From: Caldifarciminota bacterium
GTDB lineage: Bacteria > Hydrothermota > Tepidihabitantia > SM23-42
Direction: 5' to 3'
Assembly: GCA_020353055.1 (NCBI GenBank)
Contig: CP070686.1
Span: 2,060,433-2,119,985 of the forward strand
DNA: 59,553 nucleotides
Position numbers and translations under genes: made by a program. The notes beneath the pieces are model-generated. The model searched no databases. It had not been told where the DNA came from and was given only the letters and a program-made list of their open reading frames with translations. Numbering within the stretch: position 1 is the first letter of the stretch; every line of letters starts with the position of its first letter. Below, piece after piece: positions 1-59,553 of the stretch.

Positions 1-185
1 TTTCCATTTGGTCCACTTTTGGTCCAATTTGGGCGTAGAATACACGGAATTAGGTAGAATTCCGTTCAATAGCGAGAAAGAGCAAAATCACCGCAAAGCA
101 TTGATACACCGCAATCTCAGCGATTTCAAAGTGTAGTATATTCGGATTCGAAGTCCGTCGCTCTATCCAGTTGAGTTACAGGCGC
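1..185. repeat. Cassette-boundary direct repeat, copy 1
   Basis: Most of this stretch recurs at 2867-3124. Shared landmarks in order: TTTCCATTTGGTCCA, an ACGGAATT/AATTCCGT hairpin (44-65), the AGCGAGAAAGAGCAAAA block, GATTTCAAAGTGTAGTATAT, and a tRNA-Arg 5' half on the minus strand. In copy 2 the repeat begins just after a terminator, so the left window edge probably cuts another cassette of the same kind. The rest up to the promoter at 401 holds no gene I can support. Confidence 0.8.
143..185 (-). pseudogene. tRNA-Arg(TCG) 5' half, remnant
   Basis: Read on the minus strand from 185, the sequence starts GCGCCTGTAACTCAAC, continues TGGATAGAGCGACGGA and reaches CTTCGAATCCG. This is an acceptor strand, D arm and anticodon arm with TCG in the loop. 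Homology stops at the end of the anticodon stem: there is no variable region, T arm or 3' acceptor strand. It cannot be a working tRNA and is best read as a fragment carried in the repeat. Confidence 0.7.
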
Positions 186-400
186 TTTAAGGATAGCTGA
201 TATCAGACAACGGATCTCAGTAGAATTATATGGGAATTTTGGTCCACGTCAATCATTCGCCTACTGATCTAATAACTACTTCATGCAATTACTCAATGGA
301 CGTACGGATTTAGAATCCCCAGTTCAGCAATTGCCCTCACGCCGTGAGTCGAACGCACCAATTTCTCTAGTAATCATTACCAGTAATGCCGTCAAATGTC

Positions 401-429
401 TTGACACCGAGGTTTGGAATATTTATATT
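401..429 (+). promoter_or_regulatory. Promoter of the first YVTN gene
   Basis: TTGACA (401-406), 17 bp, TATATT (424-429). It lies 18 bp upstream of the ATG at 447. Confidence 0.55.
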
Positions 430-446
430 TACAGAAGAGGATCAAC

Positions 447-2828
447 ATGTATCGATGTAATAACATTTTATCCGTGATAATGCTCGTTTTAGCCCCCATT
501 CTGGCTAACAGTCAGGACGTGATAGCCACCATCCACCTCGGCTTTGGTTATCCCATTGCGCTGACGTACAACAGCACTAACAACAAAATCTACGTGGGAA
601 GCAAGGCCGGCATGGGTGTAACTGTACTTGATGGCACCACGAACGAGAGGGTTGCTGTTGTCCCATCTCCAACACCTACGGATCGCCTATGTTGGAGCTC
701 CATGAGTAATACGGTATATGCTGCATCGGGCACACCCTTTGATGGCGCGATAACTGCAATTGACGGTGTGGCGGATACGGTCGTCGCTACTTTCAACATT
801 GGCAGCGGCGCATATCATTACTTAGCCTATAATTCGGTAAACAACAAGGTCTATTGTTGTGGGTTCCTCGACCCCGGCATGTATATAATTGATTGCGGGT
901 CTAATTCCATCCAGTATGTAGGGCAAGGCATCCATCAGGTCGGCGGTCTTCTTCATAATCCAGTGGAAAACAAAGTCTATTGTAGCGATCAGGCTGATAA
1001 TGACGTTATTATACTCGATGGCGTAACGAACGGAGCTATCGCAGTTATTCCGTTGTCTCATCCAGGCGCCTACACCTATAATTCAATCAATAGCAAGGTC
1101 TATTGCGCCAGTCAAGGTAATAATGTTACAATTATCGATGGTGTCGACGACAGCATACTCACTACAGTGTCAATTGGAAGTGGCCCGATAGACTTTGTGT
1201 ACAATGCCGTTGAGAACAAAATCTATTGTTTGGGTGGGTATGTGTCAATCATTGACGGCATGACCGATTCCGTTATTGCGACAGTGGAAATAGGAGCACT
1301 ACCCTGGACGTTGGAATATAATCACGTTGATAACAAAATATACGCAGCTGTTCGTCAGAGTATATATGTCATCGACGGCGCTGGCGATACCGCAATTTGC
1401 GCGATACCCGTCCCTGGTTGGCCAAGCGACCTAGAATACAATGATCATAATAGCAAAATATATTCTGCAAGTAGAAGTGGTCATGATGTATCAATAATCG
1501 ATGGCACTGGTGATAGTCTGATTGCTACATACGAACTTGCAGGATACCACCCCAAATCACTTACCTATAACCCATTAGGTAATAAGCTATATTGTGTGAG
1601 TGATGATAGCAATAATGTGACGATCATCGATGGCGTGTACAATACCGTTATTAAAACCATAAACATCGGTATCGGTCCAAGTTCCTGCGTGTATGCAGGA
1701 CTGGTAAATAAGATATATTGCGTCAATTCGGTTAGCAATGATGTCTCCGTCATCGATGGAATCACTGATTCAACGATTGCCACGATTTCCGTAGGAACGC
1801 AACCGTGTGCCCTGAGCTACAATTCAAGTGGCAACAAAGCTTATATTGCCAACTACGTAAGTGACAATCTGACTGTAATTGATTGTGTTGATGACACTGT
1901 AATCACTACGATCTCTGTCGGCAGCTCTCCGACGGCTTTAGTCTACAACTCCATTGATGACAAAATCTATTCTGCGAATGCCAATAGTGACAACATATCC
2001 GTCATAGACTGCGGGTCAGATTCTCTGATCATGCATATCGGAATTGGTGATTCACCGCACTCACTAACATATAACCATATTAACAATAAGATATACTGTA
2101 CGAACGACAGTAGCAATAACGTGACCATAATAGATGGCGCGGGAGATTCCGTCATAACTTATGTTTCTACCGGCTATAATCCACGAGCATTGCTCTATGA
2201 TTCTATTGTCAACAAAGTGTACTGTGCGAATTATGGAAGTAACACCGTAACCGTTATTGATGGTCTTACCGACTCAGTTATTACAACTATCGTTGTTGGA
2301 AGCGGCCCCACTGCGCTAACTTACACTGCCGATAATCACATATTCTGCAGCAATAGCATGGATAGTACGGTGTATTGGATTGATGGTGTCGATGACATTG
2401 TTCTAGGTTGGTTACACGTTGGAGACTATCCGCATACACTTACCTATAATCCCCAATACGACAAAGTGTATGTTGCAAACTACAATAGCTGTGATATATC
2501 AGTCATTATTGATGAAGTTGGTATCGATGAGTGTGGGGCGTCAACACCTGAGCAATTTTGCGTAATATGCAAACCGAATCCATTTAGGGACAAGACGAAC
2601 ATCACATGGCAAATATCGTATGACTCCCACACAGTGCTGGAGATTTATGATGTGTCAGGTAGATTCGTTAAAGAACTCGTTGGATCAAAACCGAATAGGA
2701 TGAACCGAGTAGAGATGATGTGGGATGGTTCAGATAGGTTTGGCCACAAAGTTCCAAGCGGCGTCTACTTTCTAAAGGTTGATGCAGGTGGTTACATTAC
2801 GACAGAGAAGCTGCTATTGATAAAATAG
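447..2828 (+). CDS. Secreted YVTN beta-propeller protein with T9SS-like C-terminal domain
   Basis: A 793-residue exported protein. An N-terminal signal peptide (hydrophobic core around residues 8-20, ending near ANSQ) is followed by about 17 repeats of roughly 43 residues with the pattern YN...NKIYC...N.VTVIDG..DSVITTI.VG. This is the YVTN-type propeller repeat and probably folds into more than one propeller. The last 85 residues form an immunoglobulin-like sorting domain: PNPFRDKTNI, IYDVSGRFVKEL, then PSGVYFLKVDAGGY and a K-L-L-L-I-K end. A start at 414 is open, but the ATG at 447 has AGAGG at good spacing and begins the signal peptide directly. A terminator hairpin follows. The gene sits between two copies of a direct repeat. 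Ligand and role are unknown; surface display or secretion is inferred from the terminal domain. Confidence 0.9.
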   Translation: MYRCNNILSVIMLVLAPILANSQDVIATIHLGFGYPIALTYNSTNNKIYVGSKAGMGVTVLDGTTNERVAVVPSPTPTDRLCWSSMSNTVYAASGTPFDGAITAIDGVADTVVATFNIGSGAYHYLAYNSVNNKVYCCGFLDPGMYIIDCGSNSIQYVGQGIHQVGGLLHNPVENKVYCSDQADNDVIILDGVTNGAIAVIPLSHPGAYTYNSINSKVYCASQGNNVTIIDGVDDSILTTVSIGSGPIDFVYNAVENKIYCLGGYVSIIDGMTDSVIATVEIGALPWTLEYNHVDNKIYAAVRQSIYVIDGAGDTAICAIPVPGWPSDLEYNDHNSKIYSASRSGHDVSIIDGTGDSLIATYELAGYHPKSLTYNPLGNKLYCVSDDSNNVTIIDGVYNTVIKTINIGIGPSSCVYAGLVNKIYCVNSVSNDVSVIDGITDSTIATISVGTQPCALSYNSSGNKAYIANYVSDNLTVIDCVDDTVITTISVGSSPTALVYNSIDDKIYSANANSDNISVIDCGSDSLIMHIGIGDSPHSLTYNHINNKIYCTNDSSNNVTIIDGAGDSVITYVSTGYNPRALLYDSIVNKVYCANYGSNTVTVIDGLTDSVITTIVVGSGPTALTYTADNHIFCSNSMDSTVYWIDGVDDIVLGWLHVGDYPHTLTYNPQYDKVYVANYNSCDISVIIDEVGIDECGASTPEQFCVICKPNPFRDKTNITWQISYDSHTVLEIYDVSGRFVKELVGSKPNRMNRVEMMWDGSDRFGHKVPSGVYFLKVDAGGYITTEKLLLIK

Positions 2829-2845
2829 CATTTGTTGTGAAATCA

Positions 2846-2870
2846 GGGAGTGAGTTTATCACTCCCCTTT
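2846..2870 (+). terminator. Intrinsic terminator of the YVTN gene
   Basis: GGGAGTGA (2846-2853), 5-base loop, TCACTCCC (2859-2866), then CTTTCC. The same stem design recurs after two other YVTN genes. Confidence 0.7.
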
Positions 2871-3124
2871 CCATTTGGTCCAATTTGGGCATTGAATTGA
2901 CGGAATTAGGTAGAATTCCGTTCAATAGCGAGAAAGAGCAAAACTCCCGCAAAGCGTTGATATACCGTAATCTCAGCGATTTCAAAGTGTAGTATATTCG
3001 GATTCTCTCTCGATATCGAAGTCTCGATCTCTCCTCTCACTACGTTCGAAACCTTCGGCGAGACAGAGATGGAAGTCCGTCGCTCTATTCTGCCATAATT
3101 TCCGGCGGATTGAGCTACAGGCGC
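2867..3124. repeat. Cassette-boundary direct repeat, copy 2
   Basis: Matches 1-185 in the same order, including the hairpin (2900-2921) and the tRNA-Arg half. It is longer because two extra segments interrupt the tRNA part (about 3006-3072 and 3088-3108). Confidence 0.8.
2999..3124 (-). pseudogene. tRNA-Arg 5' half with two insertions
   Basis: On the minus strand from 3124 it begins GCGCCTGTAGCTCAAT. About 20 bp are inserted in the D loop, then TAGAGCGACGGACTTC resumes. After the anticodon region a second insert of about 65 bp follows before GAATCCG. The second insert is rich in TCTC/GAGA and partly self-complementary. No 3' half is present. Confidence 0.6.
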
Positions 3125-3158
3125 AGTTAATCGCATGGTCCCTCCCGATTTTGATAGA

Positions 3159-3226
3159 ATCTTCGATTCAAGGCAAAATCGAGGATCCTCGTAAATTCAA
3201 TCACATCGGAGATGTGAGAATTTACG
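3159..3226. other. Two adjacent strong hairpins in a gene-free stretch
   Basis: The first hairpin is ATCTTCGATT (3159-3168) with AATCGAGGAT (3177-3186). The second is CGTAAATTC plus TCACATC (3190-3207) pairing with GATGTGA plus GAATTTACG (3211-3226), a 16-bp stem with a 2-base bulge. A 102-codon TTG-start frame crosses this region but shows no protein-like features. Beyond the hairpins I see nothing from 3227 to the promoter at 3538. Confidence 0.5.
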
Positions 3227-3537
3227 GGACTACCACCGACGATCCCCAGCATATTTTAATTCTCTTTTTGCCGTGGCCGGTGCTTTACTCATACGGTTCT
3301 CATTACACCGCAAGATCGTATCCAGCACAGATGACAGATATCAGTAAGATTATAATGAATTCCTCCAAGCCGTCAATGAAGCATATCTGGCACCTTTTTT
3401 GCTTTTTAAGAAGTAAACAACAAAGAGTAGAGAAATTGTTAGAACATTCTATGTTGTGAAATAACGGTAGATTTTACTGGTTAAAGTAAACAAAGTATAG
3501 CCCTTAACAGGATCTACGACAGGTTGGAGTAGCGACC

Positions 3538-3565
3538 TTGACATCTGCCGACCGGGACATATAAT
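3538..3565 (+). promoter_or_regulatory. Consensus promoter for the 3747 gene
   Basis: TTGACA (3538-3543), 16 bp, TATAAT (3560-3565). Transcription should start near 3572, giving an unusually long 175-base leader. Confidence 0.7.
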
Positions 3566-3571
3566 CCCTGT

Positions 3572-3746
3572 AGAGGGAATTAAGTAACTCTATACGCGTA
3601 GAGCGCAGGGGAGGACCTATAAAGAATGTAGGTAAGTTAGTGGTAATGTATACCGTGCTGTTTTTCATGAGCAAAGTACACACAACCGCATGGTGTGTAC
3701 ATCCCGATTCCACACTCAACTCAATTCAAGCAGGAAAGGAGACGAG
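3572..3746 (+). promoter_or_regulatory. Long structured 5' leader
   Basis: The predicted leader contains a perfect hairpin CTCTA/TAGAG with loop TACGCG (3588-3603) and a second perfect hairpin GTACACAC/GTGTGTAC (3676-3700). The Shine-Dalgarno AAAGGAG lies at 3735-3741. I do not recognise a riboswitch class. It could also be a small RNA ending before the gene, although no T-run follows the second hairpin. Confidence 0.35.
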
Positions 3747-5240
3747 ATGGTAAGATGTGTAAAAGTAACCATAATCTGCGTAATTATGCTGCTTTGCGCA
3801 AATGCCACTGTTGTGCTTGCCCAAGTCCCTGATACAATGTGGACAAAAACATATGGTGATTCAACATACCAAGCAGGTTATTCGGTAAGACCAACATTTG
3901 ATGGTGGCTACATTATCGCCGGCGAAACAGGTTATCAATCCGGACAGACTCCACGTAACGTGTGGCTTCTCAAAACCGATCAAAATGGTGACACAATATG
4001 GACTAAAACATATGGAGGCCCTCAGGGTGATCGTGCCTATGGCGTCGTACAAACAACTGATAGCGGCTATGCTGTTGTGGGTTATACGCGATCATACAGT
4101 GCCAGTTCGTACGAGGATATTTGGTTCTTCAAAACCGATTTCAATGGTGATACTCTGTGGGCACATACCATTGATGGCGGTCCTATACACGATATGGCTG
4201 ACCGCGGATTAAGTTTGCAGCAGACGATTGACGGTGGATTTATCATCAGCGGATACACGTGTGATAGCAATGGTATTGCTGATGTTTTTCTTGCTAAGAC
4301 AGATACGTCAGGCATAGTCGAGTGGACTCAAACATACGGTGAAGAGTACTGCGTTGAGTACGGTATGGCAGTCGAACAAACCTCAGATGGAGGATATATA
4401 ATCGGCGGCTTCGGTCATCAGCTCGGTTCGAATTTTCGAGTGTGGATACTCAAGACGGATTACGTTGGTGATACTATATGGACAAAAACCTACAGCAGTC
4501 CAGGTTATACCGATTGCTTCTCTATACAACAAACATCCGATGGTGGTTACGTTTTTACCGGAGAAACCGCCTATGGTGCAGGCGGTGGTGATCTGTGGCT
4601 TTTCAAAATCGGACCCAATGGTGATTCACTGTGGGCGAAAACCTACGGCGGTGCAGGCAACGATTATGGCCTCGCAGTTCGGCAGACAGCTGACAAAGGC
4701 TTGATTGTCACAGGATCCATCGGCTGTGTTAGTACCGGCAGAGACGTCTGCTTACTAAAAACTGATGCGAACGGAGATACCCTCTGGACACGTATCTGGG
4801 GCGGAAGTGGGGAAGAAGTTGGCATTTCGATCGAGCAAACACCAGATTTCGGATACGTTATAGCAGGGCGTCGTCAGATTAACTATGACCATGATATTTG
4901 GTTACTAAAAATTGAACCAGATCTGAGCATTACAGAAAATGAATCCACGCGTCCGCCCAAATTATCGATACTACAAATCAGCCCTAATCCATTTCATGAC
5001 TTCACTGACATCAGATGTCAGATAACGGATAGCTGTAAAGAGATCGTCCTCATGGTATACGATATTGAGGGACGCAAGGTCAAAGACCTGAGTGATGCGT
5101 TATCCCTTACGAGCCATCGATCAACGGTCAAGTGGAGCGGCATTGATGATTTCAATAGGATATTGCCCAGCGGTGTCTACTTTCTGAAACTCATGGCGGG
5201 GGAGTATACTGTTACAAGGAAGTTGCTGCTAATAAGGTAA
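3747..5240 (+). CDS. Secreted repeat protein (TKTYGG/DGGYIIAG repeats) with T9SS-like C-terminal domain
   Basis: A 497-residue exported protein. The signal peptide covers about residues 1-26 and ends LAQ. It is followed by about eight repeats of roughly 50 residues with the pattern WTKTYGG...GY.V.QT.DGGYIIAG.T...D.WLLKTD.NGDT, a beta-propeller-like repeat common in secreted proteins of FCB bacteria. The C-terminal 85 residues are a sorting domain (SPNPFHDFTDI, VYDIEGRKVKDL, PSGVYFLKLMAGEY). A start at 3690 is possible, but ATG 3747 has AAAGGAG at the right distance and starts the signal peptide. The gene has its own promoter and long leader. Its function is not known; a surface or secreted binding protein is the likely class. 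Confidence 0.88.
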   Translation: MVRCVKVTIICVIMLLCANATVVLAQVPDTMWTKTYGDSTYQAGYSVRPTFDGGYIIAGETGYQSGQTPRNVWLLKTDQNGDTIWTKTYGGPQGDRAYGVVQTTDSGYAVVGYTRSYSASSYEDIWFFKTDFNGDTLWAHTIDGGPIHDMADRGLSLQQTIDGGFIISGYTCDSNGIADVFLAKTDTSGIVEWTQTYGEEYCVEYGMAVEQTSDGGYIIGGFGHQLGSNFRVWILKTDYVGDTIWTKTYSSPGYTDCFSIQQTSDGGYVFTGETAYGAGGGDLWLFKIGPNGDSLWAKTYGGAGNDYGLAVRQTADKGLIVTGSIGCVSTGRDVCLLKTDANGDTLWTRIWGGSGEEVGISIEQTPDFGYVIAGRRQINYDHDIWLLKIEPDLSITENESTRPPKLSILQISPNPFHDFTDIRCQITDSCKEIVLMVYDIEGRKVKDLSDALSLTSHRSTVKWSGIDDFNRILPSGVYFLKLMAGEYTVTRKLLLIR

Positions 5241-5442
5241 TACCATTCTAAGAGAACACGGGGAATGATTCAGACGGTTACGCCCCTTTGTCTTAGCCTG
5301 GTTTGTGCCCAGACAAATCTACGGACTTATGTTCCGCAACTTGTTTGGAATCACGTTGAAGTTTAGGACCAATTGGTGATCTATCCATAAAGAATGTTAT
5401 CTAATAGACTACTAACTTCATAGGTTCACGGATTTATTACAC

Positions 5443-5471
5443 TTGACTTTAATGATATCTTGCTTTAACAT
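5443..5471 (+). promoter_or_regulatory. Probable promoter of the 5513 gene
   Basis: TTGACT (5443-5448), 17 bp, TAACAT (5466-5471). A weaker match than the others. The rest of 5241-5512 holds no gene. Confidence 0.45.
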
Positions 5472-5512
5472 AAAACAGTCTAACAAGGGTATATTCGTTT
5501 ATGGAGGCAAAA

Positions 5513-6883
5513 ATGCTGGCTGATCGAAGAAAAATTGTTTTACCAATCATTTTGCTGCTATTGATGCCACTGTTCGTATCCGCACAATGGCTTGAGGCGA
5601 CGATTTCAGTCGGGACTAATCCATTTGACTTAGTGTATAATCCGATCAATAATACAATTTACTGTGCTAACTGGGGAAGTTACGGTGTGTCCGTGATTGA
5701 TGGTGCTAACAATAGTGTTATCACAACAATACCAATAGGAAGTACCCCTCGCACCTTAGTTCATAATCCGACTGACAATAAAATATACAGTGCGAATTAT
5801 TACAATAGCTCAGTTTCGGTAATTGATGGTGCGACTAATAATGTCATAACAGAAGTTCCAGTAGGAACCTTCCCGTGTGCGTTTGCTTATAATACGATCG
5901 ATAACAAAGTATACTGCGCTAATTACATTAGCAACAGCGTCAGTGTAATAGATGGCACGACCAATAATGTTATAACAACAATTCCAGTAGGAACTAATCC
6001 TGTTGCGTTGGTTCATAATCCGACGGATAACAAAGTATACAGTGCCAATTATATCAGTAACAATGTCTCGGTAATTGATGGCATTACTAATAGTATTATC
6101 GCGACGGTTCCGGCGGGAAGTTACCCCAATGCCTTTGTTCGCAATCCCGTCAGTAATAGAATCTATTGTGCTAATGGCGGTAGTGACAATATTACTGTAA
6201 TTGATGGGCAGACTGACAGCGTTGTTACGACAATTCAGGTTATTCGCTGGCCTATTGCGTTGGCTCATAATGCAGAGAATGACAAGATCTATTGTGCCAA
6301 CAATTGGAGGGATACAGTTACCGTGATTGACGGTGTAACTGATAGTATTATTACTAACATTCCGGTGGGAGATGAGCCTTGTGCTCTAATTCATAATACT
6401 ATCAATAATAAAATTTATTGCGCCAACCCTGGGCTTTACCCTAGTTCGAGTGACAGCACAATTACAGTGATTGATGGTGCGGCTGATAGTGTAATTACTA
6501 CAATTACAGTTGGTAACGGCCCCAAAGCTTTTGCTTTTAACCCACAATATAACCGCATCTATGTTGCGAATTACTATGGTAACAGCATCTCGGTGATTCG
6601 GGATTCAATGGTAGGAGTAGAAGAGCTTAGGCAAAACGCTTCGAGTTTCATATTGGATGTCTATCCCAATCCAATAAGAACGGCATTCACGATTCGTGCT
6701 TCCGCACCGCTGTGCAATGTCAGGATATATGACAGTCTTGGTGAATTAGTGAAAACAGTGACTTTGACAAAATTTGAGAATATGATCACAGTCTCTATGA
6801 ATAAAATGAGTGCTGGCGTTTATTTTGTGAAGGTAATTACCGAGAGAAACGAGTTGATCAGAAAGGTAATAGTGACAAAATAA
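5513..6883 (+). CDS. Secreted YVTN beta-propeller protein with T9SS-like C-terminal domain
   Basis: A 456-residue paralogue of the 447-2828 protein. The signal peptide is followed by about nine YVTN repeats (SVIDGANNSVITTIPIG, NKVYCANYISN) that are much more alike to each other than in the longer protein, suggesting recent internal duplication. The C-terminal sorting domain (YPNPIRTAFTI, IYDSLGELVKTV, MSAGVYFVKV) is of a somewhat different subtype. ATG 5513 has GGAGG six bases upstream; an in-frame ATG at 5501 overlaps that Shine-Dalgarno and is less likely. A terminator follows. Ligand unknown. Confidence 0.9.
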   Translation: MLADRRKIVLPIILLLLMPLFVSAQWLEATISVGTNPFDLVYNPINNTIYCANWGSYGVSVIDGANNSVITTIPIGSTPRTLVHNPTDNKIYSANYYNSSVSVIDGATNNVITEVPVGTFPCAFAYNTIDNKVYCANYISNSVSVIDGTTNNVITTIPVGTNPVALVHNPTDNKVYSANYISNNVSVIDGITNSIIATVPAGSYPNAFVRNPVSNRIYCANGGSDNITVIDGQTDSVVTTIQVIRWPIALAHNAENDKIYCANNWRDTVTVIDGVTDSIITNIPVGDEPCALIHNTINNKIYCANPGLYPSSSDSTITVIDGAADSVITTITVGNGPKAFAFNPQYNRIYVANYYGNSISVIRDSMVGVEELRQNASSFILDVYPNPIRTAFTIRASAPLCNVRIYDSLGELVKTVTLTKFENMITVSMNKMSAGVYFVKVITERNELIRKVIVTK

Positions 6884-6908
6884 AACTGCGCTTGAGATTA
6901 GAAAACGG

Positions 6909-6940
6909 AAGGGGAGTAATGTCATCACTCCCCTTTTCCA
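6909..6940 (+). terminator. Intrinsic terminator
   Basis: AAGGGGAGT (6909-6917) pairs with ACTCCCCTT (6927-6935) and runs into TTTT. It is followed by CCATTTGGTCCA, the first bases of the cassette repeat seen at 1 and 2867, but the rest of the repeat is absent here. Confidence 0.75.
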
Positions 6941-7071
6941 TTTGGTCCACCCTCCGTCCCGATATTCAGCCTTACTCAGCATACGGGACAGGTTAGGGCA
7001 GCGGGGAAAGTTTCCAGTCCTACTTGACACTCGCGCCAGTCTTTGTACTCTCAATTGAAGTCAAAATTCGT

Positions 7072-7407
7072 ATGAAGAAGAATAGGGCCATCCACTATCA
7101 CGTTTACGTCGTCCTCTTGGACGACGAAGTCAAGAATATTTCGAAAGTGCGGCGGCTGAATCCGGATCAGGACCCGAATAAATCCTGTGTCTATGTGGGG
7201 ATGACCGGGCTTGACCCGCACGAGAGGTTATCTCACCATTTAGCTGGCCATAAGGCCAGCAGGTTCGCCAAAAGGTATGGTATACGGTTGATGCCAGAGC
7301 TATACGAAGGACTAAACCCACTTACCTACGACGAGGCAATAGTCGCCGAAGCAGGGCTGGCCCGCCGGTTGCGGGCAGAGGGTTATACCGTAGTTGGTGG
7401 GCACTAA
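7072..7407 (+). CDS. Small GIY-YIG-like nuclease-domain protein
   Basis: A 111-residue basic protein. HYHVYVVLLD near the N-terminus and CVYVGMTGLDPHERL around residues 40-55 match the paired motifs of the GIY-YIG fold: the first tyrosine block as VYV, the second as YVG, then the conserved arginine in ERLSHH. The rest (KASRFAKRYGIRL, AEAGLARRLRAEGY) resembles stand-alone GIY-YIG proteins of unknown role rather than UvrC. The ATG at 7072 is chosen because upstream codons look non-coding; no strong Shine-Dalgarno is visible. It follows the third YVTN gene in the same direction. Whether it cuts DNA is unknown; catalytic residues were assigned by eye. Confidence 0.65.
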   Translation: MKKNRAIHYHVYVVLLDDEVKNISKVRRLNPDQDPNKSCVYVGMTGLDPHERLSHHLAGHKASRFAKRYGIRLMPELYEGLNPLTYDEAIVAEAGLARRLRAEGYTVVGGH

Positions 7408-7595
7408 CCCGGCAAAGAAGCGAGTATCTCCGCAAAGTCGCGTCGACTCTACGAGAGTCTACAGACCTCGTGACTCAAATTCCATTATGGTTGGCCTGCA
7501 TAGGTGGATCCTCGAATTACTCCTCAACAATATTAATATAAGGGCAGTTCGGGATAATCGATGTGAAGATTTGATCCCAGCCTACAGCCATCACC

Positions 7596-7623
7596 TTGAC
7601 TCGTTTCAGACGAGCATTATAAT
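7596..7623 (+). promoter_or_regulatory. Consensus promoter of the HELLH/hydrolase pair
   Basis: TTGACT (7596-7601), 16 bp, TATAAT (7618-7623). The spacer contains CGT...ACG symmetry. The rest of 7408-7595 has no gene I can support. Confidence 0.65.
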
Positions 7624-7664
7624 TGTTCTTATTACGAAGAAATGATTGAGTGGAGGCTATAAAA

Positions 7665-8150
7665 ATGTTGGTTAATAGAAAAGCAATAGAGAAATATCTT
7701 AATAAATGGCAGGATATCTTAAGATTAAGAGATTGGGACATAGTGATCAAAATAGTCAAAACCAAATGGAGAAAATCAGGAGATATTAAGATCGATTTGG
7801 AGGATAAGAAAGCAGTCCTTTTGGTGAATCATAAGCCAAAATGCACGAATCTCGAGGAGTTGGTTATTCATGAATTACTCCATCTGAAAGTATACAGAAT
7901 GGATCAAATGCTTGAAAGCTTCCTATCCATTATCTTTGGTGAAAAAGAGGATGACCCAAAGCGTGAGTTCGCTTATACGCAATTCATGATGGTTTTGGAG
8001 TCTACTGTTGAAGACCTAACAAAAGGTTATCTTTCAGCCGAAGGAAGTCAGAAATCATTATCCTTTGGTCGGTTAAAAGAGCCTATCGATGTCGAAATTA
8101 GGGGCAATTGCAAATTTGATCACAACATTGACAAAGGAGATAGAAAATGA
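7665..8150 (+). CDS. Putative zinc-binding HELLH protein
   Basis: A 161-residue cytoplasmic protein with no signal peptide. Residues 66-73 carry ELVIHELLHLKVY, an HExxH zinc-protease signature inside a predicted helix, preceded by a strand (AVLLVNHKP). This is the general layout of small SprT/ImmA-like metallopeptidase domains, but I cannot assign a family. Start ATG 7665 has GGAGG seven to eight bases upstream; the GTG at 7650 lies on the Shine-Dalgarno and is unlikely. The stop overlaps the start of the lipoprotein hydrolase (ATGA), so the two are co-translated. The third zinc ligand is not obvious; E and D residues around 95-110 (EKEDDPKRE) are candidates. Confidence 0.6.
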   Translation: MLVNRKAIEKYLNKWQDILRLRDWDIVIKIVKTKWRKSGDIKIDLEDKKAVLLVNHKPKCTNLEELVIHELLHLKVYRMDQMLESFLSIIFGEKEDDPKREFAYTQFMMVLESTVEDLTKGYLSAEGSQKSLSFGRLKEPIDVEIRGNCKFDHNIDKGDRK

Positions 8151-8983
8151 AAAGGAATGTACTTTTGTTGGTTATGCTCGTTTGTTTTTCGGTTTTGTGT
8201 TTGATCTCATGCAAGTATTTTCAAAAAAAGTCATACGAGATATACAAATCCGATAAGATGGTAGACATTGGTACGCATAAATTACGGGTAGTATTGTCGG
8301 ATATCCCAAGTGACTATACCATAGTCTTGGAAGCCGGTGGGGGGATGTATTCAGACGCTTATAAGGGAATACAGGATACGCTTGTTCGCCTGACCGGTAT
8401 GAGGGCGATGAGTTATGATCGCTCGGGTTTCGGGGGAAGCGAACTTGGCCCGGACGACTTCACCGCAATAGATGAAGTAGATGCATTGAAGAAATGCCTG
8501 GAAGTTCTGGGATTCAAGAGCAAATATATTCTGGTGGGGCATTCATATGGAGGATTTCTTGTACAACTCTTCGCTGCGCGATATCCGGAACTTGTCAGTG
8601 GACTCGTTTTGATCGATCCCATGAACGTAAAATTCGTTGATAGATTTGGCCTTGATAACCTCAATGCAATAACACCGTATTTTGAAAATCCAGCTACTAA
8701 TTATGAAAAAGCCGGCAATAGAATGATCGACTTCTTTCCTGAGGCTTTGGATACAATGAGAAGCAAAGAACTGCCAGGGCAAATGCCGGTGTCGTTGATA
8801 ACCGCCGGCAATGCTCCGTTTTCGCAAGTATTATGGCGTGCGTGTCATGAGGAAATGGTTATGAATTCCGAGAAACATAAACTGATACTTGCAGAAGGGA
8901 ACAGCCATGATATCATTGCGGAGAATCCGGAACTGGTCATAAACACGATTCTTGAATTGGTTACGCATCTAAAACAAAAATAA
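8147..8983 (+). CDS. Lipoprotein alpha/beta hydrolase
   Basis: A 278-residue lipid-anchored hydrolase. The N-terminus is a lipoprotein signal peptide with lipobox LISC, so Cys22 is the acylation site. The fold is an alpha/beta hydrolase: SYDRSGFGGSE, nucleophile elbow GHSYGG with Ser133, LVLIDP, and a late GNSHDI that supplies the histidine. The substrate cannot be told from sequence. It overlaps the HELLH gene by four bases and both are served by the promoter at 7596. It probably acts at the periplasmic face of a membrane. Confidence 0.82.
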   Translation: MKRNVLLLVMLVCFSVLCLISCKYFQKKSYEIYKSDKMVDIGTHKLRVVLSDIPSDYTIVLEAGGGMYSDAYKGIQDTLVRLTGMRAMSYDRSGFGGSELGPDDFTAIDEVDALKKCLEVLGFKSKYILVGHSYGGFLVQLFAARYPELVSGLVLIDPMNVKFVDRFGLDNLNAITPYFENPATNYEKAGNRMIDFFPEALDTMRSKELPGQMPVSLITAGNAPFSQVLWRACHEEMVMNSEKHKLILAEGNSHDIIAENPELVINTILELVTHLKQK

Positions 8984-9013
8984 AAATCGTCTTTTAAACC
9001 AAACCGTAACGTA

Positions 9014-9049
9014 GAGATTGCCGTGCTCACTGCGTTCGCTCGCAATGAC
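9014..9049. repeat. REP-like palindromic element, copy 1
   Basis: An imperfect palindrome that runs from GAGATTGCC through GCTCAC and GTTCGCTC to CGCAATGAC. Related copies lie at 9110-9173, 14037-14070 and 58688-58722. Confidence 0.65.
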
Positions 9050-9109
9050 AAGAGGCGAGACGGTCCAGTCCACGGGGACAGGCACCTTACGGAACCAGTC
9101 CCTTTGTGG

Positions 9110-9173
9110 GAGATTGCTTCGCCCCGGTTTATTGAATTAGTTGTGTAGTGCGAAAACCGGGGCTCGCAATGAC
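9110..9173. repeat. REP-like palindromic element, expanded copy
   Basis: It begins GAGATTGCTTCG and ends CTCGCAATGAC like the other copies. Its centre is a longer hairpin: CCCCGGTTT pairs with AAACCGGGG. Confidence 0.6.
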
Positions 9174-9221
9174 GGGCGTTAAGCGTATAGCGTCAAGCGT
9201 GCCGCGTGTGCAAGTCACCCC

Positions 9222-9249
9222 TTGACGAATCCGATTTTTTCATTATAAT
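9222..9249 (+). promoter_or_regulatory. Promoter of the membrane-paralogue operon
   Basis: TTGACG (9222-9227), 16 bp, TATAAT (9244-9249). It is the only clear promoter ahead of the eight-gene operon. Confidence 0.75.
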
Positions 9250-9254
9250 ATCAT

Positions 9255-9279
9255 AGACTAGTTTGCATTACAGACTAGT
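9255..9279 (+). promoter_or_regulatory. Paired AGACTAGT site, candidate operator
   Basis: AGACTAGT occurs at 9255-9262 and again at 9272-9279, a centre-to-centre spacing of 17 bp. Each contains the palindrome ACTAGT. The pair covers the expected transcription start (about 9256), a typical repressor position. Binding by the winged-helix protein encoded at the operon's end is an inference. Confidence 0.5.
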
Positions 9280-9300
9280 ATGTGAATAAGGGGGTTGGTG

Positions 9301-9924
9301 ATGGAACAGAAAATGGACCTGAGGCAGCTGGAACGCAAAGCCTGGACTTCATTCTACGACGATGGCCTGGGCGACATATTTCTGGGATGCATCATACTAA
9401 TGTTCGCTATAGCACCGATGCTCAGTAGAATGGGGTTGGGAGATTTCTGGAGCTCGGCAGTTTTTCTGCCGTTTTTGGCTTTGTTATTCATTGTGATCGT
9501 GCTGCTCAGGAAGCGAGTTGTCAGAACCCGGGTCGGGTTGGTTAGTTTCGGGCGCGCACGCAAGAAGCGTTTGGTGAAGTTCAACGTTTTGATGCTGGTG
9601 GTGTTGTCGGTCGGCTTCATTTTGGGTCTTCTCTCTGTAAGGGGCGGTGTCGCGCAGGCATGGGTACACAATCTTCGTTTCATTGCGATCGTGCTCATGT
9701 GTTTTGGTCTTGCCGGATATTTCTTGGGTTTCATACGATTGTACATTTATGGTATTCTCATTGCTCTTGCTATACCGGTTGGCGAATGGCTCTGGACAAA
9801 TATGGGGGTGCCTCACCACGGTTTCCCAGTAACCTTTGGTGTCACCGCCGGAGTTATTATAATAACTGGTATTGTATTATTCTTGCGTATGCTAAGTAAA
9901 AATCCGAAATCGAAAGGGGAATAG
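9301..9924 (+). CDS. Multipass membrane protein, paralogue family member 1
   Basis: A 207-residue integral membrane protein with about seven hydrophobic segments. It starts with a short cytosolic region, ERKAWTSFYDDGLGDI, that is recognisably shared with the five other membrane proteins of this operon. After the first helix pair comes the family's second marker, here RTRVGLVSFG (elsewhere YPRIGYAK), then further helices and a basic tail after the last helix (FLRMLSKNPKSKG). ATG 9301 is preferred: AAGGGGG lies six bases upstream. First gene of the operon, directly behind the promoter and paired ACTAGT site. Function unknown; no transporter or enzyme motif is visible. Closest sibling is the protein at 10350. 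Confidence 0.85.
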   Translation: MEQKMDLRQLERKAWTSFYDDGLGDIFLGCIILMFAIAPMLSRMGLGDFWSSAVFLPFLALLFIVIVLLRKRVVRTRVGLVSFGRARKKRLVKFNVLMLVVLSVGFILGLLSVRGGVAQAWVHNLRFIAIVLMCFGLAGYFLGFIRLYIYGILIALAIPVGEWLWTNMGVPHHGFPVTFGVTAGVIIITGIVLFLRMLSKNPKSKGE

Positions 9925-9958
9925 CTTGTTATCAAGGACGCAAATTAGGAGGTATTTG

Positions 9959-10357
9959 ATGTTCGTACGTAGGACATGTATATTGATCGTGGTTGTCTTC
10001 TTCGGAGGCGTGGTTTACGCTTCAGAGACAACTAATAAATTACAGGAACTAGACTCCATTGGCATGATGCCAGAAGTTATTGTGACGGCTCCCAGGTATG
10101 AAATTCAGGATGAGGCTTGGTTAGGTATGATTGAGGGTGTTGTCGTTGAAGCGCAACGGCCTTCGATCATGACAGAAGAGAACGTTGCTGGGGCGAACAG
10201 TGGGAAAATTGCGCCGAACAGCGATGGATTTGATTCGATACGCGGCGAAAGTATCATCCGTCTATTGTTGCCGTTGACGCTCACACTTGCGACAATTTCT
10301 ATACTGTATATGTCAATACATGCATATCTTAATGCTGAGGAGGTAAAGCATGAGTGA
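9959..10357 (+). CDS. Small exported protein with VIVTAPR motif and C-terminal membrane anchor
   Basis: A 132-residue protein that differs from its neighbours. A signal peptide or signal anchor covers about residues 1-22 (ends VYAS). Then comes MPEVIVTAPRYE near residue 40 and a second, weaker version, EGVVVEAQRPS, near 60. A low-complexity linker leads to a hydrophobic segment (about 96-120) and a charged end. VVVTAPR-type strings are familiar from the N-termini of TonB-dependent receptors, but no barrel is present here. ATG 9959 has AGGAGG seven bases upstream. The gene ends overlapping the next start by 8 bp. It could be the exported partner of the membrane proteins; that is inference. Confidence 0.75.
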   Translation: MFVRRTCILIVVVFFGGVVYASETTNKLQELDSIGMMPEVIVTAPRYEIQDEAWLGMIEGVVVEAQRPSIMTEENVAGANSGKIAPNSDGFDSIRGESIIRLLLPLTLTLATISILYMSIHAYLNAEEVKHE

Positions 10358-11027
10358 GAATAAAATCGATCTGAAAAAACTTGAACGCAAGGTGTGGACA
10401 TCTTTTTATGAAGATGGCATCTGGGATATTTACCTCGGATTGCTGCTTTCGGCCATCGCGGTTGGTGCGTTCTGTACTGACACCGGAATATCCGAGAAAT
10501 ACTCGATCTTCGGTCACATTGGGATTACAGTATTCGCAGTTCTCTTGCTATGGCTTGGCAAGCATTTCATAACTGTCCCGCGTATCGGAACCGTCGTTTT
10601 CGGCTCCAGAGGCAGGGCACGATTGACGAAAGTACAAGTCCTCCTTGCGATCTCATGCGTATCGGGGTTGGCGGCTTTCTTGCTGATCGCTTCCACCATA
10701 GGAAATGTAACAGCACGGCAGTCGGTTATGGAGTACATCGTTCCTGTATTCTGGACAGTGAATATGCTCGTTCTGTTCAGTCTTGCCGCATATTTCCTGA
10801 ATTATGCTCGTTTGTACATTATCGGATTTTTGTATGCAATTGCAGTGCCGGCTGATAAGATACTGCGACAAATACTACATATCGATTTGAGCGTCGTTGC
10901 CTTTGGCGTGCCCGCGATGATTATTCTGATCATGGGTGTTGTTGTGTTGGTTCGCTTTCTACGCAAGTACTCAATTCCAAGTGATGATTTTCCCAGTAAG
11001 GAGATAAAGGATGTCCGAGACCGTTGA
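10350..11027 (+). CDS. Multipass membrane protein, paralogue family member 2
   Basis: A 225-residue integral membrane protein closely resembling member 1. It has the N-terminal block ERKVWTSFYEDGIWDIYLG, about seven hydrophobic segments, the mid-protein marker VPRIGTVVFGSRGRARL, and a basic tail after the last helix (VRFLRKYSIPSD). Shine-Dalgarno GAGGA sits ahead of ATG 10350. It overlaps the previous gene by 8 bp and the next by 17 bp, so translation is coupled. No catalytic or transport signature is seen. Confidence 0.85.
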   Translation: MSENKIDLKKLERKVWTSFYEDGIWDIYLGLLLSAIAVGAFCTDTGISEKYSIFGHIGITVFAVLLLWLGKHFITVPRIGTVVFGSRGRARLTKVQVLLAISCVSGLAAFLLIASTIGNVTARQSVMEYIVPVFWTVNMLVLFSLAAYFLNYARLYIIGFLYAIAVPADKILRQILHIDLSVVAFGVPAMIILIMGVVVLVRFLRKYSIPSDDFPSKEIKDVRDR

Positions 11028-11622
11028 AATACAGGAAATCAAGCAGAAGGCTTTTAGCGCCATGTCACAGGATGGTTTGGACAAGATTCTCGCTGGCTTT
11101 GTGCTCATGCTTCTCCCGCTTGTCTTGATTGATATGATGCTTTTGGCTTTGCTGGTGATCATGGCCGTTCTGAGTCTGATTTTGAAAGGCGTAATCAGAA
11201 AGAAGTTACTCTATGATCGGATAGGTTATGCGAAATTTCCAATGCGTTCTGATAGAAGAGAGGTACTGTTTACTATTCTGTATATTCTAGTGTTTCTGTC
11301 GCTCTTTTTCGCCGTAGTCATCAGACAACTCAATACCTTCAAGCCGCTTATGATCATCATCGTTCCGGCCGGTGCATTCTTCACGATTACTCACTTTCGC
11401 ACAAAGATCAAAATTGATTATGTTATGTCTTTTGTAATATTTCTCAGCGGAATCATTGGGCTACTGTTTACAATTGCCGGGTACGACCCGAACACGGTTT
11501 CTGTTTGTCAATTTGGTGCAATAGGCGTGGTGTTTCTAATTGTCGGTGTCATTCAATTGAAAACGTTTCTGCGTAGATACCAAAAGGTCGCAAAGGAGGC
11601 AAGAGATGACCGAAACTATTGA
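11011..11622 (+). CDS. Multipass membrane protein, paralogue family member 3
   Basis: A 203-residue membrane protein of the same family. N-terminal block IKQKAFSAMSQDGLDKI, a hydrophobic pair, then DRIGYAKFPMRSDRREV. Two more helix pairs follow, and the tail FLRRYQKVAKEARDD is basic. GGAG precedes ATG 11011. The overlap with each neighbour is 17 bp, the same figure on both sides, which fits tandem duplication of a unit including its junction. Function unknown. Confidence 0.83.
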   Translation: MSETVEIQEIKQKAFSAMSQDGLDKILAGFVLMLLPLVLIDMMLLALLVIMAVLSLILKGVIRKKLLYDRIGYAKFPMRSDRREVLFTILYILVFLSLFFAVVIRQLNTFKPLMIIIVPAGAFFTITHFRTKIKIDYVMSFVIFLSGIIGLLFTIAGYDPNTVSVCQFGAIGVVFLIVGVIQLKTFLRRYQKVAKEARDDRNY

Positions 11623-12205
11623 TGTCAAGCACACAGAGAATGAAGTCCGCAAAGTACTGGGGCAAGATGGTCTGGACTTGATCGTTGGCGGTCTGGCGTT
11701 GGCGCTCATGGCGATATTTTTTGTCAATATTAAGCATGGCTGGGCATATGTCTTTGCCGTTGGACTTCACGCTTCCGTGCTTCCTTATCTGAGGAGAAAG
11801 ATTGTCTATCCGCGGATCGGGTATGCGCAACTGCCGGCAGTGAAAATGACAATTCTGCAGCATTTGCTAACGGTAATCGTTGCAGCCATCGCACTCATTC
11901 TTTTTTATGTATTCGGCAAGGACTCGCGTTTCAACTGGGTGATGCCATTGTATGTGGGTTTCGTACTATCTTTTATTTCCTTTGTGACGGCTTGGAGACA
12001 CAAGTTGCCGACATATTATCTGGTTACGTTCATTTTTGTAATCAGTGGCATAATTGGCATCATTTTAACGCGGGCAGGACATCCGGCCGGTATAGTTACC
12101 GCCGTGCAACTCTGGATTCTATCCGTGATACTGGTTCTGATGGGTGTGGTGCGATTGTTGCTGTTCAAAATGAGATATCCCTTACTTTGCACGACACAGA
12201 ACTGA
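11606..12205 (+). CDS. Multipass membrane protein, paralogue family member 4
   Basis: A 199-residue membrane protein. N-terminal block ENEVRKVLGQDGLDLIVGG, then marker YPRIGYAQLPAVKM, six or so helices, and a tail LLLFKMRYPLL. AAAGGAGG precedes ATG 11606. It overlaps member 3 by 17 bp and is separated from member 5 by 8 bp. Members 3 to 5 form a subgroup in which TM2 is followed directly by the YPRIGYA marker. Function unknown. Confidence 0.83.
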   Translation: MTETIDVKHTENEVRKVLGQDGLDLIVGGLALALMAIFFVNIKHGWAYVFAVGLHASVLPYLRRKIVYPRIGYAQLPAVKMTILQHLLTVIVAAIALILFYVFGKDSRFNWVMPLYVGFVLSFISFVTAWRHKLPTYYLVTFIFVISGIIGIILTRAGHPAGIVTAVQLWILSVILVLMGVVRLLLFKMRYPLLCTTQN

Positions 12206-12213
12206 GGGGCGAT

Positions 12214-12813
12214 ATGAGTGAACAGATAGTCATGGAAGAAATAGAAAAGAAAGCAAGAAGTACTTTGCGACGGGATGGATTGGCAACAATTATTGCAGGA
12301 GTGGCTCTTGCCATCATGGCACCGTTCTTCCTCGATGATAGATTAGGTTGGATGCTTATCCTCGGCAGCGGTCTGTATGTCTTCCTACCAGAAGTTTTGA
12401 GGAGGCATTTCATCTATCCCCGAGTTGGCTATGTGAAGGTAAGGAAGGAAAAAAGTAAGAAATGGAAGTTGATCATTTCAATATTACTACTGTTGATATT
12501 TATTGTCATTCTAAAGATCAATGCGTACAATTGGATACTACCTTTCTATCTCGCTTTGGTACTTGGTGCAATGGCCTTTACGATTGCCTACTTATACAGG
12601 ACCCTCGTAGAATATTTCCTCGCTAGCCTTATACTGGCAAGCGGTATCGTTGGTTTAGTTGTTACAATACAAGGTAATGAGCCAGGACTTGTATCCGCTC
12701 TTCAACTCTGGATACTCGGGGCAGTGCTCGTTCTTGTCGGTATCGTGCGGTTCGTACTATTCATTCGTAAATATCCAGCAACAAAGGAGCATGGTAATGA
12801 AACCATCGGTTGA
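12214..12813 (+). CDS. Multipass membrane protein, paralogue family member 5
   Basis: A 199-residue membrane protein. It has IEKKARSTLRRDGLATIIAG at the N-terminus, YPRVGYVKVRKEKSKKWK after the first helices, several further helices and a tail VLFIRKYPATKEHG. The true start is ATG 12214, with GAGGGG upstream. The frame is open further 5' to 11992, but that part merely overlaps member 4. It overlaps member 6 by 17 bp. Function unknown. Confidence 0.83.
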   Translation: MSEQIVMEEIEKKARSTLRRDGLATIIAGVALAIMAPFFLDDRLGWMLILGSGLYVFLPEVLRRHFIYPRVGYVKVRKEKSKKWKLIISILLLLIFIVILKINAYNWILPFYLALVLGAMAFTIAYLYRTLVEYFLASLILASGIVGLVVTIQGNEPGLVSALQLWILGAVLVLVGIVRFVLFIRKYPATKEHGNETIG

Positions 12814-13402
12814 TCTGGGAGAGATCAAGCGCAAAACGCGATACATGAATTTTCAGGATGGCCTTATGGATATTGTGCTGGGTGTTCATCTTGTGCTCAC
12901 ATATTATGTGATAGAATACCGGCTACTGCTCAACATACCGTGGATCGTGATCGGTCCCTTGATCGTCGAGGCAATCAGAAAACGCACGACTTATCCGCGT
13001 ATTGGCTATGCACGTGTGGCCAATCGGGGAGCAACTGCCCTAAGAATACTATTAGTATGCGTAGCAGGAATTGTACTTCTTTTTGCGGTAACAGCTTTGA
13101 TTTTTCTATTGCTTGGCCTACCAGTACAGAATAATTGGCATCATGTCCTCAAACTAGCCGCAGTGCTGCTCATTCCGGTGATTTTCGGCTTGCTTGCACA
13201 TGAGCATAGGGTCTACAGATGGTTTGTTTATGGGGTGTTGATCGGTCTGGGTGGGTTATTTGTCAGAGCGATAGCGCCAAATAGCCTTCAGTTCTATTTT
13301 GCCATTCTTGGTGGTGTTGTTTCGGTAATCGGCATCGCGATATTCCTTGATTTCTTAAATAAACATCCGCGGCAGCCTGAGGAGGGCTCGGATGGTGCCT
13401 AA
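12797..13402 (+). CDS. Multipass membrane protein, paralogue family member 6
   Basis: A 201-residue membrane protein. N-terminal block IKRKTRYMNFQDGLMDIVLG, marker YPRIGYARVANRGATAL, long hydrophobic segments, tail FLDFLNKHPRQPEEG. AAAGGAG seven bases upstream decides for ATG 12797 over ATG 12791. The frame extends upstream to 12659 only as overlap. The gene overlaps member 5 by 17 bp and the regulator by 11 bp. Function unknown. Confidence 0.83.
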   Translation: MKPSVDLGEIKRKTRYMNFQDGLMDIVLGVHLVLTYYVIEYRLLLNIPWIVIGPLIVEAIRKRTTYPRIGYARVANRGATALRILLVCVAGIVLLFAVTALIFLLLGLPVQNNWHHVLKLAAVLLIPVIFGLLAHEHRVYRWFVYGVLIGLGGLFVRAIAPNSLQFYFAILGGVVSVIGIAIFLDFLNKHPRQPEEGSDGA

Positions 13403-13721
13403 GAAGAAAGAAGCGCACGAACTGCAGAAAATCGTTGACATCGACCGGGTTGTCCATGAACCTGCAAGGCTTCTGATCCTTTCGTATCTGTACGTGGTCG
13501 AGAGCGCTGATTTCCTCTTTCTGCTCAGACAGACAAACCTGACCAAGGGTAATCTCTCTTCTCATCTGATGAAATTGGAGAAAGCAGGATATGTGAATAT
13601 TGAGAAGAAATTCGTTGAGAAGATCCCGCGCACATTACTCAGTTTAACAAAAGAAGGAAGAAAAGCGTTCCATGAGTATACCAAGCGGATGAAGAAGATA
13701 TTCATGGAACTACCGGGGTAA
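13392..13721 (+). CDS. Winged-helix transcriptional regulator (HTH_34-like)
   Basis: A 109-residue DNA-binding protein. The sequence DIDRVVHEPARLLILSYL opens the domain. The recognition helix region is TKGNLSSHLMKLEKAGYV, the wing EKIPRTLLSLTKEGRKAF, and a short C-terminal helix follows. This matches the small stand-alone MarR/ArsR-related group known as HTH_34. It has no ligand domain. It is the last gene of the membrane-protein operon and overlaps member 6 by 11 bp, so it is made together with them and most likely regulates this same operon. The paired ACTAGT site at 9255-9279 is the obvious candidate target. Confidence 0.85.
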   Translation: MVPKKKEAHELQKIVDIDRVVHEPARLLILSYLYVVESADFLFLLRQTNLTKGNLSSHLMKLEKAGYVNIEKKFVEKIPRTLLSLTKEGRKAFHEYTKRMKKIFMELPG

Positions 13722-13757
13722 CCTCCTCGATTACGGTGATAAAGAAACTTGATTACA

Positions 13758-13889
13758 ATGATACTCAAACACAATATCGCCATAGCATTGGCGGATTCTG
13801 AAGTCACGTCCGTTTGTGACGAGCTGAATTCATGCATGGCTGAAGATATATCTGCCATGGGTATACCGCAGAAACGCTCCGCTGAATAA
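13758..13889 (+). CDS. Small hypothetical ORF (43 codons)
   Basis: ATG 13758 opens a 43-codon frame ending at TAA 13887-13889, beginning MILKHNIAIALADSEVTS. It contains two cysteines and no membrane segment. It lacks a good Shine-Dalgarno and lies behind the regulator in the same direction. It may be spurious. The remaining bases up to 14036 hold no other candidate. Confidence 0.2.
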   Translation: MILKHNIAIALADSEVTSVCDELNSCMAEDISAMGIPQKRSAE

Positions 13890-14036
13890 AAGCATCACAG
13901 TGCTGTCATTTCTGTATAATAGCAATCAATGAGGGTAGATATCTCATAAAATTACTGCGTTTAGGGTGAGAAAAATCAATGATGGGGGGAGTGTTGGGTT
14001 CCCCGGCTAAAGCGGGGAAAGACGCTGCTTCGTAGT

Positions 14037-14070
14037 GAGATTGCCGCGTCGCTTCGCTCCTCGCAATGAC
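14037..14070. repeat. REP-like palindromic element, copy 3
   Basis: Starts GAGATTGCCGCG and ends CTCGCAATGAC, with a GCGTCGCTTCGC core. Same family as 9014-9049. Confidence 0.65.
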
Positions 14071-14099
14071 GGCGGTGGGGTGGATGAGGATGGGTAAAA

Positions 14100-14151
14100 C
14101 CCGCATCCTGCCTACCCACAAATAGGGTGGGAGTTGACAGCAGGATGCGGG
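14100..14151. terminator. Bidirectional terminator between convergent operons
   Basis: CCCGCATCCTGC (14100-14111) pairs perfectly with GCAGGATGCGGG (14140-14151), enclosing a smaller CTACCCA/TGGG hairpin. GTTTTCC follows on the plus side and TTTTA on the minus side. It separates the membrane-paralogue operon from the efflux operon. Confidence 0.7.
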
Positions 14152-14164
14152 ATGTTTTCCTATA

Positions 14165-17100
14165 CTATTTTGATTTCGGCAGATCCACTTCGCAGGCTTT
14201 GTCCTTTTTCCGCTCGAAGAGTGTGTAAAGCACCGGGATGAAGACGAGGGTCAAGAAGGTGGCGACCATCAAACCGCCGATGACCGAACGTGCCATGGGA
14301 GCACGGAGCTCATTCCCGGCACCGATTCCCAGCGCCATGGGTATCAGGCCAAAACTCGTGGTGAATGCCGTCATCAGAATCGGACGCATACGGACTCTGC
14401 CTGCCTCAATTACGGCATCCATGCACTTGAGGCCTTCTTGCCGGCGCAATTGGTTGGCATAGGTAATATAAACGATCGCATTATTGACAACGATGCCACC
14501 GAGGAGCAGAACGCCGAGGAGACTCTGCATGTTGAGAGTTGTCCCGGTGAAGAATAACATCCAAAGAACACCAATGAGTGCAAGCGGGATGGTGAACATG
14601 ATGATGAACGGTTCGCGGAAGGACTCAAACTGACCGACCATGATCATGTATACGAGGACAATTGCCAGAAGGATCACCATCAAGAGATCCCTGAAGGTAT
14701 TAACCTGTTCCTCATAACCACCGGATAGCTCAATTGTGAAATCGGCCGGTCTCGGAATGGTATTCAGGATTTTCTGGACATCACGCGCCACGCTGCCCTG
14801 GTCACGTCCTTCGATGTTGCCGCTGACCGTCACGAGCCGGTAGTTGTCCTCGTGCTCGATCTTGACCGGCCCTACACCAATCGTGTCTTTGACAAAATTA
14901 ACGATTGGCACCTCTCCCATTGGTGTCGTGATCGTCATTGTGCTAATCTTCTTTATGTCATCGTGGTGTTCTTTATCGAACATCACTTTTATATTGTACT
15001 CATTGCCTTTTCTTCGGTATTGACTTGCCACGATGCCTTCGACGCGCGACCGCAAAACCTGGCCTATTTGATAAGGTGTCAGGCCGAAATTAGCTGCTTT
15101 CTGGCGGTCGATGATCAGACGCAATTCAGGTTTTCCTTCAGCAATGCTTGTTTCGAGGTCGACGAGTCCTTTTACGCTCCGAAGCGTGTCCATCAGGAGG
15201 TCAGATAGTTCCTTTGCCTTCTGGAAATCGTATCCGAGGATCTTTATGGCGATCGGTTTACCGCCGCCGAACATTGAAAATTGCTGGGTGGCGTATTTTA
15301 CCTTGAGTCCGGGGATACCGGTCATTTTAGGCCGTAGATCACGCTGGATCTCTTTGACCGAACGATTGCGCTGCTCGCGGTATACGAGTTCGAGATATAT
15401 CTCAGCTGAGTGCGGTCCGGTCGTAGCGGCAAAGAGACTCGAGAATCCACCCTCACCGCTACCGATCGAAGTTGAGAGTATATCAATCTCGGGGACTTCT
15501 TCGAGGATGATCTTTTCGAGCTGTCTTACCGCAGAATCGGTGACCCAGAGGTTGGTGCCGACCGGCATTTCAGCTTCGATGATGATCTCGCCTTGGTCAA
15601 CGGCGGGACTCAATTCAGTACCGATGAACGGTATCAACATCAAACTGATGACGAATACGGCAACAGTACCGAGAATAACGATCAACCGGTGATTGAGCGC
15701 CCAACTGATGAGCCGACTATAGGTGTCTTCCAGTTTTCTGTAAAAATTGTTAAGCCCTTCACCGAACCCGCTGCGTTTTACTTTCCCGAACCTAACCGAC
15801 AGCATGGGGATAATGGTCAAAGCGACAACAAGCGATGAGATTAGCGCAAAGGTAACGGTCAGAGCAAGCGGTTGGAAGAAAATCGATGCGAAACCTCTCA
15901 CCAGTAGCAAGGGTAAGAATACGGCAACGGTTGTCAGTGTGGAGGCAGTAATTGCTATACCCACTTCTTTTGCACCGGTGCTCGCTGCCTTTGCCGCGTC
16001 CTCGCCTTTCTCCTTGTGTCGGAATATGGCTTCGAACACAACGATCGCAGAATCCAGCACCATACCGATGGCGATCGTTAAACCGCCGAGTGAAATGATG
16101 TTGAGACTCATGTTGAAGAGGTACATGAAGAAGAGTGCGAAGAATACGGCAATTGGTATCGCAACTGCCATGTACAGAGTTGATCGGAAACTACCCAGGA
16201 ACAAGAATAGAACGATGACCGCAAGGATCGCGCCCATTATCAGAGTCTGCGCAGTACTGGTCACGGATCTGGTGATGTAGTCTGCCTGGTTGAACATGAT
16301 ATCGATCTTGATGCCCGGCGGAAGGTCTTTCTTAATATTTTCCAGTTCCTTTGCGAGTGCAGTGCCGACATTGACCGAGTTTGCATCGGTTCTCTTCTGC
16401 GCAATGCCCCATATTGACTGAACACCATTTGTACGTGAGATTGATGTTATCTCCGAGGCTTGCTCGCGTACTTCCGCGACCTGGGACAGTAGTATGGGTA
16501 CACCGTTGTTGCTGCCGACGACTGTCTTCTCGATCTCGGCGAGATTCGTGTACTCCCCGATCGTGCGTACAATATAGACTTTTCTGCCGGATTCAACATT
16601 GCCGAGTGGAAAGTTGATATTCTGTGCCTGTAGTATTTGCTGCACCTGATCAGAGGTTATGCCGGTACCCTGCAGTTTAACCGGATCAAGTATTACCTGG
16701 ATTTCTGTCATCGTACCGCTCATGGCATAAGAGGCAGCGACGCCGCCAACGCGCTGCAGACGTTCGGCTATGTCATCGGCGATCTGATCCAATTCGAGGG
16801 GGTCGATATCACCGGAGATGTTGTACATCATGACCGGCTGCGTGGAGATGTCAAATTTGAAGATCATTGGATAGTCTGCGTCCTCAGGTAGGTAGGGTAG
16901 GATGAATCCCATCCGGTCCCGGACATCGTTTGAAGCCGCATCGAGGTCAGTGCCCCATTCGAATTCGAGAAGTATGTTGGATATATTTTCCGAAGTTGTT
17001 GAAGTCACTTTCTTTATGTTATTGACCGTGCCGAGAGTCTGCTCGAGAGGCTCGGTTATCTGTGTCTCGATCTCTTCGGGCCCGGCTCCCGGATATGTGG

Positions 17101-17245
17101 TGAGCACGATCATCATCGGAAAAGTAACATTCGGAAAGAGATCGACAGGCAAATTTGTGACCGAGATAAAACCAAACAGAATCACGGCCAAAAAGACCAT
17201 GGAAACCGACAACGGTCTTTTTATGGAAACGTCGGTCAGATTCAT
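14165..17245 (-). CDS. RND efflux transporter, AcrB/HAE1 type
   Basis: A 1026-residue inner-membrane pump of standard RND length, with twelve helices and two large periplasmic loops. The start MNLTDVSIKRPLSVSMVF is typical of the family. In TM4 the proton-relay motif reads GMVLDSAIVVFEAI: the first aspartate is kept while the second, as in AcrB VDDAIVV, is serine. The C-terminal half shows LLGVLLLGGIVVNNAIVYI and RMRPILMTA, both characteristic. It overlaps the adaptor gene by 4 bp and ends the tetR-led operon. It likely exports drugs, bile-type amphiphiles or envelope compounds; the substrate cannot be read. Confidence 0.95.
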   Translation of the reverse strand: MNLTDVSIKRPLSVSMVFLAVILFGFISVTNLPVDLFPNVTFPMMIVLTTYPGAGPEEIETQITEPLEQTLGTVNNIKKVTSTTSENISNILLEFEWGTDLDAASNDVRDRMGFILPYLPEDADYPMIFKFDISTQPVMMYNISGDIDPLELDQIADDIAERLQRVGGVAASYAMSGTMTEIQVILDPVKLQGTGITSDQVQQILQAQNINFPLGNVESGRKVYIVRTIGEYTNLAEIEKTVVGSNNGVPILLSQVAEVREQASEITSISRTNGVQSIWGIAQKRTDANSVNVGTALAKELENIKKDLPPGIKIDIMFNQADYITRSVTSTAQTLIMGAILAVIVLFLFLGSFRSTLYMAVAIPIAVFFALFFMYLFNMSLNIISLGGLTIAIGMVLDSAIVVFEAIFRHKEKGEDAAKAASTGAKEVGIAITASTLTTVAVFLPLLLVRGFASIFFQPLALTVTFALISSLVVALTIIPMLSVRFGKVKRSGFGEGLNNFYRKLEDTYSRLISWALNHRLIVILGTVAVFVISLMLIPFIGTELSPAVDQGEIIIEAEMPVGTNLWVTDSAVRQLEKIILEEVPEIDILSTSIGSGEGGFSSLFAATTGPHSAEIYLELVYREQRNRSVKEIQRDLRPKMTGIPGLKVKYATQQFSMFGGGKPIAIKILGYDFQKAKELSDLLMDTLRSVKGLVDLETSIAEGKPELRLIIDRQKAANFGLTPYQIGQVLRSRVEGIVASQYRRKGNEYNIKVMFDKEHHDDIKKISTMTITTPMGEVPIVNFVKDTIGVGPVKIEHEDNYRLVTVSGNIEGRDQGSVARDVQKILNTIPRPADFTIELSGGYEEQVNTFRDLLMVILLAIVLVYMIMVGQFESFREPFIIMFTIPLALIGVLWMLFFTGTTLNMQSLLGVLLLGGIVVNNAIVYITYANQLRRQEGLKCMDAVIEAGRVRMRPILMTAFTTSFGLIPMALGIGAGNELRAPMARSVIGGLMVATFLTLVFIPVLYTLFERKKDKACEVDLPKSK

Positions 17246-18129
17246 AGTTCGCTCCTCAAGATGGGCATGACTTTTTCACCGCCGGCAAGACGCTGCTGAC
17301 CGACGATGACCACACGCTCACCATCGTTGAGACCGCTGATGATCTCGGCATACTTGTCGCCAATCAATCCCGGTACAACATCCCGGCGTTCAGCGGTGCT
17401 GTCGCTCACTACAAAGAGATATCCGTCGAGAAGAGCATCACGCGGAACGACAATGACATCGCTCTTTTCGCCAAGATTGATGGTTATACGCGCAGTCATA
17501 CCTGGCCTTAGCACTTTCTTGGCATTATTCACCGAAGCTTTCACTCCGAGGGTACGTGTCATGGGGTCGACGACAGGCGTAAGTTCGGTGACGATTCCGG
17601 TAAATGACTGCCTGGGCATGGCGTCGATCCTGACCACAACTTTGTCATTTTTTCCAATGCATCCCATATTCGTTTCAGCGAGGTTGAATGAGACGTTTAC
17701 CCTTGAATAGTCCATTACTACGGCGACAGGCGCCTGCGGCGTGACCATGGAACCGACATCAACCATGACCTTGGCAATGTTCCCGCTTATCGGCGATTTG
17801 ATGAAACCTTCTTCATATTCGAAACCGATGGTTTCGTTGCGCATAGCCATTAGATTGTTATCTTTCGCGACGTAGGCCCCTTCTTTGACGAGTATTTGAG
17901 TGATCCTGCCCATCGTTTCAGGAAACACCTGTGCTGTTTTGACCGCCATTACGTTACCGAGAACCTCACAGGTGCTCTTCACATTGTCACGTTTTGCAGC
18001 CATTACTTCTACTGCGATGCTGGAAATGAATTCCTCGGATCTCTGATTACGCCTCGATGCTCCGATTCTCAGAAAAATTGCTGTGAGCACTATAACAACG
18101 ACGATAATAATAATCAACCATTTACGCAT
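17242..18129 (-). CDS. RND efflux periplasmic adaptor (membrane fusion protein)
   Basis: A 295-residue adaptor, short for the family. A single N-terminal transmembrane anchor (residues about 4-22) is followed by the biotinyl-lipoyl-like halves (GRITQILVKEGAYVAKDNNL, then FIKSPISGNIAKVMVDVG), a beta-barrel domain (VNVSFNLAETNMGCI, TAVVD-like VTELTPVVDPMTRTL) and a membrane-proximal end. The alpha-helical hairpin is nearly absent, which explains the length. AAGGAGG lies ahead of ATG 18129. It bridges the RND pump and the TolC-like channel of this operon. Confidence 0.92.
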   Translation of the reverse strand: MRKWLIIIIVVVIVLTAIFLRIGASRRNQRSEEFISSIAVEVMAAKRDNVKSTCEVLGNVMAVKTAQVFPETMGRITQILVKEGAYVAKDNNLMAMRNETIGFEYEEGFIKSPISGNIAKVMVDVGSMVTPQAPVAVVMDYSRVNVSFNLAETNMGCIGKNDKVVVRIDAMPRQSFTGIVTELTPVVDPMTRTLGVKASVNNAKKVLRPGMTARITINLGEKSDVIVVPRDALLDGYLFVVSDSTAERRDVVPGLIGDKYAEIISGLNDGERVVIVGQQRLAGGEKVMPILRSEL

Positions 18130-19401
18130 CTAATCCTCCTTACCAATTGCTTTGTGAATTTCGGCTAGCGCTGTGTTATGATTCTTGAGGGCCGTAAGAT
18201 AATTGACCTGTGCCTGGCGATATGCCAGTTCAGTATCAAGGACCTCCAGATTCGTCGCCAGCCCGCTCTTATATCTTGTCTCGATTATGTTGAATGCTTC
18301 TCTGGCTTGCCCTACGTTCTTCTCGGCCGCATCGATCGCCTCTTTTGCCGCAAGATAACTAAGATAGGCCGTCTTCACTTCGACAATGATCGCCCTTTCG
18401 AGATTCTCAAACGCAAGGCGTGCTTCTTTAAGCACCAGTCCAGCTTCACGGCTCTTATATAGGTTCTTGAATCCGGCAAAGAGAGGTAACTCGAAACCCA
18501 GGTTGAAAGTGAGACTCGACCCCCACTCATCGCCGGTGATGCTGAAAGGTTTAGTCCTTTCATAAGTGGCGCCACCTACAACTGAGGGGAGATTCGCGCG
18601 GCGGGCAATGGCCTGAGACAATTGGGCGATTTTTTCGGTCTTCTTTAGATTCTTCAATTCTACCCGGTTCCTGACGGCATCATTGATCAGTTGCTCAAGA
18701 GAAAAGTCTTCCTCGATCATCTTCAGCTCGCCAGCGAGAGAAAATTCTGTTGCCAGGTCCATGCCCAATAGAAGTTTGAATCCTTCCCGGGCGACATTTA
18801 AAGCATTCTCAGATTGAATAATTTGAGGTTTCAGATTCTCGACCTGTACTTGGGCACGCAGCAGGTCGAAGCGAGAGACCAGACCTGCCTTGAATCGGGT
18901 TTCGACCGACGCTGAGAACCGTTCGAGCTGGTCGAGACTGGCACGTGTCTGCTTTGTGTATTCCTCGAGCACCAGCAACCCGTAAAAAGCGTCAGTTACT
19001 GAATACCTGATTTCTTGTTGTTTTCGTACTAGACTCAGTTCAGCAATATCACTGGCCAGATCTGAAATTTTGTATGCATTGTAGAGTTTGCCCCAGGTGA
19101 AGAGTACTTGCTGTAGTGAAACCCGAAGTCCGTAGTTCTCATTGCTACCAAATGGTATTGGTATGCTGTCGAATTCAATGACCGGAACATCGGTTATATA
19201 GGCGAAATAACCACTGGCAGTAACCTGCGGATAAAAACTGGAAATCGCCTGCCCCACTTGCTGTTGTGATTTCTCATAAGCGATCGTCAATTGTGCGATC
19301 TCGGGATTGTTCTGTAGGGCAAAATCTATTGCCTCTTCCACAGTGAAGCTCAATGTATCAGCACCTGTCATGCTGAGGAATAAGGCTAAAATTGCCAACA
19401 T
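18130..19401 (-). CDS. TolC-family outer membrane efflux protein
   Basis: A 423-residue outer-membrane channel protein. The signal peptide is about residues 1-15 (LSMTGAD). The two repeated OEP domains show the usual pattern: AIDFALQNNPEIAQL at the start, long heptad-like helices (ALDQLERFSASVETRFKAG as RASLDQLERF and VETRFKAGLVS), and the second copy ETRYKSGLATNLEVLD near the end. TTAGGAGG precedes the ATG. It forms the exit duct for the RND pump encoded downstream. Confidence 0.93.
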   Translation of the reverse strand: MLAILALFLSMTGADTLSFTVEEAIDFALQNNPEIAQLTIAYEKSQQQVGQAISSFYPQVTASGYFAYITDVPVIEFDSIPIPFGSNENYGLRVSLQQVLFTWGKLYNAYKISDLASDIAELSLVRKQQEIRYSVTDAFYGLLVLEEYTKQTRASLDQLERFSASVETRFKAGLVSRFDLLRAQVQVENLKPQIIQSENALNVAREGFKLLLGMDLATEFSLAGELKMIEEDFSLEQLINDAVRNRVELKNLKKTEKIAQLSQAIARRANLPSVVGGATYERTKPFSITGDEWGSSLTFNLGFELPLFAGFKNLYKSREAGLVLKEARLAFENLERAIIVEVKTAYLSYLAAKEAIDAAEKNVGQAREAFNIIETRYKSGLATNLEVLDTELAYRQAQVNYLTALKNHNTALAEIHKAIGKED

Positions 19402-19459
19402 TATTACCTCCTAAACTGATGGTTTGTCTGTAATTCAGAGCCGAAGATGGAAGAAATAC

Positions 19460-20044
19460 TCATAAAGGCAGTATGAACTTTATGCCGACACCATTTTCCC
19501 ATATCTTGTCATCCTTGTCGAAAAACCCGTACTTATTGATATCTGTACTGGCGATGTAGTTGTAGCGCATTGCATATTCGATTCCCAAATATTTCATCGG
19601 TCTGATTTGGAGCGTAAGTCCGCCGACAAAACCGATGTCGGTATCTTCAACGGTATCACCGGTGGGCAGGACGATAATCTCATCATCATAGAGTCCCCGC
19701 CAGAAGTAGAGGCCGAGACCCGTTTCTATAGATAACCGCATCCATGGTGTCTTCAAGAAAGGGAGAATATCAAAACTCGCACAAAGGCTCAGTGGTGTGT
19801 ATTCCCACGCATAAGGTCCTTGTTCAGCCGGTGCGTCGTACCGTAGCATTGTACCGCGCAGTTTCAAACCGATATGCGGTATGATATTATTGATACCTAT
19901 TTCACCACCTATGTTCCATTTCCCTATGGATTCTGTCGTATCCTGGAAAAGAAGGTACGAAGAATAGTTCGGGCCTACGAAGATTTCGACTTTTTCACTT
20001 CTCGGGAACAGAGATGTTAATATCAAAAGACCTGATAAGAACAT
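19460..20044 (-). CDS. Small outer-membrane beta-barrel protein
   Basis: A 194-residue exported protein. It has a short signal peptide and then alternating amphipathic strands (VEIFVGPNYSSYLL, GLKLRGTMLRYD, LQIRPMKYLGIEYAMRYNY) and ends in a short hydrophobic strand, GVGIKFILPL. This is the layout of 8- to 10-stranded outer-membrane barrels. GGAGG lies eight bases ahead of the ATG. It sits between tetR and the TolC-like gene. A role in efflux is possible from context only; it has no known efflux motif. Confidence 0.75.
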   Translation of the reverse strand: MFLSGLLILTSLFPRSEKVEIFVGPNYSSYLLFQDTTESIGKWNIGGEIGINNIIPHIGLKLRGTMLRYDAPAEQGPYAWEYTPLSLCASFDILPFLKTPWMRLSIETGLGLYFWRGLYDDEIIVLPTGDTVEDTDIGFVGGLTLQIRPMKYLGIEYAMRYNYIASTDINKYGFFDKDDKIWENGVGIKFILPL

Positions 20045-20049
20045 ACTAA

Positions 20050-20640
20050 CTACCTCCTTTTATTCAATCCTTCAAAAAATAACTCAAGTATACTCTCTGT
20101 TTTGATCACATCATTTGTAAGGTAAGAACTACTGAAAAAAATTGCCCGTATCGTGCTGAGAAAGTGAAATGCCGCAAGTTTTGGATCTACGTTACGGAAT
20201 TCATCGTTTTCTATGCCCTCTCTGATAATACGGCTGATTATCTCGATCATGGCTGAGACTTTTGGCTGTACCGTTGTATTGATCTTCTTAAGGGTTTTGC
20301 CCGTCAGCGTGAGGTTCTCAAATGTGAACGGCATGTAATCAGTACGAAGATGTACTATGTAGCTGACGAAATCATTCGTGATCCGGTGCATTTTTTCGCT
20401 CGGTGTGCCGGGTGATTTTTCAACCTCGCCGAGCATATCCAGCGCACTAGTGAAGTGTTCTTCCACTGTGGCGATATAGAGGTCCTGTTTGTTCTTGAAA
20501 TACAGATAAACAGTTCCTTTGGCAACGCCGGTCGCGCCGGCGATGTCATCTACCGTGGTTTTATAGAAACCCTTGTGCGCGAATATCCGGAGGGCATTCT
20601 TTATAATTTTGTCCCGTGTTATCGATTCTTTTTTCCTCAT
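20050..20640 (-). CDS. TetR-family repressor of the efflux operon
   Basis: A 196-residue regulator. The N-terminal helix-turn-helix is classical: ALRIFAHKGFYKTTVDDIA, then GVAKGTVYLYFKNKQDL. The rest is an all-helical ligand domain with no recognisable pocket. ATG 20640 is preferred over GTG 20646 because AGGTG then has workable spacing. It is the first gene of a five-gene operon that encodes a complete tripartite pump. A perfect 28-bp palindrome lies over the -10 box just upstream, so it should repress itself and the pump until an inducer binds. Confidence 0.93.
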   Translation of the reverse strand: MRKKESITRDKIIKNALRIFAHKGFYKTTVDDIAGATGVAKGTVYLYFKNKQDLYIATVEEHFTSALDMLGEVEKSPGTPSEKMHRITNDFVSYIVHLRTDYMPFTFENLTLTGKTLKKINTTVQPKVSAMIEIISRIIREGIENDEFRNVDPKLAAFHFLSTIRAIFFSSSYLTNDVIKTESILELFFEGLNKRR

Positions 20641-20683
20641 AATCACCTAAGTAACCATTTGACCAATATCTTGGGGAATGGTT

Positions 20684-20711
20684 TATAATGACTGACTAGT
20701 CAGTCATTATA
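20684..20711. promoter_or_regulatory. TetR-type palindromic operator
   Basis: A perfect 28-bp palindrome centred on ACTAGT. Each half reads TATAATGACTGACT. It overlaps the -10 box of the tetR promoter, so a bound dimer would block RNA polymerase. Confidence 0.85.
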
Positions 20712-20733
20712 TATATTACGCACCAATTGTCAA
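20706..20733 (-). promoter_or_regulatory. Consensus promoter of the tetR-efflux operon
   Basis: On the minus strand: TTGACA (20733-20728), 16 bp, TATAAT (20711-20706). Both boxes match the consensus exactly. Confidence 0.85.
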
Positions 20734-20749
20734 GAAGTTTCATGGCATG

Positions 20750-20870
20750 CGTTACTTTCGTTATTCTCGCTGATTGCGTTATTCCCGTTAATATGGATGG
20801 GGTAAGTTAGAGATTTGTGCCTTTTTTAATGAAACCCCGTTCCTCGCTGCTTTCGAACGAGGGGCCTCAA
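20750..20870. repeat. Interspersed repeat of about 120 bp, copy 1
   Basis: Starts CGTTACTTTCGTTATTCTCG and runs through GGTAAGTTAGAGATT to a CCTCAA end. A diverged copy in the same orientation lies at 58550-58668. It shows no coding potential. Confidence 0.6.
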
Positions 20871-20910
20871 GTTCGCAGCTACATCGAAGATTCCCATTCA
20901 AAGATAGCCC

Positions 20911-20963
20911 GGGACACTGAATTTTGTGTTCAAATCAATGATTTGTGCAAAATTCGTGTTGAC
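20911..20963. repeat. Palindromic repeat of about 52 bp, copy 1
   Basis: GGGACACTGAATTTTGTG, then CAAATCAATGATTTG, then CAAAATTCGTGTTGAC: a long imperfect hairpin. A second copy lies at 50409-50460. The -35 box of the crp-like gene starts inside its right edge. Confidence 0.65.
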
Positions 20964-20986
20964 ATTGCATCGATTTGATATAGAAT
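20959..20986 (+). promoter_or_regulatory. Promoter of the crp-like gene
   Basis: TTGACA (20959-20964), 16 bp, TAGAAT (20981-20986). AAGGAGG follows before ATG 21005. Confidence 0.7.
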
Positions 20987-21004
20987 AGTACTTAAGGAGG
21001 AAAG

Positions 21005-21637
21005 ATGGCGGAAGGCATGGAGAAGCAACTGCAGCCAGGGGATGTATTGTTTAATGAAGGTGACCGTGGAGAAATAATGTATCTCATTCGAGAAGGGAAG
21101 ATCAAGATCACCAAAGGAAAGGGAGATGAGGAAAAGACATTGGCGGTGTTGAAAGAGGGGGATTTCTTTGGCGAGATGGCAATTATCGATGGTTCACCAC
21201 GCTCGGCAGGAGCAGTCGCGGTGACTCCAGTATCACTCCTTGTAATCGATAAGGAATCATTCAAGGACAAGTTGCGCGAGAATCCGCTCATCGAATATGT
21301 GCTTGAAACTCTAACACGACGCCTCAGGAACGCTGACGAGCAAATAAGGCTTCTCACGATAAAGAGTGAGGAGCGGAGGGTTTTGGCGCACATCATTACG
21401 AAGGCCAAGGAGACCGGTCGTGAAACAGAGGGGGGAACTGAAATTACGCCGTTTTCTTTCGAGAGTCTTGCCAACATAACCGGTATCAGCGAGAGCAAAG
21501 TAAAAGATTACGTTAACAAGCTGATTCAGGTTAGTCTCGTTACACTGCGTGAAAACAGTTTGATAATAAGGGGTGTGGGTGACCTAGATGATTATCTTCG
21601 ATATATTGCATTGAAAGAGAAGTTTGAGAAGATATAA
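21005..21637 (+). CDS. Crp/Fnr-family transcriptional regulator
   Basis: A 210-residue regulator. The N-terminal cyclic-nucleotide-binding fold (residues about 5-115) shows GDVLFNEGDRGEIMYLIREG and FFGEMAIIDGSPRSAGAVA, close to the cAMP-pocket signature. A dimer helix follows, and a C-terminal winged helix (about 145-205) has FESLANITGISESKVKDY. No cysteine cluster for an iron-sulfur centre is seen, so it is not FNR-like. AAGGAGG precedes the ATG. It leads a run of housekeeping genes 25 bp or less apart and may be co-transcribed with prfA. Ligand and targets are unknown. Confidence 0.9.
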   Translation: MAEGMEKQLQPGDVLFNEGDRGEIMYLIREGKIKITKGKGDEEKTLAVLKEGDFFGEMAIIDGSPRSAGAVAVTPVSLLVIDKESFKDKLRENPLIEYVLETLTRRLRNADEQIRLLTIKSEERRVLAHIITKAKETGRETEGGTEITPFSFESLANITGISESKVKDYVNKLIQVSLVTLRENSLIIRGVGDLDDYLRYIALKEKFEKI

Positions 21638-21662
21638 CACCCCCTAGTCCAAAGATAAAAAA

Positions 21663-22718
21663 ATGCCGATACAGACTCAAGGAAGGCGTTCTATTGAATT
21701 AAGGCTCGAGGAACTGAGCAAGAAGATGGCTTCGGCCGAGGTTCTGAAAGACCCGAGGAATTACGCCAACATTTCCCGTGAATATAAAAGGTTAGAGCAC
21801 CTTGTGCAGAAATATGAAGAGTACGATAGATTGGACGATGAGATCAGCGGGGTGAAAGAATTATTGAGCAGTCCGGAAACAGAGCTGAGGGACGTTGCGG
21901 AAAAGGAACTGGCACTGCTTGAGAAAAGGCTTGCCATGGTCAGGGACGAAATTGATGATATGTCAAATCCTGACTACGAGGAATTTCAGAAAAACTGTAT
22001 TGTTGAAATAAGAGCAGGAGCAGGTGGCGCAGAAGCGTCCTTATTTGCATCGGATCTGTTCAGAATGTATCAAAAATATACAGAGAACCACGGATTCAAA
22101 TCTGAGATACTTTCCTCCCATCCAAGCGAGATCGGGGGGTTCAAAGAGATAATTTTTTTGATTTCCGGCGCGAATGCATTTCGTCTGTTCCGGTTCGAGA
22201 AAGGTGTACACCGCGTCCAGCGCATTCCCAAGACAGAAGCAGGCGGCAGGATTCATACCTCGACCGCGACCGTTGCGGTACTTCCTGAAGTCGAAGAAAC
22301 ACAACTGGCGATAGATCCTAATGACTTGCGTGTCGATACTTTTCGGGCTGGAGGTCACGGTGGGCAGAATGTTAACAAAGTTTCGTCTGCAGTCCGGTTG
22401 ACCCATTTGCCTACCGGCATGGTCGTGGTGTGCCAGGACGAGCGGTCTCAGCATAAGAACCGTGAAAAGGCCATGAAGATCCTGCGTGCACGACTGGCCG
22501 AAGCCGAACAGGAGAAGAGAGATGCTGAGATCCATGAGCAGCGGCAGAAGCAGGTTGGAACCGGCGACCGCAGTGAAAAAATAAGAACCTACAACTTTCC
22601 GCAAAATCGGATAACTGATCATCGTATCGGGTTGACCCTGTACAATCTTGAAAATGTGATGGATGGTGATTTGGACGAAATCATATCCAAACTCGAGGAA
22701 TATGAGAGAACTAATTGA
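21663..22718 (+). CDS. prfA: Peptide chain release factor 1
   Basis: Releases the finished peptide at UAA and UAG. It has 351 residues, close to the usual 355-360. The catalytic GGQ is in AGGHGGQNVNKVSSAV. The stop-codon recognition motif of RF1 (P-x-T) is present as PKT in VQRIPKTEAGGRIHTS; PAT or PVT is commoner. An N-terminal coiled-coil domain precedes. The start at 21663 has no clear Shine-Dalgarno, so the exact N-terminus is uncertain. It overlaps prmC, its modifying enzyme, by 17 bp. Confidence 0.96.
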   Translation: MPIQTQGRRSIELRLEELSKKMASAEVLKDPRNYANISREYKRLEHLVQKYEEYDRLDDEISGVKELLSSPETELRDVAEKELALLEKRLAMVRDEIDDMSNPDYEEFQKNCIVEIRAGAGGAEASLFASDLFRMYQKYTENHGFKSEILSSHPSEIGGFKEIIFLISGANAFRLFRFEKGVHRVQRIPKTEAGGRIHTSTATVAVLPEVEETQLAIDPNDLRVDTFRAGGHGGQNVNKVSSAVRLTHLPTGMVVVCQDERSQHKNREKAMKILRARLAEAEQEKRDAEIHEQRQKQVGTGDRSEKIRTYNFPQNRITDHRIGLTLYNLENVMDGDLDEIISKLEEYERTN

Positions 22719-23511
22719 AACCGTAAGCAGGGAATTGGCGACAGACTCCGATTCTGCGGCGTCCGTCATTGCTGCTCTTCTGGGGCGGAAGCGGTATGAA
22801 GTGTACATGAAGGGTGAGATCGGTGATTGCATTCGTGCAAAAGTCTTGTCGCAGTTGCGACAAATGAAAAAAGGTAAGCCTATTGAATACATTACGAGGA
22901 CCGTACAATTCAGAGATCATGTTTTGAGAATTGACCCCGGAGTCTTCATTCCGAGGACAGAAACCGAATACCTGATAGAGATGATCCACAATAGGTTGCG
23001 CAATCATCCCAAACGAATTCTTGAGATCGGAATAGGCTGCGGTGTGATTAGCATAGCACTTGCATCAGTGTATCCGAACGCCTGCATTATTGCCACCGAT
23101 GTTTCTGCCCAGGCGATCGCTAATGCCCGACAGAACATTATGGACCAGGCGTTAGAACGGAGAATTAATTTGGTCCAGTGCAGCATGTACGACTGCATCG
23201 CAGACGAATTTGATTTAATCGTTTCCAACCCGCCATACATACCACGGCCGCGCTTGAACCGGCTGCCCAGGAGTGTCAGGAAATTCGAACCTATACTCGC
23301 ACTCGATGGGGGTGTACATGGCGTCGAATTCACGCAGCGATTAATATTAGAAGGAAAGGAATGTCTGTCAGACGATGGAGTTATGGTTTTTGAAATCGAC
23401 GATGATGCGGTTGCTGCACTCACGAGATTCCTGGATGACCATGGCATTGATTCATTCTTTTTCTTGAAGGATTTGTTTGGCCGTAGCCGATATCTTTTCA
23501 TTGGAGCGTGA
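22702..23511 (+). CDS. prmC: Release factor glutamine methyltransferase
   Basis: Methylates the glutamine of the GGQ motif of RF1 and RF2 using S-adenosylmethionine. It has 269 residues. The N-terminal helical domain ends near PIEYITRTVQF. The SAM site is ILEIGIGCGVISIALA, and the substrate-side NPPY motif occurs as VSNPPYIP. ATG 22702 is chosen because upstream codons only overlap prfA. The pairing prfA-prmC is a classic arrangement. Confidence 0.95.
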   Translation: MRELIETVSRELATDSDSAASVIAALLGRKRYEVYMKGEIGDCIRAKVLSQLRQMKKGKPIEYITRTVQFRDHVLRIDPGVFIPRTETEYLIEMIHNRLRNHPKRILEIGIGCGVISIALASVYPNACIIATDVSAQAIANARQNIMDQALERRINLVQCSMYDCIADEFDLIVSNPPYIPRPRLNRLPRSVRKFEPILALDGGVHGVEFTQRLILEGKECLSDDGVMVFEIDDDAVAALTRFLDDHGIDSFFFLKDLFGRSRYLFIGA

Positions 23512-23512
23512 G

Positions 23513-24295
23513 ATGAGGAAAGCCAGAATAATTGTCAATAAGAAGAAACCGCAGGCCAAGAGGAACCTGGAATTAGCTGAGCAGGTATTGCTGGCAAAAG
23601 GATTCAAGATCTCGGAAGAGCCAGATTTTATCGTCGCCCTGGGCGGTGATGGTACTCTGCTGGCTGCAGCGAATACATACGGGCGAAAGGGAATTCCTAT
23701 TCTGGGCGTGAACATTGGAAGCCTTGGTTTTCTCACCAATGTTACTTTCAGGGAGTTGCCGAATACCTTGGTTGAGATTGTTGAGAAAAAATTCACTATC
23801 GAAAAACGGATGGTGATGAAAGCAGTGTTTGACGGTAATACATTCTATGCGCTCAATGATTTTACTATTAGTACACGCGTACCAGGACGTGTCGTTGAAT
23901 TTTCGGCCGTGATCAACAAGGAGTATGTATGCCGTTTTATTGCCGACGGTATAATCATTGCGACTCCAACCGGCTCGACCGCGTATTCGCTCGCGACCGG
24001 AGGACCGATATTACTTCCTGATACCGAGGCGATAATAATGACCCCGATTGCGCCGCACACACTGTCGGTGAGACCGCTTGTTCTGCCCGCGTCGAACCGG
24101 ATAGAGATACAAATAGGCAAGAAGGGCAGTGCGGTTTTAGTGGCGGACGGTCAGAGATGCAAGTTGATGCGAAGAAGTCATAGTATATTTTTTGAAAAAG
24201 CAAATTATCACGTGAACTTAATAAAACCATTACATACGACCTTCTTCACGACGCTCCGTGAGAAAATGCAGTGGGGTGGAAGAGAAGATGCTTAG
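23513..24295 (+). CDS. nadK: NAD kinase
   Basis: Phosphorylates NAD to NADP. It has 260 residues. The signature GGDGTLLAAAN lies near residue 45 and the NAD-binding FIADGIIIATPTGSTAYSLA near 145; both are intact. ATG 23513 starts one base after the prmC stop (TGA at 23509-23511) and gives the expected RKARIIVN N-terminus. An upstream TTG merely overlaps prmC. It overlaps recN by 8 bp. Confidence 0.95.
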   Translation: MRKARIIVNKKKPQAKRNLELAEQVLLAKGFKISEEPDFIVALGGDGTLLAAANTYGRKGIPILGVNIGSLGFLTNVTFRELPNTLVEIVEKKFTIEKRMVMKAVFDGNTFYALNDFTISTRVPGRVVEFSAVINKEYVCRFIADGIIIATPTGSTAYSLATGGPILLPDTEAIIMTPIAPHTLSVRPLVLPASNRIEIQIGKKGSAVLVADGQRCKLMRRSHSIFFEKANYHVNLIKPLHTTFFTTLREKMQWGGREDA

Positions 24296-25946
24296 ACTCC
24301 TCAGGGTGAAGAATTTTGCTCTCATGGAAGATGTTACACTGGAACTCGAAGGTGGTCTCACCGTGATAACCGGTGAGACGGGTGCAGGTAAGTCCATGAT
24401 AGTCAGTGCGATCGCATCGCTTTGCGGCACGAGAATTGATGATGATGCGATACGAACTGGGAAGAAATTTGCTGAAATAACCGGCATCTTTGACGTGAAA
24501 GCATCACTCAGGCAAAGACTCGAGGAATCGGGTATTGGAGCGGACAGCGATATAATCATTCGCAGAAACATTGAAAGAGGTAAACGACAGAACTCATATG
24601 TGAATGACCGGATGGTCAGCCTGAATTTCCTGCGTGATATTGCACAAGATATGGTGGATCTTATCGGTCAATATGAAAACCAGTCGCTTTTTGATAAACG
24701 GAATCACCTGTCATTGCTTGATGCTTATGCTGGTTTGGAGGGTTCGAAAAAAGAATATCACGATGCCTATGAGGAATATCGGAATCTACAGAACAAACTT
24801 AAAATGCTGCTTGAGCAGGTTGAGGCTAGGGACGAGCGCATTGATTATCTTAAATTTCAAATTAATGAAATTGAGAAGGCTAATCTTCGGCCGAATGAGG
24901 AAGAAGAGTTGAATCGTGAAAGGGATCTGCTTCTTACAAGCGAGAAACGTTCGCTTTTGGTTAACGCGTTGATCAATGACCTTTACGAGCAGGATGGTTC
25001 CGTAGTTGAAATATTCTCGAGAATAAAGAAATCTCTTGAAGAACTCACCCAATTGGACAGGCAGATAGAACAGCAAAGTGGGCAGGCGAATGAAATACTC
25101 TCGACAATCGACGACATCTATCGCGTCATAAGTAGCTATGCGGAGAAAATCGAGTTTTCTCAGGAGAGACTGGATACGATTATCGGACGGTTGGAGACAA
25201 TCAGCAAAATGAAAAAGAAATACGGGAAGTCTGTTGAGGAGATATATGGTTATCTCAAAAGAATGAAAGATGAACTCTCGATGATCGAAACACGCGACGA
25301 GGAGATCGAAAAAACGAAGAAGAATATCAAGGATAACGAGAAGACGGTTGTTGAACTTGCCAGTGGTATATCCGCACGGAGGAAGAAATCTGCAGTTGAT
25401 TTGAGAAAGAAGATACTGCGTCTGCTAAGACAGCTTGGTATGGAGAAGGCGGATTTTGAGATAAGATTTAGTGATACCGATATAGGACCGCTCGGCAAGG
25501 ACGATGTGGAGTTCTACATTTCTACAAACCCGGGTGAGGAATTAAAACCGTTGAGAAAGATTGCTTCCGGCGGCGAAATATCGAGAATAACACTGTGCCT
25601 GAAAACACTGTTGTCAGATGTCGATCAGATCCCGACCGTAATATTCGATGAGGTCGATATCGGTATCGGAGGCAGAATTGCCGAGTCAGTAGGTGATATG
25701 CTTGCAAAGGTGAGCAAGAACCATCAGATCATATGCATCACACACCTCCCGCAGATCCCGGCATTTGCTGACAATCATGTTCTAGTTAGCAAAGAGATCA
25801 AGGGTGATGCGACCTACTCGAGCGTCATGAAACTCGACCGCGAGACCCGAAAGCTGGAGATCGCACGTATGCTTGGCGGTAAAGAAATCACTACAAAAAC
25901 TGTTGAGCATGCCGATGAAATTTTAAAAAAGAGAAAGCGGATATGA
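24288..25946 (+). CDS. recN: DNA repair protein RecN
   Basis: An SMC-like ATPase for double-strand-break repair, 552 residues. The head begins with LRVKNFALMEDVTLEL and Walker A TGETGAGKSMI. A coiled coil spans about residues 155-370. The second half of the head has the signature region KIASGGEISRITL and Walker B TVIFDEVDIGIGG. ATG 24288 with AAGAGAAG upstream gives the usual N-terminus. Neighbour order nadK-recN is widespread in bacteria. Confidence 0.95.
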   Translation: MLRLLRVKNFALMEDVTLELEGGLTVITGETGAGKSMIVSAIASLCGTRIDDDAIRTGKKFAEITGIFDVKASLRQRLEESGIGADSDIIIRRNIERGKRQNSYVNDRMVSLNFLRDIAQDMVDLIGQYENQSLFDKRNHLSLLDAYAGLEGSKKEYHDAYEEYRNLQNKLKMLLEQVEARDERIDYLKFQINEIEKANLRPNEEEELNRERDLLLTSEKRSLLVNALINDLYEQDGSVVEIFSRIKKSLEELTQLDRQIEQQSGQANEILSTIDDIYRVISSYAEKIEFSQERLDTIIGRLETISKMKKKYGKSVEEIYGYLKRMKDELSMIETRDEEIEKTKKNIKDNEKTVVELASGISARRKKSAVDLRKKILRLLRQLGMEKADFEIRFSDTDIGPLGKDDVEFYISTNPGEELKPLRKIASGGEISRITLCLKTLLSDVDQIPTVIFDEVDIGIGGRIAESVGDMLAKVSKNHQIICITHLPQIPAFADNHVLVSKEIKGDATYSSVMKLDRETRKLEIARMLGGKEITTKTVEHADEILKKRKRI

Positions 25947-25956
25947 GGATTATGTG

Positions 25957-26487
25957 ATGAAGAAATACAGTATGACGATATCTAATGTGATCACGATCTC
26001 ACGACTCGTGCTGCTGCCGATCATCATTTATTTTATACTGGTCGATCGAAGGTCTATCGCGTTCATCATTATGTTTGTCTCACTACTATCCGACGGTCTT
26101 GATGGCTACCTGGCAAGGAAATTGAACCAGGAATCGAGACTTGGTCGTTTTCTCGATCCGCTATGCGATAAAATATTCCTGGCGGCTATCCTGATCACCC
26201 TGTTCGTTGTTGGAGCAGTTCCCATATGGGTGCTACTGGTCATAGTCCTTAGGGATTTCTTGATTTTACTCGGCAGCTATTTTCTGCTGAAGAGCAGATC
26301 AGTTGTTGAACCGTCGAATATTTTGGGTAAAATAACAGGATTCATCTTTGGAGCGATGATCCTTGCGTTTACGGCGGGCTGGCAGACGATAGGTAGTGTT
26401 TTAGTGTATTTGAGTATTCCATTTATGCTCATTGCTTTTGTAGTGTACGCAATAAATTATCTGAGAATAATGAGAGGAGTATCATGA
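25957..26487 (+). CDS. pgsA: CDP-diacylglycerol-glycerol-3-phosphate 3-phosphatidyltransferase
   Basis: Makes phosphatidylglycerol phosphate in the inner membrane. It has 176 residues and about five or six helices. The CDP-alcohol phosphotransferase motif is complete: SDGLDGYLARKL, then GRFLDPLCDK, supplying the four catalytic aspartates. ATG 25957 is used, with GAGGA seven bases upstream; a GTG precedes it. Its stop overlaps the dapF start (ATGA). Confidence 0.92.
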   Translation: MKKYSMTISNVITISRLVLLPIIIYFILVDRRSIAFIIMFVSLLSDGLDGYLARKLNQESRLGRFLDPLCDKIFLAAILITLFVVGAVPIWVLLVIVLRDFLILLGSYFLLKSRSVVEPSNILGKITGFIFGAMILAFTAGWQTIGSVLVYLSIPFMLIAFVVYAINYLRIMRGVS

Positions 26488-27287
26488 AACCAATTTTCTT
26501 TACCAAAATGGAAGGAACCGGCAACAATTTCTTGATAATAGACAACCGTAATGGTTATCTTACTGTAAATGTTACGGATGAGAGTATCGCTGAATTTGTC
26601 AAAAAACTCGCAGATTCTCAGCTTGGAGCTGGTTCCGACGGTGTGATCCTGCTGGAGCAATCTGCTGAATTCCCATTCGAAATGCGCTATTTCAATCGTG
26701 ATGGAAGCGAGGCGGTTGCTTGTCTTAACGGTGCACGCTGTGTCGTAAGTTATGCTTTCCGGCTGGGTTTGTTGAAGGACAAAGGTAAGGTTGCTTCGGC
26801 TTCAGGTCCTTTAGGATACTATTACAGAGATGAGGCTGTGAGTATCGAGGTTGCGCCACCTGTCGACGTGAGGTTGAACTTCAGCTTCACTATCGCGCGG
26901 AAAAAATATAATGCCAACTTTTTGCGTGTCGGTGTTCCGCATTGCGTCATCTTTGTCGATGATTTCAAGAAGATCGATGTTAAGAAAGTGGGCGAGGCTA
27001 TTCGTAAACACAAAACATTCAAACCCGAAGGTACGAACGTTGATTTTGTGAAGATTGAAAAAGACAGTATATTTGTTCGAACCTATGAACGTGGGGTCGA
27101 AGACGAGACGCTTTCCTGTGGCAGCGGTGCACTCGCTTCTGCTTACATAGCGACGAAGTTGTTTATGGTCCAGTCTCCGGTGGGGTGTAAAACTAAAGGA
27201 GGCGATATGGTCGCTACGATAAAGGATAAGTTATATCTTGAAGGCCCAGTTAAGTATGTTTATGACGGTGTGTATTACATAGAATAA
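26484..27287 (+). CDS. dapF: Diaminopimelate epimerase
   Basis: Converts LL- to meso-diaminopimelate for lysine and peptidoglycan synthesis. It has 267 residues. MEGTGNNFLIIDN opens the protein. The two catalytic cysteines are in NRDGSEAVACLNGARC and DETLSCGSGA. The first motif is usually CGNG, here CLNG, a small deviation next to the catalytic cysteine. GAGAGGAG lies ahead of the ATG. It is the last gene of the run that begins with the crp-like gene. Confidence 0.92.
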   Translation: MKPIFFTKMEGTGNNFLIIDNRNGYLTVNVTDESIAEFVKKLADSQLGAGSDGVILLEQSAEFPFEMRYFNRDGSEAVACLNGARCVVSYAFRLGLLKDKGKVASASGPLGYYYRDEAVSIEVAPPVDVRLNFSFTIARKKYNANFLRVGVPHCVIFVDDFKKIDVKKVGEAIRKHKTFKPEGTNVDFVKIEKDSIFVRTYERGVEDETLSCGSGALASAYIATKLFMVQSPVGCKTKGGDMVATIKDKLYLEGPVKYVYDGVYYIE

Positions 27288-27312
27288 TAGTCCGTAGACA
27301 ATATCATTTCGA

Positions 27313-27330
27313 GCTGGTGAAGACACCAGC
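27313..27330. terminator. Short hairpin between convergent dapF and rocD
   Basis: GCTGGTG, loop AAGA, CACCAGC: a perfect 7-bp stem with no T-run on either side. It lies in the 84-bp gap between convergent genes, so termination is plausible but not shown. Confidence 0.35.
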
Positions 27331-27371
27331 GGTCAGTAGATATATCCACCGTAAATCAACCTCAGAGATGG

Positions 27372-28565
27372 TTAAGTACAGAGTACATTGCTGATGCGCT
27401 CCAGGGACCACTGGAGGTCTTTCTTTTGTATGATCAACGGCGGGGCGAAGCGGACTACCATTTCGTGAGTCTCCTTGGCGAGTATCCCGAGCTCCATCAA
27501 TTGTTCGCAGTACGGTCTTGCTTTTTCGTTCAGCACGACACCAACTAGTAAACCCTTACCTCGAACTTCGCGAATCAACGGGCTTCTGATCTTTCTGAGC
27601 TCATCCATGAACCATTTGCCGAGATCGTGGGCGTGTTGGGCGAGATCTTCCTCGATGATTATTTCAAGCGCAGCAATGCCGATCGCCGAAGCGAGTGGAT
27701 TTCCACCGAAGGTCGAGCCATGATCACCTGGTTTTATCACCTCCATGATATCGTCATCACACGCTATCGCGGAGATGGGATAGAATCCACCGCTCAGCGC
27801 TTTTCCCATTATCAGGATGTCGGGTTTTGTTGTTTCATGTTGATAGGCGAAAAGCTTGCCCGTTCTGCCCAGCCCGGTTTGGATTTCGTCAAGGATGAGC
27901 AGAATTTTCTTCTGGTCACAGATGTCCCGGCATTTACGCAGAAAACCATCTTCAGGTACGATCACGCCACCCTCGCCCTGAATGGGTTCGACCATGAATC
28001 CGACGGTATTTTGATTGATTTCTTTCTTAAGCGTTTCAGGATCATCGTATGGTATGATTTTGAATCCCGGTGCAAAGGGTCCGAATCCAGCACGGTACTG
28101 GGTTTCGGAAGAAAACCCAACGATCGTTGTCGTACGACCGTGGAAATTATTCTCGCAAACAATGATCTCAGCTTTGTCTTCGGCTACTTTTTTCTTGCTA
28201 TATCCCCACTTGCGTGCCACTTTTATAGCAGTCTCTACGGCCTCGGCACCAGAATTCATGGGCAGGGCCTTTTCATATTCAGTCAGATCACATATTTTCT
28301 TGAGAAATTCACCCATTCTATCGTTGTGGAAGGCGCGAGAAGTGAGGGTCAATTTCTCCGCCTGCTTCTTCAAGGCGTCGGCAATTCTCGGGTGGCAATG
28401 CCCTTGATTCAAGGCTGAATAACCGCTCAGCATGTCCAGATACTTTTTACCTTCCACATCCCATACCCAGATGCCTTTGCCGCGCGTGATTACAACTGGC
28501 AGAGGATGGTAATTATGAGCGCTAAATTGATTCGTAAATTCAACGTAATCCCGGTTTGTTTTCAT
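27372..28565 (-). CDS. rocD: Ornithine-oxo-acid aminotransferase
   Basis: Transfers the delta-amino group of ornithine to 2-oxoglutarate, giving glutamate semialdehyde. A PLP class-III aminotransferase of 397 residues, the normal length for RocD. YLDMLSGYSALNQGHCHPRI near the start is diagnostic for ornithine aminotransferases. The PLP phosphate-binding region is PMNSGAEAVETAIK, the PLP aspartate is in LILDEIQTGLGRTG, and the Schiff-base lysine is in IMGKALSGGFYP. GGAGGTGAC lies ahead of ATG 28565. It is transcribed alone from its own promoter. Confidence 0.93.
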   Translation of the reverse strand: MKTNRDYVEFTNQFSAHNYHPLPVVITRGKGIWVWDVEGKKYLDMLSGYSALNQGHCHPRIADALKKQAEKLTLTSRAFHNDRMGEFLKKICDLTEYEKALPMNSGAEAVETAIKVARKWGYSKKKVAEDKAEIIVCENNFHGRTTTIVGFSSETQYRAGFGPFAPGFKIIPYDDPETLKKEINQNTVGFMVEPIQGEGGVIVPEDGFLRKCRDICDQKKILLILDEIQTGLGRTGKLFAYQHETTKPDILIMGKALSGGFYPISAIACDDDIMEVIKPGDHGSTFGGNPLASAIGIAALEIIIEEDLAQHAHDLGKWFMDELRKIRSPLIREVRGKGLLVGVVLNEKARPYCEQLMELGILAKETHEMVVRFAPPLIIQKKDLQWSLERISNVLCT

Positions 28566-28588
28566 GTCACCTCCATAATTTTCTATCC

Positions 28589-28616
28589 ATTATACAGAAA
28601 ATTGTCGAGTTTTCAA
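28589..28616 (-). promoter_or_regulatory. Promoter of rocD
   Basis: On the minus strand: TTGAAA (28616-28611), 16 bp, TATAAT (28594-28589), then a leader of about 17 bases with GGAGG. Confidence 0.75.
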
Positions 28617-28710
28617 GGGTTGTATCATTGTGATGTTATGGAGGACAAACAGCCAATAGAGCGTTAAACGTGCCGTATAGGTCCGTAAAGATAATTTGAA
28701 TCCCATTCTG

Positions 28711-28738
28711 TTGACATTGAAGAATCTCTAATTAAGAT
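28711..28738 (+). promoter_or_regulatory. Probable promoter of the methyltransferase
   Basis: TTGACA (28711-28716), 16 bp, TAAGAT (28733-28738), 20 bp ahead of a small upstream frame. Confidence 0.5.
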
Positions 28739-28757
28739 AATTCAAGAGCGATACAAC

Positions 28758-28844
28758 ATGAGCAAGAAGGAACTGATGAATATAGAAGAGAAATTCAATA
28801 GAGCTTCGGAATGTGTGATTATAATCGGGGCAAATGGCAAATGA
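28758..28844 (+). CDS. 28-codon upstream ORF coupled to the methyltransferase
   Basis: ATG 28758 opens a frame (MSKKELMNIEEKF...) whose stop TGA 28842-28844 overlaps ATG 28841 of the methyltransferase as ATGA. It lies right behind the predicted promoter. Its Shine-Dalgarno is weak. It could be a translational coupler or chance. Confidence 0.3.
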   Translation: MSKKELMNIEEKFNRASECVIIIGANGK

Positions 28845-29695
28845 ACCAGTCTCAACCAACAATCGACCTTTTTAGGGCATTGCAGAAACCAGAACCGTTC
28901 GCCAAAAGCACAGCCCCGTTCTGGGATGATCCATACATCTCAGAGCAAATGCTAAAGGCTCATCTTGACCCCAATAGAGATCTGGCGAGTCGAAAGCATG
29001 ATACAATTGACAGATCTGTCGAATGGATCGTGAAAGCATTGAGTCTGCAAAAAGGAGATAGAATATTGGATTTAGGATGCGGACCGGGATTATACTGCTC
29101 CAGATTCGCAGATAGGGAATTTATTGTAACGGGGATAGACTATTCGAAACGATCAATTCAATATGCAAAGGAATATGCTGCTTCAAACAAATTGGGTATT
29201 GAGTATATCTACAAGGATTATCTTACCATCGATTACAACAATATGTTTGATCTTGTAATATTGATTTACTGTGACTTTGGTGTCCTTTCTGACGAAGATC
29301 GTGATTCACTTTTATGTAAAATACATAAATCAATGAAACCGGGTGGTTACTTTTTGTTTGATGTTTGTACACCGAAATACCATGATTCGGTAAAGGAAGA
29401 GAGAACCTGGAGGTACGAAGAGGGAGGTTTTTGGAGACCAACACCTCACTTGCTGCTTACTGAGAAAATCAAATATCCGAAACAAGGTGTTTTACTAACA
29501 CAATATTTTGTGTTTGATAATAAATCAAACTTTGATATCTACCGTATTTGGGATCACGCTTATACGAAAGACTCCATCAGCAAAGCTCTGTCTGATGCGA
29601 GGTTCGATGACATACATTTCTATGGTGATATAACGGGAAGAGAATATTCAGACAATTCGGAAACGTTGAGCATTATCGCCAGAAAGACCACATAA
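28841..29695 (+). CDS. SAM-dependent methyltransferase, class I
   Basis: A 284-residue methyltransferase. The SAM-binding motif I is ILDLGCGPGLYCSRF around residue 75, followed by GIDYSKRSIQYAKEYA (acidic loop) and the later KPGGYFLFDVC. The N-terminal region FWDDPYISEQMLKAHL occurs in a group of uncharacterised methyltransferases. The substrate is unknown. The start is uncertain: ATG 28841 is preferred because it overlaps a small upstream frame as ATGA, but ATG 28811 in frame is also possible. It stands alone between rocD and a YVTN gene. Confidence 0.82.
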   Translation: MNQSQPTIDLFRALQKPEPFAKSTAPFWDDPYISEQMLKAHLDPNRDLASRKHDTIDRSVEWIVKALSLQKGDRILDLGCGPGLYCSRFADREFIVTGIDYSKRSIQYAKEYAASNKLGIEYIYKDYLTIDYNNMFDLVILIYCDFGVLSDEDRDSLLCKIHKSMKPGGYFLFDVCTPKYHDSVKEERTWRYEEGGFWRPTPHLLLTEKIKYPKQGVLLTQYFVFDNKSNFDIYRIWDHAYTKDSISKALSDARFDDIHFYGDITGREYSDNSETLSIIARKTT

Positions 29696-29928
29696 TACAA
29701 CGGACGAGCAATCCGTAGACCTACCTTTCATTCAACTTACCAGGATGATATAGACAGCAAACAGGCAATAGAGCGCTGAGGATCACGTTTAGCATAAGCA
29801 AATCAATCGGACCGAACGGTGGACTCCGGCTCCAATGCAAGCCTTTTTGACAACTTCCGAAATCACAGCGAAAATCGCGTAAATGCAAGTCAGGCAACGC
29901 TCCGCACAATTCTGACCGTTGCTGGTCC

Positions 29929-29966
29929 CGTGAATTCATGCATCAGTAAGTGCATTTGAATTCACG
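29929..29966. other. Hairpin in a 440-bp gene-free stretch
   Basis: CGTGAATTCATGCA (29929-29942) pairs with TGCATTTGAATTCACG (29951-29966) with a 2-base bulge. Apart from this and the terminator at 30081, 29696-30135 shows no gene. Near 29745-29780 a segment resembles 28631-28667 on the other side of the methyltransferase. Confidence 0.45.
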
Positions 29967-30080
29967 AGGATACCGCTTCCATTTGCATGTATTCAATAAG
30001 GAGAAAGCGGTGCTTTTCTGTCTATTACCGTATGTTTTGGTAAAAATATGGCACAGATTTGGCACAAATCTGGCACAAGC

Positions 30081-30118
30081 AAAAAAGAGGGGGAGTGACC
30101 GCAAGATCACTCCCCCTC
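30081..30118 (-). terminator. Intrinsic terminator of the minus-strand YVTN gene
   Basis: On the minus strand GAGGGGGAGTGA (30118-30107) pairs with TCACTCCCCCTC (30098-30087) and is followed by six T (30086-30081). Confidence 0.85.
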
Positions 30119-30135
30119 TGCTACAACTATGCTAT

Positions 30136-31449
30136 TTATCTGACCTTTACCACTTTCTGTGTCACCACGCCGTTAATTTCAATGAAGTATATGCCGGGCT
30201 TGATCTTACTTGGTTCCACAACTCGTCCAGTGATGTCGTAGACTTTGCATCTCCTACCTTCGGGTAGTTGCAGAGGTCCACGGATGATGGTTGTAATGAG
30301 TCCGGTGAAATCTACGATTGATCTTCTGTATTCATCTACGCCCACCACCGAGTCCCTAATCACGGAAACACTTGCGGCATCACTGTTGGCCACATACGTC
30401 CGATTCTGAAGAGGACTCCAAGCCAAATCCCTGGGCGCCTGACCAACTCCGATGATGGTGACTATTGCATCGCTGGCACCATCAATTACTACAACAGTAC
30501 TGTCCGGGGTACCTGGACCGCCACGATTTGCACAATATACTTTGTTGTTGATCGCGTTGTAGCGCAGTGCAAAGGGGCCGCTCCCTGTGGTAATAGTGCC
30601 AATTGCAGTATTTGTTGCACAGTCAATTATCGTAACACTGCCGCTGTATTGATTACCAACGTAGACCTTGTGGTTAAGGGGATTGTACGTCATTGGATAA
30701 GGACCATCACCAACAGGGACCGCAGCGATAATCGTATCCGCCTCGCCATCGATCACTGTAACAGACGCACTATACTCGTTGGCACAATAGATCGCATTAT
30801 TGGTGGGATTATATAATATCCCGCATGGCCAATTTTGAAGTGTAATGATACCAATGACGGTATCTGCGGCACCATCAATAACCGTGACAGTATTGGACGC
30901 GGCGTTCGTGCTATAGACCTTATCATTCACCGGATTGTAGACCATATTCTGACAACCAGTTACGGCAACAGTAGCAATAACAGTATCCACGGTTGCATCA
31001 ATGACTGATATCGAATGACTCCAGCAGTTAGCACAATAGACCTTACTCCCTGTTGAATTCTGGACAAGGCCCCAAGGTCCAATACCGACAGCAATCGTGT
31101 CGACAACCGTATTGGTTACACAATCAATCACCATAACATCATTGCTGCCAAAATTAGCGCAGTAGACTTTGTTGTTTGCCGAATTGAAGAGCAGGATCCA
31201 TGGATCCCGACCGACTACCATCGTGGTGACTATTGAGTTGGTTGCACCATCGATTACTGTGACAGTACTCTCGGGATAAATATATCCTCCTGCGTTAATG
31301 CAGTAGATTCTGTTTTCAACGGTGTTGTAGGCCAAAGCAAAAGGGCCGTTAATGACCGGTATTGTTGTTTCAAGCCATTGAGCAGACAACAATGCAGGCA
31401 CGAAAAGCGCCATAACGGTGATGAGTGGATATCTACGATCATACATCAT
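30136..31449 (-). CDS. Secreted YVTN beta-propeller protein with T9SS-like C-terminal domain
   Basis: A 437-residue exported protein. The signal peptide ends LLSAQW, the same junction as in the 5513 gene. About nine YVTN repeats follow (SVTVIDGEADTIIAAVPVG, NNKVYCANRGG). The C-terminal domain (GPLQLPEGRRCKVYDITG, KPGIYFIEING) is shorter than in the plus-strand proteins and lacks a clear PNP motif. GGAGG lies five bases ahead of ATG 31449; the next codon is also ATG. A promoter and a strong terminator bound it. A broken copy of its C-terminal domain lies at 31860-32015. Function unknown. Confidence 0.9.
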   Translation of the reverse strand: MMYDRRYPLITVMALFVPALLSAQWLETTIPVINGPFALAYNTVENRIYCINAGGYIYPESTVTVIDGATNSIVTTMVVGRDPWILLFNSANNKVYCANFGSNDVMVIDCVTNTVVDTIAVGIGPWGLVQNSTGSKVYCANCWSHSISVIDATVDTVIATVAVTGCQNMVYNPVNDKVYSTNAASNTVTVIDGAADTVIGIITLQNWPCGILYNPTNNAIYCANEYSASVTVIDGEADTIIAAVPVGDGPYPMTYNPLNHKVYVGNQYSGSVTIIDCATNTAIGTITTGSGPFALRYNAINNKVYCANRGGPGTPDSTVVVIDGASDAIVTIIGVGQAPRDLAWSPLQNRTYVANSDAASVSVIRDSVVGVDEYRRSIVDFTGLITTIIRGPLQLPEGRRCKVYDITGRVVEPSKIKPGIYFIEINGVVTQKVVKVR

Positions 31450-31515
31450 ACATACCTCCCTTCTATCTACCAACAGCCGACACCCAAGTGACCACAACAA
31501 AGGGATTTATGCGTG

Positions 31516-31544
31516 ATTATAGACCTCTACCGAGAAACTGTCAA
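31516..31544 (-). promoter_or_regulatory. Promoter of the minus-strand YVTN gene
   Basis: On the minus strand: TTGACA (31544-31539), 17 bp, TATAAT (31521-31516). Confidence 0.75.
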
Positions 31545-31739
31545 TAGCAGTCCTCGAACGAAGCGTAGCAGGACTTGCGTTACGTTGACTCTACGCATAA
31601 ATGCACGATAGACAACGCTCCGCCCTCCTGTCCCGCACATTGACACTTGAAAAATGAATCGTGAGATTTAGCACACTATAGTCCCGCTTCATGTACTGGG
31701 CAAGGAAAACAAAAGCGGGGAATCTGGCACAAGCAAAAA

Positions 31740-31766
31740 GGGGAGTGAAAAGCCAATTCACTCCCC
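31740..31766 (-). terminator. Duplicated terminator of a decayed YVTN gene
   Basis: GGGGAGTGAA (31740-31749) pairs with TTCACTCCCC (31757-31766) with five A on the left (a T-run on the minus strand). The surrounding bases, including GGCACAAGCAAAAA and GCTACAACT, match those around the 30081 terminator. Confidence 0.7.
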
Positions 31767-31782
31767 CTGTGCTACAACTTTG

Positions 31783-32015
31783 GTGGCTATCTGACCTTGA
31801 CCACCTTCTTTGCTTCGCAATCGATTACAGTGATGAACAAATAGATGACAGAGATACTATTACTTTATTTTGACTACCTTCTGTGTCACGACGCCGTCAA
31901 CTTCAATGAAGTAGATGCCTGGTTGTATCTTGGCCGGTTCCACAACCCTACCTGTGATGTCAAAGACTTTGCCTTTTTTGTCTTCAGGTAGTTGTAGAGG
32001 ACCGCGGAAGATGGA
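31783..32015 (-). pseudogene. Remnant of a YVTN-type gene: C-terminal domain only
   Basis: On the minus strand, 32015-31860 encodes 51 residues ending in a TAA stop: GPLQLPEDKKGKVFDITG, PGIYFIEVDGVVTQKVVKIK. This nearly repeats the end of the 30136-31449 protein. An in-frame TGA lies just upstream, and no propeller repeats or start remain. A second, shorter scrap of the same 3' end (CTGACCTTGACCACCTTCTT) lies at about 31790-31812 next to the duplicated terminator, so two successive partial copies have decayed here. The rest of 31545-31739 and 32016-32124 holds nothing I can name. Confidence 0.75.
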
Positions 32016-32124
32016 CAAGTAGCTTGTGGCGTTCGGTCAGTGCTTGGCTGCCTCAGGCAAAGGCACGCAAAGACCAAATGATCGCATTTTATGTGCAAAG
32101 TAGGACCTGTCCCCGCTGTGTTTC

Positions 32125-32625
32125 TTAGAGATTTACTGCTACCCCGGCTTTAACGGTAAAGTTATTTAGCGTCGAACCTTCGCCGAATATTAAACCGTAG
32201 CTTGCTTGAATAGGAATCTGTGTTGACTTTGACACATTTACGCCTACGCCAGCAAAAGCGCTAAAACCAAAATAGGATTCAGTAAATCCGAGAACAGATA
32301 AGATATGCAATTGGGGTTCAAACCCAATATAGGGAACAGCCTTCGCACCAGGTGCTGGGAAATAGTATTTAAGGGCAATGCCGGGCGTTAAATCTGAGAC
32401 ACCGATGCCGTACTCACTGCCGATCCAATAACTAACAGTAGGCGAAATATCGAAAGCGCCACTCAATAGGTCCACGTACCCGCTTAGTGCAAATCCAGAT
32501 AAACCACCACCTTCTGCCCAATAGTGTCCAAACCCCATCAAACCTCCTATCCTTGCTGCGCTGGATGATCTGATCATCCCGATACATACTACACACACAG
32601 TAATCAAAAGTATGTGCTTATACAT
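32125..32625 (-). CDS. Small outer-membrane beta-barrel protein
   Basis: A 166-residue exported protein. A signal peptide (about residues 1-23, ending SSSAA) is followed by glycine- and aromatic-rich amphipathic strands: GGLMGFGHYWAEGGGL, LTPGIALKYYFP, YFGFSAFAGVGVNVS, FTVKAGVAVNL. The final strand has the alternating pattern of an outer-membrane barrel. GGAGG lies six bases ahead of ATG 32625; the in-frame ATG at 32646 is less likely. It is monocistronic. Function unknown; similar proteins are usually annotated as outer membrane beta-barrel proteins. Confidence 0.75.
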   Translation of the reverse strand: MYKHILLITVCVVCIGMIRSSSAARIGGLMGFGHYWAEGGGLSGFALSGYVDLLSGAFDISPTVSYWIGSEYGIGVSDLTPGIALKYYFPAPGAKAVPYIGFEPQLHILSVLGFTESYFGFSAFAGVGVNVSKSTQIPIQASYGLIFGEGSTLNNFTVKAGVAVNL

Positions 32626-32792
32626 TTTATACCTCCTTTTCCACATCTTCTTGGCATTTACACAGTATATTCTTTTCCGTTTGCTTCACAGAAGCGCCAC
32701 GGAATTACGCTACTTAAGTGTCCATACAAACTCACCTAAACATATGATACTGCTACCGGATGTTTGTTGACACGACGAACACTATTCATGGT

Positions 32793-32891
32793 TTAATCGA
32801 GGTGGACATACCAGATGGTGCGTTCGGAATATACGTTGCCGTGCAAAAAAAGCATTGCGATAACCAACAGACCTATACTTTTTATACTCAC
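32793..32891 (-). pseudogene. Decayed secreted-protein gene: signal peptide only
   Basis: On the minus strand, AGGAGG (32896-32891) is followed by a frame encoding KSIGLLVIAMLFLHGNVYSE, a clear signal peptide. It ends after ten more residues at TAA 32795-32793. The codon at correct Shine-Dalgarno spacing is ATA (32885-32883), not ATG; the only other start, GTG 32891, overlaps the Shine-Dalgarno. Promoter, ribosome site and signal peptide survive while the start codon and the body are lost. A tiny secreted peptide is the alternative. Confidence 0.45.
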
Positions 32892-32958
32892 CTCCTCGTT
32901 ACTATACTGAATTAACCATCTGCAGAAAATCGCTGAAAGTATTAACGAATACTGCTAT

Positions 32959-32987
32959 ATGATACTATTGGGCATGGGCGCTGTCAA
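32959..32987 (-). promoter_or_regulatory. Promoter ahead of the signal-peptide remnant
   Basis: On the minus strand: TTGACA (32987-32982), 17 bp, TATCAT (32964-32959). The other bases of 32988-33165 show no gene. Confidence 0.55.
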
Positions 32988-33165
32988 GTGTGAATTTTTG
33001 GCACAAATATGACACAGCGAGCACCTGTCAGAACCTCATCAGAAGCGAAGTGTTTGAAAATATTACCGTTAAGGTGATCGGCTACGGCACCCTGCGGAGG
33101 GTAAGTCCACCGCGTTATTGTTCCCAGACCACCTCCAGAGAATGAATGATACAGCAGGCGCGGGA

Positions 33166-33193
33166 TTGACATTAATAGTATTTATACTATAAT
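33166..33193 (+). promoter_or_regulatory. Consensus promoter of the receptor-PTS operon, leaderless type
   Basis: TTGACA (33166-33171), 16 bp, TATAAT (33188-33193). The GTG at 33200 lies seven bases after the -10 box, where transcription should begin. Confidence 0.8.
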
Positions 33194-33199
33194 TTGTGA

Positions 33200-34939
33200 G
33201 TGTTTTTCATGCTTATTTTTCTTGTCAAAGGTGATTCGGCGGCAGTTGATACCGTGAGAACTTATGAAATTCCGGACATAGTCAAGGCCTGTGGCGAAAT
33301 CTATCCGGTTGCCGAGATAGCATCCAGTTACTATGACCAGACGACACTCGATATATTGCTGAATCTTCCGATCACGCCGCTGTCTTACGGTTATGGCATA
33401 TGGGGTACGGTGATGAACAAAGGCAGGAAGTCATCATACACTCGTATCAGCCTGAACGGCCATCCAGTTAACCCCCATCCTTATGGTTATTTTAATCTTG
33501 GCCTATTACCTCTACATCCCTTTGCTGGAGTCTCATTTGGGCAAACCGCTGCCGGTACCGAATTCACCAGTTTAAATTTCTTATCGAAGATCAACCGTTA
33601 TGAGCGCCCGTATTCATATGCTCATTTCATGTTTGGCAGTTTTGAGAGCAATACCTATGGATTTGACCTGACGCGCGGCGTCACAAATGATTTGGGTTTC
33701 TATCTGAGCGGTTCATACCATAAAACAAACGGTCATCGTGAGAATGCGGATGCGGAAATCCTGTCCGTCTATTCGAATATTTATGTTGACTTTTTTCTAC
33801 CGTTAAGGTTTGACGTTTTCTATGCGAACGACGACTACGGTTTCCCGGGCCGCATTTCAATGCCGGTTGAAGGTCGCCAGAAAGAAGAATTCCTGGATGT
33901 AAGCGGCACGATTGGATTTGGCAAAGGGACGTTCACCCTGTTCTATGAACGTCAGACCATGGATTACCGCGATACAGTGTACGACAGAACATGGGCTGTA
34001 CAAGTCAACCATATTGGGGCTATGTCAGAACGTCATGATACTCTGTCCGGTGTGGTATTGGATTACGGGGTGAATGGATTTCTGACGATGCTGGATGGGG
34101 AGACATATTTGCCAACTATTTTGAGCAGGCTAGACATCTACGCGAGATTGGCAAAATCATTTGGCCGGGTCTTTGTACGTGCGGCGGGGAAACTGGAACG
34201 TGCGAGTTATCATGATATCTTCTTATTCCCCAAGGTTGAATTAGGTATGAAGACATTGGGCTTTGCGGCTGTTTATGCCGCATTCTCGAGGGATGCTCGC
34301 AGCCCTTCGGATATGGAGACCTGGGCGCCATTCGATACGCTGAACCCTTATCTAACAGTCGCGGGCAATGAATCTTTGAACTCTGAACATTTTTGGTGCG
34401 GTGAGATCGGTTTGCGCAGTAATGTGTTTACCTTGGGTATGTATCGTCTCGTTTTTACCGACTTTATCACCGTATTTTATGATAGTCTGAACTACTACAG
34501 GTTTGGCAATCTTGATACCTGGGAGTCGAATGGGATCGAGGGTTATGTGAACTATCCATTGCGTATGTACAACGCGGACAGCAGTACGCTGACCGAATTC
34601 ACGGTTGGTTTGAGTGGTAACATGGTCGTCAGCGAAGATTCGGCATCTTATTCCCCCCGTCTCAGTGGAAGCGCGGTTGCTGCGTTCAGGCGCGAGACAC
34701 CGCGTTTTGGTTTTGGTTTTGCGCTACGCGCGGAATATAGTGGTGAAAGATGCGATTACGATGGTGTTGAGTATGCTGGATACGGCGTTTTCTCGGCGGC
34801 TGCGTTGATCAAGTTCATGGGTCTTTCCTGCGTACTCAGAGTGAATAATGTTTTTGACGAGGATTATGCTTACGTGCCGCTCTATCCTATGCCGCCCAGG
34901 AATTTCAGTGTGTCGGTCAAATGGGAGTTCTGGGATTAG
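33200..34939 (+). CDS. TonB-dependent-receptor-like outer membrane barrel
   Basis: A 579-residue outer-membrane protein (576 if ATG 33209 is used). After a very short hydrophobic start comes a reduced plug-like region (RISLNGHPVNPHPYGYF, VSFGQTAAG) and then many amphipathic strands. The end, LRVNNVFDEDYAYVPLYPMPPR then FSVSVKWEFWD, is the typical TonB-receptor C-terminus. A stop lies directly 5' of GTG 33200, so the signal peptide cannot be longer than seen. There is no Shine-Dalgarno. The stop abuts the EIIB start (TAGATG), so it is the first gene of the PTS operon. Uptake of the PTS sugar or its oligomers across the outer membrane is inferred from position. Confidence 0.8.
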   Translation: MFFMLIFLVKGDSAAVDTVRTYEIPDIVKACGEIYPVAEIASSYYDQTTLDILLNLPITPLSYGYGIWGTVMNKGRKSSYTRISLNGHPVNPHPYGYFNLGLLPLHPFAGVSFGQTAAGTEFTSLNFLSKINRYERPYSYAHFMFGSFESNTYGFDLTRGVTNDLGFYLSGSYHKTNGHRENADAEILSVYSNIYVDFFLPLRFDVFYANDDYGFPGRISMPVEGRQKEEFLDVSGTIGFGKGTFTLFYERQTMDYRDTVYDRTWAVQVNHIGAMSERHDTLSGVVLDYGVNGFLTMLDGETYLPTILSRLDIYARLAKSFGRVFVRAAGKLERASYHDIFLFPKVELGMKTLGFAAVYAAFSRDARSPSDMETWAPFDTLNPYLTVAGNESLNSEHFWCGEIGLRSNVFTLGMYRLVFTDFITVFYDSLNYYRFGNLDTWESNGIEGYVNYPLRMYNADSSTLTEFTVGLSGNMVVSEDSASYSPRLSGSAVAAFRRETPRFGFGFALRAEYSGERCDYDGVEYAGYGVFSAAALIKFMGLSCVLRVNNVFDEDYAYVPLYPMPPRNFSVSVKWEFWD

Positions 34940-35413
34940 ATGTTGATCTTGAGAGTTGATGATCGATTGATCCACGGTCAGGTTATCGCTGGCTGGGCGA
35001 GGCCGCTGGGCATTCACTTCATAGTTCTGGCCTCGGATAGGTTGAGTCGAGATGAATGGTCGTGCAATGCTTACCGTCTGGCGATTCCCGAAGGGATCGA
35101 GTTTAATTGCTACACGATAAAAGAATGTGCTGATCGATTGAACAATACGAACAAGAGACGTATAATGATCATTGTTGAATCGGTAAGAGAGGCCTCTGAA
35201 CTGGTTTCTAAAGGAATCAGAGTTCCCGAAGTAAATGTGGGAGGTTTGGGCTATCATGAAGGCACTAGAGAAATTGCGCCTTACATATATCTCTCACCTG
35301 CTGATATTGAATCGGTTGTGTATTTGCACAGTATCGGGATTAAGGTTACCGGCAAACAGTTACCAAATTCGGCAGCATTGGATGTTGTGAAAAAACTGGC
35401 GGGAATAAAATGA
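34940..35413 (+). CDS. PTS mannose/fructose/sorbose-family EIIB
   Basis: Cytosolic phosphotransfer subunit of a mannose-family sugar PTS, 157 residues, the family's usual size. The phosphorylated histidine is His12 in VDDRLIHGQVIAGWA. The remainder (VNVGGLGYHEGTREIAPYIYL, DIESVVYLHSIGIKVTGKQLP) follows the EIIB fold closely. ATG 34940 immediately follows the receptor stop with no spacer. EIIC and EIID lie downstream; a separate EIIA is not in the window. Confidence 0.93.
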   Translation: MLILRVDDRLIHGQVIAGWARPLGIHFIVLASDRLSRDEWSCNAYRLAIPEGIEFNCYTIKECADRLNNTNKRRIMIIVESVREASELVSKGIRVPEVNVGGLGYHEGTREIAPYIYLSPADIESVVYLHSIGIKVTGKQLPNSAALDVVKKLAGIK

Positions 35414-35450
35414 TCTACACCATGAAATTTGAGCGAGGAGGTGTTGGCGG

Positions 35451-36095
35451 ATGCATGCGATCCTGTTGAGTTTATTAGGTGCAGTTATAATCCTGGACAA
35501 ATATGCGTTGGGTGAGTTCGGCATTTCACAGCCGATAATAACCGGGGCAATCTTCGGTGCGATCTTTGGTGATGTATGGTTTGGTATTTTTCTCGGTGGT
35601 ATGATACAATTGGTGTTTCTTGGCGGGCTGCCAATTGGCCGCGATATTCCACCGGATGGACAGGCAGCAGGAATAATAGCGGTCACCAGTTATTTCCTTC
35701 TGAGGGGCCACAATACATTGGGTCACTCCCTATTCGTGGCTGCGGTCCTGGGTTTGGCCGGAGGTATTACGGGCGGTGTTTTAGAGATATACGCGCGCCG
35801 ATTCAATGAGAAACTATATGCTCGTTTTATCGATCATGAGGAAAGTCTTTACATCTGCCATACGGCGGGTTTGCTGACGGCATTCGGCCGGGGAGTGTGC
35901 CTTTTTCTGCCGATATTCATTTTCTCCACTTTGTTCACAGTTCCTGGTGTGTTCCCGCAAGTTACCGGGCAAACGATGGCGATTATCGGTATCAGTTTGG
36001 GCTTGGCAAATAGCTTTTATCTTTTTGTAAAAATGAAGACATTTGTTTATTTGTTGATTGGAGGCATATGCGGCTTAGCCTTGGCCGTCTTCTAA
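35451..36095 (+). CDS. PTS mannose-family EIIC permease
   Basis: One of the two membrane subunits that bind and move the sugar. It has 214 residues and about six or seven helices, somewhat shorter than typical EIIC (about 260). ISQPIITGAIFGAIFGDVWFG and GGMIQLVFLGGLPIGRDIPPDG are the conserved family region. GAGGAGG lies ahead of ATG 35451. It overlaps EIID by 28 bp, indicating coupled synthesis of the two membrane partners. Confidence 0.9.
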   Translation: MHAILLSLLGAVIILDKYALGEFGISQPIITGAIFGAIFGDVWFGIFLGGMIQLVFLGGLPIGRDIPPDGQAAGIIAVTSYFLLRGHNTLGHSLFVAAVLGLAGGITGGVLEIYARRFNEKLYARFIDHEESLYICHTAGLLTAFGRGVCLFLPIFIFSTLFTVPGVFPQVTGQTMAIIGISLGLANSFYLFVKMKTFVYLLIGGICGLALAVF

Positions 36096-36760
36096 GGATT
36101 TTCTTCCAGAGCCTGTTCATTCAGACTTCTTGGTCTTTTCCTTCGATGCAGGGCATGGGTTTTCTATCGGACGTGCTGGTTGGTGTTGGGGAAGACAAGA
36201 GGGCTGAGATAATGAAGACTCAAAAGGGTTTATTCAATACCCATCCGTACATGGTTTCCTATATAGTGGGGGCGACGGTACGAGCCTACGATGAGGGTAA
36301 GGCCTCGGCTGAGGAAATAAAGAGATTCTTATCAGTTGCACAGGCGAGTTTTGCCTCAGCGGGTGATCTTCTCTTCTGGCGGACGCTCCGTCCGGCATTG
36401 CTCCTTGCGGCAGTGATTCTGGGTGTCCACTATGGCATCATCGGGCCTTTGACATTTCTCGTTGTATACAACATTTTTCATCTGTTCCATCGAATCAAGG
36501 GCATAAGCGACGGTTACAACTTGGGCTGGGATGTGATATATCTGTTGGACAAACGGAGATTCAAGACTGTCAGGCAGGTGTTCGAGGCAGTCGGAGCAGT
36601 GCTAAGCGGATTATTGTTTTCTTTGATCGCCGTCGAGGTTAGCTATTTATTGGTGATTCCATTGACGGCATTGTTCTTGATTATGTTGATAAAGCGATAT
36701 TCCGCGGTCATGATTATTTTATCGGTGCTGCTGGTCGTTCTGATTATAGGGATGGTGTAG
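36068..36760 (+). CDS. PTS mannose-family EIID permease
   Basis: Second membrane subunit of the permease, 230 residues. The N-terminal amphipathic part contains FIQTSWSFPSMQGMGFLSDVL, the EIID hallmark (W.....MQ..GF). FNTHPYMVSYIVGATVRAYDEG follows, then three or four C-terminal helices. It is shorter than typical EIID (about 280). Start ATG 36068 overlaps EIIC. It is followed after 3 bp by the HPr gene. Confidence 0.9.
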   Translation: MRLSLGRLLRIFFQSLFIQTSWSFPSMQGMGFLSDVLVGVGEDKRAEIMKTQKGLFNTHPYMVSYIVGATVRAYDEGKASAEEIKRFLSVAQASFASAGDLLFWRTLRPALLLAAVILGVHYGIIGPLTFLVVYNIFHLFHRIKGISDGYNLGWDVIYLLDKRRFKTVRQVFEAVGAVLSGLLFSLIAVEVSYLLVIPLTALFLIMLIKRYSAVMIILSVLLVVLIIGMV

Positions 36761-36763
36761 CGT

Positions 36764-37021
36764 ATGATTAAGGAAAAGATTACCATTTTGAATGAAAATG
36801 GGCTGCATGCGCTTCCGGCTTCACGATTTGTTAAGCAGGCAGAGAAATTCAAGAGTGATATTAAGATAACGAAAGATGGGGTGGAGGTGAGCGGTAAGAG
36901 TATCATGGGTATTCTAACGCTTGCTTGCGAGAAGGGTAGTACAGTTACTTTGACGACCGACGGTAAGGATGAAAAAATGGCTAATGAGGCATTGAAAAAG
37001 ATCTTGGAGGGCCAGGACTAA
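36764..37021 (+). CDS. ptsH: Phosphocarrier protein HPr
   Basis: Carries phosphate from EI to the EII proteins. It has 85 residues, the standard length. The phosphorylated His15 is present in ENGLHALPASRFVK, but the next invariant arginine (Arg17 of HARPA) is leucine here. Ser46 and its surroundings (VSGKSIMGILTLA) are kept, so regulation by an HPr kinase is possible; no kinase gene is in the window. The stop overlaps the EI start by one base. Identity is certain; the Arg17 change is unusual for an active HPr. Confidence 0.93.
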   Translation: MIKEKITILNENGLHALPASRFVKQAEKFKSDIKITKDGVEVSGKSIMGILTLACEKGSTVTLTTDGKDEKMANEALKKILEGQD

Positions 37022-38769
37022 TGGCAAAAGAGAGAATATTGAAAGGAATTGCGGTTTCGAAAGGTATTTGTCAGGGTGTTGTTTTTATCTATGAAACTAA
37101 AGACGTGAAGGTTGTCCAAACGCCGATTCCAATGCGCTACCTGGAAACGGAAGTCGAACGTTTCACAAAAGCATTGAAGAGGACTGAAAAAGAGTTGAGC
37201 AACATAAAGGAACGGATCGATGAAGAAATGGGCGTTGATTTTGCCCAATTTCTTGACGCTCAGATACTCATGCTCAAGGACCGCGACATAGTCGAGGCGG
37301 TCAGTAGTAGGATAAGAACAGAAAAGACAAATGCCGAGTATATTTATCACCGTGTTCTTGATGAATATGCAAAAAAACTGTCCGCAAGCAGGGATCAATA
37401 CCTTAGGGAACGTGTGGCAGATATCTGGGATGTCGGGACACGGGTTTTGCGGAATCTCGTGGGTCTGACTCACAGTTCTGTTGTCGATGTTCCTCAAGGT
37501 TCAGTATTGGTTGCGCATGATATTTCACCTTCCGATGCTGCGCTGATAAATCCTGCCAATGTATTAGGAATTGCGATTGAAGTAGGAGGGCGCACGTCAC
37601 ACACTGCGATCACGGCACGCGCCCTGGAAATACCGGCTGTCGTCGGAGTTGAGAATTTGCTCGGTAAGATAAAGAACGGCGAGAAGGTGATCCTCGATGG
37701 GAATCGTGGAATTCTTATCAAGAGCCCCACTCCGGGGCGTATTCAATTCTTTAGGGGTGAGATCAAAAGGGAAATTGAGTATCAGAAAATGCTTTCACCT
37801 TACTGTGAGCTGCCTGCGAAAACACGCGACGGGCGTCAAATTGATATATCGGCCAATATCGAATTTTCCGTGGAACACACTCATGCCAAGAGAGCTGGGG
37901 CGATGGGCATTGGGTTATTCCGAACCGAATTTCTATATCTTACGAGACGGGGCAATCCCTCTGAAGAGGAACAGTTCCGTGTGTACAATGAATTGGCGAA
38001 GAAGATGAAACCCGACCCGGTGATAATTAGAACTTACGATCTTGGAGGCGATAAGATATTCTCCGATTATCACGAAGCCAATCCATATCTTGGCTGGCGT
38101 GCGATCAGGGTCAGCCTCGATGATTTTGAGTTCTTTAAAATTCAGTTACGGGCCATCCTGCGAGCGTCGGTCAACCGTAACATAAGAATCATGTATCCGA
38201 TGATTTCTACCTACGAGGAGATCAAGAAGGCAGAAACGTATTTCGATCAGGTGACAAAGGAATTGCGTAGGGAAAAGGTTGATTTTGACGATCATATACA
38301 GGTTGGAATCATGGTGGAAACACCCTCCGCGGCGATCTTGAGCCCACAGCTTGCTGCACACGTCGATTTCTTCAGCATAGGTTCGAATGACCTGACACAA
38401 TACGTTCTGGCGGTCGATCGAGGTAACGAACGAGTGAGTCATTTGTTTGACCATTTCCATCCCGCGGTGTTGCGATTGATCAAGCAGGTAATCGATGCCG
38501 GGCACAAAGCACATATATGGGTTGGTCTCTGTGGCGAACTCGCAGCCGACCCTCTGGCGATACCCCTCCTCATTGGATTGGGGATAGATGAACTGTCGAT
38601 GAGTCCTGTTGCAATACCCAAGGCGAAAATGGTGCTTCGTGCTCTTACTGTACCGGAATGTGAGAAAATCGCAGCCAAGGCACTCAACTTTCGATGCGCG
38701 AGCGAAGTGCAGAAGTTCTTGCGACGCATGATTGCCAAGAAATTTCCTGGTATTGGGGGCATCAAATGA
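37021..38769 (+). CDS. ptsI: Phosphoenolpyruvate-protein phosphotransferase (EI)
   Basis: Takes phosphate from phosphoenolpyruvate and hands it to HPr. It has 582 residues, full length. The phosphorylated histidine (about residue 194) is in GGRTSHTAITARALEIPAVVG. The PEP domain shows RTEFLYLTR, GIMVETPSAAIL, GSNDLTQYVLAVDRGNE and the C-terminal CGELAADP. All conserved residues seen are intact, in contrast to the HPr change. It is co-transcribed with HPr and the EII genes, giving a self-contained PTS. Confidence 0.96.
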   Translation: MAKERILKGIAVSKGICQGVVFIYETKDVKVVQTPIPMRYLETEVERFTKALKRTEKELSNIKERIDEEMGVDFAQFLDAQILMLKDRDIVEAVSSRIRTEKTNAEYIYHRVLDEYAKKLSASRDQYLRERVADIWDVGTRVLRNLVGLTHSSVVDVPQGSVLVAHDISPSDAALINPANVLGIAIEVGGRTSHTAITARALEIPAVVGVENLLGKIKNGEKVILDGNRGILIKSPTPGRIQFFRGEIKREIEYQKMLSPYCELPAKTRDGRQIDISANIEFSVEHTHAKRAGAMGIGLFRTEFLYLTRRGNPSEEEQFRVYNELAKKMKPDPVIIRTYDLGGDKIFSDYHEANPYLGWRAIRVSLDDFEFFKIQLRAILRASVNRNIRIMYPMISTYEEIKKAETYFDQVTKELRREKVDFDDHIQVGIMVETPSAAILSPQLAAHVDFFSIGSNDLTQYVLAVDRGNERVSHLFDHFHPAVLRLIKQVIDAGHKAHIWVGLCGELAADPLAIPLLIGLGIDELSMSPVAIPKAKMVLRALTVPECEKIAAKALNFRCASEVQKFLRRMIAKKFPGIGGIK

Positions 38770-39743
38770 TGCGAGAGATTATATACTCTCTGCCCGAACA
38801 GATATCAGAGGCGGTGAATCTTGTTTCTATTAAGGCGTTTCGCGCGCGGAAATATGAAATGGTTCTGATATGCGGAATGGGCGGGTCTGGTATCAGTGGT
38901 GAAATTCTATCTGCACTCTATCCAGATATATTGATAGTATCAAACAAAGACTACGATATACCTCGTTTTGTGGGTAGAGAAACATTAGCTATTATAGTAA
39001 GTTATTCAGGCAATACGGAGGAAACTCTGAACAATTATCGGCATCTGTCACGCCGCAAAATCGACATGGTTTTGATTTCATCGAATGGTAAATTGCTCAA
39101 GAGGAAAGCGCATCGTAAGATTTGCATACCCGGTGGATTGCCGCCACGCGGCGCGTTGGGCTATCTATTTACACCCCTCCCGATTACCATGTACCAAGCA
39201 GGTTTTATAAAGAACGATCCCCGGAGGCAGCTGCTCGCTCTTTCCGCGTTCCTTGGCCGTGAGAGAGATCGTATTGAGAAGAAAGCAAAAAATCTAGCGG
39301 CCCGGTTCTTTAACAAAATGGCTATTATCTATGCTGACTCGGCGGCATTTTTACCGGTAGCCAATCGCTGGCGCTGTCAGCTGAATGAAAATGCGAAGGT
39401 ACTGGCGCATATCAACGTAATACCGGAGATGAATCACAATGAAATTGTGGGGTTGGGCAGACCGAGACATTTCAATAAAGATCTTACAGTTGTTTTTCTC
39501 AGTGACCCTAGAGCCCATCCGAGAAACAAATTGAGGAAGAGATTACTTGAATCTCTGGTCGGCGGTGAGATTCGAATGACCCTTGATATTTCGCCCAGAG
39601 GAAATACCGCATTACAGCAAATGTTCTGGACCATTATGTTAGGTGATTTTATTAGTTATTATCTGGCGTTAAAGGAGGGGGTCGACCCGATGCCGGTCAC
39701 CAGAATAGAACGACTCAAGAAGGAAATGTCAAAACATAAATAG
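38766..39743 (+). CDS. Bifunctional phosphoglucose/phosphomannose isomerase
   Basis: Interconverts fructose-6-phosphate with glucose-6-phosphate or mannose-6-phosphate. It has 325 residues. The SIS-fold N-terminal half holds LICGMGGSGISGEIL and VSYSGNTEETLN (phosphosugar binding). The C-terminal half of the bact-PGI_C type has PEMNHNEIVG, with the catalytic glutamate and histidine of the archaeal-type enzyme. The ATG overlaps the EI stop (ATGATG at 38766 to 38771). Its place at the end of a mannose-family PTS operon suggests it channels the imported sugar phosphate into glycolysis. Confidence 0.88.
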   Translation: MMREIIYSLPEQISEAVNLVSIKAFRARKYEMVLICGMGGSGISGEILSALYPDILIVSNKDYDIPRFVGRETLAIIVSYSGNTEETLNNYRHLSRRKIDMVLISSNGKLLKRKAHRKICIPGGLPPRGALGYLFTPLPITMYQAGFIKNDPRRQLLALSAFLGRERDRIEKKAKNLAARFFNKMAIIYADSAAFLPVANRWRCQLNENAKVLAHINVIPEMNHNEIVGLGRPRHFNKDLTVVFLSDPRAHPRNKLRKRLLESLVGGEIRMTLDISPRGNTALQQMFWTIMLGDFISYYLALKEGVDPMPVTRIERLKKEMSKHK

Positions 39744-39804
39744 TTTCAAGAAATAGTACTGCATACGGTACAACTGTAGATCAAACCTACATTGCGTTTG
39801 CTTA

Positions 39805-39832
39805 TTGACATCAATTGAATTCGTAGTAGAAT
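39805..39832 (+). promoter_or_regulatory. Promoter of the xer gene, near-leaderless
   Basis: TTGACA (39805-39810), 16 bp, TAGAAT (39827-39832). ATG 39842 lies nine bases downstream, leaving a leader of only two or three bases. Confidence 0.75.
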
Positions 39833-39841
39833 TGTTTGTTC

Positions 39842-40717
39842 ATGGATACAGCATTTCTATCGGACAAGATACCCGTTTTCCTTGATTATCTACGCAAAGA
39901 GAAGAATTATTCAGAACACACGGTCAGGGCTTATAAGAGTGATATCGAGTCATTCTTCGAGTTCCTGCTCGATAAAGAGGTTTCAACAGTAGATAGTAGA
40001 GTAATATCGAACTTCATTGCTTTTCTGATGAAATACGGTCTTGACACAACGACAGTAGCGAGAAAGCTGTCCAGTCTAAAATCATATTTTAAAGCGTTGA
40101 AGAAATTAGGATTCGTAACGGATAATCCGGCTGAAGTAGTAAGGACACCAAAGAAGAAAAAACATCTGCCAGGGTTTCTTACTTATGAACAGATCGAAGA
40201 TGGTCTTAAGATAGATGATCCGAGGGATCACGCGATGATGGAACTACTGTACTCGTGCGGACTGCGGGCAAGCGAACTCACCGGTTTGAATATAGATGAT
40301 ATCGATCTGCAGAAAGAAGAGGTCCGGGTCATGGGGAAAGGGGGAAAGGAACGAATTCTTCCCGTGGGCCGCAAAGCACGAGAAGCGATAATAGCGTACT
40401 TACGTTCCCGCAAACCGCCAAGAGGAAAGAATGCTCAACCGGCACTTTTCCTCAACTACCGGGGCGGTCGGTTGTCTAGCCGGTCCCTGCAGCGAATTGT
40501 TCATAAACACTTGACAAAAGTCGCTCGAGCCGCGGGCACTAATCCACATATTCTTAGACACACTTTTGCGACACATTTACTTGAACGTGGCGCTGATCTA
40601 AGAGCGGTGCAAGAATTGCTCGGACATGTATCGCTCTCCACCGTGCAGATATACACGCACCTTACTACCAAACGTGTTAAGGATATATACTCTAAATCCC
40701 ATCCAAGAGCAGAATAG
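39842..40717 (+). CDS. Tyrosine recombinase XerC/XerD
   Basis: Site-specific recombinase that resolves chromosome dimers, 291 residues. The N-terminal SAM-like domain (about 5-90, NYSEHTVRAYKSDIESF) and catalytic domain are complete: Arg142 in SCGLRASELTG, His236 and Arg239 in PHILRHTFATHLLERG, His262 in LGHVSLSTVQIYTH, nucleophile Tyr271. Being one of two related proteins, it cannot be called XerC or XerD with certainty. There is no Shine-Dalgarno; the mRNA looks leaderless. Confidence 0.93.
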   Translation: MDTAFLSDKIPVFLDYLRKEKNYSEHTVRAYKSDIESFFEFLLDKEVSTVDSRVISNFIAFLMKYGLDTTTVARKLSSLKSYFKALKKLGFVTDNPAEVVRTPKKKKHLPGFLTYEQIEDGLKIDDPRDHAMMELLYSCGLRASELTGLNIDDIDLQKEEVRVMGKGGKERILPVGRKAREAIIAYLRSRKPPRGKNAQPALFLNYRGGRLSSRSLQRIVHKHLTKVARAAGTNPHILRHTFATHLLERGADLRAVQELLGHVSLSTVQIYTHLTTKRVKDIYSKSHPRAE

Positions 40718-40724
40718 TGGTAAT

Positions 40725-41147
40725 GTGAAGACCATTGCTATCTTATTAGCTGTTTTATTTGTATTTCAGCTCTGCAGCAAGAAAGACGAATTGGCTGCAA
40801 TACGCGAAGGAGATTTCAGTATTGTAACGAGGGATGCATATCGCGGACATCTTCTATTCCTGGGTGATGGGAAGGAGTACCGTGAAACCGTCGACTACCT
40901 GAGAGGAGTGGTCAAAAAGAATTTTGAAGTCTTAGATGTAATCAGCGAAAAATTCTATACGATGCCCCACCTTGGTTACAAATTCAAATACGCTGCACTG
41001 GATACCGAAAATGGAGTAATGATGCTGAGGTACTTTGCGAGAATAAGGGAGCATCCTGTGTATGCAGGCTATCAAATACAGTTCCTTTTCGATGGTGACA
41101 CCCGAGTTTTGAAGGGAGTGTACACTGTGGAGGTGCCTCTTGAGTAA
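40725..41147 (+). CDS. Small lipoprotein, unknown function
   Basis: A 140-residue lipoprotein. GTG 40725 begins a signal peptide KTIAILLAVLFVFQLC whose lipobox (FQLC) places the lipid-bearing cysteine at residue 17. The mature part (RDAYRGHLLFLGDGKEYRE, QIQFLFDGDTRVLKGVY) has no family I recognise. The Shine-Dalgarno is weak. It lies 7 bp after the recombinase and overlaps the TPR gene by 8 bp, so it probably works with the TPR protein at the envelope. Confidence 0.65.
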   Translation: MKTIAILLAVLFVFQLCSKKDELAAIREGDFSIVTRDAYRGHLLFLGDGKEYRETVDYLRGVVKKNFEVLDVISEKFYTMPHLGYKFKYAALDTENGVMMLRYFARIREHPVYAGYQIQFLFDGDTRVLKGVYTVEVPLE

Positions 41148-43212
41148 GAGCCTGTTGATGGCCTGGCTGTTGTTGCCTTGTATCGCGATCACGGGAGAAA
41201 CACCGGAAGAACTAAGGTTCTATGAAATCGAGATGACTACGGCGCCGAGTTATGACAACCATTTTCTGGTCGGAGTCAGCAAACTCGCACGTGGACAAAT
41301 AGAGGAAAGTATCAGACTGCTTGAGGGAGTGAAAAGAGTAACCCGTGAAGCGTATTATTACCTTGGCATCGCCTATTACCGGATCGGAGATTATGACCGA
41401 TCAGCCGATTGCTTTGGAGATTTCAATAAATATCGTAATGATGTTTGGCAATCCTATTACTATCTTATCCTTATTAATCTGAAGCATGGCGATATTGATA
41501 ATGCCAAGGATCTCTTGCACAGGATACCAGATCCCGTTGAACAGCAGAAGCTTTCTCGCTACATTTCGGAATATGAGATGCTGAATGAGGCCAGTCGCAG
41601 CATTGTTGAACAGAGATACGAAGATGCGATCGAGTTGTATAGACAGGTGGAAGGATTTCACGGATACCGTGAAATAGGCATGGCTCTTGCCTATGCAAGA
41701 ATGGGTAGATACAAGGAAAGTCTATCTTTGTTGGACAGCGTCATTCATCATAGCAGCGATGAAACACTTGTTCAGTGGGGACTTCTCGAGGCGGGCAAGG
41801 AACTTGCATTGCTACAGGAAATGCGTAAGGCAAAGCAATACTTGAGGCAGTACCTGGAATTGGTTTCCGATAACAACGCCAAGTATCTAATGGGGAAAAT
41901 ATTGAGTGAAGAGGCAAAATATGATTCGGCAATAATGTATTTAGTAGATTTACCGGATACCGTTGACGTATATGTTTTCTACAAAGGGCGGACAGAATAT
42001 TTCCTGGGTTTGTGGGGTAATGCGGAAGAGAAGTTGCTGCGCCATCAAGAGTCGTTTCCGAAATCCTTGTATGCGGATCGAACACTTTATATATTGGCGT
42101 CGATAAATTTTAAGCGCAGGGAGTACGGTAACGCCGTGCAATTCTGGAAGGTGTTGGTTGATTCGTTTCCTTTGTCTCCATACGTTGCGGCTGCACTGCA
42201 GGGGATGGGCGACTCTTACTTCAACATGCGTGAATATGCAGAGGCCCTGGATGCATACCATCGTGTAAAAGACCATTTTCCTTCTGAACGGATATCAGCT
42301 GAGGTGAGCTTGAGGGTGTATGAAACCAGATACTATTTGGGCAAGTATCCCTCATTGCATGATGCATTGAGAAAATACGTAAGAGCAAATCCCAGTTCGG
42401 TATTGGTCGATAGAGTGAGGCTACGTATTGCCAACATACATTATGAAAGGGGAGAATATTATCAGAGTATTCATGAATTGGATAGAATCATCGACGACAA
42501 CAGGAGCCAGGGGATTGAGATAGAGGCGTTGATGCAAAGGGTACAGGTGTGTCAGGCGATGGGTGACGAAAGAGAATTGATGTTTTCCTTACGTTCCTTG
42601 CTGAACAGCGAGAATGCGGCAGAATACCGTTTCTATGCAATTAATGAACTTGGCGCGTTGTCGGCTGAGGAGATGAGGTATGATTCAGCACTGTATTACT
42701 ATAATCTTCTCCTCGATTCCGACGTGTATAAAGAAAACGCGATAATGAAGATTGCTGGTATTTACAGCCAGCTGGGGCGTTACCAGGAATCAATTGCTAT
42801 GACACAGCGATTGATTAACGAATATCCTAAGTCGGCCTACCTCGTTGATGCATATACACTCAAGTCCCGTGCTTTGAAAAATGAGGGAGATTACAGGTCT
42901 GCCACAGAAATTCTTCATGACTTGATCAGTAAGGTTGGAGAACGCGCCGATGTCTATATGGAAATCGGAAATTTATATTTCGAGTCAGAGGAATTTTTGG
43001 ATGCCCGAAAGAACTACTTGAAGGCTTGTGAATTGTATACGCAGAATCGAGAAGATGCAGCACAGGCTTTGTTACTTGCTGGTGATGCATCGGTAGCAAT
43101 TGGTGATATTGCGAAAGGTAAGGAATACTACTTGCACGCAAACATGATCGCCGAATCTCATCTTACGAAGAACAAGGCAATGCAAAAATTAACGGCATTG
43201 TCCGAACAGTAG
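41140..43212 (+). CDS. Large exported TPR-repeat protein
   Basis: A 690-residue protein with a signal peptide (about residues 1-19, MAWLLLPCIAITGE) and some 14 tetratricopeptide-like repeats over the whole length, e.g. YYLGIAYYRIGDYDRSADCF, MREYAEALDAYHRVKDHFP, SQLGRYQESIAMTQRLINEYP. The pattern resembles periplasmic TPR proteins of the BamD/YbgF kind, but no family can be named. The start is TTG 41140, supported by GGAGGTG seven bases upstream; ATG 41158 would remove part of the signal. A palindromic terminator follows. It probably acts as a periplasmic scaffold. Confidence 0.85.
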   Translation: MSKSLLMAWLLLPCIAITGETPEELRFYEIEMTTAPSYDNHFLVGVSKLARGQIEESIRLLEGVKRVTREAYYYLGIAYYRIGDYDRSADCFGDFNKYRNDVWQSYYYLILINLKHGDIDNAKDLLHRIPDPVEQQKLSRYISEYEMLNEASRSIVEQRYEDAIELYRQVEGFHGYREIGMALAYARMGRYKESLSLLDSVIHHSSDETLVQWGLLEAGKELALLQEMRKAKQYLRQYLELVSDNNAKYLMGKILSEEAKYDSAIMYLVDLPDTVDVYVFYKGRTEYFLGLWGNAEEKLLRHQESFPKSLYADRTLYILASINFKRREYGNAVQFWKVLVDSFPLSPYVAAALQGMGDSYFNMREYAEALDAYHRVKDHFPSERISAEVSLRVYETRYYLGKYPSLHDALRKYVRANPSSVLVDRVRLRIANIHYERGEYYQSIHELDRIIDDNRSQGIEIEALMQRVQVCQAMGDERELMFSLRSLLNSENAAEYRFYAINELGALSAEEMRYDSALYYYNLLLDSDVYKENAIMKIAGIYSQLGRYQESIAMTQRLINEYPKSAYLVDAYTLKSRALKNEGDYRSATEILHDLISKVGERADVYMEIGNLYFESEEFLDARKNYLKACELYTQNREDAAQALLLAGDASVAIGDIAKGKEYYLHANMIAESHLTKNKAMQKLTALSEQ

Positions 43213-43227
43213 ATTTCTTTTTCAACC

Positions 43228-43245
43228 CATACCCTGCAGGGTATG
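43228..43245. terminator. Palindromic terminator between convergent genes
   Basis: CATACCCTGCAGGGTATG is a perfect 18-bp palindrome between the TPR gene (plus) and the MerR-like gene (minus). Confidence 0.55.
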
Positions 43246-43264
43246 AATAAATCGACGTTGATGA

Positions 43265-43597
43265 TTATTTCAGTAGATGTCCGATCTTGGCTAATTCATC
43301 CTTCAATTCGCGAAGAAATTTGTTCCTGTTCTTCAATGGTAGTGACAATTGTTCGGGTCCTTCGATGATCTGTATGATCTTCTTTTTTGCTCCAGCAATT
43401 GTGTAGCCTTGTTCATGCAAGATATTCTTTATCATACGCACGATGTCAACGTCTTTTTTTGTATAATATCGGCGTCCGACCCGATTACGCTTGGGTCTCA
43501 GTATCGAGAATTCTTTTTCCCAGTACCGTAATACATATGGCTTCAATTCTAACAAATCAGCCACTTCCTTGATCGAATAGAATTCTTTTTCAGCCAT
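43265..43597 (-). CDS. MerR-family transcriptional regulator
   Basis: A 110-residue DNA-binding protein. The N-terminal winged helix is typical of MerR: YSIKEVADLLELKPYVLRYWEKEF, GRRYYTKKDVDIVRMIKNIL, then EQGYTIAGAKKKI. The C-terminal part is short and has no metal- or drug-binding cysteines. AAAGGAGGAAT lies ahead of the ATG. It follows gpsA by 25 bp and is the last gene of the minus-strand operon. Targets unknown. Confidence 0.9.
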   Translation of the reverse strand: MAEKEFYSIKEVADLLELKPYVLRYWEKEFSILRPKRNRVGRRYYTKKDVDIVRMIKNILHEQGYTIAGAKKKIIQIIEGPEQLSLPLKNRNKFLRELKDELAKIGHLLK

Positions 43598-43622
43598 ATT
43601 CCTCCTTTACTCAGTACAAAAA

Positions 43623-44612
43623 TTACTCATTCTTTAGAGGCCGGCTCATCAAATTGCCGATTGCTTCTCTTGGTGTTTCATTTTTATATAGGATATTGTA
43701 TACCGCCTCACAAATCGGCATTTCGACGCCGTACCTTATTGAGAGTTCTCTTACCGCCTTGGCGGTTGGAGCACCTTCGGCCACCATAACCATTTCGCTG
43801 GCCGCCTGGGTGAGATTTTTTCCGGCTCCGATCTTTGTCCCCAATATATGATTTCTTGATTCTTCGCTGAATGCGGTAGTGACTAGATCACCAAAACCCG
43901 AAAGCCCCCAGAAAGTTCTTGATCTGGCGCCCAACATGGTGCCGAAGCGCTGTATCTCGACGATCGCCCTCGTTATCAATGCTCCCTTCGCATTGTAACC
44001 AAAGCCCAGGCTGTCGATGATGCCGCAGGCTATGGCTATTATGTTCTTGGTAGCTGCACCCAACTCGACGCCAATGACATCATCGCTTTGATAGATTCGA
44101 AAGTACTCTGTCGATAGTTCCTGCTGCAGCAACGTCGTTCCCTTTGGGTCTGCGCCGACCAGCACGACCGCAGTTGGTTCTTTCCTGATAATTTCATTTG
44201 CGATACATGGCCCAGAGAGTACGTAGAGATTGTCTTTAGCAGCGGCTAATTCTTCGATGATCTCGGATGGCCTGCTCAACGTGCCGATTTCTATGCCTTT
44301 GGTCAGACTGAGATAGTATGATTTATCCAAATCTATTTTCTTCAATTTTTGAACAACGCTACGTAGCACTTGCGAAGGTATTGCGAAGACCAGCAGATCA
44401 ACATGCTTGACGACGTTTTCGATCTCCCAGTGGATTTGGATGTTGTCGGGTATTGTATGTCCGATCAGGAACGGCTCATTACTTCGCGTTGACCTTACGC
44501 GCTGAGCGCGTTCTTTATCATATTCCCATATTCTTACGTCATGACCGTTCAGGTGCTGCATGATACCGAAGACAGAACCCCAGTTGCCACATCCCAAAAT
44601 GCCTATCTTCAC
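43623..44612 (-). CDS. gpsA: NAD(P)-dependent glycerol-3-phosphate dehydrogenase
   Basis: Makes glycerol-3-phosphate for phospholipids. It has 329 residues. The nucleotide fold begins KIGILGCGNWGSVFG. The substrate region contains GPCIANEI and LGAATKNIIAIACGI with the catalytic lysine, and the C-terminal domain ends in AVYNILYKNETPREAI. It overlaps plsY by 4 bp; PlsY uses its product directly, so the two genes form a phospholipid unit. Confidence 0.95.
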   Translation of the reverse strand: MKIGILGCGNWGSVFGIMQHLNGHDVRIWEYDKERAQRVRSTRSNEPFLIGHTIPDNIQIHWEIENVVKHVDLLVFAIPSQVLRSVVQKLKKIDLDKSYYLSLTKGIEIGTLSRPSEIIEELAAAKDNLYVLSGPCIANEIIRKEPTAVVLVGADPKGTTLLQQELSTEYFRIYQSDDVIGVELGAATKNIIAIACGIIDSLGFGYNAKGALITRAIVEIQRFGTMLGARSRTFWGLSGFGDLVTTAFSEESRNHILGTKIGAGKNLTQAASEMVMVAEGAPTAKAVRELSIRYGVEMPICEAVYNILYKNETPREAIGNLMSRPLKNE

Positions 44613-45202
44613 TTTTTCCTCCAGAGCACGGTTTTTGGTTCGCTCCTGTTCAAGAGGCGCTGGATATTATGCCGGTGTGCATAGAACACCATGATAGATA
44701 TAAGAATGAAAAGCAACCGATCGCCGATTGTTCCTTCGTTCATGATGAATGAAAAAAGCGGCAATGCGACGGCAAAGGATAGAGAAGCGAGCGATACGAG
44801 CAAGGTGGTGAGGTAGATCAGTAGCCAGATGCCGATTGAGAGGGCAAATGATTTTAGTGCAAGAGTCGCAGCGACTCCAATGGTTGTGGCGACGCCTTTA
44901 CCACCGCGAAAGCCAAAGAAGGGATTGAAGATATGCCCGAGTATTGCGCCGGCACCGGCAAGTGTGCCTGAATCGAGAAGCGATTGGCTGAGGAGAACCG
45001 GTATAACACCTTTAAACGCGTCAAGTAGGAATCCCAATACGAAGAATAGGGGTCCCAGGTTGCGACCCAAATTTGTGGCGCCGATGTTGCCACTGCCTAC
45101 TTTTCTCAGGTCTACACCGCGCAGCAGTCCGAGCATATAGGAAAACGGCATCATGCCAAAAAATAAACCGATTATAAAAGACAGAAAATAATTCACCATC
45201 AA
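44609..45202 (-). CDS. plsY: Acyl-phosphate:glycerol-3-phosphate acyltransferase
   Basis: First acylation step of phospholipid synthesis in the inner membrane. It has 197 residues and about five helices. The three cytosolic motifs are intact: SGNIGATNLGRNLG, GHIFNPFFGFRGGKGVATTI and the late YAHRHNIQRLL. It starts one base after the der stop. It works with gpsA next to it. Confidence 0.95.
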   Translation of the reverse strand: MMVNYFLSFIIGLFFGMMPFSYMLGLLRGVDLRKVGSGNIGATNLGRNLGPLFFVLGFLLDAFKGVIPVLLSQSLLDSGTLAGAGAILGHIFNPFFGFRGGKGVATTIGVAATLALKSFALSIGIWLLIYLTTLLVSLASLSFAVALPLFSFIMNEGTIGDRLLFILISIMVFYAHRHNIQRLLNRSEPKTVLWRKK

Positions 45203-45203
45203 A

Positions 45204-46487
45204 TCATCTGCTCCGGTACTTTTTTCTGGTCTTCGTTTTTATGAGCACCGGTATGCCGGCGAAACCCAGGTAGTTCCTTATTACATGTCTCAAGTACTTT
45301 ATGTAACTTTCTTTGGCCGGCGAAGAGAGAGTTGCCTGAAATACCGGCGGTCGATGTCCTACTTGTCTCAGTTTAAGAACTTCGCCGTTTGGCGGCGGTC
45401 TTAAAGCCTTGCCGATATCGTCGAGAGTCCTCTGGTCAGCAATTTTAGCACTCTCTTCGTGAATATCGAGGACTTTCTGCATCAGCATATCGACATTGAA
45501 TCGCGTCTTCGCCGATATCGGGATCACCGGTACGAAATCGAGGTAAGGCAGGGATTCATTAGTTGATCGAATGATCTTCTCTTGTTTATCGGATGCGATC
45601 AAATCGATCTTGTTCGGCGCAAGTACTAACCCCTTTGCTTTGGAAAGAACAAGCGCCGCGATTCTCTGATCCTGGTCGACGATGCCGGTCGTCACATCGA
45701 AGATAAGGATCGTGATGTCGGTTTGCTCGATCATCTTGATCGCACGCATTACGGAATAGAATTCGATCGGTTCCTTGATACGGGAACGTCGTCTGATGCC
45801 GGCGGTATCGATTATTTCAATATCTTTCCCATCGAGGTTAATTCTGGCATTGACCAGATCCCTGGTAGTACCCGGTTTGGCGTCGACTATGGCTCGTTCT
45901 TTTTTCAGAAATGCATTGAGTAGAGTCGATTTGCCGGAGTTCGGCCTTCCGAGGATGAGCAATCTTATGCGCGAAATCTTTTCTGATATTCGTGGAGCAG
46001 GAAGTTTGTCCAGGGTTGCATCAAGCACATCCCCAAAACCTATTCCTGCTTCAGCCGATACGGGGAACATCTTCTTGTGACCTAACCCGTAGAACTCAGT
46101 TGTGTTGTTTCTGATTTTCTTATCATCGATTTTGTTGATCAGGAGAAAAATCGGTTTGTCTGTTTTTCTCAATTCACTGCTGATTTCCTCATCGATCGGC
46201 TTGAGTCCGGTACGTCCATCAACGACAAAATATATGACATCGGCTTCTTCGAGGGCGGTCTCGATCTGATCCTGTATGCTTTTTGCCAGTGGAAATTCCT
46301 CGTCGGGAAAGAATCCACCCGTATCAATCAAACCAAAGGAGCGGCCGCACCACTGGACCTCGCTATAGATGCGGTCCCGTGTAACACCGGGCTCTTTGTA
46401 CACTATACTGTATCGCATGCCGGTCAGCCGGTTGAATATCGTCGACTTACCAACGTTCTTTCTTCCGACTATGGCTACTGTAGGCAC
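45204..46487 (-). CDS. der: Ribosome-associated GTPase Der (EngA)
   Basis: Needed for 50S ribosome assembly. It has 427 residues. Two GTPase domains in tandem: the first with GRKNVGKSTIFNRL, DTGGFF and NKIDD; the second with GRPNSGKSTLLNAF, DTAGIRRRSRI and NKIDLI. A C-terminal KH-like domain and a lysine/arginine-rich tail (KTKTRKKYRSR) follow. It overlaps the DUF512 gene by 13 bp, a pairing seen in other bacteria. Confidence 0.95.
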   Translation of the reverse strand: MPTVAIVGRKNVGKSTIFNRLTGMRYSIVYKEPGVTRDRIYSEVQWCGRSFGLIDTGGFFPDEEFPLAKSIQDQIETALEEADVIYFVVDGRTGLKPIDEEISSELRKTDKPIFLLINKIDDKKIRNNTTEFYGLGHKKMFPVSAEAGIGFGDVLDATLDKLPAPRISEKISRIRLLILGRPNSGKSTLLNAFLKKERAIVDAKPGTTRDLVNARINLDGKDIEIIDTAGIRRRSRIKEPIEFYSVMRAIKMIEQTDITILIFDVTTGIVDQDQRIAALVLSKAKGLVLAPNKIDLIASDKQEKIIRSTNESLPYLDFVPVIPISAKTRFNVDMLMQKVLDIHEESAKIADQRTLDDIGKALRPPPNGEVLKLRQVGHRPPVFQATLSSPAKESYIKYLRHVIRNYLGFAGIPVLIKTKTRKKYRSR

Positions 46488-47692
46488 GATACCAACTCCT
46501 TCAGGTTTCTTGGAGAGACGAAAACGCGTTCATCGCTGATCTTTTTACCGTCTAGAAACTGACCTTTTTCATTGACACAGTTCGGGGGCAGGGCTATACG
46601 GGCGTATTTTTTATCCTGAGTTGCTATATGTCGGTTGATGTCGGTCGCGCACATCAGCCCTGAAACGGTTACGTTTCTTCCGAAAAATTCATTGTCTACC
46701 GTTTTGACATCAACGGTGATATTGGGGCGCAGCCGCGATTTTAGCATTTCCAGATATTTCCTTGCAGAGATTCCGGTTAGGAACAGATATTTACCTTTCG
46801 ACTTCCGGATATTTTTTATCTTCTTCATTTCTTCGAGGAAAGACCTGACAATACCAATTCCGTTTTCGTACTGAGGGAAATCATCGTAGTATTCCTTTTC
46901 CGGTATCTGAAAGCCTGCTTTTATGTAGAACTCGTCCGCCAGGTAGACGAGACCTTGATTTGTTGTTTTCCGGAAACGTTCATGCAGCCGGTGGACGGAT
47001 TCTATTATCGACCGGCTCTCCTTTTTCGACACGAGCCGGATCCCTTCTATATACTTCGTTTTTCCCACGGGTACAATACCTATGGACTGTACTGCAGGAT
47101 ACAAATGCGATAACTCCTCGATGGTTTTGTAAAAGCCTCGCCCGTCGGTCATACCCGGGATCACCACGATCTGGCAGTGCATTTTTATGTCCACGTCTGC
47201 GAGTGCTTTCATATGTTGAACTATCATGGCTGCCTTATTATTCATAAAAAGTCTTGCGCGCAGTTCTGGCTCAGTTGTATGGACTGATATATACAGGGGC
47301 GATAATCTCAATCGACCGATTCTTGTGATATCCGTATTGTTTATATTCGTCAGGCTGAGAAAGTTGCCGAACAAAAAAGAAAGCCGGTAATCGTCATCCC
47401 TGAAGTAAAGCTCCTTTCTCAATGAATCTGGAAGACCTTTGATAAAACAGAAATGGCAATCGTTGTTGCAGCGTCTGTATTGTGGTGTTTCAAGAGTGAT
47501 GGATATGTCCTGATTCCGCGTATAAGTGATCTTCTTTCGAGTACTGTTGTATTCCAGTACGACGTGACGGGTTTTGTTAGTATCATTATAGAACTGGAAC
47601 TCGAGAAAGTCTTCAATTTGATGGTCATTAATGGTTGTTAATATGGCGCCTGGAGGGATTCTTTTATCTCGGCTTGCGGTGACCTTGACCAT
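46475..47692 (-). CDS. DUF512 radical-SAM-like protein with PDZ domain
   Basis: A 405-residue iron-sulfur protein of unknown reaction. The N-terminus is a PDZ-like domain (IPPGAILTTINDHQIEDFLE). The cluster motif CNNDCHFC (C-x3-C-x2-C) is followed by RKELYFRDDDYRLSFLFGNF, a hallmark of the DUF512 family. PGMTDGRGFYKTIEEL and a C-terminal LFLTGISARKYLEML part follow. ATG 47692 is preferred because it begins six bases after the -10 box; there is no Shine-Dalgarno. It is the first gene of the der-plsY-gpsA-merR operon. Confidence 0.9.
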   Translation of the reverse strand: MVKVTASRDKRIPPGAILTTINDHQIEDFLEFQFYNDTNKTRHVVLEYNSTRKKITYTRNQDISITLETPQYRRCNNDCHFCFIKGLPDSLRKELYFRDDDYRLSFLFGNFLSLTNINNTDITRIGRLRLSPLYISVHTTEPELRARLFMNNKAAMIVQHMKALADVDIKMHCQIVVIPGMTDGRGFYKTIEELSHLYPAVQSIGIVPVGKTKYIEGIRLVSKKESRSIIESVHRLHERFRKTTNQGLVYLADEFYIKAGFQIPEKEYYDDFPQYENGIGIVRSFLEEMKKIKNIRKSKGKYLFLTGISARKYLEMLKSRLRPNITVDVKTVDNEFFGRNVTVSGLMCATDINRHIATQDKKYARIALPPNCVNEKGQFLDGKKISDERVFVSPRNLKELVSCLQ

Positions 47693-47698
47693 GTGATA

Positions 47699-47726
47699 AT
47701 TATAGAACAAATGACCTTAAATTCAA
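47699..47726 (-). promoter_or_regulatory. Promoter of the DUF512-der operon, leaderless type
   Basis: On the minus strand: TTGAAT (47726-47721), 16 bp, TATAAT (47704-47699), TATCAC, then ATG at 47692. Confidence 0.75.
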
Positions 47727-47783
47727 GTGTTTGTTTAACATTGTGCTAGTGCTGATAGCCAATCTTTTTATTCTTAGGAATCA

Positions 47784-47811
47784 TTGACAGTGCTTGATTT
47801 ATATGTATTAT
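47784..47811 (+). promoter_or_regulatory. Promoter of tRNA-Leu
   Basis: TTGACA (47784-47789), 16 bp, TATTAT (47806-47811). Transcription should start around 47818, 13 bases before the tRNA. Confidence 0.7.
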
Positions 47812-47830
47812 TAATATTCAAACATCAACT

Positions 47831-47912
47831 GCCGGGGTGGTGGAATTGGCAGACACATACGTTTGAGGGGCGTAGGCCTTCGGGCATGGGGGTTCAAATC
47901 CCCCCTCCGGCA
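47831..47912 (+). tRNA. tRNA-Leu(GAG)
   Basis: An 82-base class II tRNA. Acceptor GCCGGGG pairs with CTCCGGC, allowing one mismatch or wobble. The anticodon stem TACGT/GCGTA encloses TTGAGGG with GAG at 47865-47867. A long variable arm (GGCCTTCGGGC) and T arm GGGGG TTCAAAT CCCCC complete it. CCA is not encoded. It ends 14 bases before the FG-GAP gene. Confidence 0.93.
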
Positions 47913-47926
47913 TCTGGGAGGAACCA

Positions 47927-49858
47927 ATGTGTACAGTTATAATGTGCTTGTTGCTGGTTTCATCAACAACAGAAATCAGCGGCAGTCGAACAAACCTCGA
48001 TGATTCCCATACGATCTGTGAACAGTCCTCTGGCAAAACCTATCCGTCCCGGACACCACCGGAGCAAATGCCAGGTTGGCCAAAGCAGATACCGGCTGCT
48101 GCGTTCTTTGCACCAAGCGGTGTAGTGCTCGCTGACATCAATGGGGATGGCTATTGTGAGATTCTAGCTGGTACAACCTCTAATGCTTTCTACATATGGG
48201 ATTATCAAGGGAATCTGCTGACCGGGTGGCCCAAGACCGGGATCGAGGAGATCCAGACTAAGGCAGCCGTTGCCGACATAGATACGAGCTTCCCAGGGCT
48301 GGAGATCATCGTACCGGGACGTGCCAATACGTTGTATGCCTGGCATATGGACGGCACGAATGTGCCTGGCTGGCCTCAGTATGTCGGCGAAACCGGCGGA
48401 TTCAAATCCCCTGTTATCTTTGATGTTGACGGTGACGGCGATCTGGAGATCATTCTCGGTCAACGCTTCTATCCCGAAGGCAGGGTACGTGTGTACCATC
48501 ATGATGGCACGCCGCTTGCCGGCTGGCCTAAGATGGTCGATTATATGTGTGTATCAACACCCTCGGTCGGTGATGTTGACAACGACGGCGTCATTGAAAT
48601 TTGCGCGGTTTCTTTCAATTCTGTATATTTGTGGGATAAGGACGGTAATGACGAACCAGGGTGGCCAATGCTCAATATTGCAGGTGGTGTTATTGGCGGC
48701 GGGATAAGCTATGCCCAACCCGTGCTCTGCGATATCACCGGTGATGGCAATAGTGATGTTCTGGTGGCCACTTATACGGATTATTATGATTCAGTAAAAG
48801 TTTGGCAGTACGACGGGTCAGGCTATGCCGGCTGGCCAAAGTCCTACCCAGGTCCACAGTCATACGTGACCCCGGTCACAGGTGATATTGACGGCGATGG
48901 TGATTACGAGATCTTCGGTGGAGGGCATACTAGCTATAATGGTTTCCTCGCGCGCCATCATACTGGCGGTCAAGTTGGCGGATGGCCGGTCCAGATCCAT
49001 AATAATGAATGTTCACCAATTATCTTCGATCTTGATGATGATGGGGACCGCGAGGTGATCGTCGGTGAAAACGATATTACGGGCTACCTTTATGCCTTCC
49101 ACGGTGATGGAACAATGGTTGAAGATTGGCCAATACAAACGACGATAAATATCTACGTGAACAGTGCTTCGGTCGCGGACGTCGATGCCGATGGCGATAT
49201 TGAAATTGGCCTGCTTGCCGCCGATGGTACGGTTAATCTTTGGACGATCGAGGGTGTGTCTTTGAGGAATTATCTCGTTGATTGGGGTACATTCTTCCAC
49301 GACAACTGGAATACCGGATGGGTGCACCCGCTGCCGCCTGAGAACCTGAGTGCAGATGTGAGCGGTGACACGGTTTCTTTGACCTGGGATGCGAACGGTG
49401 AGCCGGACATTGCTGGTTACAATGTATATCGCAGCGATGTGTCTGGCGGTCCTTATGAGAAGATCAATGAGGATGTTGTTTCAGAGCTTTTCTATTTTGA
49501 CATTCCCGGTGCGGGTGATTACTACTATTGTGTTACTGCACAGATATATGCGGTGACCGAGTCGCGTTTGAGTAATGAGGTGACTGCGCCGGTGGGTGTG
49601 ACCGAGGTTACGGAATACCGGGTTAGTAGTATCACTGTTTCTCCGAATCCGTTCTACAATTCTGTCAAGTTTTCGTCACGCTCTACTGATGATATGAGCA
49701 TAAGGATTTACGATATTACCGGTTCGCTTGTTGAGGAGATTGTTGGTCAGGGTAGTGTTGTTTGGCAGACCGACAATGCGATTCCGCGTGGTATCTATTT
49801 TGCCGCTATCGAGGCTGGTGAGCAGGAGATAATCAGGAAGATCATCAAATTGAATTAA
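47927..49858 (+). CDS. Secreted FG-GAP/VCBS repeat protein with fibronectin III and T9SS-like domains
   Basis: A 643-residue exported protein. After a short signal peptide come about eight FG-GAP-like blades (GWP...[29 protein letters not shown]) with DxDxDG calcium-binding loops; they likely form a beta-propeller (residues 45-460). A fibronectin type III domain follows (about 465-560, [34 protein letters not shown]), then the C-terminal sorting domain ([38 protein letters not shown]). GGGAGG lies six bases ahead of the ATG. No separate promoter is visible between it and the tRNA-Leu gene. Function unknown; a secreted adhesin or binding protein is likely. Confidence 0.9.
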
Positions 49859-49888
49859 GACCGGCCTTTACAAGTCACGAAAAAGTAC

Positions 49889-49920
49889 GGCTCGGGGTCT
49901 GATACGGCCCCGAGCCTTGT
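49889..49920 (+). terminator. Intrinsic terminator of the FG-GAP gene
   Basis: GGCTCGGGG (49889-49897) pairs with CCCCGAGCC (49908-49916) and runs into TTGTTTTG. Confidence 0.9.
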
Positions 49921-49927
49921 TTTGGAA

Positions 49928-49998
49928 CTGGGGGACAGGGAGTCGAACCCCGATTAGTTGATCCAGAGTCAACCGTCCTACCATTGAACGATCCCCCA
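49928..49998 (-). tRNA. tRNA-Gln(CTG)
   Basis: A 71-base tRNA on the minus strand. Acceptor TGGGGGA pairs with TCCCCCA; anticodon stem GTTGA/TCAAC with loop CTCTGGA (CTG at 49966-49964); T loop TTCGACT. CCA is not encoded. Confidence 0.93.
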
Positions 49999-50062
49999 TT
50001 CACCATCTATGCATTGTTTCCTCAAAATGCGAAATGCGGATTTCGAATTCCAAATACTATTG

Positions 50063-50090
50063 ATTATATTTACCATTGCGTCATCGTCAA
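50063..50090 (-). promoter_or_regulatory. Promoter of tRNA-Gln
   Basis: On the minus strand: TTGACG (50090-50085), 16 bp, TATAAT (50068-50063). Confidence 0.75.
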
Positions 50091-50100
50091 GCTTATAAAG

Positions 50101-50128
50101 TTGACAAGCAACACTTAACGTGTATAAT
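50101..50128 (+). promoter_or_regulatory. Promoter of the tRNA-Ser pair
   Basis: TTGACA (50101-50106), 16 bp, TATAAT (50123-50128). It is divergent from the tRNA-Gln promoter, with only ten bases between their -35 boxes. Confidence 0.8.
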
Positions 50129-50168
50129 CATACCATAGTATCTCAGCTTATTGTGATGCTATTGCATT

Positions 50169-50252
50169 GGAGAGCTAGTCCTAACTGGTAAGGCAGCGGA
50201 CTTGAAATCCGCCGGGAGCAATCCCATGGGGGTTCGAATCCCTCGCTCTCCG
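50169..50252 (+). tRNA. tRNA-Ser(TGA)
   Basis: An 84-base class II tRNA. Acceptor GGAGAGC pairs with GCTCTCC, discriminator G. Anticodon stem CGGA/TCCG around CTTGAAA gives TGA. A long variable arm follows. CCA is not encoded. Confidence 0.93.
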
Positions 50253-50281
50253 TATGCTGCTTTGAGCGGCATTTGGTCCCT

Positions 50282-50370
50282 GGAGAGGTGGCCGAGCGGT
50301 CGAAGGCACCCGCTTGCTAAGCGGTTTCTCGTCGAAAGATGGGACGGGAGTTCGAATCTCCCCCTCTCCG
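50282..50370 (+). tRNA. tRNA-Ser(GCT)
   Basis: An 89-base class II tRNA. Acceptor GGAGAGG pairs with CCTCTCC, discriminator G. CCGCTTGCTAAGCGG is the anticodon arm with GCT. A long variable arm precedes the T loop TTCGAAT. It is followed by a GCCGCC/GGCGGC hairpin. CCA is not encoded. Confidence 0.93.
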
Positions 50371-50408
50371 TTCGCCGCCTTCGGCGGCGATTCCCCGACA
50401 AAGATGTC

Positions 50409-50460
50409 GGGACACTGATTTTTGTGCTCAAATCATTGATTTGAACAAAAATCGTGACAG
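50409..50460. repeat. Palindromic repeat of about 52 bp, copy 2
   Basis: GGGACACTGATTTTTGTG, then CAAATCATTGATTTG, then CAAAAATCGTGACAG. Closely matches 20911-20963. It follows CCCGAC/GTCGGG and GCCGCC/GGCGGC hairpins after the tRNA-Ser genes. The remaining bases to 50613 show no gene. Confidence 0.65.
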
Positions 50461-50613
50461 TGATAAAAGATAAGATAACAAAGATGGTTTTTGGGTTTTT
50501 AGGGTGGAGAGCCTATTTCACCGTATCCTTGTTATGCCCCGAAAGGTGTGGGTAAAGTAACATTGATAAAAAAGTAAGATTACGGAAACACAAGGAGAAG
50601 GATTACAGCTAAC

Positions 50614-52050
50614 ATGAAGGATAGTGTAAGGGTTAGAATAGCGCCAAGCCCAACCGGTTTTTTCCACGTGGGCAGTGCTCGTACCGCGTTATATAATTGG
50701 CTTTTTGCACGACATCATGGCGGTAGATTTATCCTGCGTGTTGAGGACACCGATGTCGTTCGGTCGTCAACAGAAATGATCAGTGTCATTCTTGAAGGAC
50801 TGAAATGGCTGGGTATAAATTGGGATGAGGGTCCTTTCTTTCAGTCGGAAAGAATTTCGATCTACACAAAATACGTACAATCCCTTCTTGACAAGGAAAA
50901 AGCCTATTACTGCTACTGTGATCCTGATGAACTTGAGCGCGAAAAACAGGCTGCATACAAGCGTAAGCAAGATTGGCGTTATGACCGCAGATGTTTGAAC
51001 CTGACACCAGCCGAACGTGCAGAAAAAGAAAAACAGAAAATACCCAGAGTTGTCCGTTTCCTGGTGCCCGATGAACCAGTATCATTTTTTGATATCGTAC
51101 ATCATGAAATAAAGCGCGAAGCGGAGGATATCGAGGATTTGGTTATCATGCGTTCAAACGGAATTCCGACTTATAATTTAGCTTGTGTTGTTGATGACTA
51201 CGAAATGGGTATCACCCATGTTATTAGAGCAGTTGATCATATTACTAACACACCAAAGCAGATTTTACTCTACCAGGCCCTGGGTTTATCTATGCCAGAG
51301 TATGCGCACCTGCCACTCATCCTTGGCGAAGATAAGAGCAAGCTATCAAAACGGCATGGGGCAGCATCGTTGATGTCCTACAAGGAAAAAGGGTATATTC
51401 CTGATGCAGTATTGAACTACCTTTCGTTGCTGGGATGGTCGCCCGGGGACGATCGGGAGGTTATGACAACTCAGGACATTATTATGGCGTTCGAACTGGA
51501 TCGCATAAACCCATCGAATGCTGTTTTCGATGAACAAAAACTTGAGTGGATGAATGGACAGTATATTTATGCGATGTCCGACGGCGAGCTTTGTGACCGT
51601 TTGCGCCCGTTTATTGTTAAATATAATCTTCTAGATGCAGAAGAGGTGGAAAGTAAAAAGGAATTCATAGTCAAGGTTTGCAGTTTGGTAAAGTTGCGCA
51701 TGAAGACTTTGACGGATTTCAAGGATGTAGCAGGTTATTTCTTTGATGATGATTTCGAGTATGAAGAGGATGGTTTGAAAAAACACTACAACACAGATAC
51801 GGTTAAGTTATTGAATGATTTTCTGTCCCGAATCGAGCAGGTTGAAGGCTTTACTCATGAGGCGATTGAAGAAAACGTTAGAGGCTTTGCTGAAACTAAT
51901 GACTTGAAAGCACGGCAAATAATCCATCCATTACGCTTCGCGGTAACGGGTAGACAGGGTGGGCCGGGATTATTTGAAACGATGGAACTAATTGGCAAAG
52001 AGAGATGTTTGACGCGAATAAGGAGATTTATTGATGGATTCAAAGGATAA
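50614..52050 (+). CDS. gltX: Glutamyl-tRNA synthetase
   Basis: Charges tRNA-Glu. A class I synthetase of 478 residues, normal length. The HIGH motif is in APSPTGFFHVGSARTALYNW (HVGS), and the KMSKS motif is EDKSKLSKRHGA. LRVEDTDVVRS and ITHVIRAVDHITNTPKQ are typical. AAGGAGAAGGA lies 10 to 15 bases ahead of ATG 50614, a slightly long spacing. The tRNA-Gln gene is nearby, but no amidotransferase genes are in the window, so whether it also charges tRNA-Gln cannot be told. Confidence 0.96.
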   Translation: MKDSVRVRIAPSPTGFFHVGSARTALYNWLFARHHGGRFILRVEDTDVVRSSTEMISVILEGLKWLGINWDEGPFFQSERISIYTKYVQSLLDKEKAYYCYCDPDELEREKQAAYKRKQDWRYDRRCLNLTPAERAEKEKQKIPRVVRFLVPDEPVSFFDIVHHEIKREAEDIEDLVIMRSNGIPTYNLACVVDDYEMGITHVIRAVDHITNTPKQILLYQALGLSMPEYAHLPLILGEDKSKLSKRHGAASLMSYKEKGYIPDAVLNYLSLLGWSPGDDREVMTTQDIIMAFELDRINPSNAVFDEQKLEWMNGQYIYAMSDGELCDRLRPFIVKYNLLDAEEVESKKEFIVKVCSLVKLRMKTLTDFKDVAGYFFDDDFEYEEDGLKKHYNTDTVKLLNDFLSRIEQVEGFTHEAIEENVRGFAETNDLKARQIIHPLRFAVTGRQGGPGLFETMELIGKERCLTRIRRFIDGFKG

Positions 52051-52633
52051 GAAGAAGAAGAGGAAGCGTAAGAAAGAAGTGAGCGAGTAACCGGTAGTTG
52101 CTTTCTTGAGTTTCCCGGCATTCCTGACGATCGTATCTTCATCGGTCGAAGTCTTTAGAAAAGAGACGATCGGCTATCTTGTCGGCTTCAAGGGTGAAAA
52201 CAAATACATGGTTGAATACGCAATACCTTATCAAACAGCAGAGAGCGGCTATGTGCACGCGACCGTTGACATGGATAGGGTCGGTAGAATTAATGATATA
52301 CTCAGCAGCATTTCTCAGGGGCAGGGGCTTGAGTTCGTGGGTGACTTTCATTCGCATACGGCATTCGGTAAGAGCCCGGCAACGGTTGTACCGTCCAATA
52401 CCGATTTGATGTCGACGATCCCGGGCGAATTGAATATCATCTGTGCCGTGAATATGAAAAAACGGGCTGTACGTTGGTATGAGAACGATCGGGGTATTCT
52501 AATAGGCACGATAGGCGAGTATCGGATCGAAATTGGCGGTTATTACGTTGAGGAAGCTACCATTGGCCGTCAATACCAACGGGTTTTGATCAAATGCCCG
52601 GCAGTAACGGGAATCGTAGAAGAGAAAGAATGA
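52034..52633 (+). pseudogene. JAMM-domain protein, frame interrupted by one in-frame TAA
   Basis: ATG 52034 has AGGAG eight bases upstream and opens a very basic 18-residue segment (MDSKDKKKKRKRKKEVSE) that stops at TAA 52088-52090. The same frame then continues without a break to 52633 and encodes a JAMM/MPN zinc-peptidase domain: KETIGYLVG with the glutamate, GDFHSHTAF with the HxH pair, PSNTDLMS with the S-x2-D part. All JAMM ligands are present, although the H-to-S spacing is longer than usual. Without the stop this is a 199-residue protein. As it stands, translation would need TTG 52106, which has no good Shine-Dalgarno. Such bacterial domains cleave isopeptide-like or small-modifier bonds. 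It lies between gltX and acpS. Confidence 0.65.
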
Positions 52634-52634
52634 T

Positions 52635-53015
52635 ATGCCAATAATCGGCGTTGGTATTGACATCGTGGATGTGAAGAGAATCGAATCCGCAGTGAACAAG
52701 CGAAGGGATTTCTTGAAAAGAATATACACGCCGGAGGAGATCAAAACAAATCCGAAAGGTGAATTCCGCTATCAAGAACTGGCAGGCAGGTTTGCCGTAA
52801 AAGAAGCATTTTTTAAAGCAATAAAAAGCGGGTGGCGTCGTGGTGTCATGTTTAGCGATGTAATAGTATTGAACGAGCCATCCGGAGCACCCTACATAAG
52901 GTTGACCGGTAAGGCAAAGGAATTTGCCGAGTCCTTGGGCGTCAATAGCATATTCGTCAGCATAAGCCACACAACTGATTTGGCGACAGGAATTGTGATT
53001 ATCGCCAATCAATAA
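52635..53015 (+). CDS. acpS: Holo-[acyl-carrier-protein] synthase
   Basis: Transfers phosphopantetheine from CoA to acyl carrier protein. It has 126 residues, the usual size. GVGIDIVDVKRIE holds the metal-binding aspartate, and AGRFAVKEAFFKAI the second conserved block. SHTTDLATGIVII ends it. It starts one base after the JAMM stop and is followed closely by fabD, so the pair serves fatty-acid synthesis. Confidence 0.93.
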   Translation: MPIIGVGIDIVDVKRIESAVNKRRDFLKRIYTPEEIKTNPKGEFRYQELAGRFAVKEAFFKAIKSGWRRGVMFSDVIVLNEPSGAPYIRLTGKAKEFAESLGVNSIFVSISHTTDLATGIVIIANQ

Positions 53016-53029
53016 TACCAGGGGGGTCT

Positions 53030-53956
53030 ATGAAAAATGTCGTTTTCTTGTTCGATGGTCAGGGTGCGTTCCGTCCCGGCATCGGTAAAGAACTTTGCGC
53101 AAGGTATGCCAGGGCCAGGGCTCTTGTGGACGAGAGCAGCGAGATATTAGGCTACGATCTAACCGAACATCTCTGGGGTGAAAAGGCTGGCGATACTGCC
53201 GGTAGAACAAGTATTGCTCAACCAGCGATAAGCACTATATCGCTCGCGTATGCCGAGGTTCTTAGGGATTTGGGCATGGAAGGAAACGTATCGCTGGGGC
53301 ACAGTCTTGGTGAGGCAACGGCAATCATCTACTGTGGTATCGTTTCGTTGAGGGACGGGATCGATATGATCGTGAAGCGAGGCAAAGTCATGGAGGCCGG
53401 CGGCAAAGAAGGTACAATGATGGCAGTGTTGAACATTGGTCTATCCGACCTTGAGAAATTATGTCAGGAAGCTACTGAAGAACTTTCAGAACCGGTTGTG
53501 GTGGCCAATATCAATGCGCCAAATCAGATCGTCATTTCGGGTTCTAAGGCGTCGATCAAAAGGGTCGCCCAACGTGTCGCAGAAAAACAAGGCCGTGGCA
53601 TTCCACTTGGTATTGGCGGAGCATGGCATAGTCCGTACCTGAATAATGCTGCTGAAGAATTTTCTAATTACCTTGAAGATCTTGAATTTAAGAAACCGCG
53701 TAGAAAGTTCTACTCGGTCGTTGAACAGTCGATTCTTGACACACCTGATGTTATTAAAAATTCTTTGCAGCGGCAAATGCTTTCGAGAGTGAACTGGATG
53801 GATGCGATAATGAATCTCAAAGGTAAACATGACTACTTCCTGGAAATCGGGCCGAGCAAAATCCTGAAAGACCTGGTCGCCAGGATTGACCCCGATATCA
53901 AGGTTGATTCGGTCGCCCTATATGGTGATCTGGGTGACCTGATAGCGAAGTTGTAA
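53030..53956 (+). CDS. fabD: Malonyl-CoA:ACP transacylase
   Basis: Loads malonyl groups onto acyl carrier protein for fatty-acid synthesis. It has 308 residues. FLFDGQGAFRPGIG opens the protein; the usual motif is GQG(S/A)Q. The active serine is in LGHSLGEATAI, the conserved histidine in GAWHSPYL, and ANINAPNQIVISG is the typical middle block. GGGGGG lies ahead of the ATG. No other fab genes are in the window. Confidence 0.94.
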   Translation: MKNVVFLFDGQGAFRPGIGKELCARYARARALVDESSEILGYDLTEHLWGEKAGDTAGRTSIAQPAISTISLAYAEVLRDLGMEGNVSLGHSLGEATAIIYCGIVSLRDGIDMIVKRGKVMEAGGKEGTMMAVLNIGLSDLEKLCQEATEELSEPVVVANINAPNQIVISGSKASIKRVAQRVAEKQGRGIPLGIGGAWHSPYLNNAAEEFSNYLEDLEFKKPRRKFYSVVEQSILDTPDVIKNSLQRQMLSRVNWMDAIMNLKGKHDYFLEIGPSKILKDLVARIDPDIKVDSVALYGDLGDLIAKL

Positions 53957-53984
53957 ATCTTTGGTAAATATGAAGAGGAGAACA

Positions 53985-55238
53985 ATGAACAACACGATCA
54001 AGAAAATCCCTTTGCGCGACCTGGATGTTTTTATCTCTATCATTGGCAACGCGTATCCTGCATTTGGTATAGCAAGTGACCAGGATCGCGAGAAGATGCG
54101 ACAAAGGATGGTTATGGTATCCAAGGATCCTACGATCGCACATTACGGGGTTTACCGTGGTCGAAAGCTGGTTGGAGGGATGCGCACCTATGATTTTAAT
54201 ATGAATCTTTTTTCAATAGAAACCATGGTCGGCGGTGTTGGTCTTGTTGCCGTTGACCTCCTGCATAAGAAGCAAAAAGCGTGCAGGGATTTGATAATGT
54301 ATTTCATTCATTTGTATCAAAGAAAGGGTTCATCCATGGTCGCGCTCTACCCGTTCCGCCCGGATTTCTACAGGAAGATGGGATTTGGCTACGGTGCCAA
54401 ATTGAATCTCTACAGGATTCAACCGGAGGATCTGCCTTCGGGGGGTTCGCGGGAACACTTACGGTACTTGGCCCCGGGGGATAGGAAAGTCATTAAAGAA
54501 TGCAGTGATCGCTTCTGGCAAAAACATCACGGTATGTTCAAAATAAAAAAGCATGAGTTAGACTATTTTTTCAAGAATCCGGCGGCGAAGACGGTGGTAT
54601 ACGAAGATCACAAGCGAATCCGCGGATATCTGTCGTTTGTTTTCAAGAGAGCCGATGATGAAAATATGCTCAAGAACCATATAGTGATCAGGGAATTAGT
54701 ATACGAAAATAGAGATGTTCTGCGCGAACTGCTGGCTTTTCTTCGTGTACAATCAGACCAGATACCTCAGATACTCTTTCCGACTCAAGATGATATGATA
54801 CACTTCTTGGTTAAAGACCCACGCGACGGTTCTGATAACATAATCCCCATGATCGGACATCAAACCAATACTCAGGGTGTTGGCGTAATGTACCGAGTGA
54901 TCGACACACGGAAAATTTTCAGGCTTCTGGCAAACCACCAATTTGGAGGCCAGAGTTACCGTCTGAAGTTATCAATACACGATAGTTTTTTGAAGGATAA
55001 TAACGGCTCAGTCGTTCTGCAGTTTGATAACGGTCGTGCTTCGACGAAGAAGGGTGGCGCCTACGACGTAGAGGTTACTCTTGATGTGTCTGATTTTTCT
55101 TCTTTGCTTGTTGGTTCGGTAGATTATGAGACCTTGTATCGATATGGTTTAACCGATATTTCGGACGCGCAATATGTCGATACTGTTGCGAATACATTCA
55201 GAGTGAAATACAAACCGATCTGTCATACTACATTCTAA
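53985..55238 (+). CDS. Eis-like GNAT N-acetyltransferase
   Basis: A 417-residue acetyltransferase. The N-terminal GNAT domain has VGLVAVDLLHKKQKACRDLI (acetyl-CoA loop) and YPFRPDFYRKMGFGYGAKL. A second, degenerate GNAT domain follows. The C-terminal part (KLSIHDSFLKDNNGSVVLQF, VTLDVSDFSSLLVGSVDYE) is SCP2-like. This three-part layout is that of the Eis family. ATG 53985 with AGAGGAG upstream is preferred over the in-frame TTG 53961 and ATG 53970. Substrate unknown (amines of peptides or drugs in known members). It follows fabD by 28 bp. Confidence 0.85.
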   Translation: MNNTIKKIPLRDLDVFISIIGNAYPAFGIASDQDREKMRQRMVMVSKDPTIAHYGVYRGRKLVGGMRTYDFNMNLFSIETMVGGVGLVAVDLLHKKQKACRDLIMYFIHLYQRKGSSMVALYPFRPDFYRKMGFGYGAKLNLYRIQPEDLPSGGSREHLRYLAPGDRKVIKECSDRFWQKHHGMFKIKKHELDYFFKNPAAKTVVYEDHKRIRGYLSFVFKRADDENMLKNHIVIRELVYENRDVLRELLAFLRVQSDQIPQILFPTQDDMIHFLVKDPRDGSDNIIPMIGHQTNTQGVGVMYRVIDTRKIFRLLANHQFGGQSYRLKLSIHDSFLKDNNGSVVLQFDNGRASTKKGGAYDVEVTLDVSDFSSLLVGSVDYETLYRYGLTDISDAQYVDTVANTFRVKYKPICHTTF

Positions 55239-55301
55239 TTTTCGGAGAACTGTAAAAATAGACCGCGAAGTTGCACTCGTAGGTGTTTCCATTGATTGCA
55301 G

Positions 55302-55330
55302 TTGACATGGTGAAGATTCTGTGGTATCAT
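55302..55330 (+). promoter_or_regulatory. Promoter of the nucleotidyltransferase gene, leaderless type
   Basis: TTGACA (55302-55307), 17 bp, TATCAT (55325-55330). ATG 55336 is five bases downstream, at the expected transcription start. Confidence 0.65.
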
Positions 55331-55335
55331 AGTCC

Positions 55336-56304
55336 ATGAATGTAATAATACCGGTTGCTGGTGAAGGAACACGGCTGAGGCCACATACGCATGCCGTACC
55401 TAAGAGTCTTCTATATGTTGCCGGCAAGCCGATCTTGGGGCATATTCTCGACAGTCTTGAGGGTCTAAAAATTGACAATTTCGTAATCGTACTTGGCGCA
55501 AGAGGAGAGGCGATAATCGATTTCTGTAATACTTATCCCCACGATTTCAAGTACGTGCTTCAGGAGAAGAGGTTGGGTCTTGGCCATGCGATCTTTCTTG
55601 GGGCGCAGGCACTGGAGGGGCCGACATTGGTTCTTCTAGGCGATACGATAATCGATGTCGATTACCCGAAATTCTGAAAAGTCAATTTCAGTATGCTTGC
55701 CGTTAAGGAGGTTGAGGAGCCAGAGAGATTTGGCATTGTCGAAGTGGTGAACGACACCGTAGTTAATCTTGCTGAAAAACCGAAGCAACCCAAATCAAAT
55801 CTTGCGATAGTAGGGCTATATTATTTCCATGATATTTCGAAGGTGGCGTCCGCAGTGGACCACATCATGGAGAAAGGCATCAAAACGAAAAATGAATATC
55901 AGTTGACCGATGCGCTCAAGCATATGCTGGAAAAGGGTGAGAAAATAAAAGTTCAGAGAGTAGAAAATTGGTATGATTGTGGCACTGTTGAGGCATTGAT
56001 CGAGACGAACCGTTATCTTTTGAAAAAAACACAATATTTTAATAAAAGAGGCGATAACATAATATTGCCCCCGGTTTTCGTTGCCGATTCGGCGGATATA
56101 TCCAACGCGATCATCGGTCCCTATGTTTCCATTGGTGAGCATGTAGTCATACGGAACTCAATAGTCAGAGATTCAATAATCAATCGCGGGGCTACTGTTG
56201 AAAATGCGCTTCTGACAGAATCAATTATCGGAGAGAATGCATTTGTCAAAGGCGGTTATAAAAGATTGAATGTGAGCGAATCTTCGGTTGTCGAGATCCC
56301 ATGA
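55336..56304 (+). pseudogene. Sugar-phosphate nucleotidyltransferase, interrupted by one in-frame TGA
   Basis: The frame encodes a RmlA/GlmU-like enzyme: IPVAGEGTRLRPHTHAVPKSL at the nucleotide site, EKRLGLGHAIFLGAQAL, LLGDTIIDVDY with the metal aspartate. After codon 113 there is a TGA (55675-55677). The same frame then continues with LAVKEVEEPERFGIVEV, NWYDCGTVEALIETNRYLL and a left-handed beta-helix tail (IIGPYVSIGEHVVIRNS). The two parts together give 321 residues, the expected full length, so this is one gene with a single nonsense codon. An ATG at 55693 could restart the second part, which would lack the active site. No Shine-Dalgarno precedes 55336. Probable product: dTDP-glucose-type activated sugar for the glycosyltransferase downstream. 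Confidence 0.75.
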
Positions 56305-57281
56305 TAGCACTACTGCTGCTGGGCGTTTCAGTAGAACTTAATCCACCAGAGGTGGAACAACTGGCAAAGACGGGGCTCGAATACGCTTACGTTGAGCAAT
56401 TCGATAGTGCTCGCTACCACTTCAACGAAATAAAGGTGAAATATCCCCAAAATCCGGCGGGCTACTTTTTCGACGCTGCTCTCATTCAACTGAAGATGAT
56501 GGACGAATGTCAATTCGGGCAGGAAGATGAATATTACTTTTTGATGCGTCAAGCCATAAATCTTGCACAGACAATACTCTCCGAAGATAACAATATTTGG
56601 GCAAAGTACTATCTGGCGAATGCCTACGCATATCAAGCTGTGTATAAGGGTTTTCGTAAAGAGTATTTCGAGACCTTCAAGTTGGGAGTGAAGGGTGGCC
56701 GTATGATGCAGGAGTTAGTAAGAGAGGATTCTACATTTTATGATGCGTATTTGGCAGCGGGAACTTATGAATATTTCTGGGCACGGGCTTCACGCTATTT
56801 ACCTTTCATAAACCTTGGTGGAGGTGACATCGAGGGGGCGATTGAGAAATTACACATAGCAGCTCGGAACAGCATTTATTCCAGCCCGACCGCAAGAAAT
56901 TCGCTTGTTTTTATCTACGGTGAAGAGGGTAAATTCGAGGTGGCTGAGAAGATAGTAGACAGCCTCTTGGTTGAGTACCCAGCATCGAGAACATTTATGT
57001 GGAACAAAGCAGAACTGGAATTCAAGAGAAAGAACTATCGAGTGGCTGCCGGCGCGTTTGAAGATTTGTATAAACGCTATGATGCACATAATGAAAAGAA
57101 CTACGCGAACCTGGCGCAGTGTCGCCTCTATATCGGCAAATGTTTAGCTGAACTGGGCGAGAAAGATAATGCGAGGGAGAATCTGAAGGCAGTGATAGCA
57201 TTCAAAGAGCACTCGGATAAATACCCTCAGATAAATGGATATTGTCGTGAAGCATATGCATTGCTCAACCGCCTGTTGTAG
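56301..57281 (+). CDS. TPR-repeat protein
   Basis: A 326-residue protein. A short hydrophobic start (MIALLLLGVSVEL) may be a signal peptide or anchor. Helical repeats of tetratricopeptide type follow: GLEYAYVEQFDSARYHFNEI, WAKYYLANAYAYQAVYKGF, FIYGEEGKFEVAEKIVDSLL, CRLYIGKCLAELGEKDNARE. It overlaps the preceding gene by 4 bp (ATGA) and precedes the glycosyltransferase by 20 bp, so the three are one unit. Function unknown. Confidence 0.8.
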   Translation: MIALLLLGVSVELNPPEVEQLAKTGLEYAYVEQFDSARYHFNEIKVKYPQNPAGYFFDAALIQLKMMDECQFGQEDEYYFLMRQAINLAQTILSEDNNIWAKYYLANAYAYQAVYKGFRKEYFETFKLGVKGGRMMQELVREDSTFYDAYLAAGTYEYFWARASRYLPFINLGGGDIEGAIEKLHIAARNSIYSSPTARNSLVFIYGEEGKFEVAEKIVDSLLVEYPASRTFMWNKAELEFKRKNYRVAAGAFEDLYKRYDAHNEKNYANLAQCRLYIGKCLAELGEKDNARENLKAVIAFKEHSDKYPQINGYCREAYALLNRLL

Positions 57282-57301
57282 AGAGAAAACAGTGTATCAG
57301 C

Positions 57302-58540
57302 ATGAAAAAGCCCACCGGGCAATCCATTAAGAAACTTCTAATCATTTCGTATTATTGGCCGCCGTTGGGCGGCCCGGGTTCATTGAGACCCTTGAAATTT
57401 GCGAAGTACTTACCTGCATTTGGAATTAAACCGTTCGTCATAACGCGTAAGGATGTCGCCTATCATAGTTATGATCGGGAGATTCAGGAGGATGTGAAGG
57501 GCATGGAAGTCTTACGAACCGGCAGCATGGATCCGGCACGTCTGTTATACATTCTGGGTATGAGAAAATACAATGTCAGCCGATGGCACGGTTCTATCAA
57601 ATGTACGATAAACTTTCCGGATAACAAGACACCATGGGTACCATTTGCATATAGCGCAGCCAGAAAGACCAACTTTGATTACGTATTCGTGACCGCACCG
57701 CCGTTCAGTGCGTTTATCACCGGTTACTATATTGCCAGGAGTTCAGGTAAACCGTTGATCGTGGATTTCCGTGATGCCTGGCTGGAATTTCCTTTCATGC
57801 CTTATAGGGGCCGCTTGCAGAAGGAATTCGTACGGAACTGGGAAAGAAAAATAGTTGAGGTAGCCAGGTTGATCGTTGTCGTTGACGATAATATCAAGAA
57901 TTCACTTCTCAGACGATATCCTCAAATTAAGGAGAAGATATGGGTAATTCCAAACGGATTTGATCCAGATGATTTCAGGCAAACTGAAGAACCCGATAGA
58001 TTCACTATATCATATCTCGGAACCGTAAGAGCAGAAAGGGACCCTGAATGCATCTTGAAGGCGATCGCCCAATTCATGTCGCAGAATAGATTGGACAAAG
58101 ATAAGATTCGTTTTAGATTCATTGGGCATATCGAAGAGTACTTCCGCAAAAAGATTAAGAAATACTCTTTTGTTGAGTGTACCGGTCATCTTTCGTACAA
58201 AAAGGCGATCAGTACGTTCTGCAACTCGCATGTGGCAGTTTTGGTTACCACGGGCAGTGAATATTTCTTTCCGAGTCGACAAAATGAATATCTCGCCTCG
58301 GGTTTGCCGGTTATCATTTGTGGCAGATCAAAGGGTTTGCATATGATGGCGGATGCTATCGGCAAGGGATATCCAGGGTGGGTCTTCGATTTTGAAGACA
58401 TCGGGGGTATGAGTAGAAGAATTGGTGATTTGTATGACGGGTACAGCAAAGGAATTGTTATTAAGGGCAAAACCCCGTATCAAGAATATACACGTAAGAA
58501 TCTGACAAGAATGTTAGCAGAGAAAATCAAACGAATATAG
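57302..58540 (+). CDS. Glycosyltransferase, GT4-like
   Basis: A 412-residue GT-B glycosyltransferase. The N-terminal half starts LLIISYYWPPLGGPGSLRPLKF, a common acceptor-side motif. VIPNGFDPDDF begins the C-terminal nucleotide-sugar domain, followed by FTISYLGTVRAERDPE and FFPSRQNEYLASGLPVIICG with the conserved glutamate for the donor sugar. No membrane helices. It probably adds a sugar in surface polysaccharide or glycoprotein synthesis, perhaps using the product of the nucleotidyltransferase upstream. Confidence 0.88.
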   Translation: MKKPTGQSIKKLLIISYYWPPLGGPGSLRPLKFAKYLPAFGIKPFVITRKDVAYHSYDREIQEDVKGMEVLRTGSMDPARLLYILGMRKYNVSRWHGSIKCTINFPDNKTPWVPFAYSAARKTNFDYVFVTAPPFSAFITGYYIARSSGKPLIVDFRDAWLEFPFMPYRGRLQKEFVRNWERKIVEVARLIVVVDDNIKNSLLRRYPQIKEKIWVIPNGFDPDDFRQTEEPDRFTISYLGTVRAERDPECILKAIAQFMSQNRLDKDKIRFRFIGHIEEYFRKKIKKYSFVECTGHLSYKKAISTFCNSHVAVLVTTGSEYFFPSRQNEYLASGLPVIICGRSKGLHMMADAIGKGYPGWVFDFEDIGGMSRRIGDLYDGYSKGIVIKGKTPYQEYTRKNLTRMLAEKIKRI

Positions 58541-58549
58541 AAATATTCA

Positions 58550-58668
58550 CGTTACTTTAGTTATTCTCGTTAATTGCGTTAATTCCGCCAGTGTGAAGAG
58601 GGCAAGTTAGAGATTACCCTATGAAATGAAATCCCGTATTTTCTTGAGAAAACAGAGGGATCCTCAAT
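58550..58668. repeat. Interspersed repeat of about 120 bp, copy 2
   Basis: Starts CGTTACTTTAGTTATTCTCG and runs through GGCAAGTTAGAGATT to GATCCTCAA. A diverged copy of 20750-20870. Confidence 0.6.
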
Positions 58669-58687
58669 ATGGCGGTCAGCCGAGCCT

Positions 58688-58722
58688 TCATTGCGAGCGA
58701 AAGTAGTGAGCGCGGCAATCTC
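58688..58722. repeat. REP-like palindromic element, inverted copy
   Basis: TCATTGCGAGCG at the start and GCGGCAATCTC at the end: the reverse orientation of the element at 9014-9049. The rest of 58723-58827 holds a CCCGCA/TGCGGG hairpin and no gene. Confidence 0.6.
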
Positions 58723-58827
58723 AGCGGTTCCAATGATACCCCGCATTTCTTGCCGGAAGTGCGGGATGCTGATATCGACATCCGCTTTCATCTTCATTTC
58801 ACTCGATGCCAGCGGGTCGATCTCGCA

Positions 58828-58910
58828 TGGGCAGGGAAGGATTCGAACCTCCGAAGGCCTTCGCCAGCAGATTTACAGTCTGCCCCCGTTGTCCACTTGG
58901 GTACCTGCCC
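58828..58910 (-). tRNA. tRNA-Tyr(GTA)
   Basis: An 83-base class II tRNA on the minus strand. Acceptor GGGCAGG pairs with CCTGCCC (one wobble or mismatch); anticodon arm GCAGA CTGTAAA TCTGC with GTA; long variable arm; T loop TTCGAAT; discriminator A. CCA is not encoded. Confidence 0.93.
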
Positions 58911-58995
58911 CAACAGATCGTCCGACGGTTAAGGTTGCGATGCCCGTAACCTTCCACCAACTCTTAAGACCGTTACTTCAAACTGTTTCAGCAGA

Positions 58996-59067
58996 AGCCG
59001 GCGGCCAGATTCGAACTGGCGACCTGCTGTTTACAAAACAGCTACTCTACCACTGAGTTACACCGGC
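58996..59067 (-). tRNA. tRNA-Thr(TGT)
   Basis: A 72-base tRNA on the minus strand. Acceptor GCCGGTG pairs with CGCCGGC; anticodon arm GCTGT TTTGTAA ACAGC with TGT; T loop TTCGAAT; discriminator T. It lies 85 bp upstream of tRNA-Tyr and likely shares its transcript. Confidence 0.93.
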
Positions 59068-59139
59068 GCTGTCAAATGTCATGCGGAATTCCAGAGCACA
59101 TTATTCCAGCATGCTAAAAATTTCTTTAATACGTGAGTA

Positions 59140-59167
59140 ATAATACTGAAAAAAGGGTCGAAGTCAA
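59140..59167 (-). promoter_or_regulatory. Promoter of tRNA-Thr/tRNA-Tyr
   Basis: On the minus strand: TTGACT (59167-59162), 16 bp, TATTAT (59145-59140). Confidence 0.7.
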
Positions 59168-59209
59168 GATTCTGACTGATGCATCCGCGGCACTGTGTCT
59201 GTGGTTATA

Positions 59210-59372
59210 GGGTTTGGCAGCCAGTATGGTCTTTGGTTTAAGGTTGGTAACCAAAGACCAAACCCAACAACAATACGGGCTGCAACAACAAATATACTAC
59301 AACTTGGTTATTAAGTTGAGGTTAGGATGCTGGACGTTGATAGGTATTAGTCTCCAGTATCCCAACCTCAAC
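59210..59372. terminator. Two large hairpins downstream of a minus-strand gene
   Basis: Hairpin A: GGTCTTTGGTT (59228-59238) with AACCAAAGACC (59249-59259); the flanks GCAGCCAGTAT (59217-59227) and ATACGGGCTGC (59273-59283) also pair. GGGTTTGG (59210-59217) can pair with CCAAACCC (59258-59265) instead. Hairpin B: a 20-base arm at 59315-59334 pairs with 59353-59372 with two wobbles. They lie just past the stop of the gene at 59383. No T-run follows, so termination is possible but not certain. Confidence 0.5.
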
Positions 59373-59382
59373 CCTTAGACCA

Positions 59383-59553
59383 TTATTTTAGAAGTACTGC
59401 TTTCTTGACCTGTCGGGTCTCGTCGGTCTCCAAGCGCACAAAGTAAACACCAGCCGGCACCTGACGACCCTGGTCATCAAGACCATTCCAATGGACCGTA
59501 TAATAACCAGGTTCGGTCATTCCCTCAGCCAGGGCTGATATTAAACGACCCGC
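59383..59553 (-). CDS. Secreted protein with T9SS-like C-terminal domain, 3' end only
   Basis: The window's right edge cuts this gene. The visible 56 codons are the end of a sorting domain: YYTVHWNGLDDQGRQVPAGV, YFVRLETDETRQVKKAVLLK, stop. This is the FlgD-like type (HWNG.D..G..VPAGVYF) common in secreted proteins of FCB-like bacteria. What the rest of the protein is cannot be told. Confidence 0.85.
   Translation of the reverse strand, partial: AGRLISALAEGMTEPGYYTVHWNGLDDQGRQVPAGVYFVRLETDETRQVKKAVLLK

Follow-up and report, generated by a model that had tools for sequence, protein, structure and literature searches.

Comparative analysis indicates that the operon at 9301-13721 of the window (the whole stretch of 59,553 nucleotides that was analysed) is an expanded form of a previously unnamed two-part module found in Bacteria and Archaea. 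The module associates an HTH_34 winged-helix regulator with a family of six-helix membrane proteins, and we consider it reasonably probable that the two form a self-regulating dyad, in which the regulator is a repressor and the state of the membrane is reported to it. The pairing of the two genes, their overlap, the position of the operator and the covariation between operator and recognition helix can all be read from the sequences compared. On the same material, repression by the regulator of its own operon is very probable.

From its nearest named relatives, the host is placed in candidate division WOR-3, and the window is part of a single 2.69-Mb contig. The operon consists of eight head-to-tail open reading frames on the + strand, coding for six membrane proteins (199-225 aa), one exported protein (132-143 aa) and one 109-aa regulator. 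They are preceded by a promoter and a predicted operator:

9222-9249, + strand: sigma-70-type promoter, TTGACG-16-TATAAT, with -35 and -10 kept in relatives
9257-9279, + strand: predicted operator ACTAGTTTGcattaCAGACTAGT, a conserved 23-bp inverted repeat with one mismatch, just 3' of the -10
9301-9924, + strand: membrane protein copy 1, with six TM helices and an N-terminal amphipathic helix (AF2 model, pLDDT 93.9)
9959-10357, + strand: exported protein with the VIVTAPR peptide and two hydrophobic ends (alternative TTG start at 9926)
10350-11027, + strand: membrane protein copy 2 (paralogue alignment, leave-one-out profile)
11011-11622, + strand: membrane protein copy 3, overlapping copy 2 by 17 bp
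11606-12205, + strand: membrane protein copy 4, overlapping copy 3 by 17 bp
12214-12813, + strand: membrane protein copy 5 (paralogue alignment, leave-one-out profile)
12797-13402, + strand: membrane protein copy 6, overlapping copy 5 by 17 bp
13392-13721, + strand: HTH_34 winged-helix regulator, 109 aa, with a recognition helix starting at Lys52 (PF13601 match)

This layout agrees with the original prediction of six paralogous multipass proteins, a small exported protein after the first of them, an HTH_34-like regulator as last gene, and a promoter accompanied by a paired site, which is the conserved operator. A 17-bp overlap common to three junctions had also been announced, and the coordinates bear it out (11011-11027, 11606-11622 and 12797-12813). 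In these overlaps the ATG and the stop of the preceding frame are packed together, with a Shine-Dalgarno-like stretch ahead. Copy 6 and the regulator gene overlap by 11 bp, and copies 4 and 5 are separated by an 8-bp gap. A single mRNA would presumably cover the whole operon.

The six membrane proteins align over their full length, and each was found by a profile built from the other five (E 3e-21 to 1e-40), while none of 200 shuffled controls was matched by these leave-one-out profiles. Identity to copy 1 is low (16-32%). The columns invariant among the six copies are restricted to a DG..I..G block, an R.G motif after TM2 and a glycine in TM6. The YPRIGYA marker, predicted for the whole set, holds for copies 3-6 but not for copies 1-2, which read TRVGLV and VPRIGTV. 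The six-copy membrane genes are found nowhere else in the host genome. Searches of Pfam, NCBIfam, PHROGs, PADLOC and PDB sequences with the membrane proteins returned no usable family, and no characterised transporter family among them, in line with the earlier impression that no known transporter, enzyme or toxin motif was present. A plasmid search with copy 1 gave no match, nor did the PADLOC anti-phage defence profiles match the membrane or exported proteins. With the HTH protein, PADLOC gave weak Csa3-like matches only. An uncatalogued membrane-protein family is now defined, to which a constant partner can be assigned, together with an operator and a residue for specificity.

A structure model and a conservation analysis were derived from an alignment of 102 family members. 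The single-chain model is confident (pLDDT 93.9, pTM 0.88), and consists of an amphipathic N-terminal helix (residues 7-21) followed by six long helices (approximately 23-43, 55-78, 85-112, 119-142, 145-168 and 172-200). The positive-inside rule places the N-terminus, the loops after TM2 and TM4 and the C-terminal tail in the cytoplasm. Conserved residues of the 102 members lie on this predicted cytoplasmic face (D21, G22, R77, G79, R146, F197 and P202), the remaining ones being glycines of TM1 and TM6 (G29 and G190). No conserved polar residue was found within the TM helices of the 102 members. This speaks against a transport or catalytic site common to the family; the overall pattern argues instead for a conserved cytoplasmic docking surface lying under a freely varying membrane part.

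The regulator matches HTH_34 (PF13601) with 100.5 bits, for a cut-off of 27, and scores 21.4 bits against PadR (PF03551), under that family's cut-off, also 27. The solved structure closest to it by sequence is PH1061 of Pyrococcus horikoshii (PDB 1ub9, E 3e-12), another HTH_34 protein; our literature search on HTH_34, PF13601 and PH1061 found no paper, and no described function for PH1061. The membrane family is present in 24 of 147 genomes of the WOR-3 phylum, where most loci end in an HTH_34 regulator, placed after a single membrane copy or after 3-6 of them; in five WOR-3 loci the membrane protein has no regulator beside it. To avoid circularity, 84,980 named species genomes were then searched with the regulator alone, and the best 80 of 559 regulator relatives were analysed. 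With a profile built from WOR-3 sequences only, a membrane protein of the family was found to adjoin the regulator in 77 of these 80 loci, and a profile restricted to the six copies of the window detected it in 76. The three loci lacking it are truncated close to the regulator, with a contig end at a distance of 28, 72 and 195 bases. The best 80 loci comprise 57 bacterial and 21 archaeal records, from about 20 named phyla; a single membrane copy is found in 42 of the loci, two to five copies in 35. The two genes mostly overlap or almost touch, and their order is reversed in one locus only. Both the repeated linkage to HTH_34 and the occurrence of multi-copy layouts elsewhere had been anticipated, and the layout did not turn out to be unique to one genome. 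In the Lokiarchaeota phylum, too, the family is present, in 32 of 119 genomes. A scan of operon neighbours revealed no constant third partner; ABC transporters and S41 peptidases turned up here and there (3/41 each).

The predicted operator is an inverted repeat between promoter and first gene, with the core TTTG-N5-CAAA, and occupies the same place in relatives. This core is present in 46 of the 73 testable upstream regions (130 nt), where its density in that DNA would predict about 0.9 occurrences; with a relaxed form the count rises to 54. Spacing is strict: spacers of 0-4 and 6-12 give 0 or 1 occurrence each, versus 46 for a spacer of 5. In several further loci, the site precedes an extra upstream gene (L105, L107, L116). 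Where a good -35 is recognisable in bacterial loci, the centre of the operator is mostly 42-48 nt after TTGACA, that is, at the transcription start. This is a repressor position, from which a bound dimer would prevent initiation. Allowing up to 3 mismatches, the 23-bp form has two matches in the host genome: the operon itself and a single further place, which differs at 3 positions and is no more than a control pattern yields. A genome-wide scan with the loose core gave counts similar to those of the control pattern, and is therefore uninformative as a count of the regulon, unlike the scan with the 23-bp form. Autoregulation is not universal, as one Lokiarchaeota genome (G161) has no site before its membrane-protein genes, and an operator some 1.5 Mb away, before a transporter operon. 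A CPBP/ABC-2 transporter operon adjoins the module in another (G160), so that in some Lokiarchaeota the output seems, from these arrangements, to be the CPBP/ABC-2 transporter operon.

The base preceding the operator core varies between loci, being either G or C. Among all columns of the regulator alignment, residue 52 has the highest mutual information with this base, and in the regulator model the recognition helix begins with this residue. Lys or Arg at this position accompanies G in 34 of 35 loci, and Trp, Ala, Phe, Pro, His, Ser or Gly accompanies C in all 20 others, so that the rule holds in 54/55 loci overall. Asymmetric operators, flanked by C at one end and by G at the opposite end, are associated with His or Trp. 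The same correspondence is seen within a single genome that has two modules (G155, record L089): one combines K52 with GTTTG...CAAAC, the other W52 with CTTTG...CAAAG. On the best tree, operator and residue switched about ten times; 3 of the switches fall on well-supported branches, and all three agree with the rule. With only these three, a formal test of independent pairs is underpowered. The evidence that the regulator would bind the TTTG-N5-CAAA operator is strong, not formal.

How old is the array? When the copies are compared with those of WOR-3 relatives, copies 1-6 fall into six separate orthologous clades, mostly well supported. Together with the 16-32% identity, these separate clades indicate that the duplications are ancient; from the sequences, the six-copy set would predate the split of the family, copies being later kept or lost piecemeal. 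Recent serial duplication was rejected, every copy having orthologues across the family. The original prediction of serial tandem duplication, drawn from the shared 17-bp overlaps, needs this correction as to age. Multi-copy loci are found elsewhere too, among others in Lokiarchaeota (three copies), Planctomycetota (three to four) and Latescibacterota (four). The long retention of distinct copies suggests that they are non-redundant subunits. Single-copy loci are nevertheless the commonest, and a hetero-oligomer cannot be a basic requirement of the module. The earlier ideas of a hetero-oligomeric complex, or of a sensor read by the regulator, would fit copy retention and the conserved cytoplasmic face.

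The exported protein has a hydrophobic N-terminus, the VIVTAPR peptide and a C-terminal TM segment (start at 9926 or 9959, end at 10357), and follows copy 1 in five related loci as well. It belongs to a dispersed family, present in 18 of 23 genomes of the host's taxonomic family, with a repeat resembling [ML]PEV[VI]VTAPRYEYED.AWSG. One host member shares its operon with genes for an ECF sigma factor and a zf-HC2 anti-sigma factor, a layout found in two relatives too. This shared context suggests that VTAPR peptides are tied to envelope signalling, and lends weak support to an envelope signal for the window operon, whose predicted winged-helix repressor differs from a sigma/anti-sigma pair. In WOR-3, the dyad was expanded early into distinct copies and an exported VTAPR protein, which probably form a mixed complex.

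We propose the following mechanism. The HTH_34 protein very probably binds the operator as a dimer, residue 52 reading the base beside the core, and the bound dimer very probably blocks RNA polymerase, so that the operon represses itself. The conserved cytoplasmic face, which we infer to be made of the amphipathic helix with its QDGL.DI..G motif, the PR.G loop, R146 and the FLR.YP tail, would bind or release the regulator depending on membrane or envelope state. On a signal, repressor availability would change, and more membrane protein would be made. Against a self-regulating dyad it can be held that the membrane proteins could be effectors, not sensors; the five WOR-3 loci without a neighbouring regulator, the distant operator of G161 and the small number of well-supported switches weigh on the same side. 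A more ambitious version of the proposal, to which we give tentative and somewhat less than even credence, is that of a phosphorylation-free membrane-to-DNA dyad in Bacteria and Archaea, Asgard included, in which the six-helix family directly controls the HTH_34 repressor, operator and reading residue have changed together in both domains, and WOR-3 bacteria have a hetero-oligomeric sensor array with the exported VTAPR protein as ligand or subunit.

The main rival is a classical repressor-effector operon, which differs from the dyad in whether the membrane protein alters repression. Sensing, of redox state or of a small molecule, would be done by the HTH protein itself, the membrane proteins being effectors made on demand (small permease, channel or membrane-stabilising proteins), with no signalling from membrane to repressor. 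The operator at a repressor position fits this scheme, as do the diverged copies, if they act on different substrates, and the operator preceding an ABC-2 transporter in Lokiarchaeota; autoregulated operons pairing a PadR-type repressor with a membrane protein, as in Listeria, provide a precedent (PMC6624303). The model also weakly resembles the CDF/ZnT zinc transporters, which likewise have six TM helices (best-ranked Foldseek E 0.14, VIA Z up to 7.7). That likeness comes with a TM-score of about 0.3 and no sequence similarity, in a fold search where all matches, helical-bundle or CDF-like, were weak and the top VIA rows tie with unrelated helical proteins; moreover, the Asp/His metal site of CDF proteins is absent. 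A transporter family would unusually lack any conserved polar or charged TM residue, the 109-aa HTH protein has no extra domain for a ligand, the conserved surface is on the cytoplasmic side, and the regulator alone is constant while partner genes change. We regard this rival as unlikely, if a serious contender.

It is more improbable still that the membrane proteins are a mere sink that titrates the repressor with no external signal, a kind of homeostatic counting in which the quantity gauged is that of the proteins themselves or the membrane area at their disposal. Overlapping genes in a near-fixed order do favour stoichiometric co-synthesis, and the module's own operator is the sole close match in the host genome, but such a switch leaves unexplained both the exported VTAPR protein and the six distinct copies kept for so long. 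As for the absence of any functional link, neighbourhood and operator being inherited by descent or by horizontal transfer of a selfish cassette, it would account for the patchy spread (24/147 and 32/119 genomes of the WOR-3 and Lokiarchaeota phyla). This reading is already disfavoured, and we hold it to be very improbable: across Bacteria and Archaea the linkage survives even where membrane-protein identity is very low and other neighbours change, operator and recognition helix vary together, and no mobility genes were seen.

Returning to the self-regulating dyad, among described systems the HAAS-PadR dyad comes closest. In it a membrane protein shares an operon with a stand-alone small winged-helix regulator, and the pair has been put forward as an alternative to two-component systems in the response to membrane stress (PMC11237479). 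The common layout, a membrane protein beside a stand-alone winged-helix regulator (77/80 loci), is a shared working layout and no proof of membership. Membership was in fact rejected: none of the 102 membrane-protein members has a HAAS domain (DUF1700/DUF1129/DUF1048, E <= 0.01), and the regulator is an HTH_34 protein below the PadR cut-off. The N-terminal cytoplasmic part is moreover about 21 residues long, versus a three-helix domain in HAAS, and the present module occurs in many archaea and candidate phyla. In the Listeria LltR-lmo0600-lmo0601 operon and other PadR operons, the gene of an autorepressor accompanies those of an exported protein and of a multi-span membrane protein (PMC6624303), a combination that the window operon would share. 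The Listeria operon differs by its unrelated membrane family (DUF1700), its regulator family, and its single membrane gene, placed after the regulator.

Native hosts are mostly uncultured. The predicted steps, namely DNA binding, base specificity, autorepression and membrane control, are testable with synthetic genes in E. coli. If the self-regulating dyad is confirmed, a simple membrane-signalling route, common to Bacteria and Archaea, would stand beside two-component systems and HAAS-PadR pairs, and the module may be a widespread, overlooked way of reporting membrane state to genes.

Around the operon, two non-coding stretches of the window (9015-9200 and 13985-14100), one on either side, have CTCGCAATGAC in common. 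The flanking features are:

7650-8150, + strand: 166-aa protein with a HELLH metalloprotease-like motif
8147-8983: exported alpha/beta hydrolase, downstream of the 166-aa protein gene
9039, 9163 and 14060: copies of CTCGCAATGAC
14165-17245, - strand: large inner-membrane protein (1026 aa), convergent with the operon

The rest of the window holds no further copy of CTCGCAATGAC except a single mismatched one, and the sequence may be a dispersed repeat element. Compared with Pfam, the HELLH protein gave nothing above the cut-off; the 1026-aa protein looks like an efflux pump of the RND type.

Elsewhere, the host contig encodes VTAPR-repeat proteins at dispersed sites (G000:C1:2626236, 1606767 and 1918017; loci L181, L194 and L193); their repeat unit is roughly 21 aa long. 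One of the three shares an operon with an ECF sigma factor, a zf-HC2 anti-sigma factor and a six-TM protein, and L195 and L196 have this arrangement too. These proteins may constitute a signal peptide family for envelope stress that is specific to the lineage.

At five WOR-3-phylum loci (L045, L046, L050, L051 and L053), members of the membrane family have no adjacent HTH_34 gene; these may be orphan copies or under another regulator. A WOR-3-like form of the module was also found on a contig labelled Thermoplasmatales archaeon (L067, LSSI01000054). Its regulator is 82% identical and its operator is the same, and a binning error or a recent transfer is likely.

The operator also precedes a transporter operon in Lokiarchaeota, adjoining the membrane array in G160 (L171) and about 1.5 Mb from it in G161 (L170). 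Related HTH_34 genes were found, in addition, beside a different membrane protein. The transporter operon and the two pairs lie at:

L170:2349-6361 (genome G161): CPBP protease-like and ABC-2 transporter operon, operator upstream
L174:2051-2931, + strand: second kind of HTH_34 pair
L092:1374-2286, - strand: second kind of HTH_34 pair

The partner in both pairs (198 aa) differs from the operon's membrane family and matched no Pfam family. The L174 pair is preceded by a site, TTTACTTTGTAAAACAAAGTACT, whose operator core is identical to that of the module. HTH_34 regulators may have several membrane families as partners.
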